DNA of 64,000 bases. It comes from Aureimonas frigidaquae. Lineage in GTDB: Bacteria; Pseudomonadota; Alphaproteobacteria; Rhizobiales; Rhizobiaceae. Below are positions 1 to 64,000 of this stretch, one piece after another. Below the pieces are notes generated by a model that saw nothing but the letters and a program-made list of their open reading frames with translations, made no database searches and had not been told where the DNA came from. Location: the NCBI RefSeq assembly GCF_001463905.1, contig NZ_BBWR01000009.1:1-64000 (forward strand), in the 5' to 3' direction. The position numbers and the translations under genes are program-made. Within the stretch, counting starts at the first letter, position 1; each line of letters begins with the position of its first letter.

Positions 1-1673
1 CCGCCACCGCCACAGCACATGGACCGCTTGCCGTGCCGCTCCATTTCCAGGACGTGCAGCCCCATCCGGTCGAGCAGGCGGCGCGGGGCCTCCACCTCCC
101 CATTGTAGCGGCCGAGGTAACACGGGTCGTGATAGGTCACGTCCTGCCCGGCCAGGCTTGCGAAGGACAACCGCCCATCTGCCGCCAGCTCGTCCAGGAA
201 GGCGGAGTGGTGGATGACCTCGTAGTGCCCGCCCAATGCGGGATACTCGTTGCGCAGGACATGCAGCGCATGCGGATCGGCCGTCAGGATGCGGTTGAAG
301 GCGTAGCGCGACAGGGTGGCGATGTTGTCGACTGCCAGTTGCTGGAACGTCGCCTCGTCACCCAGCCGGCGCGCCGTATCCCCGCAATCGCGTTCCTCTG
401 CGCCGAGGATGGCGTAGTCCACGCCGGCCAGGTCGAGAAGCCGCAGGAGCGCGCGCAGCGAGCGGCCATAGCGCAGATCATAGGCGCCTTCGCCGAGCCA
501 CAGCAGGATATCGGCCTGTCCACGCTCTGACATCAGGGGTAGAGGCAGGCCGGCGGCGAAGTCCGGCCGCGCGGCAAGCCGGCGTCCGCCGGGTTCGTCC
601 TGCGTGCGGGTGCGCGCCAGGAGATCCTCCGCCTTGTCCGGTACCGCGCCGCGCTCCAGGACCTGGAATCGCCGCAGATCGACGATGGCGTCGACATGCT
701 CGATCATCATCGGGCACTCTTCCACGCAGGCGCGGCAGGTCGTGCACGACCAGAGCGTATCGGGATGGATCAGCGCATCCTGCCCGATAATGGCAGTCTC
801 CATGCCGCTGACCCCGGCGACGGCCGGAGCATTCGGATAGCCGCGCCCGCGATAGGCCGGGTTGCCGCCGGGCGTCATGGCGGCGGACAGGTCCTGGATC
901 AGCCGCTTGGGGTTGAGCGGCTGGCCGGCGGCAAAGGCCGGGCAGGCCATTTCGCAGCGGCCGCACTGGATGCAGGCATCGAAGGACAGGAGCCGGTTCC
1001 AGGCAAAGTCGGACGGCGCAGCGACGCCGAGCCGCGACTGCGTAAGATCCAGCGGCACCAGGGCCGTATCGGCGCGTCCTGCAAAACGTTCGGGGCGCGG
1101 ATGGGCGATCAGATGCAGCGCTCCGGTGACGGCATGGCGCATCGGGCCGCTGCCGGTCTGGACCGCCAGGCCGAGGCCACCCGCCACGGCCAGTGCAAAA
1201 CCGGCCAGGTTGAGCGCCGGGCCGAGGGGCAGCGTCGCCAGCGCGCCGCCCGCGGCATAGGAGAGGAGCAGGAGGGGCAGGATCTGGAAAGCCCCGCGCG
1301 ACAGGCGCGGCGGGGTCGGCGGCGCGCGGCGCAGGCCGACCATGAGCGCGCCGGCCAGCATGGCGGCAAAGGCCAGCCCGGTCAGCGCCGCCAGGATGGC
1401 GGATTCGCCCAGTCCCGGCAGCAGCGCCAGGAGGGCGAGCAGCGAGGCCGCGATCAGGCCGCCGGCCACCATGGCGTGCATGCGGGCCGTGAAGGGATCA
1501 CGCGCGACGACGCCATGCACGTCCTTGAGATAGCGGCGGGGCAGGGCGGCGATCCCGGCCAGCCAGTCCACCGGCGCGGCGGTGCCCGCGTGCCAGAGCC
1601 GCAGGCGCGGAGCGAGCCGCGCCAGCGCCACGAACAGCATCAGGAGTACCAAAAGGCCGATGGCAGTGGTCAT
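1..1673 (-). CDS. dgcB: Dimethylglycine catabolism protein DgcB, membrane-anchored Fe-S electron carrier (3' partial)
   Basis: The frame is open from an ATG at 1673 to the window edge, giving 557 residues without the C-terminus. An N-terminal hydrophobic region with the family's PRRYL-DVH stretch comes first. Two ferredoxin-type 4Fe-4S motifs follow, C-IQ-C-GR-C-EMA-CP near residue 232 and C-TT-C-RA-C-VEE-CP near 306. A CCG-type heterodisulfide-reductase-like domain ends at the edge in CCGGGG. DgcB is thought to pass electrons from dimethylglycine demethylation to the membrane quinone pool. The gene starts 25 nt after dgcA stops and is the last visible gene of the gbcA-gbcB-regulator-dgcA-dgcB series. 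Identity is clear; only the extreme C-terminus is missing. Confidence 0.92.
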   Translation of the reverse strand, partial: MTTAIGLLVLLMLFVALARLAPRLRLWHAGTAAPVDWLAGIAALPRRYLKDVHGVVARDPFTARMHAMVAGGLIAASLLALLALLPGLGESAILAALTGLAFAAMLAGALMVGLRRAPPTPPRLSRGAFQILPLLLLSYAAGGALATLPLGPALNLAGFALAVAGGLGLAVQTGSGPMRHAVTGALHLIAHPRPERFAGRADTALVPLDLTQSRLGVAAPSDFAWNRLLSFDACIQCGRCEMACPAFAAGQPLNPKRLIQDLSAAMTPGGNPAYRGRGYPNAPAVAGVSGMETAIIGQDALIHPDTLWSCTTCRACVEECPMMIEHVDAIVDLRRFQVLERGAVPDKAEDLLARTRTQDEPGGRRLAARPDFAAGLPLPLMSERGQADILLWLGEGAYDLRYGRSLRALLRLLDLAGVDYAILGAEERDCGDTARRLGDEATFQQLAVDNIATLSRYAFNRILTADPHALHVLRNEYPALGGHYEVIHHSAFLDELAADGRLSFASLAGQDVTYHDPCYLGRYNGEVEAPRRLLDRMGLHVLEMERHGKRSMCCGGG

Positions 1674-1698
1674 GGGGCGTGCCTGTCCGGTGGCCGGG

Positions 1699-3738
1699 CT
1701 AGAGGTCCTTGCAAAGGCGCAGCGCGTCGTAGATCGCCGCATGGATGTTGCGCCCCGCGACGGCATCGCCGATCCGGTAGAGCGCGAAGCCGTCGCGGTT
1801 ATCGGGTTGCGGGCGGCCCGCGACCAGGGCTTCCTGATCGATCTGCCCATGATTGCGGGACTTGTCCTTCAGGTCGACATAGATGCCGTCATTGGGCAGC
1901 GTCCCGTAATCCACCACCACGCGGTCCACCACGCGCTCTTCCTCCGCATCCGTGTAGGTGTTGCGCAGGGCGGCCACCAGCCGGTTGCCTTCGGGGTAGA
2001 TCTCGATCAGCTCCATATTGGGCGTCATGACGACGCCGAGCTTGTAGAGTTCGCGCAGGTGGATCGGCTGGTTGGTCGTGCCGATCTCCTCGCCGATCAT
2101 GCGGTCATGCGTGGCCAGTTCCACCAGGCAGCCGCGCTTGGCCAGATGTTCGGCGGTCGAGGCCGCATTGTGCTGCCCCTGCTCGTCATAGAGGAGGATC
2201 GTCCCCGTGGGCTCGACCCGGCCGCTCAATATGTCGGCCGTCGAGACGGCGTGCTCCTGCGCGCCGCGCGCGTGGCCCAGGGCCGGCCGCCCGCCCGTGG
2301 CGACGATGACGACATCCGGCCGCTCGGCCAGGACCGCCTCGGCGCTCGCCTCCACTCCCAGGCGCCTGTCGACGCCGAGCTTGACGACCTGCGCGTCCAG
2401 CCAGCGGGAAATGCCGGTCAGCGCCTCGCGCCAGGTGGCCTTGGCGGCCAGGGTGATCTGGCCGCCGGTCGCCGGCTGGCGTTCGAACAGGACGACCTCA
2501 TGGCCGCGCAGGGCCAGAACCCGGGCGGCTTCCAGGCCCGCCGGCCCGCCGCCGATCACCACCGCCTTGCGCCGTGAGGGGCCGGGGGTGACTTCGTGCG
2601 GCATGGTCGCCTCGCGCCCCGTGGCCGCGTTCTGGATGCAGAGCGCATCGCCGCCCACATAGATCCTGTCGATGCAGTAGCCCGCGCCGACGCATTGACG
2701 GATATCGTCGGCGCGGCCTTCCTGCAGCTTGCGCACGAGGTGCGGATCGGCGATGTGGGCCCGCGTCATCGCCACCATGTCGACATGGCCTTCGGCCACG
2801 GCGCGCGCGGCGCTGGCGATGTCCGTCACACGCTGGGCGTGGAACACCGGCACGTCGACCTCGCGCTTCAGGGCACTCGGCAGGTACAGGAACGGCGCGA
2901 CGGGGAAGCTCATATTGGGCAGCGACACCGCATGGGCGATATGATCGCGCGCCTGGCCGCCGATGATGTTCAGGAAATCCACCAGGCCGCGCTCGGCATA
3001 GGTGGTGGCGATGGTCATGAGATCGTCCTGCGACAGGCCGCTGCCGAGCATCTCATCGCCCGACATGCGGATGCCGATAACGAAATCGTCGCCCACCTCG
3101 GTGCGCATGGCCTCCAGCACCTCGATGCCGAAGCGCATGCGGTTGTCGAGGCTGCCGCCATAGGCGTCGGTCCGCATGTTGCTGGAGGGGGACCAGAACT
3201 GATCGACCAGATGGCCATGCGCGGCCGAAATCTCGCAGCCGTCGAGCCCGCCGTCGCGCGCCCGCCGCGCCGCCGCGGCGAAGGATGCGACGACACGGTC
3301 GATATCCTCCTGTTCCATTTCCTTCGGAACCGAGCGCGAGGCCGGCTCGCGCAGGACGGACGGCGCGATGGTCGGCATCCAGTTGTCCGTATCGGAGCGC
3401 GTGCGCCGGCCCATATGGGTGAGCTGGATCATCAGCTTCGCCCCGTGCCGGTGGATGCGTTCGGAAAAGGACTGGAAGAAGGGGATGACGCTGTCGTCCG
3501 CCACCGAAATCTGCGCCCAGGGGGTGGCCGGGCTGTCGATGGCCACCGAGGACGAGCCGCCGAACATGGTCAGGCCGATGCCGCCCTTGGCCTTTTCCTC
3601 GTGATACAGCTGGTAGCGCTCCTGCGGCTTGCCGTCCTTGCCGTAGCCCGGCGCATGGCTGGTCGACATGACACGGTTGCGGATGGTCAGGCCCTTGATG
3701 GTCAAGGGTTTCAACAGCGCGTCGGCATGGGCGATCAT
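1699..3738 (-). CDS. dgcA: Dimethylglycine dehydrogenase DgcA (OYE-type NADH:flavin oxidoreductase)
   Basis: 679 residues. The N-terminal half is an FMN-binding old-yellow-enzyme TIM barrel, the C-terminal half a pyridine-nucleotide disulfide oxidoreductase fold (Rossmann motif VVIGGGPAGLEAARVLALRG). The linker holds cysteines in the pattern C-x5-C-x11-C of the trimethylamine-dehydrogenase-like family. It demethylates dimethylglycine to sarcosine, probably with DgcB as electron acceptor. The start at 3738 overlaps the TGA of the upstream regulator (ATGA), implying translational coupling. The frame stays open far upstream, but that stretch is antisense-like low-complexity translation of the regulator gene, so the ATG at MIAHADALL is chosen. 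Confidence 0.93.
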   Translation of the reverse strand: MIAHADALLKPLTIKGLTIRNRVMSTSHAPGYGKDGKPQERYQLYHEEKAKGGIGLTMFGGSSSVAIDSPATPWAQISVADDSVIPFFQSFSERIHRHGAKLMIQLTHMGRRTRSDTDNWMPTIAPSVLREPASRSVPKEMEQEDIDRVVASFAAAARRARDGGLDGCEISAAHGHLVDQFWSPSSNMRTDAYGGSLDNRMRFGIEVLEAMRTEVGDDFVIGIRMSGDEMLGSGLSQDDLMTIATTYAERGLVDFLNIIGGQARDHIAHAVSLPNMSFPVAPFLYLPSALKREVDVPVFHAQRVTDIASAARAVAEGHVDMVAMTRAHIADPHLVRKLQEGRADDIRQCVGAGYCIDRIYVGGDALCIQNAATGREATMPHEVTPGPSRRKAVVIGGGPAGLEAARVLALRGHEVVLFERQPATGGQITLAAKATWREALTGISRWLDAQVVKLGVDRRLGVEASAEAVLAERPDVVIVATGGRPALGHARGAQEHAVSTADILSGRVEPTGTILLYDEQGQHNAASTAEHLAKRGCLVELATHDRMIGEEIGTTNQPIHLRELYKLGVVMTPNMELIEIYPEGNRLVAALRNTYTDAEEERVVDRVVVDYGTLPNDGIYVDLKDKSRNHGQIDQEALVAGRPQPDNRDGFALYRIGDAVAGRNIHAAIYDALRLCKDL

Positions 3739-4745
3739 GGGCGCAGATCCTCCAGGATGGCCTGCGTTGCGGCGGCGGGCGCGGCCGGGCGCAGCCGTTC
3801 GCTGCGCGGCGTATGCCCGTAGCGACGGCGGTAGGCGGCGGAAAAATGGGCGGGGGATACGAAGCCGCAGGCAATCCCCACGGCCGTGATGCTGAGTTCG
3901 GACTGGCGCAGCAGATCGCGCGCATGGGCAAGCCGCAGCGACAGGTAGTATTCGGCCGGGCCGACGCCCGTATGCTGGCGGAACAGGCGTTCGAGCTGGC
4001 GGGACGACAGGCTGGCCCGCGCGGCGATGGCGGTGACGCTCATGGGCGCATCCACCGTCTTGCGCATCAGGTCGGCCGCAAGGTCCAGCGCCGGGTGGCC
4101 CTGGCCCTGCCGCGACAGGGGCTGCTGCTGGCTTTCGCCCTGGCCGCGCAGCCGCTCCAGGATGAACTGGCGGGCGAGCTTGTTCTTGACGCTCCGGCCG
4201 AGCCGGGCTTCCACCAGCGCGGCCATGAGGTCCATCGGCGCCGTTCCGCCCGTGCAGGTGACCCGGTCCCTGTCGATGACGAAGATATCCTCGACGAAAT
4301 GGACGTCCGGGAATTCCTCGGCGATGGCGGTGAGGTTCTCCCAGTGGATGGCGCAGCGGCGCCCGTCGAGAAGTCCGGCCTGCGCCAGGGCGAAACTGCC
4401 GGTGCACAGCGCGCCGAGCGTCTGGCCGCGCCGCGCCAGGCGGCGCAGTTCCTCGAGCAGGCGCTTGTCGATCGCATGGCGGATATCGAGCCCGCCGCAG
4501 ACGAACAGGATATCGGCCCGTGCCGCATCGGCCAGCGCCACGGTGCGCGCCAGGGACAAGCCGTTCGACGCCTCGACCGGGGCGCCCGACAGGCTGACGA
4601 CCTGCCACTCATAGACCGTCTCACCGGCCAGGTAATTGGCAATCCGGCACGCCTCGATGGCCGACATGGCGGCGACCATCGAATAGTTGGGCAGCGTCAG
4701 GAAGGCGAAGCTGCGCAATGCGGAAAGGTCGGGGGGCGCCGGCAT
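3735..4745 (-). CDS. gbdR: GlxA/GbdR-like AraC-family transcriptional regulator
   Basis: 336 residues: an N-terminal DJ-1/PfpI-like class I amidotransferase fold (about 10-175, with the GALCTGSFALA nucleophile-elbow region) and a C-terminal AraC helix-turn-helix pair (about 225-320). This is the architecture of GbdR, the glycine betaine/dimethylglycine-responsive activator. It lies inside the catabolic operon, 12 nt after gbcB and overlapping dgcA by 4 nt. It is therefore probably co-transcribed with its targets and may act on its own promoter upstream of gbcA. The GbdR assignment rests on architecture and position; CdhR-like carnitine sensing is the main alternative. Confidence 0.85.
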   Translation of the reverse strand: MPAPPDLSALRSFAFLTLPNYSMVAAMSAIEACRIANYLAGETVYEWQVVSLSGAPVEASNGLSLARTVALADAARADILFVCGGLDIRHAIDKRLLEELRRLARRGQTLGALCTGSFALAQAGLLDGRRCAIHWENLTAIAEEFPDVHFVEDIFVIDRDRVTCTGGTAPMDLMAALVEARLGRSVKNKLARQFILERLRGQGESQQQPLSRQGQGHPALDLAADLMRKTVDAPMSVTAIAARASLSSRQLERLFRQHTGVGPAEYYLSLRLAHARDLLRQSELSITAVGIACGFVSPAHFSAAYRRRYGHTPRSERLRPAAPAAATQAILEDLRP

Positions 4746-4757
4746 GCCGCTGGGCTC

Positions 4758-5867
4758 TCAGCGGTCGATCACGACGTCGGACAAGGGCTTGGAGCAGCAG
4801 ATCAGCACCATGCCCTGGTCGACCTCGCGCTGGCGGATGCCACCCTGATGGGTCATCTCCACCTCGCCCGAGAGCTTTTTGGACTTGCAGGTTCCGCACA
4901 GCCCCTTGGTGCAGCTCGACGGCAGGCGCATGCCGGCGCGGCGCGCCGCGTCCAGAATGGTCAGGTTGGAGGGGCACTCGACGACCCGCTTGGTCTTGGC
5001 GAACTCGATCCGGAAGGTGGCCGTATCGCTGGCCAGCTCTTCCGAGGCTTCCTCAACGGCCTCGCGCTCGGCGGCGGGCAGTTCCTCGAAGTTGAAGCTT
5101 TCCTCGAAGTGGCGGCTCATGTCGAAACCGGCCTCGGCCAGCATCGTGCGGACCGCAGCCATGAAGGGCGCAGGTCCGCAGACGAAGACGATCCGCTCGC
5201 GGAAATCGGGCGCGAGGGCATCCAGCATGGGCCGCGTGAGCCGCCCGCGCAGCCCTGTCCAGGATTCGTGCGGGGCATCGTCCTCGCAGATATGGGCCAC
5301 GCGGATGGAGCGGTTGCGCCGGGCCATGAAGTCCAGCTCGTCCCGGTAGACGATGTCGGCCGGCGAGCGCGCGGCGTGGACGAAAAGCGTATCGCGGATT
5401 TCGGCCAGGTCGTAGGCGCTGCGCGCCATGGACATCATCGGGGTCACGCCGCTGCCGCCCGACAGGAGCAGGTATTTGGGCTGGGCGGGCGAGACGGCCC
5501 AGGAGAATTCGCCCATCGGGCCCGTGGCACGCAGCATCATGCCGGGGCGGAAATTGTCGTGCAGCCAGTTGGAGACCGGGCCGTTGCGCACGCGCTTGAC
5601 GGTGATCGACACCGTGTCCGGCCGCGTGGGGGAGGAGGAGATCGTGTAGCAGCGATAGATCGTCTCTCCGCCGATCTCGAACTCGAAGGTCAGGAACTGG
5701 CCGGGAAGGTAGGTGAAGTGCCGCCCGCGGCGCGGCGCGAAGACGAAGGTCTTGACGTCATGCGTCTCGGCCCGCACCGCCCGGCAGATCAGGACGTCGT
5801 CCTCGTTCGGGTCCCACTCGTAGTAGCCCGTCGGCGCGGGCTTGGCGGCAATGTCCATCTGGCTCAC
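4758..5867 (-). CDS. gbcB: Glycine betaine monooxygenase reductase subunit GbcB
   Basis: 369 residues from a GTG at 5867, favoured because a GAGGG Shine-Dalgarno lies 7 nt upstream; an in-frame ATG at 5858 is the alternative. It has an FAD-binding ferredoxin-reductase domain (flavin motif RCYTIS), an NAD-binding domain (GGSGVTPMMS) and a C-terminal plant-type 2Fe-2S ferredoxin (C-TKGL-C-GT-C, then a fourth Cys before SKP). It passes electrons from NAD(P)H to the Rieske oxygenase GbcA, which starts 28 nt upstream in the same operon. Together they oxidatively demethylate glycine betaine to dimethylglycine. Confidence 0.92.
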   Translation of the reverse strand: MSQMDIAAKPAPTGYYEWDPNEDDVLICRAVRAETHDVKTFVFAPRRGRHFTYLPGQFLTFEFEIGGETIYRCYTISSSPTRPDTVSITVKRVRNGPVSNWLHDNFRPGMMLRATGPMGEFSWAVSPAQPKYLLLSGGSGVTPMMSMARSAYDLAEIRDTLFVHAARSPADIVYRDELDFMARRNRSIRVAHICEDDAPHESWTGLRGRLTRPMLDALAPDFRERIVFVCGPAPFMAAVRTMLAEAGFDMSRHFEESFNFEELPAAEREAVEEASEELASDTATFRIEFAKTKRVVECPSNLTILDAARRAGMRLPSSCTKGLCGTCKSKKLSGEVEMTHQGGIRQREVDQGMVLICCSKPLSDVVIDR

Positions 5868-5895
5868 GGGATCGCCCTCGGCGTTGATGTTGGCT

Positions 5896-7179
5896 TCAGG
5901 CGGCGTCGGCGCTGCGGCCCGGCTGGACATGGGCGCGCATGCGCTTGATGTACCAATTGCAGAACTTCTCCACGAGCATCTCGGTATGGGGGGAATAGGG
6001 GCCCGGCTGGTAGGCGCTGGACCTCGCGCCCTTCTGGCAATAGCCGACCAGATCGCTGTCCTGCTGGTTGGTCGCCATCCAGACGCCGATGAGATTTTCC
6101 AGGTCATAGTCCACGCCCTCGACGGCGTCCTTGTGGACGAGCCACTTGGTGCGCAGGAGGGAGTGGTTGGCGTCGATCGGGATGACCGAGAAGGTGACCG
6201 CGTGGTCCCCCATGAAGTGGTGCCAGCTATTGGGCTGTGTCCAGAAGTGCAGGGCGCCCATCTTGTCGCTCGGCAGGGTGCCGAGCCGCTTGCGGCTGGC
6301 CGCCTTGGTATCCAGCGTATGGCTTTCCCCGGCGCCGTCCAGCGGCAGCCGCTCGGTGCGGTAGCCGGTCACCATATCGTCCAGATGCTCCTGGCAACGC
6401 GACGGGATGCCCTGTGCTTCCCATGCGCTGTGGCTGTCGGTGACCATGCAGCCGTAGCGCTCGGCGTTCTGGCGCTCGACCTCGTCCAGTTCCTCCGGCG
6501 CGAAGCCGAAGCCATAGGCGAAGAGCGGCACGGTCAGCTCCGGATGGTTGGCACCGCAGTGGTAGCACTCGCGGTTGTTCTCCATCGTCAGCTTCCAGTT
6601 GCCCGGCTCGATAAGGTCGTGCTGATAGGCAACCTTCGTATCGCGCAGATTGTGAGGGGCGATATAGGGGCCCATCACCCGCGCCATCTCGTCGAAATCC
6701 TCCGGCGGATCCTCCGCCAGGCAGATGAAGATGAGCCCTTCCAGCGAGCGGACATGGACCGGCTTCAGCCCATGGCAGGAGCGGTCGAAGCCTTCGCCCA
6801 TATGCTCGGCATGGATCAGGTCGCCATCCAGATTGTAGGTCCAGGAATGGTAGCGGCAGACGAGGTTGCCCACCGTCGCCTTTTCTTCCAGCACGAGGCG
6901 CGCGCCGCGGTGGCGGCAGACATTGTGGTAGGCGCGGATCTGCATGTCGTCGTCGCGCAGGATCAGGACGGAGTTGGTGCCGATCTCCACCGTCATGACG
7001 TCGCCCGGTTCGGGCACGTCCGGCTCGACGCCGACGAACAACCAGTGCTTCTCGAAGATCGCCTCCATGTCGGCGGCGAAAATCTCGTCGCTCGTATAGA
7101 AGGCCGCCTCCAGCGTGTAACCAGGCACCCGACGCTGCAGGAGGGCGGAGAGGGAGGTATCGTTGCTGCGGTCGAGCAT
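5896..7179 (-). CDS. gbcA: Glycine betaine monooxygenase, Rieske oxygenase subunit GbcA
   Basis: 427 residues. The Rieske 2Fe-2S ligands are visible as C88-x-H90 and C108-x2-H111 (CRHRG and CRYHSW). The mononuclear iron site follows as H207 and H212 in ECYHCGANH, with a likely Asp in NQQDSD near 374. The start at 7179 has a GGAG Shine-Dalgarno about 9 nt upstream; an in-frame ATG 17 codons earlier lacks one. It uses O2 and electrons from GbcB to convert glycine betaine to dimethylglycine and formaldehyde. It is first in its operon and preceded by a 331-nt regulatory gap. GbcA is preferred over other quaternary-amine Rieske oxygenases because of the dgcAB and sox neighbours. Confidence 0.93.
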   Translation of the reverse strand: MLDRSNDTSLSALLQRRVPGYTLEAAFYTSDEIFAADMEAIFEKHWLFVGVEPDVPEPGDVMTVEIGTNSVLILRDDDMQIRAYHNVCRHRGARLVLEEKATVGNLVCRYHSWTYNLDGDLIHAEHMGEGFDRSCHGLKPVHVRSLEGLIFICLAEDPPEDFDEMARVMGPYIAPHNLRDTKVAYQHDLIEPGNWKLTMENNRECYHCGANHPELTVPLFAYGFGFAPEELDEVERQNAERYGCMVTDSHSAWEAQGIPSRCQEHLDDMVTGYRTERLPLDGAGESHTLDTKAASRKRLGTLPSDKMGALHFWTQPNSWHHFMGDHAVTFSVIPIDANHSLLRTKWLVHKDAVEGVDYDLENLIGVWMATNQQDSDLVGYCQKGARSSAYQPGPYSPHTEMLVEKFCNWYIKRMRAHVQPGRSADAA

Positions 7180-7510
7180 GGGCTTCGTCTCCGAAAAAGC
7201 GCCCGGTGGATAATGGCAGTCTGGAGCCATTCTTATCCGGATACTTTACTCCATACGACGAAATCTGGCGCTTTCGCGACACGCTCAAAATTCGGGCATT
7301 GCTCCCGTATACTGCGTCTTCGCAGTGCAGCGTCAATGCTGCATTGCGCTGGCGGCCGGGAACTAGTCTGCTATCATACTCAACGGTTTAGCGGCTATGT
7401 CGCCGCAGGCGGCAAATGCCGGTCTGCGGCACGGGAATTGAGGGATAACGAGCCGCAAAAGGTGAGCGACCGGCCGCGCGAGGGCTAAGCTATGCTCAAT
7501 CCCTGGGCAC
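7180..7510 (-). promoter_or_regulatory. Upstream region of the gbcA operon
   Basis: This 331-nt stretch has no gene. It must hold the promoter of the minus-strand gbcA operon and the downstream end of sdaA. It contains a near-perfect inverted repeat at 7322-7347, entered separately, and a bulged hairpin at 7209-7237 (GATAATGGC against GCCATTCTTATC) in the probable 5' leader. Its base composition is more AT-rich than the flanking genes. I see no convincing -35/-10 pair and no U-tract terminator for sdaA. Confidence 0.55.
7322..7347. promoter_or_regulatory. Inverted repeat, candidate operator of the betaine regulator
   Basis: Arms GCAGTGCAGC and GCTGCATTGC (9 of 10 positions complementary) are separated by 6 bp. 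It lies about 143 bp upstream of the gbcA start, a distance compatible with an activator site for an AraC/GlxA-type regulator. That the operon's own regulator binds here is inference. Confidence 0.45.
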
Positions 7511-8872
7511 TCAACATTCCGGGTGATTGACCGCCAGCCCGCCCTGCGAGGTCTCCTTGTATTTGGTGGCCATGTCCCGCCCGGTTTCGCGCATGGTGAC
7601 GATCACCTTATCGAGCGACACGATATGCTGCCCATCGCCCCGCATGGCGAGCGAGGCGGCCTGGACGGCGGCCACCGCACCGAAGGCGTTGCGCTCGATG
7701 CACGGAACCTGGACAAGGCCGGCGATGGGATCGCAGGTCATGCCGAGATGGTGCTCCATCCCGATCTCGGCGGCGTTCTCCACCTGTTCGTTGGTCGCGC
7801 CGAGTGCCGCGGCAAGGCCGGCCGCGGCCATGGAGCAGGCGACGCCCACCTCTCCCTGGCACCCGACCTCCGCGCCGGAAATGGATGCGTTCTGCTTGAA
7901 GAGGCCGCCGATGGCGGTGGCCGTCAGGAGGAAGGTTTCCATGCCGGCGCGGCTCGCGCCGTGACAATGGTCCCGGAAATAGCGCAGCGTGGCCGGCACG
8001 ACGCCGGCCGCCCCGTTGGTCGGCGCGGTCACGACGCGGCCGCCGGCGGCGTTCTCCTCGTTCACGGCGATGGCGTAGAGGCTGACCCAATCCATGATCT
8101 CGTGCGGGTGGCGGGCGTTGCGCAGATGGTCCGCCTCGAGTTTGCCCTTCAGCGCGCGGGCGCGCCGGCGCACGGAGAGGCCGCCGGGCAGCTCGCCCTC
8201 GGCGCACAGGCCCCGGTCGATGCAGGCCATCATCACGTCGATGATGCGGGTCAGATGCGCCGATACTTCCGCCGGGTCGCGCATGGCGTGCTCGTTGGCG
8301 CGGACGATCTCGGCGATGGAAAGCCCCGTCCGCCGGCCGATATCGAGGAGGATGCGGCCACTGGTGAAGCTGAAGGGCACCGTTGCCTGCGCCTCGACCG
8401 GGCTGCCGACCTCCGCCTCCGGAACGACGAAGCCGCCGCCGATGGAGCACCACCGCTCCTCGAAAAGCGGAGCGTCGTTCGCATCATGGGCGGTGAACTT
8501 CAGCGTGTTGGGATGGGCCGGCGCTTCGGAGATGAAGTCGAAGAGAAGATCCCGCTCCTCGTCGAAACCGATCCGGCGGTCATGCTTGAGCGTCAGGCTG
8601 CGCGTGTCGCGGATCGCCGCGACGATGCCGCCGACGGCATCCGGCTCGACCGACTCCGGGCGCTCGCCGGAAAGGCCGAGCAGGATAGCCTCGGCCGTGC
8701 CGTGGCCCTTGCCCGTCCAGGCGAGGGAGCCATAGAGCGTGATGGTGACGCGCGCGACATCCGGGCAGGTTACCAGCCCTTCGGCAAAGGACGCAGCCGC
8801 ACGCATGGGCCCGACCGTATGCGACGAGGATGGGCCGATTCCCACCTTGAACAGATCGTAAAGCGAGACCAT
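7511..8872 (-). CDS. sdaA: L-serine ammonia-lyase (serine dehydratase, SdaA type)
   Basis: 453 residues, the usual length for single-chain bacterial serine dehydratases. The N-terminal beta domain carries [12 protein letters not shown]. The C-terminal alpha domain has the cysteine-containing segments that bind the oxygen-sensitive 4Fe-4S cluster ([24 protein letters not shown]). It deaminates serine to pyruvate. It follows soxG by 31 nt as last gene of the soxBDAG series. This fits catabolism in which sarcosine-derived glycine and one-carbon units are combined to serine and then drained to pyruvate. The ATG at 8872 begins the conserved [15 protein letters not shown]; upstream codons are not family sequence. 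Confidence 0.94.
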
Positions 8873-8903
8873 CAGCACATCACCGTTCTTTCGCGCAGCG
8901 CCG

Positions 8904-9470
8904 TCAGCCGAGTTCGCGGCGCGCATCATCCAGGTAGGACCAGGCATAGGGCGCGAAGGAGCGCCACACATCGACCTGGAACTTGTCCTCCTGCGTTCGC
9001 AGAAGGACGATCTCCGTCTTGGCAAGGACCGTACGCGTGCACATGCCGACCGGGAAGGCGTTCAGCGACAGGTCCAGCGGGCAGCCGGCATTCAACACGT
9101 CCGCAGCCCTCGGGCCGCCGATGGTGAAGCTGACCGATCGATGGCTGACATCGACCAGCGCATGCGGCAGGCCGGCCAAAGCCCGTTCGAGCGCTTCTTG
9201 AATGTCTGGCCCGCTCGCCAAAGGCGCCACGAGGAGCCATTCGTCCGGCCCGAGCCAGAGGGCGCGGCGGTCCGGCCCTTCGGTGAAGCGGCAGGCCTCC
9301 TGCGGGAGGGGCGTGCCGAAGGCCTCGCCGGCCGCGGCAATGGCCCTGGCGTCCCGCGCCCGGAAGCTGAACCGCGCGCGCGCCTGCACCAGCTCCAGCG
9401 CAGCGGCCGGGATGGACCGCGCAGCGGCGGCCAGGGCGTCGAGGGGGGAGTTGAGGGTGAGGTCAGACAT
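8904..9470 (-). CDS. soxG: Sarcosine oxidase gamma subunit
   Basis: 188 residues, matching the small gamma subunit of heterotetrameric sarcosine oxidase, which resembles a truncated aminomethyltransferase/GcvT fold (conserved LVDVSHRSV and GCPLDLS segments). Its start overlaps the end of soxA by 8 nt, and sdaA follows 31 nt after its stop. With soxB, soxD and soxA it completes the alpha-beta-gamma-delta complex that oxidises sarcosine to glycine, producing H2O2 and, with tetrahydrofolate, 5,10-methylene-THF. The gamma subunit is the least conserved, so the call leans partly on position. Confidence 0.9.
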   Translation of the reverse strand: MSDLTLNSPLDALAAAARSIPAAALELVQARARFSFRARDARAIAAAGEAFGTPLPQEACRFTEGPDRRALWLGPDEWLLVAPLASGPDIQEALERALAGLPHALVDVSHRSVSFTIGGPRAADVLNAGCPLDLSLNAFPVGMCTRTVLAKTEIVLLRTQEDKFQVDVWRSFAPYAWSYLDDARRELG

Positions 9471-12432
9471 TCAGCCGCTCGTTTTCCTTGTCGTAGAACA
9501 CCGGGTCCACGATCGTCACGCCGATCCGTCCGCCGGGCATGGGCACGTCCAGCCGCTCGCCGATCCGCGCCCGCCCGCCGCGCACCAGTGCGAGCGCGAT
9601 GGAGCGCCCCAGCGTGGCGGAGGCATAGGACGAGGTCACATGGCCGAGGGCGGGTATCGTGGCGCGGGCGTTGCGATCCTCCGTCCGCTCGACCAGCTGG
9701 GCGCCTTCTTCCAGCACCGTGCCGGGATCATCGGTCAGAAGGCCGATGAGCTGCTTGCGATCCGCGCCCTGCAAGGCGGGGCGCATCAGCGAGCGCATGC
9801 CCACGAAGTCCTTCTTCTTCCTGGCGACGGCCCAGCCAAGATTGACATCGTCCGGGACGGCGGTGCCGTCCGTCTCCTGGCCGACGATGATGTAACCCTT
9901 CTCGGCCCGCAGGACGTGCATCGTCTCCGTCCCGTAGGGCGTGATGCCGTAAGGCTGCCCGGCCGCGAAGACCGCGTCCCAGACCGCGCGGCCGTAGCCG
10001 GCCGGCACGTTGATCTCGAAGCCGAGCTCGCCCGTGAAGGACACGCGCCAGATCCGCGCCGCGACCCCGGCCACCTTGCCCTCCCGCCAGGTCATGTGAC
10101 CCATGGCCTCGCGCGACAGGTCGACCCCCTCCACCAGCGGGGCCAGGACATCGCGCGCCCTCGGGCCCTGGACGGCGATGGTCGCCCATTCTTCGGTGAT
10201 GGAGGTCAGCCAGACGTCGAGATCGGGCCATTCGGTCTGGAGGTAGTCTTCCATCATATTCAGAACGCGCGGCGCGCCGCCCGTCGTGGTGGTCACGTGG
10301 AACCGGTCTTCCGCCATCCGCGCGATGACGCCGTCATCCAGCACGAAACCGTCTTCGCGCAGCATCACGCCGTAGCGCAACTGGCCGATGGCCAGCTTGG
10401 CGAAGGGGTTGGTGTAGATGCGGTTCATGAACTCGGCGGCATCCGGCCCGACGACCTCGATCTTGCCGAGGGTCGAGGCGTCGAAGATGCCCACCGAGCT
10501 GCGCACGGCGCGGCATTCGCGCGCCACGGCGGCGTGCATGTCCTCGCCCCCTTGCGGGAAGTAGTGGGCCCGCTTCCAGATGCCGACATCCTCGAAGGCC
10601 GCGCCGCGCGCGGCGGCCCAGTCGTGGATCGGGGTCTGGCGCACGGGGTCGAACAGGGCCCCGCGTGAAGGCCCCGCAAAGCTGCCGAAGCTCGTCGGCG
10701 TGTAGGGCGGGCGGAAGGTCGTCAGGCCCACGGCCGGCTCGGGCCGGCCGAGCGCATCGGCGACGATGGCGAGCGCGTTGATGTTGGAGATGCGCCCCTG
10801 ATCCGTCGCCATGCCGGTCGTCGTGTAGCGCTTCACATGCTCGATGGACTGGAAGCCCTCCTGCGTGGCGAGCTTGATATCCTTGGTGGTCACATCGTTC
10901 TGGAAGTCGACGAAGGCCTTGACCGAGACCGGCTTGCGGCGGTGCGGGGTCGCCCCGCGATAGCTGTCGTTGCCGACCGGGATCGCGTCGACCGAAAAGT
11001 CACGCGTGGTGCCGCCGCCGGCCGCCCAGCCATCCGCCAGAACGGTGGCCAGGTCGAAGACGCCACGGCAGCTTCCGGCCGAGCGCTCGTTTTCCACCGA
11101 CTGGGCGGGAATGTAGGCGCCGAGCCCGTCGTCCCATTTGAGCTTGCCGCGCGACTGGGAGAAGAGCGACACGGTCGGCGTGAAGCCGGCCGACATGATC
11201 AGCGTGTCGCAAGGCACAGTTTCGCCGCTCCGCCAGCCGAGCCGCCCCAGGATGGCACTGCCGAGCCGCAACCGGCCGCGCGTGCCGATCACCGCCGTCT
11301 CACCATAGATGGGCACGCCCGCTGCACGCAGCATCTCCACATAGGGGCCGGACGGGTTGGGCCGCAGGTCGGCCACCGCGGCGATCTCCACGCCGGCGGC
11401 GCGCAGCTCCAGCGCCGCACGATAGGCCGAATCATTGGCGGCGAAGACGGTGGCCGTCTCGCCCGGCTTGGCGCCGTAGCGGTTCAGGTACTGGCGCGCC
11501 GCCTCCGCCATCAGGATGCCGGGGCGATCGTTCTCCGGGAAGGCGAGGGGGCGTTCGATGCTGCCGGTGGCAAAGACGACGCGGCCGGCGCGCACCTGCC
11601 ACATGCGCTCGCGCGGCAGGCCCGGCGCCGCCACGGCCAGATGCTCCGTCACGCGCTCCACGAGGCCGAGGAAGTTGTGCGGATAGAAGCCGAAGGCCGT
11701 CGTCCGCGAAAGGAGCGTGACATTGTCGCGGCTGCGCAGCTCATCGAGCACCGCCGCCGCCCATTGCGCGGCCGGCATGCCCTCGATCCGGGCGGCCGCC
11801 TCGTGCAGGAGCGAGCCGCCCATTTCCGACTGCTCGTCGCACAGGATCACCCGCTGGCCGGACTGTGCCGCAGCCAATGCAGCGGCCAGGCCGGCCGGGC
11901 CGGCGCCCACCACCAGCACCTCGCAATGGGCGAAGCGCTGGGTATAGCGGTCCGCGTCGGGGGCAGTCGGAACGCGACCAAGGCCGGCGGCGCGGCGGAT
12001 GACAGGCTCATACAGCTTCTTCCAGGCCGCGCGCGGCCACATGAAGGTCTTGTAGTAGAAGCCTGCGCCGAAAAAGCGGCCGAGCCCGTCATTGACCTCG
12101 CCCACATCCCATTCCAGCGAGGGCCAGCGGTTCTGGCTTTCGGCCTTCAACCCGTCATAGAGCTCGACCTGGGTGGCCCGCAGGTTGGGCGTGTAATGTG
12201 CCTCGTCGCGGCCGACGCCGACCAGGGCGTTCGGCTCTTCGCTGCCGGCGGTCAGGATGCCGCGGGGGCGATGATACTTGAAGCTGCGCCCGACCAGGTG
12301 CACGCCATTGGCGATCAGCGCGGATGCGAGCGTGTCGCCCGCATAACCGGTGAAGCTCTTGCCGTCGAAACTGAAGGAGAGCGGCCGGGTGCGGTCGATC
12401 CGTCCGCCTTCGGCCGTGCGGAACGCGTTCAT
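9463..12432 (-). CDS. soxA: Sarcosine oxidase alpha subunit
   Basis: 989 residues, the family's usual size. Order of domains: an N-terminal ferredoxin-like 2Fe-2S-fold region (about 15-100, without a cysteine cluster), a Rossmann dinucleotide-binding motif (VVGAGPAGLAAALAAA from residue 174), a second nucleotide-binding segment, and a C-terminal GcvT-like tetrahydrofolate-binding half from about residue 600. The alpha subunit binds NAD+ and folate and receives the methylene group from sarcosine oxidised in the beta subunit. It overlaps soxD by 4 nt (ATGA) and soxG by 8 nt, indicating tight translational coupling. Confidence 0.96.
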   Translation of the reverse strand: MNAFRTAEGGRIDRTRPLSFSFDGKSFTGYAGDTLASALIANGVHLVGRSFKYHRPRGILTAGSEEPNALVGVGRDEAHYTPNLRATQVELYDGLKAESQNRWPSLEWDVGEVNDGLGRFFGAGFYYKTFMWPRAAWKKLYEPVIRRAAGLGRVPTAPDADRYTQRFAHCEVLVVGAGPAGLAAALAAAQSGQRVILCDEQSEMGGSLLHEAAARIEGMPAAQWAAAVLDELRSRDNVTLLSRTTAFGFYPHNFLGLVERVTEHLAVAAPGLPRERMWQVRAGRVVFATGSIERPLAFPENDRPGILMAEAARQYLNRYGAKPGETATVFAANDSAYRAALELRAAGVEIAAVADLRPNPSGPYVEMLRAAGVPIYGETAVIGTRGRLRLGSAILGRLGWRSGETVPCDTLIMSAGFTPTVSLFSQSRGKLKWDDGLGAYIPAQSVENERSAGSCRGVFDLATVLADGWAAGGGTTRDFSVDAIPVGNDSYRGATPHRRKPVSVKAFVDFQNDVTTKDIKLATQEGFQSIEHVKRYTTTGMATDQGRISNINALAIVADALGRPEPAVGLTTFRPPYTPTSFGSFAGPSRGALFDPVRQTPIHDWAAARGAAFEDVGIWKRAHYFPQGGEDMHAAVARECRAVRSSVGIFDASTLGKIEVVGPDAAEFMNRIYTNPFAKLAIGQLRYGVMLREDGFVLDDGVIARMAEDRFHVTTTTGGAPRVLNMMEDYLQTEWPDLDVWLTSITEEWATIAVQGPRARDVLAPLVEGVDLSREAMGHMTWREGKVAGVAARIWRVSFTGELGFEINVPAGYGRAVWDAVFAAGQPYGITPYGTETMHVLRAEKGYIIVGQETDGTAVPDDVNLGWAVARKKKDFVGMRSLMRPALQGADRKQLIGLLTDDPGTVLEEGAQLVERTEDRNARATIPALGHVTSSYASATLGRSIALALVRGGRARIGERLDVPMPGGRIGVTIVDPVFYDKENERLNV

Positions 12433-12725
12433 CGGCCACCCTCCGCCGGTGCTGCGTCCGGCCGCTCTTCGCCGACCTTGTAGGTGGCGGTGAACATGTC
12501 GGTCCGCGTGTCGCGCAGCGCGTTGAAGAAGCGTCCGCAGCCATGAATGTGCCGCCAGCGTTCGGCGTGCAGGCCGCGGGCGTTGCTACGCTCGTAAAGG
12601 TAGCTTCCCCAATCCTCGATCGTGGTGTCGGCCGGCGTTTCCGGGCGGGCGATATGCGCCTGCCCGGCATGCCGGAATTCGAGTTCGGGCCGGGGGCCGC
12701 AATAGGGGCAGTGGATCAGAAGCAT
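12429..12725 (-). CDS. soxD: Sarcosine oxidase delta subunit
   Basis: 98 residues. It begins MLLIHCPYCGPRPELEF and later has RHIHGCGRFFNALRD. C6, C9, H60 and C62 are the expected zinc ligands of the delta subunit. It is a small structural component of heterotetrameric sarcosine oxidase. It starts 25 nt after the soxB stop and overlaps soxA by 4 nt, in the canonical B-D-A-G order. Confidence 0.96.
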   Translation of the reverse strand: MLLIHCPYCGPRPELEFRHAGQAHIARPETPADTTIEDWGSYLYERSNARGLHAERWRHIHGCGRFFNALRDTRTDMFTATYKVGEERPDAAPAEGGR

Positions 12726-12750
12726 GGTCGTTCGGCCTTGGGTCCGGGGT

Positions 12751-14007
12751 TCAGTGCGCCACGGCGGCGGCGGCGGCCTCGTCGATGAGGTAACCGTCGC
12801 GGAAACGTTCGATGGTGAAGGGCGCGTTGATCGGGTGGGGTTCGTCCCGCGCCATGGTGTAGGCCAACAAATGCCCCGCGCCCGGCGTGGCCTTGAAGCC
12901 GCCGGTGCCCCACCCGCAATTGACGTAGAGCCCCCGCACGGGCGTCTTGCCGAGGATCGGCGAGCGGTCCGGCGTCACGTCGACGATGCCGCCCCAGTTG
13001 CGCAGCATCCGCAGCCGCCGATATTGCGGCAACAGCTCGCAGATGGCGTCGAGCGTATGATTGGCGATGTGCAGGCCGCCGCGCTGCGTATAGGAGGTGT
13101 AGGCATCCGTGCCGGCGCCGATCACCATCTCGCCCTTGTCGGACTGGCTGATATAGGCGTGAATCGTGTTCGACATGACCACGCAGGGAAAGTCCGGCTT
13201 GACCGGCTCGGATACCAAAGCCTGCAGGGGGAAGCTTTCCAGCGGCATGCGCACGCCCGCCATGTCCATGACCACGGAGGAGTTGCCCGCAGCCGATACG
13301 CCGATGCGCCGGGCGCGGATCGGCCCGCGCGTCGTTTGCACCCCCGTCACAGCGCCCTCCGGCCCCCGGGTGATGGCGGTGACCTCGCAATTCTGGATGA
13401 TGTCCACGCCGAGCGCCGATGCGGCGCGGGCATAGCCCCAGGCCACCGCATCGTGGCGCGCCGTGCCGCCACGCCGCTGCAGGGCGCCGCCCAGCACGGG
13501 GTAGCGCATGGTCGACGCGTCGATGTTGAGCGGCGGGCAGTATTCCTTGCACTCCTGCGGCGTCAGCCACTCATTGTCGACGCCGGCCAGCCGGTTGGCA
13601 TGGACATGGCGCTTGAACACCTGCACGTCGTGGATGTTGTGCGCCAGCATGAGCACGCCGCGCGCCGAGTACATGACGTTGTAGTTCAGCTCCTGCGACA
13701 GGCCTTCCCAGAGCTTGACCGCATGATCGTAGAGTGCCGCCGATTCCTCGAAGAGGTAGTTGGAGCGGATGATGGTCGTGTTGCGGCCGGTATTGCCGCC
13801 GCCGATCCACCCCTTTTCCAGAACGGCGACATTGGTGATGCCATGCTCGCGCGCCAGGTAATAGGCACAGGCCAGCCCGTGGCCGCCCCCGCCCACGATG
13901 ATCGCGTCATACTCGGCCTTGGGCTCCGGATTGCGCCATTGCGCTCCCCAGCCCTTGTTGCCGGCCAGCCCCTTGGCGAAGATCTGGAATCCGGAAAACT
14001 TCTGCAT
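12751..14007 (-). CDS. soxB: Sarcosine oxidase beta subunit
   Basis: 418 residues with the DAO-family FAD-binding motif ([19 protein letters not shown]) and the [20 protein letters not shown] segment typical of SoxB. This subunit holds FAD and covalent FMN and carries out oxidation of sarcosine. It is first gene of soxBDAG-sdaA. The ATG at 14007 (MQKFSGF) matches the family N-terminus and length; an ATG at 14016 is possible, and longer in-frame starts to 14082 run into the promoter-like region with the inverted repeat at 14077-14098. Confidence 0.95.
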
Positions 14008-14076
14008 CGCGCCCATCCGTTCGTGTCGCCCGAACCATCGCACCGACGCTGCCCGGGGGCGATAAAAAATCCGGCC

Positions 14077-14098
14077 TGTCACTTGTATAAAAGCGACA
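14077..14098. promoter_or_regulatory. Inverted repeat upstream of soxB, candidate operator
   Basis: Arms TGTCACTT and AAGCGACA (7 of 8 complementary) flank the 6-bp AT-rich spacer GTATAA. It sits 70 bp upstream of the soxB start in a locally AT-rich stretch that also holds GATAAAAAAT. The arms differ from the repeat upstream of gbcA, so a different regulator may act here. No binding factor can be named from the sequence. Confidence 0.4.
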
Positions 14099-14110
14099 TG
14101 GCGCGATTTT

Positions 14111-14134
14111 GCGGCGGCGTCCGAACGCCGCCGC
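14111..14134 (-). terminator. GC hairpin after the acetoacetyl-CoA synthetase gene
   Basis: A perfect 10-bp stem (GCGGCGGCGT/ACGCCGCCGC) with a 4-nt loop lies 11 nt past the stop of the minus-strand gene at 14145. No U-tract follows on the minus strand (CAAAAT instead), so this is at best a non-canonical or attenuating structure. Confidence 0.35.
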
Positions 14135-14144
14135 TGCGCAAGCT

Positions 14145-16109
14145 TCAGGCTTTCAGTTCCGGCCGGTCGCGGAACAGGTCCAGCGCTTGTGGATTGGCCA
14201 GCGCCTCGATGTTGCGGATGGGGCGGCCATGCACCACATCGCGCACGGCAAGCTCGACGATCTTGCCGCTCTTGGTACGGGGAATGTCGGCCACGGGCAG
14301 GATGCGCGCGGGCACGTGGCGGGGCGAGGCGCCGCTGCGCACCTCCGTGCGGATCTGCCGTTCCAGTTCCGGCGTGAAGGCGGCGCCGTCACGCAGCCGC
14401 ACGAAGAGCACCACGCGCACGTCGCCATCGAACTCCTGCCCGATGGCGATGCATTCCAGAATGTCGGGTATCTTCTCGACCTGGGCGTAGATTTCCGCCG
14501 TTCCGATGCGCACGCCGCCGGGATTGAGCGTGGCGTCGGAGCGCCCGTGAATGATGAAGCCGCCGCTCTGCGTGGTTTCGGCAAAGTCGCCGTGGCACCA
14601 GACGTTCTGGAAGCGCTCGAAATAGGCGGCCTTGTACCGCCTGTCCTGCGGATCGTCCCAGAAGGCGAGCGGCATGGCCGTGAAGGGGCGCGCGCAGACG
14701 AGCTCTCCCTTGTCGCCGGCGGGCGCGACTGCGCCGTCTTCGGTCCACACCTCCACCGCCAGTCCGAGGCCAGGGCCCTGGATCTCCCCGCGCCGGACGG
14801 GGCGGGTCGGATCGCCGAGGACGAAGCAGGAGACGATGTCCGTGCCGCCGGAAATGGAGGCGAGGTGCAGATCGGCCCCGATCGCCTCGTAGACATAGTC
14901 GAAACTTTCAGCGACCAGCGGCGAACCGGTCGACATCATGGCGCGCAGCGCGGGCAGGGCGTGCGTATCGACCGGGCGAAGCCCGGCCTTCTTGATGGCG
15001 TCGATATATTTGGCCGAAGTTCCGAAATGCGTCATCCGCTCATCCTGCGCATAGTCGAACAGGACGCTCGGGGCCGGATGGAAGGGGGAGCCGTCATAGA
15101 GCAGGAGCGTCGCCCCGACGCCGAGGCCGGAGGCCAGCCAGTTCCACATCATCCAGCCAAGGGTGGTGAAGTAAAAGAGCCTGTCGCCCGCCCGCACATC
15201 CGAATGCAGCGCATGCTCCTTCAAATGCTGCAGCAACACGCCGCCCGCCCGGTGGACGATGCATTTGGGCACACCCGTCGTGCCGGACGAAAAGAGGATG
15301 TAGAGCGGGTGGTCGAAGGGCAGGCGCTCGAAATGCAGCGCCCGCGGTGCAAAGCCCGCCAGGAAATCGTCCGCCGTGACCCCGTCGGGCAGCGCCGCGG
15401 CCGTTGCTGCGGCCCTGCCGCACAGGTCCAGCACGATGACCCCTTCGACGCTCGGCAGCTCCGGCCGGATGGCCGCGAGCTTTTCGGCGAGGGGGTTCTC
15501 CTTGCCGGCATACCAGTAGCCATCGGCTGTCAGAAGCAGGCGCGGAGCGATCTGGCCGAAGCGGTCGAGCACCCCGCGCGGGCCGAAATCGGGCGAGGCC
15601 GAGGACCAGACGGCGCCGATGGAGGTTGCCGCCAGCATGGCCGCGATGGCGAAGGGCACGTTGGGCAGATAGGCGGCGATGCGGTCGCCCGGCACGATGC
15701 CGGCGGCCTGGAAGGCCTGCTGCAGGCGCGACACTTCCGCTTCCAGCCGGGCCCAGCTCCAGCGGTCCTGCAGCTTGTCCTCGGCACGGAAGACGATGGC
15801 GTCGGCATCGGGCGCGCCCGGCCGGGCCAAGAGGTTCTCCGCGAAGTTGAGCGTCGCATCGGGGAAGAAGCGGGCGCCGGGCATGGCCTCTGCATCCACG
15901 AGCACGCGCTCGCCCTTGTCGCCGACCACGTCGAAATGGTCCCAGATCGCGCTCCAGAAGGCTTCCGGCTCGCTGAGCGACCATTGGTGAAGGGCCGGCG
16001 TATCGTCCAGCGGCCTGCCGATACGATCGGCGACAGCGCGCCGGAACGCCGTCATGCCGGTGGCGGCCACCCGCTCAGCCGTGGGTTGCCAGACGATTGC
16101 GCCGCTCAT
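14145..16109 (-). CDS. aacS: Acetoacetate-CoA ligase (acetoacetyl-CoA synthetase)
   Basis: 654 residues, adenylate-forming family. The P-loop SSGTTGVPK follows LYILF, and the late motifs [28 protein letters not shown] and RTKSGKIVE (catalytic lysine) are present. The N-terminal WxPT and NFAENLL segments are characteristic of acetoacetyl-CoA synthetase rather than acetyl-CoA synthetase. It activates acetoacetate with ATP for ketone-body or polyhydroxybutyrate-cycle use. The ATG at 16109 has an excellent GGAGG 6 nt upstream; a codon at 16127 is weaker. It is divergent from the MFS gene at 16241. Confidence 0.94.
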
Positions 16110-16150
16110 AGATGCCCTCCCAGTCATCGCGTCGGGCGCAAACTAGATCA

Positions 16151-16168
16151 TTTCTCGCATGCGCGAAA
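16151..16168. promoter_or_regulatory. Palindrome in the divergent aacS/MFS intergenic region
   Basis: TTTCTCGCA/TGCGCGAAA forms an 18-bp dyad with 8 of 9 pairs matched, centred on CGCATGCG, 42 bp upstream of aacS and 73 bp upstream of the MFS start. The placement suits a shared operator for the divergent pair, but no regulator gene is adjacent. Confidence 0.35.
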
Positions 16169-16240
16169 AGGGGCGGGGCTTGATTCCTAGGCCGTGAGAC
16201 GATCTAGCCCGGTAAGGTTGGCAAAAGGGGCGTGTCGGGC

Positions 16241-17431
16241 ATGCATTCCACAACGGGCCGGGCAAAGGCCGCGGCGGCCGGCGGCATCGCCGTGGCGCTT
16301 CTCTATCTCGGCTTCATCTCGCTCGGCCTGCCGGACGCTGCCTTCGGCGTCGCCTGGCCCTCGTTGCGCGACCTCTTAATGCTTCCCCAGGCGCAATTCG
16401 GCATTGCGCTCGCTTTCGTGGGCATCGGCTTCGTCGTGTCCAGCACGCTTGCCGGGCGCTTCCTGGCCGCGATGGGCGTCGGGCGGCTTCTGGCCGTGGC
16501 CACGACCATGGCCGGTCTCGGCCTTCTGGGGTTTGCGGTTGCCGGCCACTGGTGGGTCTTCCTCGGCTTCGCGCTCCTGGTGGGTTTTGGTGGCGGGGCC
16601 ATCGATTCCGGGCTCAACGCCTATGCCGCCAGCCGCCTGTCCGCCCGCCAGATGAACTGGCTGCATGCCGCCTTCGGGCTTGGCGCCGGGCTCGGACCGC
16701 TCGTCATGACGGCGGCCGTCGGGCTCGCCTCCTGGCGGCTCGGCTATGTCGCCCTCGGCCTCATCATGCTGTGCCTGGCGACGCTCTTCACCGTGACACG
16801 CGGCATCTGGGCCCCGGCCAGTGGCGAGGCGGCTGCGCCGGAGCCGACACCCGTCACGGCCGCGCAGGCGCTGCGCATCCCGCTCGTCTGGCTGCAGGCG
16901 CTCGCCTTCTTCACCTATGCCGGCGCAGAGATCGCCGCCGGGCAATGGGCCTTCGCCATCCTGTCGCAGGATCGCGGCTATGCGGTGGAAAGCGCGGGCT
17001 TCTGGACCGGCGCCTTCTGGCTGGCCCTGTTCGCGGGCCGGATTCTCCTTGGAATGCTGGCCGAGCGGGTCGGCACGCCTTTGATGCTGCGCGCCGCGAT
17101 CCTGGGGGCGATTTGCGGCTATGCCGTCTTCGCCTTCGATCCGGTCGGGGCGGGGCCGCTCGGCCTTGTTCTCGTGGGCTTTTCCCTGGCGCCGATCTTC
17201 CCTTTGCTGATGCACCGTACGCCGCAGGTTCTGCATGGCGCGGCAGGGCATGCCATTGGCTTCCAAGTGTCGGCCGCCATGCTGGGCGGCGTGGCGACGC
17301 CGGCCCTTGCGGGCATCCTGGCCGACCGGGCCGGACTGGGCGCCATTCCCTTCTTCCTGCTCGCTGTCGCCATGGCCACGGCGGTCATCATCGAGCTGTG
17401 CCTGGCGCGCCGCCTGCGCCCGCCCGCTTGA
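16241..17431 (+). CDS. Major facilitator superfamily transporter
   Basis: 396 residues, about 12 hydrophobic segments, belonging to the FucP/YbjJ-like MFS group by overall look (early LGFISLGLPDAAFGVAWPSL, then FGLGAGLGPL after the second quarter). The substrate cannot be read from sequence. A GTG at 16232 is an alternative start, but AAGGGG lies only 2 nt before it and 10 nt before the ATG used here. The stop codon overlaps the -35 of the thi promoter. The thi operon has its own promoter and riboswitch, so a thiamine-related role is not implied by proximity alone. Confidence 0.85.
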   Translation: MHSTTGRAKAAAAGGIAVALLYLGFISLGLPDAAFGVAWPSLRDLLMLPQAQFGIALAFVGIGFVVSSTLAGRFLAAMGVGRLLAVATTMAGLGLLGFAVAGHWWVFLGFALLVGFGGGAIDSGLNAYAASRLSARQMNWLHAAFGLGAGLGPLVMTAAVGLASWRLGYVALGLIMLCLATLFTVTRGIWAPASGEAAAPEPTPVTAAQALRIPLVWLQALAFFTYAGAEIAAGQWAFAILSQDRGYAVESAGFWTGAFWLALFAGRILLGMLAERVGTPLMLRAAILGAICGYAVFAFDPVGAGPLGLVLVGFSLAPIFPLLMHRTPQVLHGAAGHAIGFQVSAAMLGGVATPALAGILADRAGLGAIPFFLLAVAMATAVIIELCLARRLRPPA

Positions 17432-17455
17432 CAACGGCGCGCCAACGTCTAGCCT
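17428..17455 (+). promoter_or_regulatory. Sigma-70-type promoter of the thi operon
   Basis: A perfect -35 TTGACA (preceded by C, as in rhizobial CTTGAC promoters) and a weak -10 TAGCCT are separated by 16 bp. The start would fall near 17462, directly before the riboswitch. The -35 overlaps the TGA of the upstream MFS gene. Confidence 0.6.
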
Positions 17456-17463
17456 GACCCGCG

Positions 17464-17561
17464 TCCAAGGGGAGTTCCGGCAGGGAACTGAGAGGCCGAC
17501 CGGCTGCATGCAGCGCGCGGCGACCCTACGAACCTGATCCAGTTGACACTGGCGTAGGGAT
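17464..17561 (+). promoter_or_regulatory. TPP (thi-box) riboswitch
   Basis: The aptamer hallmarks are in order: AGGGGAG near 17469, GGAACTGAGAGGCCGACC around 17484-17500 and ACCCTACGAACCTGATCC at 17523-17540, then the closing GGCGTAGGGA (17551-17560) that pairs back to the ACCCT segment. Thiamine pyrophosphate binding is known to repress thi genes through such elements. It is followed by a 144-nt expression platform ahead of thiC. Confidence 0.95.
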
Positions 17562-17679
17562 GGAGTGAGCCATTCTTCCGATCGTCATGTCGCAGGGCCC
17601 GAAGGCGCGCATCTTCACGCCACGGCCCTGCGCATCGATCGCAAGGCCCGGCTCGTTGCCGATCACTGCCCACCGGCTG

Positions 17680-19522
<1,843 letters not shown>

Positions 19523-19523
<1 letters not shown>

Positions 19524-20488
19524 TGGATGTCGTCATTCTGGGGGGCGGGGTCTTCGGACTGGTCGTGGCAACACGGCTGGTCGAGGCGGGCATCGTCCCC
19601 CGGCTCTGCGAGCGGGGCGCGAGCCTCGGCGAAGGGGCAGCGTCCTGGCTGGCCGGCGGGATGCTGGCCCCCTTCTGCGAGGTGGCCACGACGGACCGGT
19701 CCATCGTGGCGCCGGGCCTGTCGGGGATCGACTGGTGGGACCATGCGGCAGGCTGCGTGGAGCGGCACGGCACGCTGGTGGTGCAGGCGGGGCGTGACGG
19801 CGCGCAGCTTCGCCAGTTCGCGGCCCGGGCAGAGACCCATGAATGGCTGGATGGCGCGGCGATCGATGCCCTGGAGCCGGGACTTGCCGGTCGCTTCCGG
19901 CAGGGGCTCTTCTTTGCACAGGAGGCGCATATGCGCCCCCGCCTTGCCATGGCGAGGCTCGCCGAAAGCCTGTCGGCCCGCGGCGTGCCGATCGCCTTCG
20001 GCCAGCCGGCCGAACCGGCGGATTTTGGCGGCGCATGGGTCCTCGACTGCCGGGGGGCGCGGGCGGACGTACCCGGCCTGCGCGCCGTGCGCGGCGAAAT
20101 GCTGATCGTGCAATCCGACGAGATTGCCCTGACGCGCCCGGTGCGGATCCTGCATCCGCGCTGGCCCGTCTATGTCGTGCCGCATGGCGCGGGACGGTTC
20201 ATGATCGGCGCCAGCATGATCGAAAGCGCGGATGCCCGCGGGGTGACGCTGCGCTCGGCGGTGGAGCTGATGAACGTCGCCTATGCGCTTCACCCCGCCT
20301 TCGCCGATGCGCAGATCGTCGAGATGCGATCGGGCCTCAGGCCGGCGCTGCCGGACAATCTCCCCCGCTATGTGGCGTCGGCCCGGGGCGGTGCCCTGGC
20401 GGGCGCCTATCGCCACGGCTTCCTGCTCGCGCCGGACATTGCGCGGCAGGCGGTGGAGGCGCTTCTTCAGGCAAGGAATGCGGCATGA
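19523..20488 (+). CDS. thiO: Glycine oxidase ThiO
   Basis: 321 residues, DAO-family FAD protein. The dinucleotide motif VVILGGGVFGLVVATRLVEAG is at the N-terminus and a GLRPALPDNLP segment near the C-terminus. ThiO oxidises glycine to iminoglycine (dehydroglycine) for thiazole synthesis in aerobes lacking ThiH. The start shares a base with the thiC stop, and the stop overlaps thiS by 4 nt. Glycine made by the sarcosine pathway upstream is its substrate, though the operons are separately controlled. Confidence 0.94.
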
Positions 20489-20682
20489 AACTCAATGTGA
20501 ACGGACAGGCCTACGAGACGGCGGCACAGGCGCTCGACGCGCTCGTCAGCGAGTTGGGCCACGACGCGGAGCTCGTCGCCACCGCGCTCAACGGCGATTT
20601 CGTCGCTCGCGCCGCGCGGGCCGCAAGCCGCCTCCAGCCGGGGGATAGTGTCGAGATTCTGGCCCCCATGCAGGGAGGGTGA
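20485..20682 (+). CDS. thiS: Sulfur carrier protein ThiS
   Basis: 65 residues, a ubiquitin-like beta-grasp protein that ends in the obligatory Gly-Gly (PMQGG), which is thiocarboxylated and donates sulfur to the thiazole ring. It starts inside the last codons of thiO (ATGA) and is followed 6 nt later by thiG. Size and position match the family exactly. Confidence 0.96.
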   Translation: MKLNVNGQAYETAAQALDALVSELGHDAELVATALNGDFVARAARAASRLQPGDSVEILAPMQGG

Positions 20683-20688
20683 TGCCCC

Positions 20689-21456
20689 ATGAACATCTAC
20701 GGACGGACATTCGATTCGCGAATGATGATCGGCACGGCGCGCTACCCGTCGCCCGCCATCATGCAGGCGGCGCTGGCGGCCGCCCAGCCGGCGCTGGTGA
20801 CGGTGAGCCTGCGCCGGGAAGCAGCGGGTGACAAGGCCGGCTCGGCCTTCTGGGCGCTGGTGCGGGAGGCGGGCTTTCCTGTCCTGCCCAATACGGCCGG
20901 TTGCCACAGCGTCGCGGAAGCGGTGACCACCGCGCATATGGCGCGCGAGGTCTTCGGAACGCCCCTGATCAAGCTGGAGGTGATCGCAGATTCCGATACG
21001 CTGCAGCCCGATGTCTTCGCGCTCGTCGAAGCGGCCCGGATCCTGTGCAACGAGGGCTTCGAGGTCCTGCCTTACACGACGGAGGATTTAAGCGTCTGCG
21101 AGCGCCTCGCAGAGGCGGGATGCAACGTCCTGATGCCATGGGGCGCCCCGATCGGCTCCGGCCTCGGCCTCAACAACCGCTACGGGCTAAAGGCGCTGCG
21201 GGCCCGCTTTCCGGACCACTGCCTGATCGTGGATGCCGGGTTGGGGGTGCCCTCACACGCTGCGGCTGCCATGGAGCTCGGCTATGACGGTGTGCTTCTG
21301 AACACCGCCATCGCCCTTGCCGGAGACCCGGTTTTGATGGCGCGGGCCTTCGCCGAAGCTGTCGCCGCCGGGCGCAGGGCCTTCGAGGCCGGCGCCATGG
21401 AGCCGCAGGAACTCGCCGTCCCGTCCACGCCCGTCCTTGGAAGGGGCTTTGCATGA
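20689..21456 (+). CDS. thiG: Thiazole synthase ThiG
   Basis: 255 residues, a TIM-barrel enzyme. Visible are the N-terminal [13 protein letters not shown], the Schiff-base lysine in LIKLEVIAD, the PYTTED segment and the phosphate-binding [11 protein letters not shown]. It condenses deoxyxylulose phosphate, dehydroglycine (from ThiO) and ThiS thiocarboxylate to the thiazole phosphate. Its stop overlaps thiE by 4 nt. Confidence 0.97.
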
Positions 21457-22070
21457 CACTGCGTCTCGACCGCTTCTACCTCATCGTCGACAGCACCGAC
21501 TGGATCGCCCGCATGGCGCCGGTGGGCGTTCGCCTCTTCCAGCTTCGCATCAAGGATCTGGAGGCGGCGGCGCTGCGGGATGAAATCCGCCGTGCTGTGG
21601 ACCTGTGCCGGCGCCATGGTGCCACGCTCGTGATCAACGATCATTGGCAGATGGCCATCGAGGAAGGCTGCGATGTCCTGCACCTCGGCCAGGAGGATCT
21701 GGCCGAGGCGGACCTGGCCGCAATACGCCGGAGCGGATTGCGCCTCGGTATTTCGACCCATGACGAGGCGGAGCTCGAAACGGCCTTGTCCGCGCAGCCG
21801 GACTATGTCGCCCTGGGGCCAATCTGGCCGACCATCCTGAAGGCGATGCCCTGGGCGCCGCAGACCCCGGCACGGCTCGCGACATGGCGGCGGCGGATCG
21901 GAACACTCCCTCTGGTGGCGATAGGCGGACTGACCGTCGAGCGTGCCCCGGATGTTTTTGCGGCAGGGGCCGATTGCGCCGCCGTGGTGACCGACGTGTT
22001 GCTGGCGCCGACGCCCGAGGAACGCGCCCGCCAATGGCTCCGTGTGACGGGGTCTCCCAGCGCGCTTTGA
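21453..22070 (+). CDS. thiE: Thiamine phosphate synthase ThiE
   Basis: 205 residues. TIM-barrel features are present: QLRIKD (pyrophosphate-binding region), [23 protein letters not shown] and [11 protein letters not shown]. It couples hydroxymethylpyrimidine diphosphate to thiazole phosphate. The [15 protein letters not shown] loop departs from the usual GPxFPT(T/S)TK, so it belongs to the divergent ThiE-like group seen in rhizobial thiCOSGE operons. It is last gene of the operon. thiD, needed for pyrimidine phosphorylation, is absent from the window. Confidence 0.92.
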
Positions 22071-22179
22071 ATCCCTGAATTCAGCCCCGACAACGGTTTG
22101 CGCGCGCCACCGGCAGCTTACGTAAAACGTTTCTCAAAACGCAACAAGTTTCAACGCGATGCCAATCTAGCCATACAAT

Positions 22180-22203
22180 TAGACGTTGATTTTCTAACAT
22201 CTA
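22180..22203. promoter_or_regulatory. Inverted repeat upstream of the GntR gene
   Basis: Arms TAGACGTT and AACATCTA (7 of 8 complementary) with an 8-bp spacer lie 50 bp before the gntR start in an AT-rich stretch. GntR-family proteins often repress themselves through such dyads, so autoregulation is plausible but inferred. Confidence 0.4.
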
Positions 22204-22253
22204 TATGCTTACCTAGGGTTAAATTTCACCAGAGAAGCCCGAGGTTTTGAACC

Positions 22254-22973
22254 ATGCCGGCCCTGAAGCAGTTCAACGTCAAGCCGCTGTATCAGCAGGT
22301 CGCTGACGAGTTTATCGCCCGGATCGTGTCGCGCCAGTGGGTACCGGGACAGATCATCGAGAACGAATCGGAGATCGCCCGGTCCCTCGGTATCAGCATC
22401 GGAACAGTGCGCAAAGCTTTCGACGTCCTTGCCGACTATGCGGTCCTGGAGCGTCAGCAGGGCCGGGGGACCATCGTCGCCGATCTCAGCTCCGACAATA
22501 TGCAATCGCGCTTCTGCAACATCGTGGATGCCAGTGGCGAGCGCGTGCTCTTTTCGACCGAGGTGTCGGATGCCGAAGTCGTCTCCGCCACGGCAGAGGT
22601 GGCCCAGGCGCTCGCCGTGGGCGAAGACGCCCAGGTTCTGAAGTTCCGCCGCCTGCGGCGTTACGAGGAGCGGCCTGTCCTGTCGGAAACGGTTTACATG
22701 CGCTTCGACGGGGGGAAGAAGTCCTCGTCGGCCGACAAGCTGATGGCCCTTGCAGAAGCCGGGTGGTCTTCCACCGGCCTTGCCACGCGCAAGCAGGAGT
22801 TGGTGTCGTCCGGCAAAGCCTCGGCTGAAGATGCAAGCCGTTTGAAGGTCACCGCCGGCACGCCGATCCTCTTGCTGGCGCGCACCATCTATTCCTATGA
22901 GGGCACGCCGCTCGAGTACCGTACCGCCGCGTGCAATCTGGGCGACAAGCTGTCTTACGCCGCCAATCTCTGA
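22254..22973 (+). CDS. GntR-family transcriptional regulator with UTRA domain
   Basis: 239 residues: an N-terminal winged helix (PLYQQVADEFIARI, with ESEIARSLGISIGTVRKAFDVL as recognition region, about 12-75) and a C-terminal UTRA ligand-binding domain of the HutC subfamily (about 95-235). The ligand is unknown. It is flanked by the thi operon and, convergently, the hydrolase at 22955, with which it overlaps by 19 nt at the 3' ends. Its target may be itself or a distant operon; nothing nearby is an obvious catabolic partner. Confidence 0.88.
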   Translation: MPALKQFNVKPLYQQVADEFIARIVSRQWVPGQIIENESEIARSLGISIGTVRKAFDVLADYAVLERQQGRGTIVADLSSDNMQSRFCNIVDASGERVLFSTEVSDAEVVSATAEVAQALAVGEDAQVLKFRRLRRYEERPVLSETVYMRFDGGKKSSSADKLMALAEAGWSSTGLATRKQELVSSGKASAEDASRLKVTAGTPILLLARTIYSYEGTPLEYRTAACNLGDKLSYAANL

Positions 22974-23926
22974 GGCGGAGCGACCCTGCTCAGCCATGCG
23001 TCCAGCGCGGCGAGGGCGGGATCGCGTATGGCCGGTATCTCGTTCAGCGTTTCATGGCGAGCGGTGGGAATGACGAGGCTGTCGACCCGCGTCAGTCCGG
23101 CGGCGCGCAGGCGGTTCCCGAGTACATCGATCGCGCGGCCGCCCTGCGTGACGGGGTCGGCACCGCCTCCCAACAGGTGCACCGGCAGATCGGCCGGCCA
23201 GGCCGCCAGCGCCGTGCCATGGCCGGCGCGCTCGACAAGCGCCACGATGTCCATGGCCATGGAGTTTGTCGGCGTCCAACCGCAGAGCGGATCCCCGGCA
23301 TAGGCCGCCACCTGTGCAGCGTCATGGCTGAGCCAGTCATAATCCGTTTGGCGGCCCGGCACGCTGGCCCGCCACAGATCGAATGTCGCGCGGCGGAAGG
23401 CCAGGCTCGCAACATCCGAACCCTTCAACCCGCGCTCGGCCCGAAGGATAAGCCGGGCGAGCCGGTTCTTCCAGCCAGCGGCGGGATCGCAGTTCCAAAG
23501 GGCAACGCCCGCCAGTTCGGCCCCGTCCTGGGCGGCGATGTCGGCTGCGATCAGGCCGCCCATCGAATGGCCGAACACGATGACGGGCAGGCGCCGTCCA
23601 TCCGCCCGCTCGACCCGCTCGCGCATATGCAACCGCACCGCCCGTGCATCCGAAGCGCACAGCCGGTCACCGCCGGCATGGGCGAAACGGCGGGGCGCAA
23701 GGCCCGGCACGCGGGTCAGCCCGTGGCCGCGATGATCGTGCGCCACCGCGTGGAAGCCCTCATGCGCCAGCCACTGGGCGAACCTGTCGTAGCGCGCCGA
23801 ATGCTCGGCCAGCCCATGCAGGATGAAGACGATGCCGCGCGCCGGTATGCGCGCAGGCTCGTGGCGCAAGGCCAGACGCGCGCCATCGGCAGTTGCAAGA
23901 TGTTCCACCTGCATGAACATTGCCAT
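22955..23926 (-). CDS. Alpha/beta hydrolase, monoacylglycerol-lipase-like (serine aminopeptidase S33 family)
   Basis: 323 residues. Motifs in order: the oxyanion-hole region HGLAEHSARYDRFAQ, the nucleophile elbow GHSMGG, a DPVTQGG acid-residue region and a late ARHE histidine. This is the lysophospholipase/monoacylglycerol lipase pattern (Hydrolase_4). No signal peptide is seen. It likely hydrolyses acylglycerols or similar esters; the substrate is not deducible. It is divergent from the RNase T2-like gene by 75 bp. Start at 23926 (MAMFMQVEHL) is chosen after a purine-rich GGGACGGGA; nearby Met codons at 23920 and 23914 are also possible. Confidence 0.87.
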   Translation of the reverse strand: MAMFMQVEHLATADGARLALRHEPARIPARGIVFILHGLAEHSARYDRFAQWLAHEGFHAVAHDHRGHGLTRVPGLAPRRFAHAGGDRLCASDARAVRLHMRERVERADGRRLPVIVFGHSMGGLIAADIAAQDGAELAGVALWNCDPAAGWKNRLARLILRAERGLKGSDVASLAFRRATFDLWRASVPGRQTDYDWLSHDAAQVAAYAGDPLCGWTPTNSMAMDIVALVERAGHGTALAAWPADLPVHLLGGGADPVTQGGRAIDVLGNRLRAAGLTRVDSLVIPTARHETLNEIPAIRDPALAALDAWLSRVAPPQRLAA

Positions 23927-24001
23927 TCGTCCCGTCCCGTTCCATCCCGGCCAGTTCCGGCCCCGCTTCAACTGGGCGGAGGTCTGCCCTATGGTCAAGC
24001 C

Positions 24002-24940
24002 ATGCGATACATCACCCTCATCCTCGCCGCCTGTCTGCTGGCACCCGCTGCGGCCGGTGCGCAGGAGCCCATGACCGGGATCTTCCACGCGGAAGCGACC
24101 TGCGTCGCCACGCCGTCCTTGCGCAATCCGGACGACAATCCCGGCAACATCCGCACGCAATCGGGGCGCAGCTACACGCTGCTCGGCCGCAACGCAGTGC
24201 CGGGTAGCCATTATCTGATCCGCGTTCCGGGCGCAGAACCGGAACGCCGATGGGTCGCCTATGGCTGCGGGCGCATCGACGAACCATCCCAATCGGCACA
24301 GGTGGCCACGGACTGGATCCTGGCTGCGAGCTGGCCCTCGGCCTTCTGTGAAGACGTGCCCCAGGCGCGGGAATGCGCCCGGGGCGATACGCCCCTGGCC
24401 TTCACCCTGCACGGCCTCTGGCCGCAGACGCCCGACCGTGCCGCCTATTGCGGCGTGGCGGGCGGCGCGCGGGCGGCGGACGCGGCCGGCGGCTGGCGCA
24501 GATTGCCGCCCGTCACCTTGTCCGGGCGTGTGGAGAATGCGCTTGCCCGGGTGATGCCGGGCACGCAGTCGGCGCTCGATCGCCACCAGTGGCTCAAGCA
24601 CGGGACCTGCTCGGGCCTGGATGCGGATGCGTATTTTGCGGCCGCGGTCCGACTGGTGGACCTTCTGAACGATTCGCCGGTCCGGGCGCTGTTCGCGGAC
24701 CATGCAGGGCAGGAGCTCAGCGGCGCTGCGATCCGCCGCACATTCGATGCGGCCTTCGGGCCGGGTGCGGGCGACAGGGTGCTGGTGGACTGCGTGGAGG
24801 TCTCTGGCCGGCGGCTGATCCGCGAGCTGCGCATTGCGCTTGGCGGCCAGGTCGAGGACCGCTCCTTGGCAGCGCTCGTGGCGGAAGGGGAACGCCAGCC
24901 GCGCGGCTGCCGGACCGGAGAGGTCGATTTGCCGGGCTGA
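24002..24940 (+). CDS. Ribonuclease T2 family protein, exported, with Glu to Gln at the second active-site motif
   Basis: 312 residues with a clear signal peptide (MRYITLILAACLLAPAAAGA). A roughly 80-residue N-terminal extension precedes the T2 fold. Active-site motif CAS I is present as FTLHGLWPQ. CAS II reads HQWLKHGTC where the family has H-E-W-x-K-H-G: the glutamate that assists catalysis is replaced by glutamine (codon CAG). Both histidines and the lysine remain. It would act in the periplasm on RNA if active; reduced activity or a binding role is equally possible. Even numbers of cysteines suggest disulfides. Confidence 0.87.
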   Translation: MRYITLILAACLLAPAAAGAQEPMTGIFHAEATCVATPSLRNPDDNPGNIRTQSGRSYTLLGRNAVPGSHYLIRVPGAEPERRWVAYGCGRIDEPSQSAQVATDWILAASWPSAFCEDVPQARECARGDTPLAFTLHGLWPQTPDRAAYCGVAGGARAADAAGGWRRLPPVTLSGRVENALARVMPGTQSALDRHQWLKHGTCSGLDADAYFAAAVRLVDLLNDSPVRALFADHAGQELSGAAIRRTFDAAFGPGAGDRVLVDCVEVSGRRLIRELRIALGGQVEDRSLAALVAEGERQPRGCRTGEVDLPG

Positions 24941-24945
24941 AGGCC

Positions 24946-25251
24946 CTAGGCCTGGCGGCCGGGATTGGGCACCTCGTAATCGGCCGACAGGCGCAGCTCA
25001 CGCAAGGGGCGGACGGTGCGGGTCGATTCGGCGTAGATGGGATCGGCCTTGTAGGCGGCGAGGGCATCGGCATCGTCGAACTCGGCATAGACGATCACGT
25101 CGACATCGTTGCCCATGGGGTCGACCTTGCCGTTCAGCGCAACCTCGAAATGGCGGGCATGCTCGATCTTGCCGAGCTGCCCGAGGCCCTTCACGATGGC
25201 CGGCAGGTCGGCCTTGTCCCGCGCGCTGAAGAAAACGATGTGGCGTATCAT
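24946..25251 (-). CDS. Dabb (stress-responsive A/B barrel) domain protein
   Basis: 101 residues starting MIRHIVFFSARDK, with a Dabb ferredoxin-like barrel (conserved HIVFF, central strand DVIVYAEFDDADALAAYKADP, and a late VRPLRE). A dimeric small protein; related members have diverse or unknown functions. An AGGA-type Shine-Dalgarno precedes the ATG. It is convergent with the RNase T2 gene, 5 nt apart, sharing an AGGCCCTAGGCCT dyad at the junction. Confidence 0.85.
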   Translation of the reverse strand: MIRHIVFFSARDKADLPAIVKGLGQLGKIEHARHFEVALNGKVDPMGNDVDVIVYAEFDDADALAAYKADPIYAESTRTVRPLRELRLSADYEVPNPGRQA

Positions 25252-25391
25252 GCGTCCTGTCCGATCGGTTTCCAATGCTCGTCTGCCGGATCGCTTCTAG
25301 CCATCGTGGAGGATGTTTTGCAATCCGGCTGCGGCTCCTCCATATAGGGCGCAATTCAACCGCACGCGTTTTGAGGATTTTGGGACGGCCC

Positions 25392-27041
25392 ATGGCTCGC
25401 CAGTACATCTATCACATGTCGGACCTTACGAAGGCCTACGGGAACAAGAAGGTCCTGGAGAACATCAATCTCTCCTTCTACCCGAACGCCAAGATCGGGA
25501 TCCTCGGACCCAACGGCGCGGGTAAGTCCACGCTGCTCAAGATCATGTCGGGTGTCGACAACGAGTTCACCGGAGAGGCCTGGGCTGCCGAAGGTGCGAC
25601 GGTCGGCTACCTGGCGCAGGAACCCAAGCTCGACGAGACGAAGACCGTCTTCGAGAACGTGATGGAAGGCGTCGCCGACAAGAAGGCGATTCTCGACCGT
25701 TACAACGAACTGATGATGAACTATTCGGACGAGACGGCCGAAGAGGGCGCCAAGCTCCAGGACGTCATCGACAGCCAGAACCTCTGGGATCTGGAGAACC
25801 AGGTTGAGATGGCGATGGACGCCCTGCGCTGCCCGCCGGGCGATGCCGCGGTGGCGCCCCTGTCGGGCGGCGAAAAGCGGCGCGTCGCGCTGTGCAAGCT
25901 GCTGCTCGCCAAGCCCGATATCCTGCTTCTGGACGAGCCGACCAACCATCTGGACGCCGAAACGATCGCCTGGCTCGAAAAGCACCTTCGCGAATACGAA
26001 GGCGCCGTCCTGATGATCACCCACGATCGCTACTTCCTGGACAATGTGACGGGCTGGATCCTGGAGCTCGATCGTGGCCGCGGCATCCCCTATGAGGGCA
26101 ACTACTCCACCTATCTGGAGAAGAAGGCCAAGCGCATGGAGCAGGACGGTCGGGAGACCGACAGCCGTGCCCGGGCCCTGCAGCGCGAGCGCGAATGGAT
26201 GCAGCAGGGCGCGAAAGCCCGGCAGGCCAAGTCCAAGGCCCGCATCCGCGCCTATCACGAACTCGTCGAGCTGGCGGAAAACCGCAAGCCCGCCGATGGC
26301 CGGATCGTCATCCCGACCGGCGAGCGGCTCGGCAACAAGGTGATCGAGGTCGAGAACCTGACCAAGAGCTACGGCGACCGGGTGCTGATTGAGAACCTGA
26401 CCTTCAAGCTGCCCCCCGGCGGCATCGTCGGCATCATCGGCCCGAACGGCGCTGGCAAGACCACGCTGTTCAAGATGCTGACCGGCAAGGAGCGGCCGGA
26501 TTCGGGCAGCATCTCCATCGGTGACACGGTGGATATCGGCTATGTCGACCAGAGCCGCGACGCGCTCGACGCGTCCAAGAACGTCTGGGAAGAGATCACC
26601 GGCGCCGTCGATATCATGAAGCTCGGCAAGTACGAGATGAACTCGCGTGCCTATGTCGGCAATTTCAACTTCAAGGGCCCGGACCAGCAGCAGAAGGTCG
26701 GCACCCTGTCGGGCGGGCAGCGCAACCGCGTCCACCTTGCCAAGATGCTCAAGTCGGGCGCCAACGTCATCCTGCTCGACGAGCCGACCAACGATCTGGA
26801 TACGGAAACGCTCGCCGCGCTGGAAGACGCGCTGGAGGAATATGCCGGCTGCGCGGTGGTGATCAGCCACGACCGCATGTTCCTGGACCGGCTCGCCACG
26901 CACATCCTCGCCTTCGAGGGCGACAGCCATGTCGAATGGTTCGAAGGCAACTTCGAGGATTACGAGAAGGACAAGATCCGGCGCCTCGGACCGGAATCCG
27001 TCAACCCGAAGCGGCCGACCTACAAGCGGCTGACGCGCTGA
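25392..27041 (+). CDS. ettA: Energy-dependent translational throttle protein EttA (ABC-F ATPase)
   Basis: 549 residues with two ABC cassettes. Walker A motifs are GPNGAGKST and GPNGAGKTT, signatures LSGGEKRR and LSGGQRNR, Walker B DEPTNHLD and DEPTNDLD. Between them lies the charged linker (P-site interaction) with an RxEREWMQQGAKARQAKSKARI segment. EttA binds the ribosomal E site and gates entry into elongation according to the ADP/ATP ratio. The start MARQYIYHM is the family start. No partner genes; a housekeeping singleton. Confidence 0.97.
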   Translation: MARQYIYHMSDLTKAYGNKKVLENINLSFYPNAKIGILGPNGAGKSTLLKIMSGVDNEFTGEAWAAEGATVGYLAQEPKLDETKTVFENVMEGVADKKAILDRYNELMMNYSDETAEEGAKLQDVIDSQNLWDLENQVEMAMDALRCPPGDAAVAPLSGGEKRRVALCKLLLAKPDILLLDEPTNHLDAETIAWLEKHLREYEGAVLMITHDRYFLDNVTGWILELDRGRGIPYEGNYSTYLEKKAKRMEQDGRETDSRARALQREREWMQQGAKARQAKSKARIRAYHELVELAENRKPADGRIVIPTGERLGNKVIEVENLTKSYGDRVLIENLTFKLPPGGIVGIIGPNGAGKTTLFKMLTGKERPDSGSISIGDTVDIGYVDQSRDALDASKNVWEEITGAVDIMKLGKYEMNSRAYVGNFNFKGPDQQQKVGTLSGGQRNRVHLAKMLKSGANVILLDEPTNDLDTETLAALEDALEEYAGCAVVISHDRMFLDRLATHILAFEGDSHVEWFEGNFEDYEKDKIRRLGPESVNPKRPTYKRLTR

Positions 27042-27166
27042 CCGGTGCGCGCGAGTGGGGAGGGCCGACAGGGCCGGCGCTCCCTTCGCAACCGTCGGGC
27101 TCGCAGCCTGATGCGCCTGCACTAGATGCGGGGGGCGGCAGTGTCGGCAGAGAGTGTGCTCAGGCC

Positions 27167-28594
27167 ATGAATCGATTTAGCTTCACGCAGCTCCTGACGG
27201 CCCTGCCGAGCCCCCACATGGTGCTCGACCTGAAGCTGAACTATGTGGCCGCCAATCCGGCCTATGTCGCGGCGGTCGGACGGGCAGAGACCGATCTCGT
27301 CGGGCGCAACCTGTTCGACCTCTTCCCCAACGAGGGGGCGGAAGGCCGCCGCCTGCGCGAATCCATCGCCCGGGTGATCGCGACCGGGCGGCCGGACACG
27401 CTGGCCTATATTCATTACCGCATTCCCGCAGCCGGCACGCAGGGTGGCTTCGAGGATCGGTACTGGAGCGCGGTCCATTCGCCGCTCCTGGACGAGGACG
27501 GACAGGTCGCCTTCGTGCTGCAGAATACGGTGGACATCACGGAGCTCGTCCGCCTGCGCGAGGTGGCGGCGCTTCCCTTCCAAGGCTCTGCGGCGGAGGT
27601 CGCGCTTGTCGAACGCGCGCGGGAGGCGGAGACGGCCTACAGCGCTTCGCTCTCCGGCTCGACCGATTTTCGCCGCCTGTTCCAGCAATCGCCCTCCATG
27701 GTGGCGGTGTTGCAAGGCGCGTCCCATATCGTGACCTTCGCCAACGATACGCTGCAGCGGTTCATGGACGGGCGCGAGCTCGTCGGCCTGCCGGCCCGTC
27801 AGATCCTGCCACAAGCCGAGCAGAGCGGGCTTTTCGCGGCGATGGATGAGGTCTGGCAAAGCGGCGAGGCCGTCGCCTTCGAAGCGCAAGCCCTGGTCCT
27901 GCCGAACGGGCGGTCCTCCTATGTCGATGTCTCGTTGCAGCCGATTCGCGATACGGCCGGGCGCACGCAGGGCATCTTCGTGCAGGCGGCCGACCGGACG
28001 GAGGCCGTGCGGGCGGGCGAACGTCAGCGGCTGCTGCTGGACGAACTCAACCACCGTGTGAAGAACACCCTGTCGGCCGTGCAATCCATCGCGCGGCAAA
28101 GCCTGTTCGGCGGCAAACCGCTTCACCTGGCGCGCGAAACCTTCGAAAACAGGATCCGCGCCCTGTCGCTGGCCCATAATGCCTTGAGCGCGCGGCACTG
28201 GGAGGCGGTCGATCTGTCGGTCATCCTGGAACAGGAACTGGCGATGCACGACAGCCCCGGGCGGATCGTCTGTCAGGGGCCCCACGTGCTTCTGGACTCA
28301 AAACCAGCCATAGCCATGGCGCTGGTGCTGCACGAATTGTCGTCCAATGCCGGGAAATACGGAGCCCTGTCCCGGTCGGACGGGCAACTCGTGGTGGAGT
28401 GGCGGCGGCCGACCGATGGAGGCCTCGAGCTGATCTGGCGCGAGACCGGGGGCATTGGCGGACAGGGTCAGATAGAGGACGGCTTCGGGATGCGCATGCT
28501 GCGGCGGATCGTCGAAGGGGAGCTTGACGGAACGCTGGAAATCAGCGCAACTGATGCGCAATACATATGCAGGATAAAGGTCCGTTCTATCTGA
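27167..28594 (+). CDS. HWE-family sensor histidine kinase with two PAS domains
   Basis: 475 residues, no membrane segment. A PAS domain (about 8-125, MVLDLKLNYVAANPAYV), a linker, a second PAS (about 165-285) and an HWE kinase core. The H-box is LLLDELNHRVKNTLSAVQSI and the N-box LHELSSNAGKYGAL; the catalytic domain ends GFGMRMLRRIV. HWE kinases are mostly alphaproteobacterial and often act in light, redox or general stress signalling. A single-domain receiver lies two genes downstream and a GT41 protein begins inside its last 28 nt, so the three are probably co-transcribed. The ligand is unknown; the PAS lacks an obvious LOV cysteine motif. Confidence 0.9.
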   Translation: MNRFSFTQLLTALPSPHMVLDLKLNYVAANPAYVAAVGRAETDLVGRNLFDLFPNEGAEGRRLRESIARVIATGRPDTLAYIHYRIPAAGTQGGFEDRYWSAVHSPLLDEDGQVAFVLQNTVDITELVRLREVAALPFQGSAAEVALVERAREAETAYSASLSGSTDFRRLFQQSPSMVAVLQGASHIVTFANDTLQRFMDGRELVGLPARQILPQAEQSGLFAAMDEVWQSGEAVAFEAQALVLPNGRSSYVDVSLQPIRDTAGRTQGIFVQAADRTEAVRAGERQRLLLDELNHRVKNTLSAVQSIARQSLFGGKPLHLARETFENRIRALSLAHNALSARHWEAVDLSVILEQELAMHDSPGRIVCQGPHVLLDSKPAIAMALVLHELSSNAGKYGALSRSDGQLVVEWRRPTDGGLELIWRETGGIGGQGQIEDGFGMRMLRRIVEGELDGTLEISATDAQYICRIKVRSI

Positions 28595-30414
28595 GCCACG
28601 CGCCGTCCGTTCCCGTCCAGGCACTATCCATCGACGACACACCCCGGATACGGCACCTCCTGGGCGAGTTGATCGCCCGCAAGGAGGGCCAGGAAGCCCT
28701 TTCCCTTGCCGACCGCGCCCTCCGGGCGGCCTTCGCCCGTAAGGCGCCTGCGGACGAGGTTGCCTATTGGCGCATCTTCCGCGGTGAAGCCCTGTTGATC
28801 CTGAACCGGCAGGACGAGGCCTGGCCCGAACTCTCCCTTGCCTCCAACGCCACACGACAGGATGTATTGGCGGAACTCGGTCGTGTCAGCGCGGATCATG
28901 GGCTCCTGGACGAGGCGGAGGCCGTCTTCCGGAAGGCATTGGAACTTGCGCCGGGGAGCGGCCACGCGCTGTTCAATCTGGGACGGATCCTGTCCATGCG
29001 CTGGAAGGTCAGCGAGGCCTCGGTGTATCTGGACAGGGCTGAAGCGGTGCTGCGTGCGGGCGGGGAGCGGGATCTCGTTCGCCGGATCGGCATTTTGCGG
29101 GCGGAGATGTTCTGGCGTGCGGGCCGGGCGGATGCCGCCATGGATGCCTATCAGGCCCTGCATGCGGAGCGTGCCGATCAGGCGTCCGCCCTGGCCATGA
29201 CAAGCCTATACGATCCGCGTTTGCGGGCAAGGGACGTGCTGGCCTTCCATCGGCGCCTCTTCGCGAGCGCCATCGCCGGGGGCCCGCCAGAAGCGCGGAA
29301 GGCTATTTCGGCCCGGACCGGGCGGCGCTTGCGCGTTGGCATGCTCGGTGCCGACATGGTGCGCTACCATCCCGTGAACATCTTCCTGCAGCCCATCTTG
29401 CGCAACCTGGACACGGCGCGGATCGAACTCTTCTTCTACAACAATCGCAGCGCCCACGATCCCCAGACGGATCTTGCCCGCGGCCGGGTGGAGCATTGGG
29501 CGGAGGTGAGCCTTCTGGACGACGACGCCCTGGCCCGGCGCATCGCGCAGGACGGGCTGGACATCCTCGTGGACCTCTGCGGCCATACGGGGGGCGGACG
29601 GCCGGGTGTCTTCGCCCGGCGCGCCGCCCCCGTCCAGGCCCATTACATCGGTTACCCGGGCACGACCGGCATCGCCAACATGGACTGGCTGATCGCCGAT
29701 CCCGTCGTGGCGCCGCCGGGCAGCGAGGCCTTCTATTCCGAGCGGCTCTGGCGCCTGCCCGACATCGTCTTCTGCTACGCGCCGGAAGACGAGTTCCCCC
29801 TGCCGGATTTCGCGGCGGAGGCATCCGCCCGGCCTGTGACCTTCGGATCGATCAACAACGCTCCGAAGCTCAATGATCGGACGCTGACGCTCTACGCCGA
29901 GGTGCTGCGACAGGTCCGCCAGGCCCGCATGGTGCTGCGCGCGCCGAGTTTTGCCGACCCGGCCGCGGTGGCCTGGTTCCGCGACGCGCTCGCTGCGCGC
30001 GGCGTCGAGCCGGCCCGGCTCGTCTTCGAGCCGCCTGTGGCCCTGCCGGAGATGATGGCATCGCTCCGCCAGATCGACGTGATGCTGGACAGCGTTCCCT
30101 ATAATGGCGGCACGACCACGCATGAAGCGCTGTGGATGGGCGTTCCCGTTGTTACGCTGGCCGGGGAGGGGTTTGCGGCCCGCATGGGAGCCAGCTTGCT
30201 GACGGCGGCCGGGCTCGACGACTGCATCGCCGCCGACGAGGCGGGCTATGTCCGCGCTGCGGCGGCCCTGGTGGCGGACCGCCATGCGCTTGTCGCGCGC
30301 AAGTCGCGGCTACGCGCGGCGCTTCTGGAGCGGCCTGGCTGGGATCCTGTCCGCCAGACCCGCTCGTTCGAAACGGCACTCTTCGCCATGGTTGCCGCAG
30401 CATATGACGGATGA
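28567..30414 (+). CDS. TPR / GT41 (SPINDLY-type) O-linked N-acetylglucosaminyltransferase-like protein
   Basis: 615 residues. The N-terminal part (about 30-230) has TPR-like helices (GLLDEAEAVFRKALELAPGS). The C-terminal GT41 catalytic region (about 255-600) carries the HPVNIF histidine, DILVDLCGHTGG, YIGYPGTTG, GSINNAPKLNDRTL and PYNGGTTTHEALWMGVPVV. Such enzymes glycosylate proteins on Ser/Thr; alphaproteobacterial relatives include flagellin transferases. No flagellin is nearby. The start overlaps the kinase gene by 28 nt; a later start cannot be excluded. Confidence 0.9.
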   Translation: MQDKGPFYLSHAPSVPVQALSIDDTPRIRHLLGELIARKEGQEALSLADRALRAAFARKAPADEVAYWRIFRGEALLILNRQDEAWPELSLASNATRQDVLAELGRVSADHGLLDEAEAVFRKALELAPGSGHALFNLGRILSMRWKVSEASVYLDRAEAVLRAGGERDLVRRIGILRAEMFWRAGRADAAMDAYQALHAERADQASALAMTSLYDPRLRARDVLAFHRRLFASAIAGGPPEARKAISARTGRRLRVGMLGADMVRYHPVNIFLQPILRNLDTARIELFFYNNRSAHDPQTDLARGRVEHWAEVSLLDDDALARRIAQDGLDILVDLCGHTGGGRPGVFARRAAPVQAHYIGYPGTTGIANMDWLIADPVVAPPGSEAFYSERLWRLPDIVFCYAPEDEFPLPDFAAEASARPVTFGSINNAPKLNDRTLTLYAEVLRQVRQARMVLRAPSFADPAAVAWFRDALAARGVEPARLVFEPPVALPEMMASLRQIDVMLDSVPYNGGTTTHEALWMGVPVVTLAGEGFAARMGASLLTAAGLDDCIAADEAGYVRAAAALVADRHALVARKSRLRAALLERPGWDPVRQTRSFETALFAMVAAAYDG

Positions 30415-30464
30415 CGCTATCATGATGGTTGTCTTTTCGCTGTGACGCGGCATTTGCCCGAGTG

Positions 30465-30923
30465 ATGTGGAGAGTGGCAGGCGTGGAACGGCTGGACGTG
30501 CGGCAGGAACAGGACGGACATTCAACCCGCGGGCTCGAGGGCCTGCGCATATTCATGGTCGAGGACGAGGCGCTCGTCGCCATGCAGCTTGAAGACATGC
30601 TGGCCGATATCGGCTGCCAGGTCGTCGGCATGGCCATGCGGCTCGACCGCGCGGCGGCGCTTCTGGACCGCGTCGACACGCTCGACCTCGCCATTCTGGA
30701 TGTGAACGTCAACGGAGAGAAGGTCTTTCCCTTGGCGCAATCGCTGCACGATCGGGGCGTGCCCCTCCTCTTCGCCACCGGCTACGGGCGTGACGGACTT
30801 GTGGACGGCTGGAAGGCTCACGAGGTGCTGCAGAAACCCTACACGCAGAAACAGCTCGTCGAGGCCTTGCAAACGGTCCTCGACCGGGCCGCATCCGGTC
30901 CCGCCGACACGTCGAACGGCTAA
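30465..30923 (+). CDS. Single-domain response regulator (CheY-like receiver)
   Basis: About 152 residues, nearly all one receiver domain. The acidic pocket is EDE near the start of LRIFMVEDEALVA, the phospho-acceptor Asp is in LAILDVNVNG, the Thr in FATGYG and the Lys in LQKPYT. No output domain, so it acts by protein contact or phosphotransfer. This receiver subtype is commonly paired with HWE kinases, one of which lies just upstream. Start is uncertain: ATG at 30465, GTG at 30483 or TTG at 30429; all leave the receiver intact. Confidence 0.87.
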   Translation: MWRVAGVERLDVRQEQDGHSTRGLEGLRIFMVEDEALVAMQLEDMLADIGCQVVGMAMRLDRAAALLDRVDTLDLAILDVNVNGEKVFPLAQSLHDRGVPLLFATGYGRDGLVDGWKAHEVLQKPYTQKQLVEALQTVLDRAASGPADTSNG

Positions 30924-31029
30924 AACTTACAGTTGATATGATCTTTAGAATGCAACCTCGCATGCCAAGACGTGCGGGGTTGGCGGCGTCATAATCAGGC
31001 TTTCGGGATCATCGGAGGCCGCGGGCCAC

Positions 31030-33276
31030 ATGCAGCACACCGTGCAGGATTCGCCGCAACAGGGCGGTGACATCCGCCAAGCCGCCGCGGCACATTTCAA
31101 TAGCGCGAATGCAGACTTCCGGGATGGTCGCTGGGAGGCCGCCTTGTCGGGCTTCGAAGCTGCCCTGGCGCTCGACGAAACGATGGAGCCCGCTGCGATC
31201 CAGGCCGCCCGCTGCCACGCCAATCGCGGCCAATGGCAGGCCGCGCGCGATGGGTTTGCGCGGGTGCTGATGATCAATCCCGCCAGCTACACCGCTTGGC
31301 TGGAAAGCGGCCATGCATGCCGCAGGCTCGGCCTGTTCGAGGATGCCGATCAGGCCTACCGACGCGCCGCAGGCCTTGCGCCGGAACGCCACGAAACCTT
31401 CGTCGCGCTGGCCCGGATCCTGGAGGAGTTCGGGCGCTTCCAGGACGCGGACGACGCCGTGGACAAGGCCGTGGCCGCGGCTGCCCGCACGTCGGCCCAG
31501 ACGGTCGCCACGGTGCATCGCATGATGGCGCGCTACCGGCTGGAGCAGAAGCTGCCGGACCGCGCGCTCGCATCGCTGGAGGCCGGCATCCGCGTGGCGG
31601 CCGAGAGCGCCGCTACGCTGGAAGAGCTGTGCGACTGGCAGGTGGAGCGCGGCTACGCGTTGATGCTGATGGGCGAGCATGCACGCGCTCACAAGGCCTT
31701 CGGCGCGGCCTCCGTCTCCACCCGGGAGGGGACGCTTCTGCGGCTGGCCGAGGTCAGCTACATGAACAATCTCTGGGAAGAGGCGGGCGAGGTGCTGCGC
31801 CGCTGCGTGGCCTTGCACCCGACGAGCGTATCCTCCCTGATGGCGCTGGCGCGCCATTGCTCGCATTGCTGGGACGTGGCGGAAGCGGAGCGGCTGCTGC
31901 AGCAGGTCGAGGCGCTCGGCTCGCATCCTGAGGTTCCCGGCATTCGTGCCAATGCCCGTATCCGCGGGGGCGATGCCGAAGAAGGATTGCGCCTTCTGAT
32001 CGACGAGGCCAAGGCGAACCACGATGGCGGGCGGGCCTGCTCGCGCGTGGCCATGACCTCCCTCTACAGCGACAGCTACTCCGCCGCCCAGATCCTGGAT
32101 CTGCACACATGGCTTTTCGAGCCGCTCGGCGTCAAAGCGCGGGAGCGGGCGTCCTTCCGGCGGGAACCCCTGGCCGGCCGGCGTATCCGCCTTGGCTTCA
32201 TCTCGGCGGATATGCACTATCAGCACCCGGTCAACATCTTCATGCAGCCCATCCTTCGGGAACTGGACCGATCCCGCTTCGAATGTTTCGTCTATGCCGC
32301 GGGTGGCCTGAACGACGACCAGACGCAACTGGCGCGCCAGCGTTCGGAACATTGGGTCGAGGTCGAGACCTGGACCGATGCGCAACTGGCTGCCCGGATC
32401 GAGCAGGACAAGATCGACATACTCGTCGATCTTCTCGGCCACACCGCCCATTCGCGCGGCATGATGCTGGGCCGTCGTGCCGCGCCCGTCCAGGTCAACT
32501 ATCTCGGCTATCCCGGAACGACGGGCATTCCGAACATGGACTGGCTGATCAGTGACGCGGTCGTCACACCGGATGGCGCCGAGCGCTACTATAGCGAGCG
32601 GGTGGCGCGCCTGCCCGGCACGGTCTTCTGCTTTGCGCCGGAGGAAGACTATCCGCTGCCGCCCATCACGCAGGAGATGGCCGAACGCCCGCTGACATTC
32701 GGCAGCGTCAACAACATCGCGAAATACAGCACCCGGACGCTCGGCCTGTACAAGCGCGTCCTCGACAGCGTTGAAGGCTCGCGCCTGTCGCTGCGTACGG
32801 CGAGTTTCTCGGACCCGCAGGCGACGGGCTTCTTCCGCGCGCGCCTCCAGGACCTCGGCTTCGACACGGAGCGCGTCTCGTTGCAGCCGCCGCTGGCACT
32901 TCCCCAAATGATGCGCGCCTACCGCGATATCGACATCGTCCTGGACGCGCATCCGTATAATGGCGGCACGACATCCCTCCAGGCGCTCTGGATGGGCGTT
33001 CCGGTCATCACGCTGGAGGGGCAGCAGTTCGTATCGCGCATGGGGACGAGCTTCCTGACGGCAGCCGGCCTTGCGGACTGGATCGCACCCGACGACGACG
33101 CCTATGTCGCCCTGGCGCAGGAGAAGGCGCGCGACCGGGCGGCACTGGTGACGCTGCGGCGCGAGCTGCGCCAACGGCTGCTGGCGCGCGACGCCTGGAA
33201 CCCGGTCATCCATACGCGCAACTTCGAAAAGGCGCTGATCGACATTTTGAAGGCCGAGGGCTACGCAACGGCCTGA
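31030..33276 (+). CDS. Second TPR / GT41 O-GlcNAc-transferase-like protein
   Basis: 748 residues, with a longer TPR array than its neighbour (about residues 15-330) followed by the GT41 catalytic region. Matching motifs are QHPVNIF, DILVDLLGHTAHSRG, NYLGYPGTTGIPNMDWLISD, GSVNNIAKYSTRTL and PYNGGTTSLQALWMGVPVI. It is clearly paralogous to the protein at 28567-30414. The shared block order suggests local duplication, while the TPR halves have diverged, so the two may recognise different acceptor proteins. It is 106 nt after the response regulator; separate transcription is possible. Confidence 0.91.
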   Translation: MQHTVQDSPQQGGDIRQAAAAHFNSANADFRDGRWEAALSGFEAALALDETMEPAAIQAARCHANRGQWQAARDGFARVLMINPASYTAWLESGHACRRLGLFEDADQAYRRAAGLAPERHETFVALARILEEFGRFQDADDAVDKAVAAAARTSAQTVATVHRMMARYRLEQKLPDRALASLEAGIRVAAESAATLEELCDWQVERGYALMLMGEHARAHKAFGAASVSTREGTLLRLAEVSYMNNLWEEAGEVLRRCVALHPTSVSSLMALARHCSHCWDVAEAERLLQQVEALGSHPEVPGIRANARIRGGDAEEGLRLLIDEAKANHDGGRACSRVAMTSLYSDSYSAAQILDLHTWLFEPLGVKARERASFRREPLAGRRIRLGFISADMHYQHPVNIFMQPILRELDRSRFECFVYAAGGLNDDQTQLARQRSEHWVEVETWTDAQLAARIEQDKIDILVDLLGHTAHSRGMMLGRRAAPVQVNYLGYPGTTGIPNMDWLISDAVVTPDGAERYYSERVARLPGTVFCFAPEEDYPLPPITQEMAERPLTFGSVNNIAKYSTRTLGLYKRVLDSVEGSRLSLRTASFSDPQATGFFRARLQDLGFDTERVSLQPPLALPQMMRAYRDIDIVLDAHPYNGGTTSLQALWMGVPVITLEGQQFVSRMGTSFLTAAGLADWIAPDDDAYVALAQEKARDRAALVTLRRELRQRLLARDAWNPVIHTRNFEKALIDILKAEGYATA

Positions 33277-33486
33277 GCGCCGGGGGGCATCCGGTGGCCC
33301 CCTGGGGGTCAGGCCCAAAGGCGGGTCGGTCGTCCGACTTCGCCGCCCTTGCAGGGCGATGACCTGGTGGTGATCATCCGGGCGCGCGACCTTTCGCAAA
33401 GCGGCTTGGCATTGCCGCACGCTTCGTCCATGGTGCGCCGCACCGCGGCGGATGGATCGTCAGGCGGGTAGGATCGGGAGCCGCGC

Positions 33487-34119
33487 GTGGACGAGTTCGT
33501 CAGGGGTTTGATGGAAAATTTCGGTGCCTTCGGCATCGGCCTGCTGATGTTCCTGGAGAACATCTTCCCCCCCATCCCCTCCGAGATCATCATGCCGCTC
33601 GCCGGCTACCAGGCGGCGATCGGCCAGATGTCGATCGCCACGGTCATCCTGGCCGGTACGATCGGCACGGTGCTCGGAATCCTGCCCTGGTACTATCTTG
33701 GCCGCGTCGTCGGCGAGCAGCGCATCATCCGCCTGGCGGAGCGCTTCGGGCGGTGGATGACCCTGTCGCCTTCGGACGTGATGGCGGCCGATCGCTGGTT
33801 CCGCCGCTACGGGACGCTTGCGGTGCTGTTCGGCCGGCTCGTCCCGACGGTGCGCACGCTCATTTCGATTCCGGCGGGACTGGCTGCCATGCCGATGCCG
33901 CTCTTCCTTCTGTTTTCGACCATTGGCAGCCTGCTCTGGACCACCTTCCTGGCCATGGCCGGCTACCTGCTCGGCCAGAATTACGAGATGGTGGATCAGT
34001 ATGTTGGCCCGGTGTCCAACATCATCGTCATCGGCATCGTGATCCTCTATGTCTACCGGGTCGTCACATTCAAGCCCGACCATCTGCGCGCCGGCGCCAA
34101 TCGGCCGACGGCCGAGTAG
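33487..34119 (+). CDS. DedA-family membrane protein
   Basis: 210 residues with several hydrophobic helices. The conserved ENIFPPIPSEIIMPLAG and FGRLVPTVRTLISIPAGLAAM (with the functionally important arginines) are present. DedA proteins support membrane homeostasis and are implicated in lipid-carrier (undecaprenyl phosphate or phospholipid) flipping. Start GTG at 33487 follows GGGAG by about 8 nt. It stands alone, convergent with the DUF2293 gene. Confidence 0.92.
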   Translation: MDEFVRGLMENFGAFGIGLLMFLENIFPPIPSEIIMPLAGYQAAIGQMSIATVILAGTIGTVLGILPWYYLGRVVGEQRIIRLAERFGRWMTLSPSDVMAADRWFRRYGTLAVLFGRLVPTVRTLISIPAGLAAMPMPLFLLFSTIGSLLWTTFLAMAGYLLGQNYEMVDQYVGPVSNIIVIGIVILYVYRVVTFKPDHLRAGANRPTAE

Positions 34120-34128
34120 CCTGTCCCG

Positions 34129-34461
34129 TCAGGCGTCCGTTTCCGCCTCCGGCGGCTCGGCCTCCGCTGCGGAGGTCAGGCGCCGCGTGGCGCCCCATCT
34201 GTCCAGCACGGCGTTGATATCGTCCAGGATGAAGAAGAAGGCCGAGTCCCTGTCATAGCCATCGTCACGCAGGGCGTCGTATTCGGTATGCTGGTGGCGG
34301 ATATGCGCGATGGCGGCCAGCCAGAATGCCTGTTCGGCCGGAACGGAGCGCAGGTGCCGTGCCCGCGCATCCGCACGGATGGCGGCGGCGTCGAGATAGG
34401 GTATCCGGGGCAGGGTGGTGCGCAAAGCCCGGTCGATCACCCGTTGCCGCTCCGTCGCCAT
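34129..34461 (-). CDS. DUF2293 domain protein
   Basis: 110 residues. The family block LPRIPYLDAAAIRADARARHLR, then AFWLAAIAHIRHQHTEYDALRDDGYDRDSAFFF, is recognisable from other alphaproteobacteria. No known function, no signal peptide or membrane segment; mostly helical and charged. The ATG at 34461 has a GAGG 8 nt upstream; an upstream in-frame start is poorer. Divergent from the ArsR-methyltransferase gene. Confidence 0.8.
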   Translation of the reverse strand: MATERQRVIDRALRTTLPRIPYLDAAAIRADARARHLRSVPAEQAFWLAAIAHIRHQHTEYDALRDDGYDRDSAFFFILDDINAVLDRWGATRRLTSAAEAEPPEAETDA

Positions 34462-34587
34462 GGCACCGCCTCTCTGCCCTTGCCGTGCCCGCAACGCTGC
34501 AGAATCACGGATCCCTTCCAGGGCATGATCGGCGAACGCGCCGGTGATGCAAGACGCATGGCATGGCTTGCACCGAACCCGGAACGC

Positions 34588-34607
34588 ATATAAGGAAATC
34601 CTTATAT
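34588..34607. promoter_or_regulatory. Palindromic operator and promoter of the ArsR-methyltransferase/metF unit
   Basis: ATATAAGG-AAAT-CCTTATAT is an 8+4+8 dyad, strikingly AT-rich in this GC-rich genome. It ends 11 nt before the GTG start at 34619. A TTGCAC -35 at 34568 puts the -10 (TATAAG/ATAAGG) inside the dyad, so a bound repressor would block RNA polymerase. The size fits an ArsR-family dimer; autoregulation is inference. Confidence 0.7.
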
Positions 34608-34618
34608 AAGTTCACGGG

Positions 34619-35617
34619 GTGGGTAGGGCACTGTCGCGCTCGTTCGACGATACGGTGGAATTTCTGAAGGCGCTGGCCGAGCCGACGCGGCTGCGGCTCG
34701 GGCTTCTGCTTCTGCACGGCGATCTGACCGTCAGCGACTTCGTCACCATACTCGGCCAGTCCCAGCCGCGCATCTCGCGCCACCTGAAGCTGATGGCAGA
34801 GGCCGGCGTCGTGTCCCGCGTGCAGGAGGGAACCTGGGCCTATTTCCGGCTGAACGCTTCCGCATCCGCCTTTCTGCGCACGCTGTTGCCGATGCTGGAC
34901 GTTGCCACCGGCGCGCCGCGCGAGGATCTCGAAAAGCTGGATGTGGTGCGGGCCGGGCGCGCCGAGCGCGCCGCCGCCTATTTTTCCCGCAATGCCGCCC
35001 GGTGGGACGAGATCCGTTCGCTGCATGTGCCCGATGCCGATGTGGAGGCCGTGCTCAGCGAGATCGTGGGTGAGGGCCGGCCGCGCCGGTTCCTGGATGT
35101 CGGCACGGGCACTGGGCGCATGCTCGAGCTCCTCGGCCCGCGCGCTGATTGGGCGCTCGGGGTCGATGCATCGCGGGAAATGCTGGCCATCGCGCGGGCC
35201 AAGCTGGATTGCGCCGAGCTGACGCATGTCTCCGTTCGCCTGGGCGATGCCTACCGCCTGCCGGTCGACCGCGCGAGCTGCGACCTGATCTGCCTGCACC
35301 ATATTCTGCACTTCCTGGACGACCCCGCCGCAGCGATTGCAGAAGCCGCCGCCGCGCTGGCGCCCGGTGGCCGGATCATCGTCGTCGATTTCGATGCGCA
35401 TGATCGTGAGTTTCTGCGCACCGACCACGCGCATGTGCGCCTCGGCTTCTCGGCGGAAAGCCTGACGCGCTACTTCACCGCGGCGGGGCTGGCCTTCGAA
35501 ACGGTGCGGGCCTTGCGCCCGGCCCGGGACGACCAGCTCACCGTTCTCGTTACAGCCGCGCGCAAGCCGGGTGTTCCCGTTCAGGACACGCCCGGACGCA
35601 CCGTCCAGTTTGCATGA
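34619..35617 (+). CDS. ArsR-family regulator fused to a SAM-dependent methyltransferase domain
   Basis: 332 residues. An ArsR winged helix (about 8-95; LAEPTRLRLGLLLLHGDLTVSDFVTILGQSQPRISRHL is spread over it) is joined to a class I methyltransferase domain (about 140-310; motif I LDVGTGTGRMLELL, then GVDASREMLAIA and LHHILHFLDDP). The fusion precedes metF with an ATGA-type junction, a conserved alphaproteobacterial arrangement. It likely senses S-adenosylmethionine or S-adenosylhomocysteine through the methyltransferase fold. The short GTG start lies just after the operator, so the mRNA leader would be nearly absent. Whether it methylates anything is unknown. Confidence 0.9.
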   Translation: MGRALSRSFDDTVEFLKALAEPTRLRLGLLLLHGDLTVSDFVTILGQSQPRISRHLKLMAEAGVVSRVQEGTWAYFRLNASASAFLRTLLPMLDVATGAPREDLEKLDVVRAGRAERAAAYFSRNAARWDEIRSLHVPDADVEAVLSEIVGEGRPRRFLDVGTGTGRMLELLGPRADWALGVDASREMLAIARAKLDCAELTHVSVRLGDAYRLPVDRASCDLICLHHILHFLDDPAAAIAEAAAALAPGGRIIVVDFDAHDREFLRTDHAHVRLGFSAESLTRYFTAAGLAFETVRALRPARDDQLTVLVTAARKPGVPVQDTPGRTVQFA

Positions 35618-35628
35618 TAGGGAAGATC

Positions 35629-36534
35629 ATGTCCGAGACCGTTCATCATTCCTCGCCCTTGCGGGTTTCCTTCGAGTTCTTCCCGCCCAAGACCCCGGCC
35701 ATGGAAGAGACGCTCTGGTCGTCGATCCAGCGGCTCGCGCCGCTGCGGCCGGATTTCGTATCGGTGACCTACGGGGCCGGCGGATCGACGCGTGAGCGCA
35801 CGCACCACACGGTGCGCCGGATCCTGACGGAGACGGCCCTGGCGCCCGCCGCACACCTGACCTGCGTCGATGCCTCGCGCGAGGATGTCGACGCGGTGAT
35901 CCGCCAGTACCGCCAGACCGGCGTGCGGCATTTCGTGGCGCTACGCGGCGATAGCCAGGGCGGGGTCGGGGATAAGTTCGTCGCCCGGGAGGATGGTTAC
36001 CGCAACGGCGCCGAGCTGACCGCCGGGTTGAAGGCCATCGATCCCGATGTCGAGGTTTCCGTGTCCGCCTATCCGGAGAAGCACCCGGAAAGCCCGGATT
36101 TTGCGACCGATATCGACATGCTCAAGCGCAAGGTGGACAACGGGGCCACACGGGCCATCACCCAGTTCTTCTTCGACAACGATATCTATGAACGCTACGT
36201 GGAGCGGGTGCGCCGGGCGGGCATCTATATTCCGGTGGTGCCCGGCATCGTCCCGATCCACGATTTCACGAAGATCCAGCGCTTCTGTTCGGCGGTCGGC
36301 GCATCCATTCCGGCCTGGCTGGCCGAGCGCTTCGACGGGCTGGAGAACGATCCGCAGACGCGCTCCCATGTGGCGGCGGCCGTCTGCGCCGAGCAGGTGC
36401 TCGACCTGACCCGCCGCGGCTTGTCGGACTTCCACTTCTATACGATGAACCGGGCCGATCTCTGCTATTCGATCTGCCATATATTGGGCATGCGCCCGGC
36501 GCGGGGCGATGCGGCGGCCGAGAAGGCCGCCTGA
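35629..36534 (+). CDS. metF: 5,10-methylenetetrahydrofolate reductase MetF
   Basis: 301 residues with the family start VSFEFFPPKT, the FVSVTYGAGGST barrel motif, LRGDSQGG (folate/FAD region) and FHFYTMNRAD near the end. It reduces methylene-THF to methyl-THF for methionine synthesis. The ATG at 35629 has an AGGGA 5 nt upstream; an ATG at 35614 overlaps the upstream stop and is the alternative. It is co-transcribed with the ArsR-methyltransferase gene. Sarcosine oxidation elsewhere in the window makes methylene-THF, its substrate. Confidence 0.96.
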   Translation: MSETVHHSSPLRVSFEFFPPKTPAMEETLWSSIQRLAPLRPDFVSVTYGAGGSTRERTHHTVRRILTETALAPAAHLTCVDASREDVDAVIRQYRQTGVRHFVALRGDSQGGVGDKFVAREDGYRNGAELTAGLKAIDPDVEVSVSAYPEKHPESPDFATDIDMLKRKVDNGATRAITQFFFDNDIYERYVERVRRAGIYIPVVPGIVPIHDFTKIQRFCSAVGASIPAWLAERFDGLENDPQTRSHVAAAVCAEQVLDLTRRGLSDFHFYTMNRADLCYSICHILGMRPARGDAAAEKAA

Positions 36535-36540
36535 CGGGCA

Positions 36541-37296
36541 TTACCCCCCGGCATCGATGCGCTGCATCAATTCGGCATGCAGCGCGCGATAGGCGCGCGC
36601 CGAGGCGCTGTTCGGCGCAGTCGCCAGAACCGGGGCCCGATGGACGCCCATCCGCTCGACATCCGAGGCGAAGGGGATCACCGTCTCCAGGATGCGCTCG
36701 GGATAGCTGCGGCGCAGCGCCTCCATCGTCTCGTTGTGCAGGCTCTTGACGCTCTGTGCCATGGAGAAGAAGCCGTGCAGCGTCTTGAGCGGCAGATCGC
36801 TGTCCTTGAACAGGTCGACCAGCTGCTCGAAGGTGCGCTCGGACAGCGTCGTCGGGATGATCGGCACCAGAACCGCATCCGATGCGGCAAAGACGTTTTG
36901 TGACAGGAGCGAGATGTTGGGCGGGCAGTCGAGCAGGATGACGTCATAATCGCTGCCGGCCGCCTTCAGTGTCTTCTTCAGCCGCGAGCGGCTGTTGCCG
37001 ACACCCGCCAGAAACGTATCGAAATCCTTGAAGCTCGTATTGGACGGCAGGACGTCGAGCCCGGGATAGTCGCTTTCCCGGATGGCTTTCGCGAACTTCT
37101 CTTCCTTCTTGAAGAAGCTTTCTTCCGTGAGCTTTCCGGACGGCTTGATGCGAAAATAAAAGCTGGAGGCCCCCTGCGGGTCGAGATCGCACAGGAGGAC
37201 ACGCTGGCCCGCCGCGGCAACGGCATAGGCCAGGTTGACCGATACGGCCGTCTTGCCGACGCCGCCCTTGTTGGAATAGCAGGCGATGATCGTCAT
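36541..37296 (-). CDS. ParA-family ATPase
   Basis: 251 residues, P-loop of the deviant Walker A type (CYSNKGGVGKTAVSVNLAYA), a Walker A' DLDPQGASSFYF and Walker B LLDCPPN. ParA/MinD-type ATPases position cargo on nucleoid or membrane. No ParB, replication gene or centromere-like repeats are nearby, so this is an orphan, not a plasmid partition locus. Its start overlaps the stop of the CHAD gene by 4 nt (ATGA), so the two are translationally coupled. It is convergent with metF, 6 nt apart. Confidence 0.9.
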   Translation of the reverse strand: MTIIACYSNKGGVGKTAVSVNLAYAVAAAGQRVLLCDLDPQGASSFYFRIKPSGKLTEESFFKKEEKFAKAIRESDYPGLDVLPSNTSFKDFDTFLAGVGNSRSRLKKTLKAAGSDYDVILLDCPPNISLLSQNVFAASDAVLVPIIPTTLSERTFEQLVDLFKDSDLPLKTLHGFFSMAQSVKSLHNETMEALRRSYPERILETVIPFASDVERMGVHRAPVLATAPNSASARAYRALHAELMQRIDAGG

Positions 37297-38825
37297 GGGT
37301 GTGGCGAACCTTCCGGAAAGAGGCGGCGGATGCGTCGGGCGACGTCCGCATGGTCGAATGCCGCCAGGGCATCGGTCAATGCCCTGCGCTCGGTTGCTTG
37401 CCGGATGGCAAGCGCGGCATGCAGCGCGCCGGCGGCGGCGGCCATCTCCACCGCACCCTCCATGCGCGCAGGATCGATGGCTTGCGTGAAGGCGGACAGG
37501 TCCTCGGCCTGGACGGATGCGTCGTTGAAGCGGCCCAGAATATCCTGCAACTGCTTGAGCGGTCGCAGAAGACCCGCAAGCTCCTGCCGGTCACAGAGCG
37601 GTGCGAAGAATTCCAGAAGGTAGCGCAGCTTCTTGCCTTCGATCCGCAGGGCATGCACCGCCACATCGGGCGTCTGCGGCTCGATGGCGCGGGCAAGGCG
37701 GGCAAACCGCTTTCGCCGCTTGTCGATCAGCCTGGTGGCAAGCAGGCCGATGGGGTCGCCCCCGTTCGGGCCCGGCCGCAACCCGTCTTGCGGGGCGAAG
37801 AGCCGTTCCAGGACGCGCATTTCGCGACGATAGGTGGCTGTGCGCAAATGCTCGGCCAGTTCGGCCTGGGCATCTGCGCGCCGGGCGGCGATCAACTCCT
37901 CCATGGCATCGAGGCCACGATGGAGGGCAGGCGGCACCATGGCCCGAAAGCGGGCCGCATCGATCAGGCGCACATCCAGATCCCGGAGCGGACCGGTCGG
38001 CCGCATCAGTGCTGCAAAGCGAAGCTTGAGGGCCGCCGCCCTTTGCGGTGCGATGACACCGGAGAACAACCCGGCAATGGAGCGCATGCGGCGCAGCGCA
38101 ACGCGGTAGTCGTGCAGAAACTCCGTATCGACGTCGGCGATGATGCCGGCCTCGTTCTGGCGCAGGGTGGCGATCTGCGCCGCGATGAGCCGGCGCGCCA
38201 CCGACAGCGCAGGTTCGTCCGCCGCGAACTCTACCGGTGTATCGGCCGGCAGGATCGGAGCCTTGGGAAACAGCCTTGCGACGAGCGCGCCGGCATCGAG
38301 CGGCGCGGCTCCCAGCGCCACGATCCCTTCTTCGATCCGCCGGGCCGTCCTGTCATAGCCCCGCAGCGGACGAAGCTGTACGACGAGCGCCCTGCCGCCG
38401 CCATCCGCCGTCAGGCACCACGCAGACAGGCGGGCATGGGTCTTGCGATCATCATCCACGAAGCGGAGCGTCTGGTGGCTGACCATGCCGCCGCCGATCG
38501 GAAGGAGGCGCCTGAGGGACGAGACATTCCCCGCCGCCCGGCGCAGAGTACTGTCCAACGCGTCCGGAAAATCGGGGGTATGAGCGTTCGGCGCGCAGCT
38601 TACGATGCCGGTCGCGTCAAAGCATTCGATGCGCCCGTCACGCCATAGCAGCAGCCGGTCGCCCTGGGTGATCTCGCCATCGGCATTGTCGATCAGATGG
38701 AACGGCGCCGTCATGTCGTCGCCGTCGGGCAAGACACGGAGCCCGCCGGTCGCGATCCTGCGCAGGGCGCGCATTCTGGTCGAAGGCAGGATGAACAATC
38801 GGCCGGGGGCAGGGGAGGCGCTCAT
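37293..38825 (-). CDS. CHAD domain protein
   Basis: 510 residues. The C-terminal two-thirds (about 210-505) is a CHAD helical bundle with repeated basic His-Arg helices (FLHDYRVALRRMRSIAGLF, DVAVHALRIEGKKLRYLLEFF). CHAD domains bind polyphosphate. The N-terminal 200 residues are not a clear CYTH domain; a degenerate one is possible. It overlaps the ParA gene downstream by ATGA. In alphaproteobacteria polyphosphate and ParA-like ATPases are both linked to subcellular positioning, but a joint role here is inference. Start ATG at 38825 lacks a strong Shine-Dalgarno. Confidence 0.82.
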   Translation of the reverse strand: MSASPAPGRLFILPSTRMRALRRIATGGLRVLPDGDDMTAPFHLIDNADGEITQGDRLLLWRDGRIECFDATGIVSCAPNAHTPDFPDALDSTLRRAAGNVSSLRRLLPIGGGMVSHQTLRFVDDDRKTHARLSAWCLTADGGGRALVVQLRPLRGYDRTARRIEEGIVALGAAPLDAGALVARLFPKAPILPADTPVEFAADEPALSVARRLIAAQIATLRQNEAGIIADVDTEFLHDYRVALRRMRSIAGLFSGVIAPQRAAALKLRFAALMRPTGPLRDLDVRLIDAARFRAMVPPALHRGLDAMEELIAARRADAQAELAEHLRTATYRREMRVLERLFAPQDGLRPGPNGGDPIGLLATRLIDKRRKRFARLARAIEPQTPDVAVHALRIEGKKLRYLLEFFAPLCDRQELAGLLRPLKQLQDILGRFNDASVQAEDLSAFTQAIDPARMEGAVEMAAAAGALHAALAIRQATERRALTDALAAFDHADVARRIRRLFPEGSPHP

Positions 38826-38974
38826 GCGGAAGTGTCTGAACCCGTGATGGCATGCCGCCGTAAACAGGACGCCGCCTCGACCACTCCCGCACACCGCATC
38901 ACGACAAGACCCACACCGCCGATCTAAGACGCTTAGTCCTACTTTCCATCTCAGGTTGTAGACAAGTGGATCGT

Positions 38975-39009
38975 AAAAAAGAACCGGAGTTCGAACAGAA
39001 CTCCGGTTC
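38975..39009 (-). terminator. Rho-independent terminator of the 28-residue peptide gene
   Basis: A perfect 12-bp stem (GAACCGGAGTTC/GAACTCCGGTTC) with a 5-nt loop at 38981-39009 is followed on the minus strand by TTTTTT (AAAAAA at 38975-38980). It lies 47 nt past the stop of the small gene at 39056-39142, the only minus-strand gene it can serve before the CHAD gene. Confidence 0.9.
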
Positions 39010-39055
39010 CCTCAATGCATTCTTTAAGAGAGCGTCGGCAACAGCCGCGGGTTCG

Positions 39056-39142
39056 TCAGGAGATGACGCCCGTGACCAACGCACCGATAAAAACGAAGGC
39101 GGCGCCAATCATAAGCACATTCAGCGATCGCGTGATTTCCAT
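39056..39142 (-). CDS. 28-residue single-pass membrane peptide
   Basis: ATG at 39142 to TGA at 39056. The peptide begins MEITRSLNVLMIGAAFVFIG and continues hydrophobic to the end (ALVTGVIS), so it is one transmembrane helix with a short basic N-terminus. AAGGGAG lies 9 nt before the ATG, and a strong terminator follows 47 nt after the stop, giving a complete monocistronic unit of under 200 nt. Function unknown. Upstream, TAAAGGCG is repeated at 39189 and 39199, ten bases apart. The gene sits in a 590-nt gap that otherwise holds only promoters. Confidence 0.7.
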   Translation of the reverse strand: MEITRSLNVLMIGAAFVFIGALVTGVIS

Positions 39143-39188
39143 CGGATGTAACTCCCTTCTCACGGTATGTTACGATCTTAATGATCCT

Positions 39189-39206
39189 TAAAGGCGCGTA
39201 AAGGCG
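39189..39206. repeat. Direct repeat TAAAGGCG x2, 10-bp period
   Basis: Two exact 8-bp copies (39189-39196 and 39199-39206) lie on the same helical face, 47 bp upstream of the small peptide gene. They may be a regulator half-site pair; no factor is known. The rest of 39143-39415 is AT-richer than the surroundings and must hold the promoters of the peptide gene and the decarboxylase. Confidence 0.4.
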
Positions 39207-39415
39207 ATTTCGTTGCGGCGGGGCGGGAGGCCTGTGCGTAAATGTCGCAAAACCCTCAATTCAAACGATAAAACCCGTCATATTTTTTACGGGGTCTGCG
39301 GTGTATCCGGCGCCTTTGGTGCGCTGCGGCAGGCTCTTGCGTGTGAGGCCGCGGGGTTTTCATGACGGCGGGAGCGCCTAGCTTTGGGCCCGACAGCGAG
39401 AATGCAGGAGTGGAC

Positions 39416-40636
39416 GTGCAGACCTTTTCGACCGCGATTGAAGCCGCCCATGCCCTGCGCCCGGACGTTCCCGTCTACTGCTTTCGCCCGGAGGTGCTGA
39501 CGGCCGACGCCAAGGCCTTCATCGACGCTTTCCCGGGCGAAACCGCCTATGCCGTGAAGACCAATGGCGAACCCATGGTTCTGGAAACTCTGGCGAAGGC
39601 GGGGGTCAGCCTGTTCGACGTCGCCTCCCCCGGGGAGTTCGCCGCCGTGCGCGCGGTCGCGCCGCAGGCCGGCATGCTCTACATGCACCCGATCAAGGCG
39701 CAGTCCGATATCCGCCTGGCGCTGGAAACTTACGGCATCCGCACGCTGTCGCTGGACCATGAGGACGAGGTCGCCAAGATCCTGCGGGTCGTGCGCGCGC
39801 TCGATATCGACCCCGGCACGGTGACGCTCTTCGTTCGGCTGCAAACCAAGGGACATGCGGCCTACGAATTGTCGCGCAAGTTCGGCGCGGCTCCGGCGCA
39901 TGCGGTGGAACTGCTCCAGCGCTGCCACGGAATTGGGTTCAAGACCGGGCTCTGCTTCCATGTCGGCTCGCAGATCGAGGATCCGGAAACCTATGAGCGG
40001 GCGCTCGCCTCCGCCGACTGGGTGCGCAACCGCGCCGACGTGCCGCTGGCGGGGCTGGATGTCGGCGGCGGCTTCCCGGCCGAATACGGCTACGATCCCA
40101 AGCGCCGCAAGCCGGATATGCCAGGCTTTTCGGAGATCATGGAGCGCCTGCGGGGCGATCTTGCCGAGTGGGGCTTTGCGGACGTACCGCTGGTCGCCGA
40201 GCCTGGGCGGGTCATCGTGGCGCGCGCCTTCTCGCTGATCGTCCGGGTGCTCCTGCGCAAGGGGCGGCGCCTCTACATCAATGACGGCATCTGGGCGTCC
40301 CTGTCCGATTCATGGACGGGCAAGATCACCCTGCCGGCGCGGTTCATCCCCGATCCGGCGCGCAAGCGGCGCACCGGGGATCCCGACAAGATCGCCGCTT
40401 TCAAGGTGTGCGGGGCAACATGCGACAGCGTCGATATCCTGTCACGGCCCTTCTGGCTGCCCGAAACGGTGGATACGGGCGACTGGATCGAGATCGGCCA
40501 TATTGGGGCCTATTCCCTGTCGCTCCGCACGCGCTTCAACGGCTTCTACCCGGACACTTTCGTCCATGTGACGACGCCCTTCCACGAGGGCGGCGGAGCG
40601 GACGGCTATGCCAGCCTGGAAACAATGGCGGACTGA
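39416..40636 (+). CDS. Type III PLP-dependent decarboxylase (ornithine/lysine/diaminopimelate decarboxylase family)
   Basis: 406 residues from GTG 39416, which has AGGAG 5 nt upstream; an ATG at 39362 lacks a ribosome site. Alanine-racemase-fold barrel: PLP lysine in YAVKTN, then FHVGSQ, GGGFP, EPGR, and the C-terminal CDSVD catalytic segment (GATCDSVDIL). This resembles eukaryotic-type ornithine/lysine decarboxylase more than DAP decarboxylase (no lysA context). Substrate is uncertain. It probably makes putrescine or cadaverine in the cytosol. The next gene is convergent, 14 nt away. Confidence 0.87.
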   Translation: MQTFSTAIEAAHALRPDVPVYCFRPEVLTADAKAFIDAFPGETAYAVKTNGEPMVLETLAKAGVSLFDVASPGEFAAVRAVAPQAGMLYMHPIKAQSDIRLALETYGIRTLSLDHEDEVAKILRVVRALDIDPGTVTLFVRLQTKGHAAYELSRKFGAAPAHAVELLQRCHGIGFKTGLCFHVGSQIEDPETYERALASADWVRNRADVPLAGLDVGGGFPAEYGYDPKRRKPDMPGFSEIMERLRGDLAEWGFADVPLVAEPGRVIVARAFSLIVRVLLRKGRRLYINDGIWASLSDSWTGKITLPARFIPDPARKRRTGDPDKIAAFKVCGATCDSVDILSRPFWLPETVDTGDWIEIGHIGAYSLSLRTRFNGFYPDTFVHVTTPFHEGGGADGYASLETMAD

Positions 40637-40650
40637 CCGGTCGCCAGGCG

Positions 40651-41064
40651 CTAGCGCAGATCGGCCAGATCGGGATCCAGGGCGAAGTGGTCCAGGATCA
40701 CGCGCAGATTGCGGCGATGCGCCTTGTAGTAAATGTCGAAGGCATCGCCCACCACAGGCACGGCGCCGAAGACGGTGTCGACGCCGAGATGATAGAGCAT
40801 GGTGCCGAGCTTGGAGGCGGGCAGGCCCAGTCGACGCGCCTCGTTCACGATAACAAGGCCGATCAGCGCGCCGCCGGCATCCCCGACCAGGGGGACCATG
40901 CCCATGACCGAGTCGGCGCCGAAGCGGATGCGGGTGCCCGGAATGCGGATGGCCGTATCCATGATCCGCGCCACCAGCGCCAGGCGCCGGATGCGGCGCA
41001 GCTTTTCCGCGCGGCTGAGGACCTTGCCGGATGTCATGCCGAGTGTGAATTCCGCCGTCGCCAT
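40651..41064 (-). CDS. DUF4112 membrane protein
   Basis: 137 residues. The family core is visible: MDTAIRIPGTRIRFGADSVMGMVPLVGDAGG, then MLYHLGVDTVFGAVPVVGDAFDIYYKAHRRN. Two amphipathic or membrane-embedded segments are predicted by eye. No known function. A GGAGG lies 9 nt before the ATG. Convergent with the decarboxylase. Confidence 0.87.
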   Translation of the reverse strand: MATAEFTLGMTSGKVLSRAEKLRRIRRLALVARIMDTAIRIPGTRIRFGADSVMGMVPLVGDAGGALIGLVIVNEARRLGLPASKLGTMLYHLGVDTVFGAVPVVGDAFDIYYKAHRRNLRVILDHFALDPDLADLR

Positions 41065-41170
41065 CTGCCATCGCCTCCACGCCGCGCAAAACGCGCGTCG
41101 ACAATGATCTGGTGACGGTGCCCGGGCCGCAAAAGCGGCCCGGCTATGACAATGTGTCGCGGGCGCGGGG

Positions 41171-42367
41171 TCAGAGCGCGGTCAAAAGTTGCGCCGTTGG
41201 CCAGCCGTCGGCCGGCAGGCCGAGCCGCAGTTGCTCGGAACGCACGGCTGCACGGGTGTTGGCGCCGAGAATGCCGTCCACCTTGCCGACATCGTATCCG
41301 CGCTGGACCAGCCGCTGCTGCAGCTGCTTCATCTGCTCCCCGTCCAGGCCCGGCTGCGGATTGCCCGGATGAACCGCCGGCGCGCCGGCCAGGCGCGTGG
41401 CGAAGTAGCCGGATGTCAGCGCATAGACGAGGGAGTTGTTCCAGGACAGGTAGACGTCGAAATTGGGGAAGGCCAGGAAGGCCGGTCCGCCGCGACCTTG
41501 CGGCAGGACGATGGATGCCGGCATCTGGTCACGCTCCAGCGGGCTGCCATCCGCCTTGGTCACGCCGAGCGCAGCGAACTGGGCGCGCGGCTCCTTGGCG
41601 ACGAGCGCGGCACGATCATAGGGGAAGTTGTCCGGCAGGCGGATTTCCTCGAGCCAGGGCTCGCCGCGGCGCCAGCCCATGGACTGGATGAACTTGCCCG
41701 TCGTCATGAGCACGTCCGGCACGTCCCGCAACAGATCGATCCGGCCGTTGCCGTCGGCATCGGTCCCATAGGCGAGGTAGTCTTCCGGCAGGAGCTGCGT
41801 CTGGCCGAGTTCCCCCGCCCAGGCGCCCCGCATTTCTTCCGGTGTCAGGTAGCCGCGATCCACCAGCTCGATGGCGCCCATCAGATGGGGGCGGAACAGT
41901 TCCGGCCGGCGGCAGTCATGGGCGAGCGTCGCCAGTGCGTTCAGCGTATCGAAATCGCCCAGGACGGCGCCATAGTCGGTCTCCAGCCCCCAGAAGCTGG
42001 TGATGACGGCGGCCGGAACACCGGTCTGCGCCTCGACCTGGCGGAAGATGGATGCGTATTTCTGCATCCGCTGCTGGCCGCTGGCGAGCCGGTTCTTGTT
42101 GACCATGCGCCCCTGGAACTGCATCCAGGCCTGCTGGAAGACGCCTTGGGCGCGGTCACGCTGAAGCACCTTCGGATCCTGCCGCACGCCGGCAAGCGCC
42201 CTGTCGATGCCCTGCTGGCTGATGCCGCGGGACTGGGCTTCGGCCCGAACGCCGTTCAGGAAGGCGTTGAAATCGCCCCCGCAGGCCGTGGCCTGCGCCA
42301 TGGCGGCCGTCGAGCCGCCGAGAAGGAGTGCCAGGCCAAGCCCAAGGCGTCGTGCTGCCGTTATCAT
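41171..42367 (-). CDS. Lytic murein transglycosylase, MltB-like, with peptidoglycan-binding domain
   Basis: 398 residues from ATG 42367; an ATG 12 codons upstream only lengthens the n-region. Signal peptide (RRLGLGLALLLGGSTAAMAQA), an SLT_2/MltB catalytic domain with the active glutamate in SFWGLETDYGAVLGDFDTL and the GELGQTQLLPEDYL segment, then a C-terminal PG_binding_1 domain (about 335-398, GLDGEQMKQLQQRLVQRGYDV is its start). It cleaves glycan strands in the periplasm to 1,6-anhydromuramoyl products, which the AmpD-like amidase encoded 4 kb away can process. Confidence 0.93.
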   Translation of the reverse strand: MITAARRLGLGLALLLGGSTAAMAQATACGGDFNAFLNGVRAEAQSRGISQQGIDRALAGVRQDPKVLQRDRAQGVFQQAWMQFQGRMVNKNRLASGQQRMQKYASIFRQVEAQTGVPAAVITSFWGLETDYGAVLGDFDTLNALATLAHDCRRPELFRPHLMGAIELVDRGYLTPEEMRGAWAGELGQTQLLPEDYLAYGTDADGNGRIDLLRDVPDVLMTTGKFIQSMGWRRGEPWLEEIRLPDNFPYDRAALVAKEPRAQFAALGVTKADGSPLERDQMPASIVLPQGRGGPAFLAFPNFDVYLSWNNSLVYALTSGYFATRLAGAPAVHPGNPQPGLDGEQMKQLQQRLVQRGYDVGKVDGILGANTRAAVRSEQLRLGLPADGWPTAQLLTAL

Positions 42368-42460
42368 GTCGCGTACCGATCGAAAGCTGTGTTCCAGGGG
42401 CATGGGGTTACGCCAAGGAAAATGGCGGTTTGAAGGACAGGATGTCGCGGCGCTGAACTT

Positions 42461-43252
42461 TCAACGGCGTTTGTGGGATGCGAGCCACCGGCGCCATTCC
42501 TCGCGGCTGCCGGCAAAGGCGTTCCTGTCGACATTGCCGGAGATGCCGTCCACCGTGCCCGTCGCCGTATATTGCCAGAAGTGGAAATCGCGCCCCTCAT
42601 AGACGTTGCGGGGATGATCGGCGACGGCGCGCAGCCAGAAATCATGCGTCGGGAAGGTGCCGACGAGCCGCTCGCGGTGAATGTCGATCGGCGCATAGAT
42701 GATGGGGCGCATGCCGTAATGGCGCTCCAGCGCGTTCATGAAGGCCGACATTTCGCGCATCATCTCGGCCTGGTCGGGCCGCCGGGTGCAGGTGGGCGAA
42801 TCGGGCGTCCACTCGACATCGAGCACCGGCGGCAGGGACAGCGCATCCTGCGGCACATTGGCGATGAACCAGCGGGCCTGCTCGATTCCGGGCCGGCACC
42901 AGTAGAAGAAGTGGTAGGCGCCGTGCGGTATGCCGGCATCGCGCGCGCCGCGCCAGTTTTCGTGGAAGCGGTCGTCGATCCGGTCCCCGCCCTCCGTCGC
43001 CTTGATATAGACGAACTCGACGCCGGCCCGGCGCGCGGCCTGCCAGTCGACGGTGCCTTGATACTTGGAAATGTCGATGCCGTGCACCGGGTAGTGGTCG
43101 GGCACGTCACCGCCGATGCGCGTCAACCCCAGCGAGACGGGGTCGAGCGTTGCCGTCCGGCAGCCGCTCAGGGCCATGAGCCCCGCCAGGACGGTGGCTG
43201 CGACCGCTGCGCCCGCCCGTTTGTTCCATGCTGCGCGCGCCCGCCGTGCCAT
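42461..43252 (-). CDS. GH25 family lysozyme-like lipoprotein
   Basis: 263 residues. Twin N-terminal ATGs (43255 and 43252); the second has the better spacing to GAGAGG. A lipoprotein signal ends in LSGC (lipobox). The GH25 barrel has HGIDISKYQGTVDW, FVYIKATEGG, a catalytic DVEW (VLDVEWTPD), the region FWQYTATGTVDGI and a final NVDRNAF. GH25 enzymes cleave N-acetylmuramoyl bonds in peptidoglycan. It is membrane-anchored, so probably works on the cell's own wall. 93 nt upstream of the MltB-like gene, same strand. Confidence 0.92.
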   Translation of the reverse strand: MARRARAAWNKRAGAAVAATVLAGLMALSGCRTATLDPVSLGLTRIGGDVPDHYPVHGIDISKYQGTVDWQAARRAGVEFVYIKATEGGDRIDDRFHENWRGARDAGIPHGAYHFFYWCRPGIEQARWFIANVPQDALSLPPVLDVEWTPDSPTCTRRPDQAEMMREMSAFMNALERHYGMRPIIYAPIDIHRERLVGTFPTHDFWLRAVADHPRNVYEGRDFHFWQYTATGTVDGISGNVDRNAFAGSREEWRRWLASHKRR

Positions 43253-43446
43253 CATCCACCTCTCACTCTCAACGCCGGACAGTCCTATCCTTTGCTTTCG
43301 CGAGCCTAGCGTCGGCCAGAAACGCGGGTTCACGCGCGTTTTCGCGCAGCATTGCATCTGTACGCCCATGGCCGGTCGGCGTTATGACGGGGTTGCGAAG
43401 CCGCCCGGCGTCGGCCGTCGGGGGTTCGGAAAAAGGGGGTGTCCGC

Positions 43447-44829
43447 ATGCTCGCCGTCCTGAAGCACCCAACCTACCGACGCCTTTTTGCCGCGCAGGTC
43501 CTGTCGCTTCTCGGAACCGGGCTGACGACGGTGGCGCTCGGCCTCCTGGCCTTCGAGCTTGCGGGCGCAGAAGCTGGCGCCGTGCTCGGTACGGCACTGG
43601 CCATCAAGATGGTCGCCTATGTGGGCGTTTCGCAATTTGCCGGCGTCCTGACCGGCATCTTCCCGCGCCGGCCCTTTCTGGTGGGCCTCGATCTGATCCG
43701 CGCAGGCTTCGTGCTCGTCCTGCCTTTCGTCACGCAGGTCTGGCAGGTCTATGCCCTCGTCTTCGCGTCTCAGTCCATGTCGGCGCTCTTCACTCCGACC
43801 TTCCAGGGGACGATCCCGGACATATTGGAGGATGAGCGCAGCTACACGAGCGCCCTGTCGCTGTCGCGGCTCGCCTACGATCTGGAATCGCTCATCAGCC
43901 CGCTCCTCGCCGGATTGCTCCTGGCCGTCATCTCGTTCCACTGGCTGTTCGCGGGAACCGCTGTCGGCTTCCTTGGTTCCGCCATCCTGGTCGGCGGGGT
44001 GGCCCTGCCGGCAGCGCGCAGCGCGGCCGGCACCCGCTTCGTCGACCGGTTGACGCGCGGCGTGCGCATCTACATGGCAACGCCGCGCCTGCGGGGCTTG
44101 CTGGCCCTGTCCTTCGCGGCGGCGGCCGGCGGGTCCATGGTCATCGTCAACACGGTGGTTCAGGTTCGCGCCGGCCTTGGCGGCAGCAATGATGACGTCG
44201 CCCTTCTGTTCGCATGCTATGGGGCGGGCTCGATGCTCGTGGCAATGACCCTGCCGCGGGTTCTGGGCCGCGTGCCGGCGCGCTCTTTCATGATGGCCGG
44301 CGCGTTCGCCATGGCCGCGCTCCTGCCCTTCGGCGCCATGGGGCTGGGATGGACAGGCAGCGCCACGCTCTGGTTCGCCATGGGCATGGCATCTTCCGCG
44401 ATCGGGGCCCCGGCCGGCCTGCCACTGCGCCGCTCCTGCGATGCGGACAGCCGTCCGGCGGTCTATGCCGCGCAATTCGCCCTGTCGCATGCCTGCTGGC
44501 TGGTCACGTATCCGCTGGCCGGCTGGCTCGGCGCCAAGGCCGGGCTCGGCGTCACCTTCATCACCCTCGGCGTTCTGGCGGGACTTGCCGCCTGCCTGGC
44601 GATGCGGCTGTGGCCGGCTGTCGATCCGGACGAGATCGAGCACGAGCACCACGCCTTCGAGCACGATACGCTGCACGTCCACGATGCCTTCCATGATCAC
44701 GGGCACGAAGGCTGGGAAGGCCCGGAGCCCCACCGCCATCCGCACCGTCATGCGCCGGTCCGGCACCGCCATGCCTTCGTGATCGACGATCATCACCTGG
44801 CCTGGCCGATCCCGAACGGGCGGGCCTGA
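43447..44829 (+). CDS. MFS transporter with a histidine-rich cytosolic tail (probable metal exporter)
   Basis: 460 residues: about 12 transmembrane segments to residue 395, then a 60-residue tail dense in His, Asp and Glu (HEHHAFEHDTLHVHDAF is its start; more than 15 His follow). Such tails bind Ni, Co, Zn or Cu, and NreB-type nickel exporters share this plan. AAGGGGG sits 7 nt before the ATG. No metalloregulator is adjacent. The metal and direction of transport are inference; the MFS fold is clear. Confidence 0.88.
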   Translation: MLAVLKHPTYRRLFAAQVLSLLGTGLTTVALGLLAFELAGAEAGAVLGTALAIKMVAYVGVSQFAGVLTGIFPRRPFLVGLDLIRAGFVLVLPFVTQVWQVYALVFASQSMSALFTPTFQGTIPDILEDERSYTSALSLSRLAYDLESLISPLLAGLLLAVISFHWLFAGTAVGFLGSAILVGGVALPAARSAAGTRFVDRLTRGVRIYMATPRLRGLLALSFAAAAGGSMVIVNTVVQVRAGLGGSNDDVALLFACYGAGSMLVAMTLPRVLGRVPARSFMMAGAFAMAALLPFGAMGLGWTGSATLWFAMGMASSAIGAPAGLPLRRSCDADSRPAVYAAQFALSHACWLVTYPLAGWLGAKAGLGVTFITLGVLAGLAACLAMRLWPAVDPDEIEHEHHAFEHDTLHVHDAFHDHGHEGWEGPEPHRHPHRHAPVRHRHAFVIDDHHLAWPIPNGRA

Positions 44830-44838
44830 CGCGGCCCG

Positions 44839-45378
44839 TCAGCCGAGTTCGGCCAGGACGATATCGGCTCGCGCCTCCACCGGCAGCCTCGGCAGGACGG
44901 TGACCCGGTAGCCGAAGCGCCGATAGGCCTGGTGCAGCCTTTCATACTCCGCCACGGCATCGGCATAGCCATGCCGGCGCGCATCGTCCCCGTGGTAAAT
45001 TTCAGGCCAGGGCGGGGTCAGGAAGACACGGTTCCAGTAGCGTGGATGGGCGCCGAGGATGCGGCCTGCTTGCGTCCCGCAGGCGTGTTCCAGCGCCACG
45101 GCGGCATCGACCAGCCCCCGGTCGAAGAAGGTCCAGCCCGGCCCCGGCGCGGCCGTCCGCCGGTCCTGCGCAGCCAGTTCCAGGGCGCGCCGTGCAAAGG
45201 CGGCCATGTCGATCCAGGGCAGAGCAGTGCCGTCGCCGGCCAGTTCCTGCGCAACGATCCGGCGCCCGGGCTCCTCGACGGTGGCATGGCCGCGCCGGGC
45301 CAGAGCCTCCAGAAGAGTCGACTTGCCACCCCCCGAACAGCCGGACAGGACGACATGGCGCGGGGCCGTGCCCTTCAT
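44839..45378 (-). CDS. AAA_28-type P-loop ATPase/kinase-like protein
   Basis: 179 residues. Walker A is GCSGGGKSTLLEAL, and FFDRGLVDAAVALE resembles a Walker B/DRG motif. The later HPRYWNRVFLTPPWPEIYHGDDARRH matches the AAA_28 family related to NadR-type kinases. It probably phosphorylates or binds a small nucleotide-like molecule; the substrate is unknown. Convergent with the His-tailed MFS gene, 9 nt apart, and divergent from the TerB/DnaJ gene by 207 bp. Confidence 0.8.
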   Translation of the reverse strand: MKGTAPRHVVLSGCSGGGKSTLLEALARRGHATVEEPGRRIVAQELAGDGTALPWIDMAAFARRALELAAQDRRTAAPGPGWTFFDRGLVDAAVALEHACGTQAGRILGAHPRYWNRVFLTPPWPEIYHGDDARRHGYADAVAEYERLHQAYRRFGYRVTVLPRLPVEARADIVLAELG

Positions 45379-45585
45379 TGCATATCCTTTCGCGCCCGCA
45401 CCGCGGCGCAGCTATCTGTTCGCGACGCGATGTTGCGGAACCATCGGCGGGCGGCGAACGCTGTCCAAGGGTTACGCGAGCGCACGGCACGGTGCCTTCC
45501 CATCTTGCACTGCGCAAGGCTATGATCGCGCCACGGCATCGACCGAACCCGAACAGACGAGCGGGCACCGCCCGAAGAATGTAAT

Positions 45586-46305
45586 ATGTCGATCATCTCC
45601 ACACTCGGCACCCTGATGCGCGATATTGCGGCGCAGGGTCTGTCCGCCCTGGAAACGCTCTTCGAGCGGCTGCGCGCCCTGTATGACCGCGATGCGGAAA
45701 CGCGGCGCAAAGTGGCCTTCTCCGTTGCCATGATCGCCCTGGCGGCCAAGATGGCCAAGGCCGATGGCGTCGTCAGCCAGAACGAGATTACCGCCTTCCG
45801 CAGGGTCTTCACCTTCCCGCCGGACGAGGAGCGGAACGTATTCCGCCTCTATGACCTGGCGCGCCAGGACACGGCCGGTTTCGAAGCCTATGCCAGCAAG
45901 CTGCGCGGCCTGTGCAGCCACTCCTGCGACGGCGATTGCGGCATGCTGACGGAAGTCCTGGACGGACTTTTCTTCATCGCTGCAGCGGACGGCTTCGTGC
46001 ATGAGCGCGAGCTGACCTTCCTCCACCGCGTCGGCGAGATCTTCGGATTGAGCGAGGCGGAGTTCGAGCGCATCAAGGCGCGCCATGTCCATGGCGGGCA
46101 AGGGGGTGATTACGCGGTGCTCGGCGTCGCGCCGACCGACCCCATCCCGGTCATCCGGCGCCGCTACCTGGAACTCGTGCGGGAGAATCATCCCGACCGG
46201 CTCGCCGCGCGCGGCGTTCCCCAGGAGTTCATGTCCATCGCAGTGGAGCGCATGAAGGCCATCAACGTGGCGTGGGACAATATTTCAAGGGTGCAGGCGG
46301 CGTGA
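45586..46305 (+). CDS. djlA: TerB-DnaJ (DjlA-like) co-chaperone
   Basis: 239 residues: a TerB-like helical domain (about 45-165, with MAKADGVVSQNEI and AAADGFVHERE, the typical Asp-Gly loops), then a C-terminal J domain (about 175-237) with the HPD tripeptide in RENHPDRL. DjlA stimulates DnaK. Unlike enterobacterial DjlA there is no N-terminal transmembrane helix. Its stop overlaps the GTG start of the amidase gene (GTGA), so the two are coupled. Confidence 0.9.
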   Translation: MSIISTLGTLMRDIAAQGLSALETLFERLRALYDRDAETRRKVAFSVAMIALAAKMAKADGVVSQNEITAFRRVFTFPPDEERNVFRLYDLARQDTAGFEAYASKLRGLCSHSCDGDCGMLTEVLDGLFFIAAADGFVHERELTFLHRVGEIFGLSEAEFERIKARHVHGGQGGDYAVLGVAPTDPIPVIRRRYLELVRENHPDRLAARGVPQEFMSIAVERMKAINVAWDNISRVQAA

Positions 46306-47063
46306 CCTTCGACGCGGACAGTGCCGTCGTGGATGCCGTCGTTCCATCGCCCAATTTCGGGGAGCGGCGGGGTGCGGTCCGGCCGGACATGCTGATCCTG
46401 CATTATACCGGCATGCGGGAGGGGGACAGCCCGCTCGCCCGGCTGACCGATCCGGACAGCGGCGTGTCAGCGCATTACCTGGTGGAAGAAGACGGACGTA
46501 TCCTACAGATGGTGCCCGAAGGGGCGCGCGCCTGGCACGCCGGCGAAAGCTACTGGCAGGGCGAGCGGGACATCAATTCCCGCTCCATCGGCATCGAAAT
46601 CGTCAATCCCGGCCATCGGCACGGCTTGCGGCCTTACCCGCCCCGGCAGATCCAACGGCTGATCGAATTGTGCCGGGACTGTGTCGAACGCTGGGCGATC
46701 GCACCGCAAAACGTGCTGGCCCACTCCGATGTCGCGCCTTCCCGCAAAGAGGATCCCGGCGAACTCTTCCCCTGGGATCAACTCTCCCGGGCCGGTATCG
46801 GCACCGTCGTGGACGCCCCGCCCATGGGGGGCGGACGGTTCCTGACGATCGGCGATCGCGGCGCGCCCGTTACCGCCTGGCAGACCATGCTGGCCGGCTA
46901 CGGCTTCGAGCTGGAAGCCACCGGAACCTTCGACGAAACAACGCGTCTGGCGACCATCGCGCTCCAGCGGCACCATCGGCAGACCCGGGTCGACGGGGTC
47001 GCCGATGCCAGCACGGTCGGCGTTCTGCACCGGCTGCTTTCGCTGCGGGCGGCAACACGTTGA
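46302..47063 (+). CDS. ampD: N-acetylmuramoyl-L-alanine amidase, AmpD-like, with peptidoglycan-binding domain
   Basis: 253 residues from a GTG at 46302 overlapping the previous stop by 4 nt. Amidase_2 fold: zinc His in LILHYTGM, then SAHYLVEEDGRI, AWHAGESYWQG, SIGIEIVNPGH and the late HSDVAPSRKEDPGELFPW. A C-terminal PG_binding_1 domain follows (about 190-250). There is no signal peptide, in keeping with cytosolic AmpD recycling of anhydromuropeptides. A PG-binding tail on an apparently cytosolic enzyme is common in rhizobial AmpD. Confidence 0.92.
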   Translation: MTFDADSAVVDAVVPSPNFGERRGAVRPDMLILHYTGMREGDSPLARLTDPDSGVSAHYLVEEDGRILQMVPEGARAWHAGESYWQGERDINSRSIGIEIVNPGHRHGLRPYPPRQIQRLIELCRDCVERWAIAPQNVLAHSDVAPSRKEDPGELFPWDQLSRAGIGTVVDAPPMGGGRFLTIGDRGAPVTAWQTMLAGYGFELEATGTFDETTRLATIALQRHHRQTRVDGVADASTVGVLHRLLSLRAATR

Positions 47064-47254
47064 TCCGAAGGCGGTGCATGCCGGTTTGTTACGAACGTTA
47101 ACAATCCGTGAAGCTGCCGACACATTGACGTTTCTTTTGCTTCGCACAAAGCGGCCACCGACGCCGCAGCGTTCCTTCCGCGGGTCGATCTTCACATCAT
47201 GAACATGCCGGTGTTCCGCGCGTATCGGCGGCCGGTGCCATCGACAGGAATGAA

Positions 47255-47773
47255 ATGACGCGACTGCCCGCTTTGGCCGGGGCCGTGATGCTTTCGCTCG
47301 GCCTCGTTTCCCTGACGCATGCCGATACGGCCTCCTCCACCTCCACAGCCAGCCTAGCCGAAACGGCGCCGGCCCCGACCCTTCAGACACCCTACGAGGA
47401 CATGCCCTATGCCGAGCTCATCGCCGGCGAGGCGGAGCGCGCCGGCGTTCGGCTGGAACTGGCGCATGCCGTGATCTTCGTGGAAAGCAATTACCGCCCG
47501 GACGTGACCGGTTCGGCCGGGGAGATCGGGCTGATGCAGATCAAGCTCGCCACGGCGCGCGACATGGGCTTCACCGGCACGCGCAAGGAACTCTACGATC
47601 CGGCGACGAACCTGCGCTACGGGCTGAAATATCTGGCCGGTGCCAAGGAGCGGGGCGGCGGCACCTTGTGCGGCACGATCCTGAAATACAATGCCGGCCA
47701 CTTCGCCAAGCGCTCCAACCCGACATCGCGGCAATATTGCCAGAAGGTGCGCGTGCGCATGGCGAGCTTCTGA
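47255..47773 (+). CDS. Slt-family lytic transglycosylase, small
   Basis: 172 residues with a signal peptide (LPALAGAVMLSLGLVSLTHA) and a compact SLT_1 domain: catalytic Glu in VIFVESNYRPDVTG, then AGEIGLMQI and NLRYGLKYLAGA with a C-terminal LKYNAGH. It cuts glycan strands without a binding domain, as in localised peptidoglycan-opening enzymes. AGGA lies 6 nt before the ATG. A TTGACG -35 at 47125 and a near-CtrA site (TTAA-N7-TGAA at 47099-47113) are in its 191-nt upstream gap. Confidence 0.92.
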   Translation: MTRLPALAGAVMLSLGLVSLTHADTASSTSTASLAETAPAPTLQTPYEDMPYAELIAGEAERAGVRLELAHAVIFVESNYRPDVTGSAGEIGLMQIKLATARDMGFTGTRKELYDPATNLRYGLKYLAGAKERGGGTLCGTILKYNAGHFAKRSNPTSRQYCQKVRVRMASF

Positions 47774-47804
47774 GCATTCGCCATATTGGCGGCCGGCGCC
47801 GCGC

Positions 47805-47833
47805 TTGACTTTCGCCGTGGCGCCACGCAAGGG
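47805..47833 (+). promoter_or_regulatory. Promoter of rnpB
   Basis: CTTGACT places a TTGACT -35 at 47805-47810; 17 bp later CAAGGG (47828-47833) occupies the -10 position, 7 nt before the 5' end of the RNA. The -35 is strong, the -10 weak. Confidence 0.55.
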
Positions 47834-47840
47834 TCCGCCC

Positions 47841-48232
47841 GCCAGCCGGCCGGGCGGCCGCTCCCGCAATCGTCGAAAGGCGGCGGGGGAGGAAAGTCCG
47901 GGCTTCACGGAGAAACGGTGCCGGGTAACGCCCGGCGGGGGTAACCCCAGGGACAGTGCCACAGAAAGGAAACCGCCGGCTCAACCCTTCGGGGCGCCGG
48001 TAAGGGTGAAAGGGTGGGGTAAGAGCCCACCGCGCCGCTGGCAACAGGGGCGGCATGGTAAACCCCACCGGAAGCAAGACCGAATAGGAACGACAGGGGC
48101 GGCTCGCCGCCCGCCATCTCCGTGGTCGTCGTTCGGGTAGGTTGCTCGAGGCGTGGCGCAAGCCACGTCCCAGATGAATGGTCGCCGCACGGCTTGTCCG
48201 TCGCACAGAACCCGGCTTACAGGCCGGCTGGC
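47841..48232 (+). ncRNA. rnpB: RNase P RNA (class A, alphaproteobacterial type)
   Basis: About 392 nt. The ends pair perfectly: GCCAGCCGGCC (47841-47851) with GGCCGGCTGGC (48222-48232), forming helix P1. Universal core segments are in order: GAGGAAAGTCCGGGCTTCAC, ACAGTGCCACAGAAAGGAAA, the GGTAAGGGTGAAAGGGTGG stretch, GTAAACCCCACCGGAAGCAA followed by GACCGAATAGG, and near the 3' end AGATGAATGGTCGCC and ACAGAACCCGGCTTA. It is the catalytic RNA that matures tRNA 5' ends. It lies between the Slt-like gene and the dcw cluster. No U-tract terminator is seen directly after it. Confidence 0.98.
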
Positions 48233-48699
48233 ATCTCGACCCAAATTTCCCGCCTTCAGCGCCACTGGAGCCGCCATGGGAATGGTTGGGCAAATGGTCC
48301 GGCCCACGGTCCAGCCCCTTGGATTGTTTCGACTTTTAACATTTGCGATTGGTCTGGCCACGACCGGGCAGTGCGCTGCTGCGCAACGCGCAGTATTTCC
48401 AATACTCGATTGTAATCGTTCTATTATATCAGGTTTTGACAGAGGGGTCGGCGGCCGATGGAGGGCATCGGTGGGGGCATTTCCCATTGACGCCCACGTG
48501 ATCCCATGGTAAACCAAATGACAATTCGGGGTGCCCGTTCAGACGGGCGGAAATTCAATTGCTTGTCAGGTTTGCAGCCGCGCTTCGCGCGGTGGGATCG
48601 GCTCGTTCCTACGGGCGGGTGACGGCTGCGGCTTGCCTGGCGCCATCGGGGTGGGGCCGAATGGTATGCGACCGGTCGAAAGGGCAAGTGTGACGCTTG
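48233..48699 (+). promoter_or_regulatory. rnpB-mraZ intergenic region and dcw leader
   Basis: 467 nt without a gene. From 48290 to 48440 it is unusually AT-rich for this genome. Two adjacent perfect hairpins, AGTATT-TCC-AATACT (48392-48406) and CGATT-GT-AATCG (48407-48418), are followed by TTCTATTATATC. A perfect TTGACA occurs at 48436 without a good -10. The three-copy MraZ box is at 48482-48506. Two more perfect stems follow, GCCCGT/ACGGGC (48533-48548) and CCGCGC/GCGCGG (48578-48592). The promoter of the dcw operon must be here. Confidence 0.6.
48482..48506 (-). promoter_or_regulatory. MraZ-binding repeats (three TGGGN, 10-bp period)
   Basis: On the minus strand TGGGA-N5-TGGGC-N5-TGGGA, exactly the TGGGN repeats with 5-nt spacers known as the MraZ operator. 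The orientation is opposite to that of mraZ transcription, and the box is 194 bp upstream of the mraZ start. Autorepression by MraZ is the expected role. Confidence 0.75.
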
Positions 48700-49140
48700 A
48701 TGGACCGGTTCCTGTCCAACGCCGTCAACCGCATCGACTCGAAGGGGCGCGTGTCCGTTCCGGCGAACTTCCGCCAGGTCCTGGCTGCAAAAGGCTTTTC
48801 CGAACTCTATGCGCTGCAGTCGATCAACCATCCGGCGATCGACGTGGGCGGAATGGACCTCCTCGAGCGCTACGAGGCGCGGATGGCGCAGGAGGATCCC
48901 TTCGGGGAAACCTTCGCCGACATGTCGCTCTTCACCTATGGCGATGGCGCCTTCCTGAAATTCGACGCCGAGGGGCGCATAGCCGTGACGGACTTCATCC
49001 GGTCGCATACGGGGATCGACGACAAGGTCGTCTTCGTGGGGCGCAACGATTTCTTCCAGCTTTGGGAACCCTCCCGGTTCGAGGCGCACCGTGCCGAAGC
49101 GCGTCAGCGCCTTCAGTCCATGCGGGGTGCGGCGCGATGA
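48700..49140 (+). CDS. mraZ: Transcriptional regulator MraZ
   Basis: 146 residues with two SpoVT/AbrB-like halves ([15 protein letters not shown] near the N-terminus and [13 protein letters not shown] in the second). MraZ forms a ring and represses the dcw operon by binding TGGGN repeats. ATG at 48700; a TTG directly before it is possible, and no strong Shine-Dalgarno is seen. The stop overlaps rsmH (ATGA). Confidence 0.95.
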
Positions 49141-50129
49141 GTGACGAACGGCATCTTCCGGTTCTGTTGTCCGAGGTGATGGCGGCCATGGCCCCCGCGC
49201 CCGGAGAGGTGATCCTGGACGGGACGTTCGGTGCCGGCGGCTACAGCCGCGCCCTGTTGGGTGCGGGTGCCCGGGTGATCGGCATGGACCGCGATCCGAC
49301 CGCCATTGCCGCAGCAGAGGCCATGGTCCGCGATTCTGCGGGGGCGCTGCGCCTTGTGGGCGACCGCTTTTCCACCATGGCCGACCATGTGGACGGCAGG
49401 ATCGACGGGGTCGTCCTCGATATCGGCGTGTCCTCCATGCAGATCGACACGCCCGAGCGCGGCTTTTCCTTCCAGAAGAACGGCCCCCTGGACATGCGGA
49501 TGGGGTCCGACGGGCCGACGGCCGCCGACGTCGTCAACCGGTTGAAGGTCGGCGATCTCGCACGGGTCCTGTCCTTTCTGGGCGAGGAGCGGCAGGCCGG
49601 GCGCATCGCGCGGGCCATCGATGCGCGGCGGGCGACGCACCCGTTCGAAACCACGTCCGACCTGGCGGAACTGGTCGGCCGCGTGCTGGGCCGCCGGCCA
49701 CAGGACCGGATCGACCCCGCCACCCGGACCTTCCAGGCGCTGCGCATCTACGTGAACGACGAGCTGGGGGAGCTCATGCGTGCGCTGGTGGCGGCAGAGG
49801 CCATTTTGAAGCCCGGTGGCCGGCTCGTGGTCGTCACCTTCCACTCGCTCGAGGATCGGATCGTGAAGCGCTTCCTGCGTGATCGGTCCCAGGCAGCGTC
49901 GCAATCCCGGCATTTACCGGATCTTAGCCATGAAGAGGCGACATTCGCCACGCGCAACAAGGCCGAGGGCGGCTCGGCAGAGGAAATCGCAGCCAATCCA
50001 CGGGCGCGTTCGGCCAAGCTGCGCGCGGCAGTGCGTACGACGGCCCCCGCGCCGACCGGTCCGCAGGCCTTTCGCTTCTTCGATCTTCCCGCCCTGGCGG
50101 AACTGCCGCAATCCGGAGCCCGACGCTGA
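49137..50129 (+). CDS. rsmH: 16S rRNA (cytosine(1402)-N(4))-methyltransferase RsmH
   Basis: 330 residues. Begins [11 protein letters not shown], then the SAM-binding [49 protein letters not shown] and [15 protein letters not shown]. It methylates C1402 of 16S rRNA; the gene is historically mraW. Overlaps mraZ by 4 nt, and its TGA shares a base with the ftsL ATG. Confidence 0.98.
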
Positions 50130-50485
50130 TGCACAAGACACTGGACATCATTCTCGTCGTCATCATGCTCGCGGCCGCGACATGGACCTTCGGCGTCAAG
50201 CACGAGGCGGAATCGATCGAGGAGCGCCTGCGCGTCGTCGAGCGCGATATCGCCATGGAGCGGGATACGATCTCGCTGCTGGAAGCCGACTGGAGCCTGT
50301 TGAACCAGCCCTATCGTCTGCAGCGTCTGGCCGACACTTTCGCTGAAGAGCTGCAGCTCAAGCCGATCGTTCCCCGCCAGATCGTCACGCCCGCGGATCT
50401 GCCGTCCGAGCCGGTCCCGGTTGTGCCGGAAGAGCCGCTCGCCACCGGCAACCTTGCCGCCAATGCGGCGGGCGTGTTGAGATGA
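50129..50485 (+). CDS. ftsL: Cell division protein FtsL
   Basis: 118 residues. A short cytosolic start, one transmembrane helix (IILVVIMLAAATWTFGV, about 8-24), then a periplasmic coiled-coil-like stretch (ESIEERLRVVERDIAMERDTI) and a Pro-rich tail. FtsL with FtsB and FtsQ activates the FtsW-FtsI septal synthase. Position between rsmH and ftsI is diagnostic. Overlaps ftsI by 4 nt. Confidence 0.93.
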   Translation: MHKTLDIILVVIMLAAATWTFGVKHEAESIEERLRVVERDIAMERDTISLLEADWSLLNQPYRLQRLADTFAEELQLKPIVPRQIVTPADLPSEPVPVVPEEPLATGNLAANAAGVLR

Positions 50486-52212
50486 GCGGCACCCCGCACC
50501 ATCCCCTGCCAGAGAAGGAAGGCTCCCGCCTGCGCCGCGGCGCCCGGCGCGTCGCAAGACTCCGCCGCCATCCGGCGGGCGAGGCGCCGCCAAGCAACAA
50601 GCCGCGCTTCGCCATCGCCATGCTGGCCTTTTGCGGCGTCTATGCCGTGATCGGCGGCCGCCTCGTCACCTGGGGTGCGGTGGAGGGGGCAGAGCCTTCT
50701 GCGGCGCGCCCGGCGCAGGAAGCGGCCGCGCCGCGGCCGACGCTTCTGGATCGGAACGGGCGGCTTCTGGCCACCGACATCCGCACCGCATCGCTCTATG
50801 CGCAGCCGGCCCGGATCGGCGATCCGGCCCGCGCGGCGGAGCTCATCGCCAGCGTCCTGCCGGAAGTCGATCCGGCGAGGCTTGCGGCGCAATTGTCGAA
50901 GGGCGGGGACCTCATCTGGCTGAAGCGCAACGTGGCGCCGGCGCAGATGCAGGCCATCCTGGCACTGAACGTCGAGGGTGTCGGGGTGGATACCGACCGC
51001 AGCCGCTACTATCCGGGCGGCAGCACCGCGGCGCATGTGGTCGGCCATGTGGACGATACCAATCGCGGCATGGCGGGCATGGAGCAATATGTCGATGCCG
51101 CCATCGGCCATGCGCAGGCCGTTGGCCGCAGCGCGCCGCAGGATATCCGCCTGTCGCTGGACCTTCGGGTCCAGCACGCGCTGCGGGACGAACTCGCCGG
51201 TGCCATGCGGCGCTACGAGGCGGCGGCAGCCGGCGGCATCGTGCTCGATGCGACGACGGGCGAAGTCGTCGCCATGGCGTCGCTGCCGGACTACGATCCC
51301 AACCATCCGGTCCAGGCGCGGCAGCCCGATCGGTACAATCGCATGACGGCAGAGGCCACGGAGCTGGGCACCACGGCCACCACCTTCACCACGGCCATGG
51401 CGCTCGACAGCGGCAAGGTGGACCTGTCCGACGCCTTCGATGCGCAGGGGCCGGTCAGCCTCGGCAACATGATGCTCACCGCAAGCCATGGCGCAAGTGC
51501 GGTCCGCAGCCGGGCCATGACGGTGCCCGAAATCTTCGTCTATTCTTCCGCGGCCGGTGCGGCGCAGGAGGCCAAGGCCGTTGGGCCGGCCGGGCATGGC
51601 GCCTTCCTGGCCAAGCTCGGCCTGACGACGCAGCTGCGCACCGAACTGCCCGAACTCGCCGCGCCGCGGGCGCCGTCGCAGTGGACGGAACTGTCCTCGC
51701 TCACGGCCTCGATCGGGCGGGGCATTGCGACCACACCGTTGCAGACGGCCGCCGCCGCTGCCGCCCTGTTGAATGGCGGCTACCTGGTAACGCCGACTTT
51801 CCTGCCGCGCTCCGAACGCACGGCAGAGGTGCTGAAGCGCCGCGTGGTCAGCGCGGAAACCTCGGCGCGCATGCGCTACCTCTTTGCGACCAACGCCGCC
51901 CATGGCTCGGGCAAGGCTTCGCTGGTCGAGGGGCTCGACGTCGGCGGTCAGACGGGAACGCTGGCCGACGGTGCGTCCGCGACCGGCAAGGCGCAAAGCA
52001 CCTCCTATCTGGCGGCCTTCCCCATGCACGATCCGCGCTACGTGGTGCTCGTCATGCTGGACGCGCCCAAGCCCGCAGCCGGAGAGGCGCATGCCACGGC
52101 GGCCTGGAACGCGGCCCCGACGGCCGGCGCCATCATCGCGCGGACAGCCGGCTTCCTGGGCGTCGAGCCGGAAACGCCGAAGGACAAAAAACAGCTTCTG
52201 GTGAGTTACTGA
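50482..52212 (+). CDS. ftsI: FtsI / PBP3-type septal transpeptidase with all three catalytic motifs lost (probable pseudoenzyme)
   Basis: 576 residues, usual length. Cytosolic basic N-terminus, one transmembrane helix (about 42-63), a PBP dimer domain (RPTLLDRNGRLLATDIR at 85-101; GGSTAAHVVGHVD), then the transpeptidase fold (about 225-560). In place of SxxK at 297-300 is T-T-A-T, in place of SxN at 355-357 S-S-A, and in place of KTG at 490-492 Q-T-G. The usual FGHG near 411-414 reads IGRG. Flanking residues remain conserved (FTTAMALDSGKV after the first, VGG before and TGT at the third, AAFP-DPRYVVLVMLD after it). With no acyl-serine or catalytic lysines it should neither crosslink peptidoglycan nor bind beta-lactam. 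The frame is intact and coupled to ftsL (ATGA), so this is not simple decay. A structural or FtsW-activating role is inference. Confidence 0.93.
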   Translation: MSGTPHHPLPEKEGSRLRRGARRVARLRRHPAGEAPPSNKPRFAIAMLAFCGVYAVIGGRLVTWGAVEGAEPSAARPAQEAAAPRPTLLDRNGRLLATDIRTASLYAQPARIGDPARAAELIASVLPEVDPARLAAQLSKGGDLIWLKRNVAPAQMQAILALNVEGVGVDTDRSRYYPGGSTAAHVVGHVDDTNRGMAGMEQYVDAAIGHAQAVGRSAPQDIRLSLDLRVQHALRDELAGAMRRYEAAAAGGIVLDATTGEVVAMASLPDYDPNHPVQARQPDRYNRMTAEATELGTTATTFTTAMALDSGKVDLSDAFDAQGPVSLGNMMLTASHGASAVRSRAMTVPEIFVYSSAAGAAQEAKAVGPAGHGAFLAKLGLTTQLRTELPELAAPRAPSQWTELSSLTASIGRGIATTPLQTAAAAAALLNGGYLVTPTFLPRSERTAEVLKRRVVSAETSARMRYLFATNAAHGSGKASLVEGLDVGGQTGTLADGASATGKAQSTSYLAAFPMHDPRYVVLVMLDAPKPAAGEAHATAAWNAAPTAGAIIARTAGFLGVEPETPKDKKQLLVSY

Positions 52213-52239
52213 GTGTATGGTCCTGGCGAAATACGCGGC

Positions 52240-52263
52240 GCCGACCTTGCAGGATGGGTCGGC
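52240..52263 (+). other. Intercistronic hairpin between ftsI and murE
   Basis: GCCGACC and GGTCGGC form a perfect 7-bp stem with a 10-nt loop, within the 92-nt ftsI-murE gap. This is the only gap longer than 30 nt between mraZ and murB, where genes otherwise overlap or nearly touch. No U-tract follows. It may mark an RNA processing site or precede an internal promoter; neither is shown. Confidence 0.4.
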
Positions 52264-52304
52264 CCCGTGAAAAAGCAACCAGCGATGCCGACACGGACTA
52301 AGAC

Positions 52305-53756
52305 ATGAAACTCGCAGATCTTGCCAGCGGGCTGGCCGAAATGCCCGCGCATGCGAAAGACCTCGATGTCGATGGCCTGACGGCCGATTCGCGAGTGGTC
52401 CAGCCGGGCTTCCTCTTCGCCGCCCTGTCGGGCAGCCGGCGTGACGGCGCAAGCTTCGTCGAGGATGCCAGGGCGCGCGGGGCCGTGGCCGTGCTGGCGG
52501 GCGCGGACGCACCGGCCGACGGCGCCCTTCCGGTGCTGCGGGCGGACGATCCCCGCCATGCGCTGGCCGTGATGGCCGCACGCTTTTATGGCCGCCAGCC
52601 CGAAACGGTGGTGGCCGTCACGGGAACCAGCGGCAAGACCTCGATCGCCACCTTTACCCGGCAGATCTGGACGCGGGCGGGCCTGCCGGCCGCGTCCATC
52701 GGCACGACGGGCGTGGTCAGCCCGACGCGGGACGATTACGGCACCCTGACAACGCCCGATCCGGTCGCCCTGGCGCGTCTGATGGCCGAGCTCGCCGATG
52801 AAGGCGTTACCCATGCATCGATGGAGGCTTCCAGCCATGGCTTGTCGCAGCGCCGGCTGGACGGGGTCCGCCTTGCGGCGGCCGGCTTCAGCAATCTCGG
52901 CCGCGACCACATGGACTACCACCCGACGGTCGAACATTACTTCGCATCCAAGATGCGGCTCTTCGATACGCTTCTTTCGCCCGGCCGCCCGGCCGTGATC
53001 TTTTCCGACGATGCCTGGTCCGCCCAGGCGGTGGCGGCCGCGACCGCTGCGGGGCTCGACGTGCGACGCGTCGGGCGGAGCGGGGATATGCTGCGGCTCA
53101 AGCGCCTCGAGCACGAGCGCGCCCGCCAGAATGCCGAGATCGAGGCGGATGGCCGGCTCTACCGGATCGTCCTGCCGCTCGCCGGCGAATTCCAGATGGC
53201 CAACGCGCTGGTTGCCGCGGGGCTCGCCATCGCCACCGGAACGCCGGTGGAGGCCGCGCTCGGCGCGCTGGAACATCTGCGGGGCGCATCGGGCCGCCTC
53301 GACCTTGCCGGCACGCGCGCCGACGGCGTGCCCGTCTTCGTGGACTATGCTCACAAGCCGGAGGCTTTGGAAAACGTCCTTGCGGCCGTGCGTCCCTTCA
53401 CGACGGGGCGGGTCATCGTTGTCTTCGGCTGCGGCGGCGACAGGGACCGCCTCAAGCGCCCCATCATGGGAGAGATCGCGACCCGCCTTGCGGATGTCGT
53501 GATCGTCACCGATGACAATCCGCGCTCCGAAGTACCTGCCTCCATCCGGGCCGAGATCATGGCGGCGGCGCCCGGCGCCACCGAAATCGGTGACCGCCGC
53601 GAGGCGATCCGCACGGCGGTTGGTATGGCGGAGCGTGGGGATACGGTCGTGGTGGCCGGCAAGGGGCACGAGATCGGCCAGACCGTGGGCGATACGACGC
53701 ATCATTTCAGCGACCACGAGGAAGTGGCCAAGGCCGTTGCGGAGGTGAATGGATGA
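52305..53756 (+). CDS. murE: UDP-N-acetylmuramoyl-L-alanyl-D-glutamate--2,6-diaminopimelate ligase MurE
   Basis: 483 residues. ATP-binding VTGTSGKTS, the [18 protein letters not shown] block with conserved His, and the DAP-selecting DNPRSE motif near 403, which indicates meso-diaminopimelate, not lysine, in the peptidoglycan. Overlaps murF by 4 nt. Confidence 0.98.
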
Positions 53757-55216
53757 CGGAACCGCTCTGGACCGGCGAGGCATTGCTGGCGGCGACCGGC
53801 GGGCGGCCGGTGGGAACGCTGCCCCCTTCGGTGAACGGACTGTCGATCGATTCGCGCAGCGTGGCGCCGGGCGAAGCCTTCTTCGCCATCAAGGGCGACC
53901 GCTTCGACGGGCATGACTTCCTGACCGCGGCGGCGGCGGCGGGCGCCGGCCTGCTGGTCGTATCGGAGCGCAAGCTGCCGGCGCTGCAACGCCTGACCCG
54001 GCCGCTCCTGGTGGTGGACGATGTCCTGAAGGCGCTGGAGCGCCTTGCCGCCGTGGCGCGCATGCGCAGCCGCGCCAAGGTCGTGGCCGTTACCGGAAGT
54101 GTCGGCAAGACCACGACCAAGGAAGCGCTGCGCCATGCACTTTCGGCCTGTGGCGAAGTTCATGCATCGGCCGCTTCCTTCAACAATCACTGGGGTGTGC
54201 CGCTGTCGCTCGCCCGCCTGCCGGAGACGGCCGATTACGCCGTCTTCGAAATCGGCATGAACCATCCGGGCGAGATCCGGCCCTTGACGCGGCTGGTGCA
54301 GCCGCATGTCGCCATCGTCACCCTGATCGCACCGGCGCATCTGGGCCATTTCCGCGACCTCGAGGAGATCGCCGATGCCAAGGCCGAGATCTTCGAGGGG
54401 GTCGTCGCCGGCGGTACGGCGGTCCTCAACGCGGACGATCCCTACGCCCCGCATCTGGCCGACCGCGCCCGGGAGGCCGGGGTGACGCGCATTGCTCATT
54501 TCGGCGAAGCGGGGATGGCCGACTACCGGCTGATCCGCTTCCAGAAGCTCGACGACAGCGCCAATATGGAAGCGCGCATCGACGGGACCAATGTCGATAT
54601 TCGCCTGTTCAACGCCGGCCGGCATCTGGCACAGAACCTTCTGGCGGTACTGGGTGCGGTCGATCTGGTCGGGGCCGATCTTGCCACGGCGGCCGACGCC
54701 CTGTCCGACTGGCGCGTCGGCAAGGGGCGTGGCGCGCGTCACGATGTATCCCTGCCGCAGGGCGGCACCTTGCGCGTCATCGACGAAAGCTACAACGCCA
54801 ACCCGGCATCCATGCGCGCGGCCATCGCCGTCCTGGGCGGAACCGAGCCACGCGGCGGCCGGCGCATCGCCGTGCTGGGCGATATGCTGGAACTGGGCGA
54901 AGACAGCGCCGCTTTGCACGCCGCGCTTGCCGAACCGCTTCTCGCCGCCGGCGTCGAGGCGGTCTTCCTGACCGGGCCTCAGTCACGCCCGCTGCTCGAT
55001 GCCTTGGCCGGGCGGGCAGAGGTGCAATGGCTGCCCGACCTTGCCACCTTGCGCAAGGCCATCCTCGATGCCGTGCGCCCCGGCGACGTGGTCATGTTCA
55101 AGGCCTCGAACGGCATCGGCCTGTCGCGGCTGGTGGACGAACTCGTCGGTCCGCAGCAATCCCCGAACCATGGACCGGCGGCGCCCCATGGCGCCACCGT
55201 CAGCGGAGACGCCTAA
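53753..55216 (+). CDS. murF: UDP-N-acetylmuramoyl-tripeptide--D-alanyl-D-alanine ligase MurF
   Basis: 487 residues. ATP-binding [18 protein letters not shown], the [12 protein letters not shown] block, [11 protein letters not shown], and a late [15 protein letters not shown]. It adds D-Ala-D-Ala to the UDP-muramoyl tripeptide, using the dipeptide made by Ddl. ATGA overlap with murE; mraY begins 2 nt after its stop. Confidence 0.98.
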
Positions 55217-55218
55217 CC

Positions 55219-56301
55219 GTGCTGACCTATCTTGCCGCCCTGACGCCGGAGGCGCAGGTCTTCAACGTCTTCCGTTACATTACTTTCCGCACCGGCTCGG
55301 CGATGATCACCTCGTTCATCTTCGTCTTCCTGTTCGGCCCCTACATCATCGCCAATCTGCGCATACGCCAGGGGCGCGGCCAGCCGATCCGAGCGGACGG
55401 ACCGCAGACGCATTTCAAGAAGGCCGGAACGCCCACCATGGGCGGGCTGATGATCCTGTCGGGGGTGATCGCGGCCACGCTGCTCTGGGCGGACCTGTCC
55501 AACCTTTATGTCTGGGCCGTGCTTCTGGTGACAGTCGGCTTCGGCGCCATCGGCTTCTACGACGACTACCTGAAGGTCACCAAACAGAGCCATAAGGGAT
55601 TTTCGGGCAAGGCGCGGCTGACGCTCGAGTTCGTGATTGCGGGCATTGCCTCCGGGATCATCGTCTATGCCGGGACGGACCCGCTGGCGACATCCATCCC
55701 CGTGCCCTTCTTCAAGCAGTTTCTGCTCGATATCGGTATTTTCTACGTCGGTTTCGCGGCCTTCGTGATGGTCGGTGCCGGCAATGCAGTCAACCTGACG
55801 GACGGGCTCGACGGGCTCGCCATCGTGCCGATCATGATCGCAGCGGCGGCCTTAGGCCTCATCGCCTATCTGGCCGGCAACGCCAATTTCGCGAATTATC
55901 TGCAGATCCACTTCGTCCTCGGAACGGGCGAACTCGCCGTCCTGTGCGGGGCGGTCATCGGGGCCGGGCTCGGCTTCCTGTGGTTCAACGCGCCACCGGC
56001 CGCCATCTTCATGGGGGATACCGGCTCGCTCGCCCTCGGCGGCCTGACGGGCGCGGTCGCCGTGGCCACCAAGCACGAACTGGTGCTGGCGATCATCGGC
56101 GGGCTCTTCGTGATCGAGGCCTTGTCGGTCATCATTCAGGTCGCGAGCTTCAAGCTGACGGGCAAGCGCGTCTTCCTGATGGCGCCGATCCACCATCATT
56201 TCGAGAAGCTGGGCTGGACCGAAAGCCAGGTCGTCGTGCGCTTCTGGATCATCGCCTTCCTTCTGGCCTTTATCGGCCTGTCCACCCTGAAGCTGCGGTA
56301 A
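55219..56301 (+). CDS. mraY: Phospho-N-acetylmuramoyl-pentapeptide-transferase MraY
   Basis: 360 residues, ten transmembrane segments expected. Catalytic aspartates in FYDDYLKV and [10 protein letters not shown], the [12 protein letters not shown] loop, and [11 protein letters not shown] near the start. It transfers phospho-MurNAc-pentapeptide to undecaprenyl phosphate, making lipid I at the inner membrane. GTG start at 55219. Next gene murD begins 4 nt after the stop. Confidence 0.98.
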
Positions 56302-56305
56302 GCCC

Positions 56306-57700
56306 ATGATCGCGGCGTCCTCCTTTCACGGTCTGCGGGTGGCCCTGTTCGGTCTGGGCGGATCCGGCCTTGCCACTGCACGCGCGCTGCAGGCCGGCGG
56401 CGCCGTCCTGACCGCCTATGACGACAACCCCTCCGCCGTCGAGGCTGCGGCGGGCGAGGGGATCGCCACGGGCGATCTGAAAGCGCTCGACTGGTCCGGC
56501 CTTTCGGCCCTGGTCCTGGCGCCCGGCGTTCCGCTGACCCATCCGCATCCGCACTGGACGGTGGAACGGGCACAGGCAGACAATGTGCCGGTGATCGGCG
56601 ATATCGAGATCTTCTGCCGCGAGCGGGCGCGCCGCGCGCCACACGCACCCTTCATCGCCATCACCGGCACCAACGGCAAGTCGACGACGACGGCGCTGAT
56701 CGCACATTGCCTGGCGGCGAGCGGGCGCGATACGCAGCTCGGTGGCAATATCGGTGTTCCGGTCCTGTCGCTGGAGCCCCCGCATGACGACCGCTTCCAC
56801 GTGGTGGAATGCTCCTCCTACCAGATCGATCTGGCACCCGGACTCGCCCCCTCGGTGGGTCTTCTCCTGAACCTGTCGCCCGATCATCTGGACCGGCACG
56901 GGACGATGGAGCACTACGCGGCCGTCAAGGAGCGTCTGGTCGCCGGGGCGGAGACCGCCGTGATCGGCATGGACGATCCGGCCAGCGCGGCCATCGCCGA
57001 CCGGCTTAAGGCGGCGGGGCGTCATGTCCTGCGCATATCCCATACGGTGCAGCCGGGCGCCGATTTCTGCTTCGACGGCACGGATGTTCTGCGGCGGGAG
57101 GGCGGCCTTCTGTCCGGCCGGTTCCGCATTGCCGGGATCGGCTCGCTGCGCGGCCGGCACAACGGCCAGAATGCGGCGGCCGCCATCGCCGCCCTGTCGG
57201 CAGCCGGCATGTCGGACGATGACATCCAGTCCGGCCTCGAAAGCTTTCCGGGCCTGGCGCACCGCATGGAACAGGTGGGCCATATGGGCGAGGTCCTGTT
57301 CATCAACGATTCCAAGGCGACCAATGCGGATGCGGCAGCACCGGGGCTGGCAAGCTTCGACAGGATCCACTGGATCGCCGGCGGCCTGCCGAAGGCAGGC
57401 GGCATCGAACCGCTGCAGCCGCTCTTCGACCGTATTGCCAAGGCCTATCTGATCGGTGAGGCCGCGCCCGCTTTCGCGGCGACTCTTGGTAAACGAATTC
57501 CTTACGAAATCTCCGGTACATTGGATCAGGCCGTGCAAAGCGCGGCCCGCGATGCGTCTGGCACCGGTGGGGAGGAGGTCGTCCTCCTGTCTCCCGCCTG
57601 TGCGAGTTTCGATCAGTTCCGCAATTTCGAGGTAAGGGGGGCGGCCTTCCGCGATGCGGTCGCCGCCTTGCCCGGGTTCAAACCCGTTCCGAAAGGGTAA
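56306..57700 (+). CDS. murD: UDP-N-acetylmuramoylalanine--D-glutamate ligase MurD
   Basis: 464 residues. N-terminal Rossmann-like [17 protein letters not shown]-binding [40 protein letters not shown] and late [10 protein letters not shown] and [12 protein letters not shown]. It adds D-glutamate to UDP-MurNAc-L-Ala in the cytosol. Order murD-ftsW is the usual dcw order. It ends 4 nt before ftsW. Confidence 0.98.
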
Positions 57701-57704
57701 GGCC

Positions 57705-58874
57705 ATGGCCGTGAGCCGCGCAAAGAAGGGGCTGATCGCCGACTGGTGGTGGTCGATCGACCGCTGGTTGCTCGCTGCCTTCCTCATCCTGATGCTGGGG
57801 GGCATGATGCTGTCCTTCGCGGCCAGCCCGCCCGTGGCCGAGCGCATCGGGCTGGAGCCGTTCCACTTCGTCAAGCGGCATGCCGTCTTCCTGATTCCCT
57901 CCATCGCGGCCATGCTCGCCACCTCGCTGCTCACGCCGCATGGCATCCGCCGCATGTCGCTGATCATGCTCGTCATGGCGCTGGTGACCATGGTCCTGGC
58001 GCTCTTCTTCGGCATGGAGGTCAAGGGCGCCCGCCGCTGGATGTATTTCGGCCCCTTCGGCGTGCAGCCGTCCGAATTCATGAAGCCGGCCTTCGTCGTG
58101 GTCTGCGCCTGGCTCTTCGCCGAGCGGGCGCGCCGGCCCGACGTGCCCGGCAATCTGCTTTCGCTGATCCTTCTGATCGTGGTGGCGGCGCTGCTCGTGG
58201 CCCAGCCAGACCTTGGCCAGACGATCCTGACGGCCGGCGCCTGGGGCGGCCTGTTCTTCATGGCCGGCATGCCCTGGCTGTGGATCGTGGCGCTCGGCTC
58301 GGTGGCCGGCGTCGGCTTCTTCGGCGCCTACCTGACCTTCAGCCACGTGGCGAGCCGCATCGACCGCTTCCTGACCGGAGAGGGCGATACGTTCCAGACC
58401 GATACGGCGCGCGAGGCGATCATGCGTGGCGGCTGGTTCGGGCAGGGGCCGGGCGAGGGCACCGTCAAGCGCATCCTGCCGGACAGCCACACCGACTTCG
58501 CCTTCTCGGTCATTGCCGAGGAGTTCGGCATCGTCACCTGCATGCTGCTCGCGGCGGTGTTCTGCTTCGTGGTCGTGCGCGGGCTGCAGGTCGCCTTCCA
58601 GCAGCGCGATGCCTTCACGCGGCTTGCCATTTCCGGCCTCGTCATGATGTTCGGCATGCAATCCATCATCAACATGGCGGTGAACCTGCAGCTCATGCCG
58701 GCCAAGGGCATGACGCTGCCCTTCATCTCCTATGGCGGGTCGTCCATGCTGGCCGTCGCGATCTCGGCAGGTTTCGTCCTGGCGCTGACGCGCAAGCGGG
58801 CCGAGAACTCGTCCCAGACCGACCGGCTCATGACGCGCACGCTCGCGCTCAACACCGCGCTCGATGCGCGCTGA
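57705..58874 (+). CDS. ftsW: Septal peptidoglycan glycosyltransferase FtsW (SEDS family)
   Basis: 389 residues, ten transmembrane segments expected. SEDS landmarks are intact: [34 protein letters not shown], and the catalytic-region [15 protein letters not shown] with its Asp, and [10 protein letters not shown]. It polymerises lipid II at the septum and normally works as a complex with FtsI. Here the adjacent ftsI product lacks transpeptidase residues while FtsW keeps its own. Confidence 0.97.
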
Positions 58875-58890
58875 AGGAACAGGCGGGGGC

Positions 58891-59994
58891 ATGGCGAAGA
58901 CTGTACTCATCGCGGCCGGCGGCACGGGCGGGCATCTCTTTCCGGCCGAAGCGCTGGCGCACGAGCTGACCCGCCGGGGCCATACGGTGCATCTGGCGAC
59001 GGACGCGCGGGCCAACCGCTTCGCCGGCCGTTTCCCGGCGGCGGAGGTCCATGTCGTGCCGTCGGCCACCTTCGGCTCGCGCAATCCGGTTGCTGTCCTG
59101 CGCACGCTCGTCAAGCTGTGGACGGGCCTGCGCACGGCCAGCGCGCTTCTGCGGGCGCTCAAGCCCGATGTGACGATCGGCTTCGGCGGCTACCCTTCCG
59201 TGCCGCCGGTCCTGGCCGCCACGCAGGCCGGCTGGCCGTCGATGATCCATGAACAGAACGCCGTCATGGGCCGCGCCAACCGGTTCCTCGCCAAGCGCGT
59301 CAGGACCATCGCGGCCGGCATTCCGCTGGATAGCGCGCCGGCCGAACTCGCCGCCAAGATCGTCGTGACAGGCAATCCCGTGCGGCCGGCCGTCCTGTCC
59401 GCCGCGCAGGCGCCCTATGCACCGAGCGGGCCCGGCGATCCCTTCCATCTGGTGGTGTTCGGCGGCAGCCAGGGCGCATCCTTCTTTTCGCAGGCCCTGC
59501 CGGCTGCCATAGGGCAACTGCCGGAGGCGCTCCGGCAGCGCCTTGTCGTGACCCAGCAGGCCCGCACGGACGACGAGACCGCCGTGCGCGAGGCCTATGC
59601 CGCCATGGGCATTCCGGCCGAGGTATCGCCCTTCTTCGGCGACATGGCGGAGCGGATCGGCCGTGCGCATCTCGTAATCAGCCGTTCCGGCGCGTCCACC
59701 GTCTCGGAGCTGGCCGTCATCGGCCGGCCGTCCATCCTGGTGCCCTATCCCTATGCGCTGGATCACGACCAGGCCGCCAATGCGGCGCGGCTGGAGCGCC
59801 AGGGCGGAACCATCGTCGCCCGCCAGGCCGATCTGTCGCCCGAGCGGCTGGCCGGCATGATCGGCGCTATCGCGTCCGATCCGCAGGACGCGGCCCGCAT
59901 GGCGGCCGCGGCGCAGGCCACCGGCATTCCCGATGCTGCGGCATTGCTGGCAGACCTCGTTGAGGCTATGCCCTCGCGCAGAACCAGCCGTTGA
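58891..59994 (+). CDS. murG: Undecaprenyldiphospho-muramoylpentapeptide beta-N-acetylglucosaminyltransferase MurG
   Basis: 367 residues. GT28 family: [16 protein letters not shown] at the N-terminus, [35 protein letters not shown], and [24 protein letters not shown] in the UDP-GlcNAc site. It converts lipid I to lipid II on the cytosolic membrane face. It starts 16 nt after ftsW. Confidence 0.98.
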
Positions 59995-60022
59995 AGATCG
60001 ACGGAATGAAAGGACATGCCTC

Positions 60023-61438
60023 ATGAAGATGCCGCGCAATATCGGACCGGTTCACTTCATCGGAATCGGCGGCATCGGCATGAGCGGCATCGCCGAGGTG
60101 CTGGTCACCCTCGGCTACACGGTCCAGGGCTCTGACCAGAGCGAGAACGCCAATGTCCAACGGCTGCGCGACAAGGGCGTGACGGTGCATATCGGCCATG
60201 ATGCGGCCAATCTCGGCCAGGCCGAAGTGGTCGTGGTGTCGACGGCGATCCGCCGGGACAACCCCGAACTCGCCGCGGCGCGGGGCCGGCTCCTGCCCAT
60301 CGTGCGGCGCGCCGAAATGCTGGCCGAGCTGATGCGTTTCCGCCAGGCCATCGCCATCGGCGGCACGCACGGCAAGACGACGACCACCTCCATGGTGGCG
60401 ACGCTGCTCGATGCCGGCGGCATGGACCCGACCGTCGTCAATGGCGGCATCATCAACGCCTACGGCACCAATGCGCGCATGGGCGCGGGCGACTGGATGG
60501 TGGTGGAGGCGGACGAGTCCGACGGAACCTTCCTCAAGCTGCCGGCCGATGTGGCGGTCGTCACCAATATCGATCCCGAGCATCTCGACCATTACGGCAG
60601 CTTCGACAAGGTGCGTGAAGCGTTCCGGGCCTTTGTCGAGAACGTGCCCTTCTACGGCTTCGCCGTCATGTGCCTGGACCATCCGGAGGTGCAGAAGCTC
60701 GTCGCGCAGATCGAGGATCGGCGTGTGATCACCTATGGTGAAAACCCGCAGGCCGATGCGCGCTTCTTCAACGTGCGTTCCGTGGGTGGCAAGTCCACCT
60801 TCGACGTGGAACTGCGCGATCGTATCACCGACGCATCGGAGACGATGCGCGACCTGGTGCTTCCCATGCCGGGCCGCCACAACATCTCCAACGCCACGGC
60901 GGCCATTGCCACGGCGCATCAGCTGGGGATGACGCAGGCCGATATCCGCAAGGGGCTGGGCGCCTTCGGCGGGGTCAAGCGGCGCTTCACCCATACGGGC
61001 ACCGTCAACGGGATCGAGATCTTCGACGATTACGGCCACCACCCGGTCGAGATCCGCGCCGTCCTATCGGCCGCCCGATCGGCGGCGACGGGCCGGGTGA
61101 TCGCCGTCGTCCAGCCGCACCGCTTCACGCGGTTGCAGAGCCTGTTCAACGATTTCGCGGCCTGTTTCAACGATGCCGATACGGTGGTGCTCGCGCCCGT
61201 TTACGCGGCGGGGGAAGACCCCATTCCCGGCATCAACTCCGAAACGCTGGTCGATACGCTCAAGCTCGGCGGCCACCGCGATGCGCGCCTGATCGGCGGC
61301 CCGGCCGAACTGGCGCCGCTCATCGCCTCCATCGCCGCGCCGGGTGACATGGTCGTGTGCCTTGGCGCCGGCTCCGTGACGCAATGGGCCTATGCGCTCC
61401 CCAAAGAACTGGAAGCCCTGGCCGCGGAACGGGCATGA
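60023..61438 (+). CDS. murC: UDP-N-acetylmuramate--L-alanine ligase MurC
   Basis: 471 residues. [17 protein letters not shown] at the N-terminus, ATP site [51 protein letters not shown] and [10 protein letters not shown]. First ligase of the muramyl-peptide series. ATG at 60023 follows AAAGGA by 8 nt. It overlaps murB by 4 nt. Confidence 0.98.
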
Positions 61439-62391
61439 TGGACGGCGCACGGCTTTTGACGGCCCTGGACCTGCCGCCGCTGCGCGGCAAGCTGTCCGCC
61501 GATGCGCCGATGGACAAGGTAACCTGGTTCCGCACCGGTGGCCCGGCCGAACTCCTGTTCCAGCCCGCGGATGAAGAGGACCTCGCCGCATTCCTGGCTG
61601 CCGTTCCGGACGAGATCGCCGTAACGGTGGTGGGGATCGGCTCCAACCTGATGGTGCGCGATGGCGGAATCCCCGGCATCGTCATCCGGCTGCCGCCCAA
61701 GGGCTTCGGCACCGTCGCGCCGGAGGGCCCGGGGCTCCTGCGTGCCGGGGCCGGCGCCTCGGACAAGCGGGTCGCCGCCGTGGCGCTGGAACTTGGCCTT
61801 GGCGGTTTCCACTTCCTGCACGGCATACCGGGATCGATCGGCGGCGCCCTGCGCATGAATGCCGGGGCGAACGGGGTCGAGACCGCCGAGCGGTTCATTT
61901 CTGCCCGGGCGATCGACCGCCGGGGACGGCTGGTCGATCTGACCGCCGCCGACATGGCCTTTCGCTACCGCCATTGCGATGCCGATGCGGGGCTTATCTT
62001 CACCTCTGCGCTCTTTAGCGGGCCACAGACCGCGCCGGAGACGATCCGCCAGGCCATGGACGATGTGCAGGCCCACCGCGAAGCGGCGCAGCCCGTGCGC
62101 GAGAAGACGGGCGGATCGACCTTCAAGAACCCGCCTGGTACCTCCGCCTGGGCAGAGGTCGACAAGGCCGGCTGCCGGGGCCTCAGCATCGGCGATGCGC
62201 AGATGTCTCAGATGCATTGCAACTTCATGATCAATCGCGGCGCGGCATCGGCCCATGACCTGGAGCTGCTGGGAGAGACGGTGCGCCGCCGCGTCTACGA
62301 GGCGTCGGGCATCGTTCTGGAATGGGAGATCCAAAGGATCGGCCTGCCGTTGGACGGGCGGGACGTGGCCCCGTTCCAACCTCCGCGTTGA
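61435..62391 (+). CDS. murB: UDP-N-acetylenolpyruvoylglucosamine reductase MurB
   Basis: 318 residues, type I MurB. FAD-binding [13 protein letters not shown] and [36 protein letters not shown], the serine-containing [10 protein letters not shown], and the C-terminal LEWEIQRIG glutamate. It makes UDP-MurNAc with NADPH. Twin ATGs at 61435 and 61438; the first overlaps the murC stop. Last gene before the CtrA-box gap. Confidence 0.97.
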
Positions 62392-62441
62392 CGGCGGGCC
62401 CGCATATGACCTTACGATTTTCTTAGCTTCGCCACACTCGG

Positions 62442-62456
62442 TTAACCAGCGCTTAA
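62442..62456. promoter_or_regulatory. CtrA-type box upstream of ddl-ftsQ
   Basis: TTAA-CCAGCGC-TTAA is an exact TTAA-N7-TTAA full site, with each half extended to TTAACC. It sits 56 bp before the ddl start in the only sizeable gap (120 nt) of the murB-ftsQ interval. CtrA is the cell-cycle master regulator of alphaproteobacteria. The -10 is not obvious, so activation and repression are both possible. Confidence 0.7.
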
Positions 62457-62511
62457 CCATCCGCACAGCATGAATGGGCTCTGTAACCTTTGGTGAAGGA
62501 GTTCGGTTTCG

Positions 62512-63432
62512 ATGCAGCGGCATGTGGCGGTCCTGATGGGCGGGATGTCGAGCGAAAGGCCGGTGAGCCTTTCCTCCGGCAATGCCTGTGCCGATGCGCT
62601 GGAGGCGGAAGGCTATCGCGTCACGCGTGTCGACGTGGGCCGCGATATCGCCTCGGTCCTGTCGGAACTGAAGCCCGACGTCGCCTTCAATGCCCTGCAT
62701 GGCCCCTTCGGAGAAGACGGCACCATCCAGGGCATTCTGGAGTTTCTGGAAATTCCCTACACGCATTCGGGCGTGCTGGCCTCGGCCCTGGCGATGAACA
62801 AGGTCAAGGCCAAGACGGTTGCCGTGGCGGCGGGCGTCGGCGTTGCCGAGCAGCTCCTGGTGGACCGGCTGGAGATCGCCCGCCGGCACGTCATGCAGCC
62901 GCCCTATGTGGTCAAGCCCATCTGCGAAGGGTCGAGCTTCGGCGTGGTGATCGTGCGGGACGGGCAGGAGCACCCTCCGCAGCAGCTTTCCGACCCGGCA
63001 TGGGGCTTCGGTGACATGGTCCTTGTGGAGCGCTTCGTGCCCGGCCGGGAACTGACCTGCGCCGTGATGGGCGATGAAGTCCTCGGCGTCTGCGAGATCG
63101 TGTCCAACGACCATGCCTTCTACGACTACGATGCCAAATACGCGCCCGGCGGCTCGTCCCACATCATTCCGGCCGAGCTGGATGCAGAGGTGACGGCGCG
63201 GGTCCAGGACTGGTCGCTGGCGGCGCATCGCGCCATCGGGTGCCGGGGCGTCTCGCGCTCGGACTTCCGCTACGATCCTTCGGCCGGCAGCGACGGCGTC
63301 GTCTGGCTGGAGATCAATACCCAGCCCGGCATGACCTCCACCTCTCTCGTGCCCGATATCGCGGCTGCCGGCGGACTGCCCTTTGGCAAGCTGCTCGACT
63401 GGATGGTGAGGGACGCATCATGCCGCCGGTAA
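62512..63432 (+). CDS. ddl: D-alanine--D-alanine ligase Ddl
   Basis: 306 residues. Motifs in order: [57 protein letters not shown] and [15 protein letters not shown]. It makes the D-Ala-D-Ala used by MurF. AAGGAG lies 10 nt before the ATG. The gene is separated from murB by the CtrA-box gap and overlaps ftsQ by 13 nt, so ddl-ftsQ probably forms its own transcription unit as well as reading through from upstream. Confidence 0.97.
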
Positions 63433-64000
63433 GGGGAATCGGCCGGGCCGACCATTCCGACATGCGGCCGACCGGCCGCCTCGCCATGCGCACGCAGATC
63501 GCCATGCGCCGGTTGGCCGGTTATGCGCGCGTCTGCCAGGCGCTGCCGCTGCCGCGCTTTTCGGTTCTGGCCACGCTGGTGCTGGGCTCTTCGGCGCTCT
63601 ACGGCATGTCGAGCGGCGGCCACACGACGCAGGTCATCGATGCTTTGGCCGAACCGGTCGGCTTCGCCATCGAGCAGGTGGATGTGACCGGCGCGTCGGA
63701 AACATCGCAGATCGATATTCTGCAGACCATCTACGGCGTCGGCGCGCAGACCCTGCCGGGGCTGGATGTCGATGCGGCGCGCATGGCGCTGGAAGCCATG
63801 CCCTGGATCGCCTCGGCCAGCGTGACGAAGGTCTATCCCGGCCAACTCCTCGTGGAGGTGACCGAGAAGCAGCCCTTCGCCATCTGGCAGCGTGGACAGG
63901 ACCTGACCATCATCGACCGCAACGGCGTGGCGATCGTGCCCTTTGCGACGACGCGCTTCACCGAACTGCCGCTGGTGGTGGGTGAGGGCGCTGATACCAC
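63420..64000 (+). CDS. ftsQ: Cell division protein FtsQ (3' partial)
   Basis: The first 193 residues are visible. A basic cytosolic segment, one transmembrane helix ([17 protein letters not shown], about 49-65), then a POTRA domain ([21 protein letters not shown] is spread over its start) followed by the FtsQ beta domain ([29 protein letters not shown]). FtsQ recruits FtsL-FtsB and through them FtsW-FtsI. Start inside the last codons of ddl (ATG at 63420). The C-terminus lies beyond the window. Confidence 0.95.

What the first reader, a model, noticed from the sequence alone, without database searches (positions are those of the whole stretch)
57705..58874. FtsW keeps its SEDS active site although its cognate FtsI is apparently dead
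FtsW and FtsI work as a glycosyltransferase-transpeptidase pair. Here FtsW retains the catalytic-region [13 protein letters not shown] and the other SEDS landmarks, so only the transpeptidase half appears lost. That would make a natural separation of the two activities of the septal synthase, useful for asking whether FtsI is needed structurally.
Basis: partly seen in the sequence, partly recalled or inferred. Interest (0 to 1): 0.6.

Follow-up and report, generated by a model that had tools for sequence, protein, structure and literature searches.

The report
Dead septal transpeptidase beside intact FtsW
In this Aureimonas-like bacterium the cell-division transpeptidase FtsI encoded near FtsW has lost its catalytic residues yet still looks maintained, the same seems to have happened independently in two relatives, and intact spare copies elsewhere in these genomes probably do the cross-linking, so nature may have split the two jobs of the septal wall synthase.

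Summary
FtsW (57705-58874) is an ordinary, intact SEDS protein: Asp264 in LPDSHTDF, and 170 of 170 conserved columns kept. The dcw-encoded FtsI (50482-52212) has lost all three transpeptidase motifs (SxxK→TTAT, SxN→SSA, KTG→QTG); 78 of 78 live dcw rows keep STFK/SSN/KTGT. The reading is only half right. Transpeptidase activity need not be lost from the cell: the genome encodes two further FtsI-like class B proteins with intact motifs (contigs C8, C11), and one SEDS protein. C8 evolves about as slowly as FtsW. I found two more dead dcw FtsIs: Mangrovicella endophytica (STFS/SSA/KTAT) and Aureimonas genome G007 (in-frame loss of about 100 residues holding SxxK and SxN; KTGT→RAQV). They lie on separate branches among live relatives, each with an intact spare copy, so three independent losses is the simplest account. 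The dead genes stay in frame, show dN/dS of about 0.10-0.20 where estimable, and keep the FtsW-docking transmembrane helix; two are predicted to fold like class B PBPs. Most likely the dead FtsI persists as a structural activator of FtsW, as engineered dead PBP2B does in B. subtilis, while an orphan paralogue cross-links. A decaying vestige remains the main rival.

The parts
50129..50485 (+). ftsL; its stop codon overlaps the ftsI start (ATGA)
   Evidence: NCBIfam NF049847 FtsL 101.2 bits; overlap read; 19 of 19 conserved columns kept
50482..52212 (+). dcw-encoded ftsI (PBP3-like class B PBP) with all three catalytic motifs destroyed
   Evidence: PF00905 and PF03717; motif losses; AF2 mean pLDDT 82.4; match to P. 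aeruginosa PBP3, Z 52.8
50593..50673 (+). FtsI transmembrane helix (residues 38-64, core FCGVYAVIGGRL), relatively well kept in the dead FtsIs
50722..51126 (+). FtsI pedestal domain (PBP_dimer region, residues 81-215)
   Evidence: PF03717; 38 of 53 conserved columns kept
51370..51381 (+). former SxxK motif, now TTAT (Ser297 to Thr, Lys300 to Thr)
51544..51552 (+). former SxN motif, now SSA (Asn357 to Ala)
51949..51960 (+). former KTGT motif, now QTGT (Lys490 to Gln)
52195..52209 (+). C-terminal LLVSY, present in all three dead dcw FtsIs and not in C8 or C11
57705..58874 (+). ftsW, intact; the only SEDS gene found in this genome
58485..58523 (+). FtsW catalytic-region [13 protein letters not shown], catalytic Asp264 at 58494-58496

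Best explanation
The dcw FtsI is a natural pseudoenzyme. It stays in the divisome as the transmembrane partner and activator of the only SEDS glycosyltransferase found, FtsW, but cannot cross-link. D,D-transpeptidation at the septum is supplied by an orphan class B paralogue (in this genome most likely C8, perhaps also C11). Shown here: motif loss, intact paralogues, a single SEDS protein, two more dead cases on separate branches, conserved FtsW, kept transmembrane helix, predicted fold, and average purifying selection over the branch. Inferred: that the protein is expressed, binds and activates FtsW, and that a paralogue works at the septum.
For: All three motifs lost while 78 of 78 live rows keep them. 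Two further FtsI-like class B proteins with intact motifs, with pedestal and transpeptidase domains, encoded among unrelated genes. One SEDS protein. Two more dead dcw FtsIs on separate branches, each in a genome with an intact spare class B copy. C8 and C11 each pair with an A. altamirensis copy (100/100), so they predate that split, and A. altamirensis still has a live dcw FtsI. C8 is 444/480 (93%) identical to its A. altamirensis counterpart in the ectodomain while dcw FtsI is 273/476 (57%) and FtsW 93%. dN/dS on the dead branch 0.155 (TM+pedestal) and 0.120 (transpeptidase); w=1 rejected, 2dL 10.8 and 49.7; G007 0.201 and 0.125, 2dL 19.1 and 34.3; Mangrovicella transpeptidase part 0.098, 2dL 67.2. 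Mean transmembrane-minus-ectodomain identity is positive in 3 of 3 dead rows and negative in 33 of 33 live rows. Predicted fold intact. Precedents: dead PBP2B supports B. subtilis division because PBP3 supplies transpeptidation (as told in PMC12713402 and PMC8078798, passages); A. tumefaciens PBP3a and PBP3b both serve septation (PMC8546619, passages).
Against: The dead FtsIs have end branches 4.4 to 7.5 times those of the other dcw proteins (1.12 against 0.15 here). In this protein the pedestal keeps only 38 of 53 conserved columns, against 70 of 85 in the transpeptidase domain outside the motifs. The selection test averages over the whole branch, part of which may predate inactivation, and synonymous change is large (1.3-1.7 changes per codon on this branch). 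The transmembrane signal rests on 27 residues, single pairs are not significant (p 0.11-0.84) and one of seven dead pairs runs the other way. Each dead lineage is a single genome, so maintenance after death is not shown directly. In S. [quoted passage not shown] No expression or binding data.
Confidence: 0.6

Rival explanations
1. The dcw FtsI is a vestige in slow decay. FtsW has switched to the orphan paralogue as its full partner (activator and cross-linker), and the dead copy does little or nothing.
For: Fast evolution of the periplasmic part including the pedestal; a slowly evolving intact paralogue with its own pedestal; in A. tumefaciens a pbp3a deletion can be made in minimal medium, with severe defects, and loss of both PBP3a and PBP3b stops division (PMC8546619, passages); G007 has lost about 100 residues of the domain.
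Against: In frame without stops in three lineages; w=1 rejected on the dead branches; GC by codon position 0.71/0.55/0.85, like A. altamirensis 0.69/0.51/0.85; transmembrane helix and LLVSY end kept while the transmembrane helices of C11 and of G007's spare copy drift.
Confidence: 0.27
2. The dead FtsI is a regulator or decoy in a different way: it forms a complex with the active paralogue or holds FtsQLB, restraining or timing the septal synthase rather than activating FtsW.
For: C. difficile PBP3 promotes asymmetric division independently of its catalytic activity and interacts with another class B PBP (PMC12713402, abstract and passages); pedestal divergence could mean a changed partner.
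Against: No specific sequence evidence; the transmembrane core is unchanged, pointing to the old partner.
Confidence: 0.09
3. The protein is still a transpeptidase with altered chemistry (Thr297 as nucleophile).
For: Thr at the serine position, and Ser355 kept; the transpeptidase domain is predicted to fold.
Against: The SxxK lysine, the SxN asparagine and the KTG lysine are all replaced; in Mangrovicella the serine stays but the SxxK lysine, the SxN asparagine and the KTG glycine go; G007 has lost SxxK and SxN altogether.
Confidence: 0.03

Closest known systems
Bacillus subtilis PBP2B / PBP3 (engineered catalytic mutant of PBP2B)
   Same: A catalytically dead FtsI homologue still supports division and its gene is essential, while a second class B PBP supplies transpeptidation (told in PMC12713402 and PMC8078798, passages read; the original paper was not read).
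   Different: There the dead allele is engineered and the wild-type gene is active; here the wild-type gene itself looks dead, in three natural alphaproteobacterial lineages.
Agrobacterium tumefaciens PBP3a (dcw) and PBP3b (orphan)
   Same: Two FtsI-like class B proteins serve one division FtsW; the second gene lies alone elsewhere (PMC8546619, passages read). Same order of bacteria (recalled).
   Different: There PBP3a in dcw is the main active enzyme and pbp3b deletion has no effect on viability or cell length; here the dcw copy is dead and the spare copies are intact.
FtsWI of Pseudomonas aeruginosa (8BH1, 8P1U)
   Same: FtsW aligns to these chains and FtsI by sequence and predicted fold; FtsI binds FtsW mainly by its transmembrane helix (PMC10764723, main text read).
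   Different: P. aeruginosa FtsI is an active enzyme (solved with bound beta-lactams, titles).
Clostridioides difficile SpoVD / PBP3
   Same: Catalysis-independent role of a class B PBP in septum synthesis (PMC12713402, abstract and passages).
   Different: Sporulation proteins; point mutants made in the laboratory.

Membership tests
FtsI / PBP3 as an active D,D-transpeptidase | SxxK active-site motif | tested here: not met
   TTAT in the window; 78 of 78 live rows STFK
FtsI / PBP3 as an active D,D-transpeptidase | SxN motif | tested here: not met
   SSA; 78 of 78 live rows SSN
FtsI / PBP3 as an active D,D-transpeptidase | KTG motif | tested here: not met
   QTGT; 78 of 78 live rows KTGT
FtsI / PBP3 as a protein family (descent) | PBP_dimer plus Transpeptidase domains, class B fold | tested here: met
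   PF03717 50.1 bits, PF00905 141 bits; model Z 52.8, rmsd 3.8 over 470 residues to 7auh, P. aeruginosa PBP3
FtsI / PBP3 as a protein family (descent) | Position between ftsL and murE in dcw, grouping with dcw FtsIs | tested here: met
   groups with A. altamirensis dcw FtsI, support 98/97
FtsI / PBP3 as structural partner of FtsW | N-terminal transmembrane helix retained | tested here: met
   Helix 40-65 in the model; core FCGVYAVIGGRL identical to A. altamirensis
FtsI / PBP3 as structural partner of FtsW | Pedestal surface that activates FtsW retained | tested here: inconclusive
   38 of 53 conserved pedestal columns kept; live A. altamirensis keeps 43-44; the interface residues themselves were not mapped (one search gave no full-length match)
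FtsI / PBP3 as structural partner of FtsW | Binds and activates FtsW | not testable with these tools
FtsW (SEDS glycosyltransferase) | Catalytic Asp of the HTDF motif and conserved columns | tested here: met
   Asp264; 170 of 170 conserved columns
FtsW (SEDS glycosyltransferase) | FTSW_RODA_SPOVE domain over curated cut-off | tested here: met
   248.6 bits against 26.4; the narrower NCBIfam ftsW model gives 336.1 against 337.5, just under
PBP3b-like class B paralogue (C8, C11) | Intact SxxK, SxN, KTG | tested here: met
   GSTFK, SSN, KTGT in both
PBP3b-like class B paralogue (C8, C11) | Encoded alone outside dcw | tested here: met
   The neighbouring ORFs scanned (7 and 8) gave no cell-division family
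PBP3b-like class B paralogue (C8, C11) | Common descent with A. tumefaciens PBP3b | tested here: inconclusive
   Clade with a second S. meliloti copy, 100/100, but with a long-branch warning; the A. tumefaciens protein itself was not included

The most novel reading that the evidence does not exclude
In Aurantimonadaceae the dcw FtsI has been turned repeatedly, by selection, into a non-catalytic activator subunit of FtsW, with septal cross-linking handed to a separately encoded class B PBP (of two different origins among the three cases). That would be a naturally split septal synthase in which polymerase activation and transpeptidation reside in two different FtsI proteins.
Probability: 0.45. 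Interest if true: 0.75.

Novelty: new variant of a known kind. Interest (0 to 1): 0.6.

Why it matters
Whether FtsI is needed as a structural activator apart from its chemistry has been asked with engineered mutants. Three natural losses on separate branches, among live relatives, give a ready comparison set: residues kept in all dead copies hint at what FtsW and FtsQLB need, residues lost at what only catalysis needs. If the dcw FtsI is truly dead, the septal target of beta-lactams in these cells must be another protein.

Tried and rejected
Assembly or sequencing error: rejected, since the losses are several in-frame codon changes at three sites and loss of these motifs recurs in other genomes.

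One ancestral loss: rejected, since live dcw FtsIs surround the dead ones in a tree of seven other dcw proteins.

Apparent further oddities from pattern matching (L091 GETGS; no KTG in L145, L146, L150) were misreadings; in the alignment all 78 live rows read KTGT. L086 (gene cut by the contig) and L137 (short) were dropped before that count; L086 showed STFK and SSN, L137 all three motifs.

Wider screen: 393 genomes of the GTDB family, best score against S. meliloti FtsI. The window genome (3.9e-159) and G007 (1.1e-154) stand out as low, as they should. Of the other low scorers I re-examined G410, G412, G122, G141, G153, G075 and G234, with G193, G362 and G180 as comparisons: G410 and G122 are split over contigs, G412 is broken in frame but its pieces carry EMGSTFK, SSN and KTGT, and the four small genomes read SIMK, STIK, SVIK and SILK with SSN and KTGT. 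No new dead case.

Association of death with a spare copy: 2 of 10 genus genomes with a spare against 0 of 11 without, p=0.21, not significant.

Codon model: the Mangrovicella TM+pedestal estimate hit the upper bound on branch length (12.2) and is not used. On the five usable dead-branch estimates w is above background but not significantly (2dL 1.0 to 3.4), and one live control branch (L084, transpeptidase part, w 0.169) is higher than the dead branches there.

Mapping P. aeruginosa interface residues by a short query failed: full-length FtsI chains did not match.

The other four PF00905 proteins of the genome (L004-L007) did not match FtsI at E <= 1e-10 (three matches in G000) and were not classified; L004 and L006 were read on the wrong strand, and one search did not resolve them.

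Literature: no paper in the held library holds FtsI + pseudoenzyme + transpeptidase + cell division or Aureimonas + FtsI; further searches searches listed no such case. This covers only the open-licence PMC set.

Full report
What is there. The window carries an alphaproteobacterial dcw cluster on the + strand: mraZ, mraW, ftsL, ftsI, murE, murF, mraY, murD, ftsW, murG, murC, murB, ddl and the start of ftsQ (ORFs; only ftsL, ftsI and ftsW were tested against families, the other names are my reading of the translations). The nearest named FtsW proteins are from Aureimonas altamirensis, 93% identical. The genome held (G000) is 4.1 Mb, 99.99% complete.

FtsW is ordinary. It matches PF01098 and aligns over residues 18-365 of 389 with P. 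aeruginosa FtsW. Asp264 of LPDSHTDF is the catalytic residue by alignment with P. aeruginosa Asp275 (its role as told in PMC10764723). Of 170 columns conserved in at least 95% of 80 other FtsW rows (all rows but the three of dead-FtsI genomes), the window protein keeps 170, Mangrovicella 170 and G007 165. It is the only SEDS protein found in the genome; one each was found in G007, Mangrovicella and three comparison genomes.

FtsI is dead by sequence. All three motifs are lost: Ser297 to Thr and Lys300 to Thr, Asn357 to Ala, Lys490 to Gln. In 78 of 78 live dcw rows they read STFK, SSN, KTGT. In the 21 genus genomes the copy nearest to the window's FtsI is intact in 19 and dead in two, G000 and G007 (dcw context was read for G000, G007 and G003 and for the named loci, not for every genus genome).

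Two more cases. Mangrovicella endophytica reads STFS, SSA, KTAT. G007 has an in-frame loss of about 100 residues (window residues 288 to about 388) holding SxxK and SxN, and RAQV for KTGT. In a tree of seven other dcw proteins the window strain sits with A. altamirensis, G007 with G003 (both 100/100) and Mangrovicella apart from both; A. altamirensis and G003 are live. Three separate losses is the simplest account.

The cell still has FtsI-type transpeptidases. Seven PF00905 proteins are encoded; two besides the dcw copy are FtsI-like class B proteins with GSTFK, SSN and KTGT, encoded among unrelated genes. They form a clade with G007's spare copy and a second S. meliloti copy (100/100, with a long-branch warning). 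Mangrovicella's spare is of another origin: it falls among Aureimonas dcw FtsIs (100/99), so it was probably acquired. Spare class B copies are common and usually coexist with a live dcw FtsI: 10 of 21 genus genomes and 16 of 33 genomes reached through named loci (the two sets overlap, and 2 of the 35 loci asked for were not held) have at least one, so a spare copy may permit but does not by itself cause the loss. Ten YkuD L,D-transpeptidase matches are also present.

Who does the work now. Between the window strain and A. altamirensis, C8 is 93% identical in the ectodomain and C11 87%, but the dcw FtsI 57%; FtsW is 93%. C8 therefore evolves like an essential division enzyme, and the dcw FtsI does not. 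A. altamirensis (G012, the same places as in L071's genome) has partners of both spare copies and still a live dcw FtsI, so the spares came first. Its dcw FtsI also has a lengthened stem (0.33 against 0.093 in the other dcw proteins), as if constraint eased before catalysis was lost in the sister.

Is the dead gene maintained? For: the frame is open, the ftsL-ftsI overlap is there, GC by codon position is normal, and a branch codon model that I wrote gives w 0.155 and 0.120 on the dead branch with w=1 rejected (2dL 10.8 and 49.7); G007 0.201 and 0.125 (2dL 19.1 and 34.3), Mangrovicella transpeptidase part 0.098 (2dL 67.2). Live control branches of FtsI gave 0.017 to 0.169. AlphaFold2 gives mean pLDDT 82.4 here and 83.9 for Mangrovicella, and the window model matches P. 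aeruginosa PBP3; the predictions used live relatives in their alignment, so they show compatibility with the fold, not proof of folding. Against: the end branches are 4.4 to 7.5 times those of the other dcw proteins, and the test averages over time before and after inactivation.

Where constraint remains. Comparing identity in the transmembrane helix (27 residues) with that in the ectodomain, each of 33 live Aurantimonadaceae rows has a lower transmembrane identity on average (-0.20 to -0.03), while all three dead rows are positive (+0.088, +0.026, +0.004); they are the top three of 36. Spare copies go the other way in C11 (-0.46) and G007's copy (-0.37, -0.30), and C8 is near level (-0.04). 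So the extra change in dead FtsIs fell more on the periplasmic part than on the helix that docks to FtsW (the main FtsW contact in PMC10764723). Single comparisons of dead pairs are not significant (p 0.11 to 0.84), and one of seven is negative (Mangrovicella against L081, -0.05). The pedestal gives a mixed picture: G007 keeps 48 of 53 conserved columns, Mangrovicella 42, the window protein 38; live A. altamirensis also dropped to 43-44. Li et al. place the activation surface at the pedestal-ECL4 contact (PMC8078798, passages), so the pedestal loss here counts against full retention of the activator role.

Reading. The best-supported account is a divided septal synthase: dead dcw FtsI as docking and activating subunit of FtsW, orphan paralogue as cross-linker. 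This would be the natural counterpart of the engineered B. subtilis PBP2B/PBP3 case (as told in PMC12713402 and PMC8078798) and would use a redundancy like that of PBP3a/PBP3b in A. tumefaciens (PMC8546619). S. aureus gives a mixed precedent: PMC8078798 tells that a transpeptidase mutant of PBP1 did not block division, whereas the abstract of PMC9426605 calls that activity essential and a section title there limits this to MSSA, and the abstract of PMC7617827 says that PBP2a cannot replace PBP1's activity. A vestige in decay is the main rival.

Noticed in passing
L075 (Mangrovicella endophytica) 3813-4424: A 203-aa ORF lies between the dead ftsI and murE, where the window has only about 90 bases; not identified.
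   Followed up: no
A. altamirensis dcw ftsI (L071, L072): Motifs intact, but 9-10 of 53 conserved pedestal columns are changed and the stem branch is long, as if constraint eased before catalysis is lost.
   Followed up: partly
G412 dcw-type ftsI (L220, L230): The gene is split into two frames in a single-contig genome and no second full copy was found by the FtsI query; real frameshift or sequencing error not decided.
   Followed up: partly
window 33255-33352: ARAGORN calls a tRNA of undetermined type with a four-base anticodon (ccgg); perhaps a false positive.
   Followed up: no
G041 C24:77249-78814 (L210): Mangrovicella's spare FtsI groups with Aureimonas dcw FtsIs and with spare copies of three Jiella species, suggesting transfer of an FtsI gene within the family.
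   Followed up: partly
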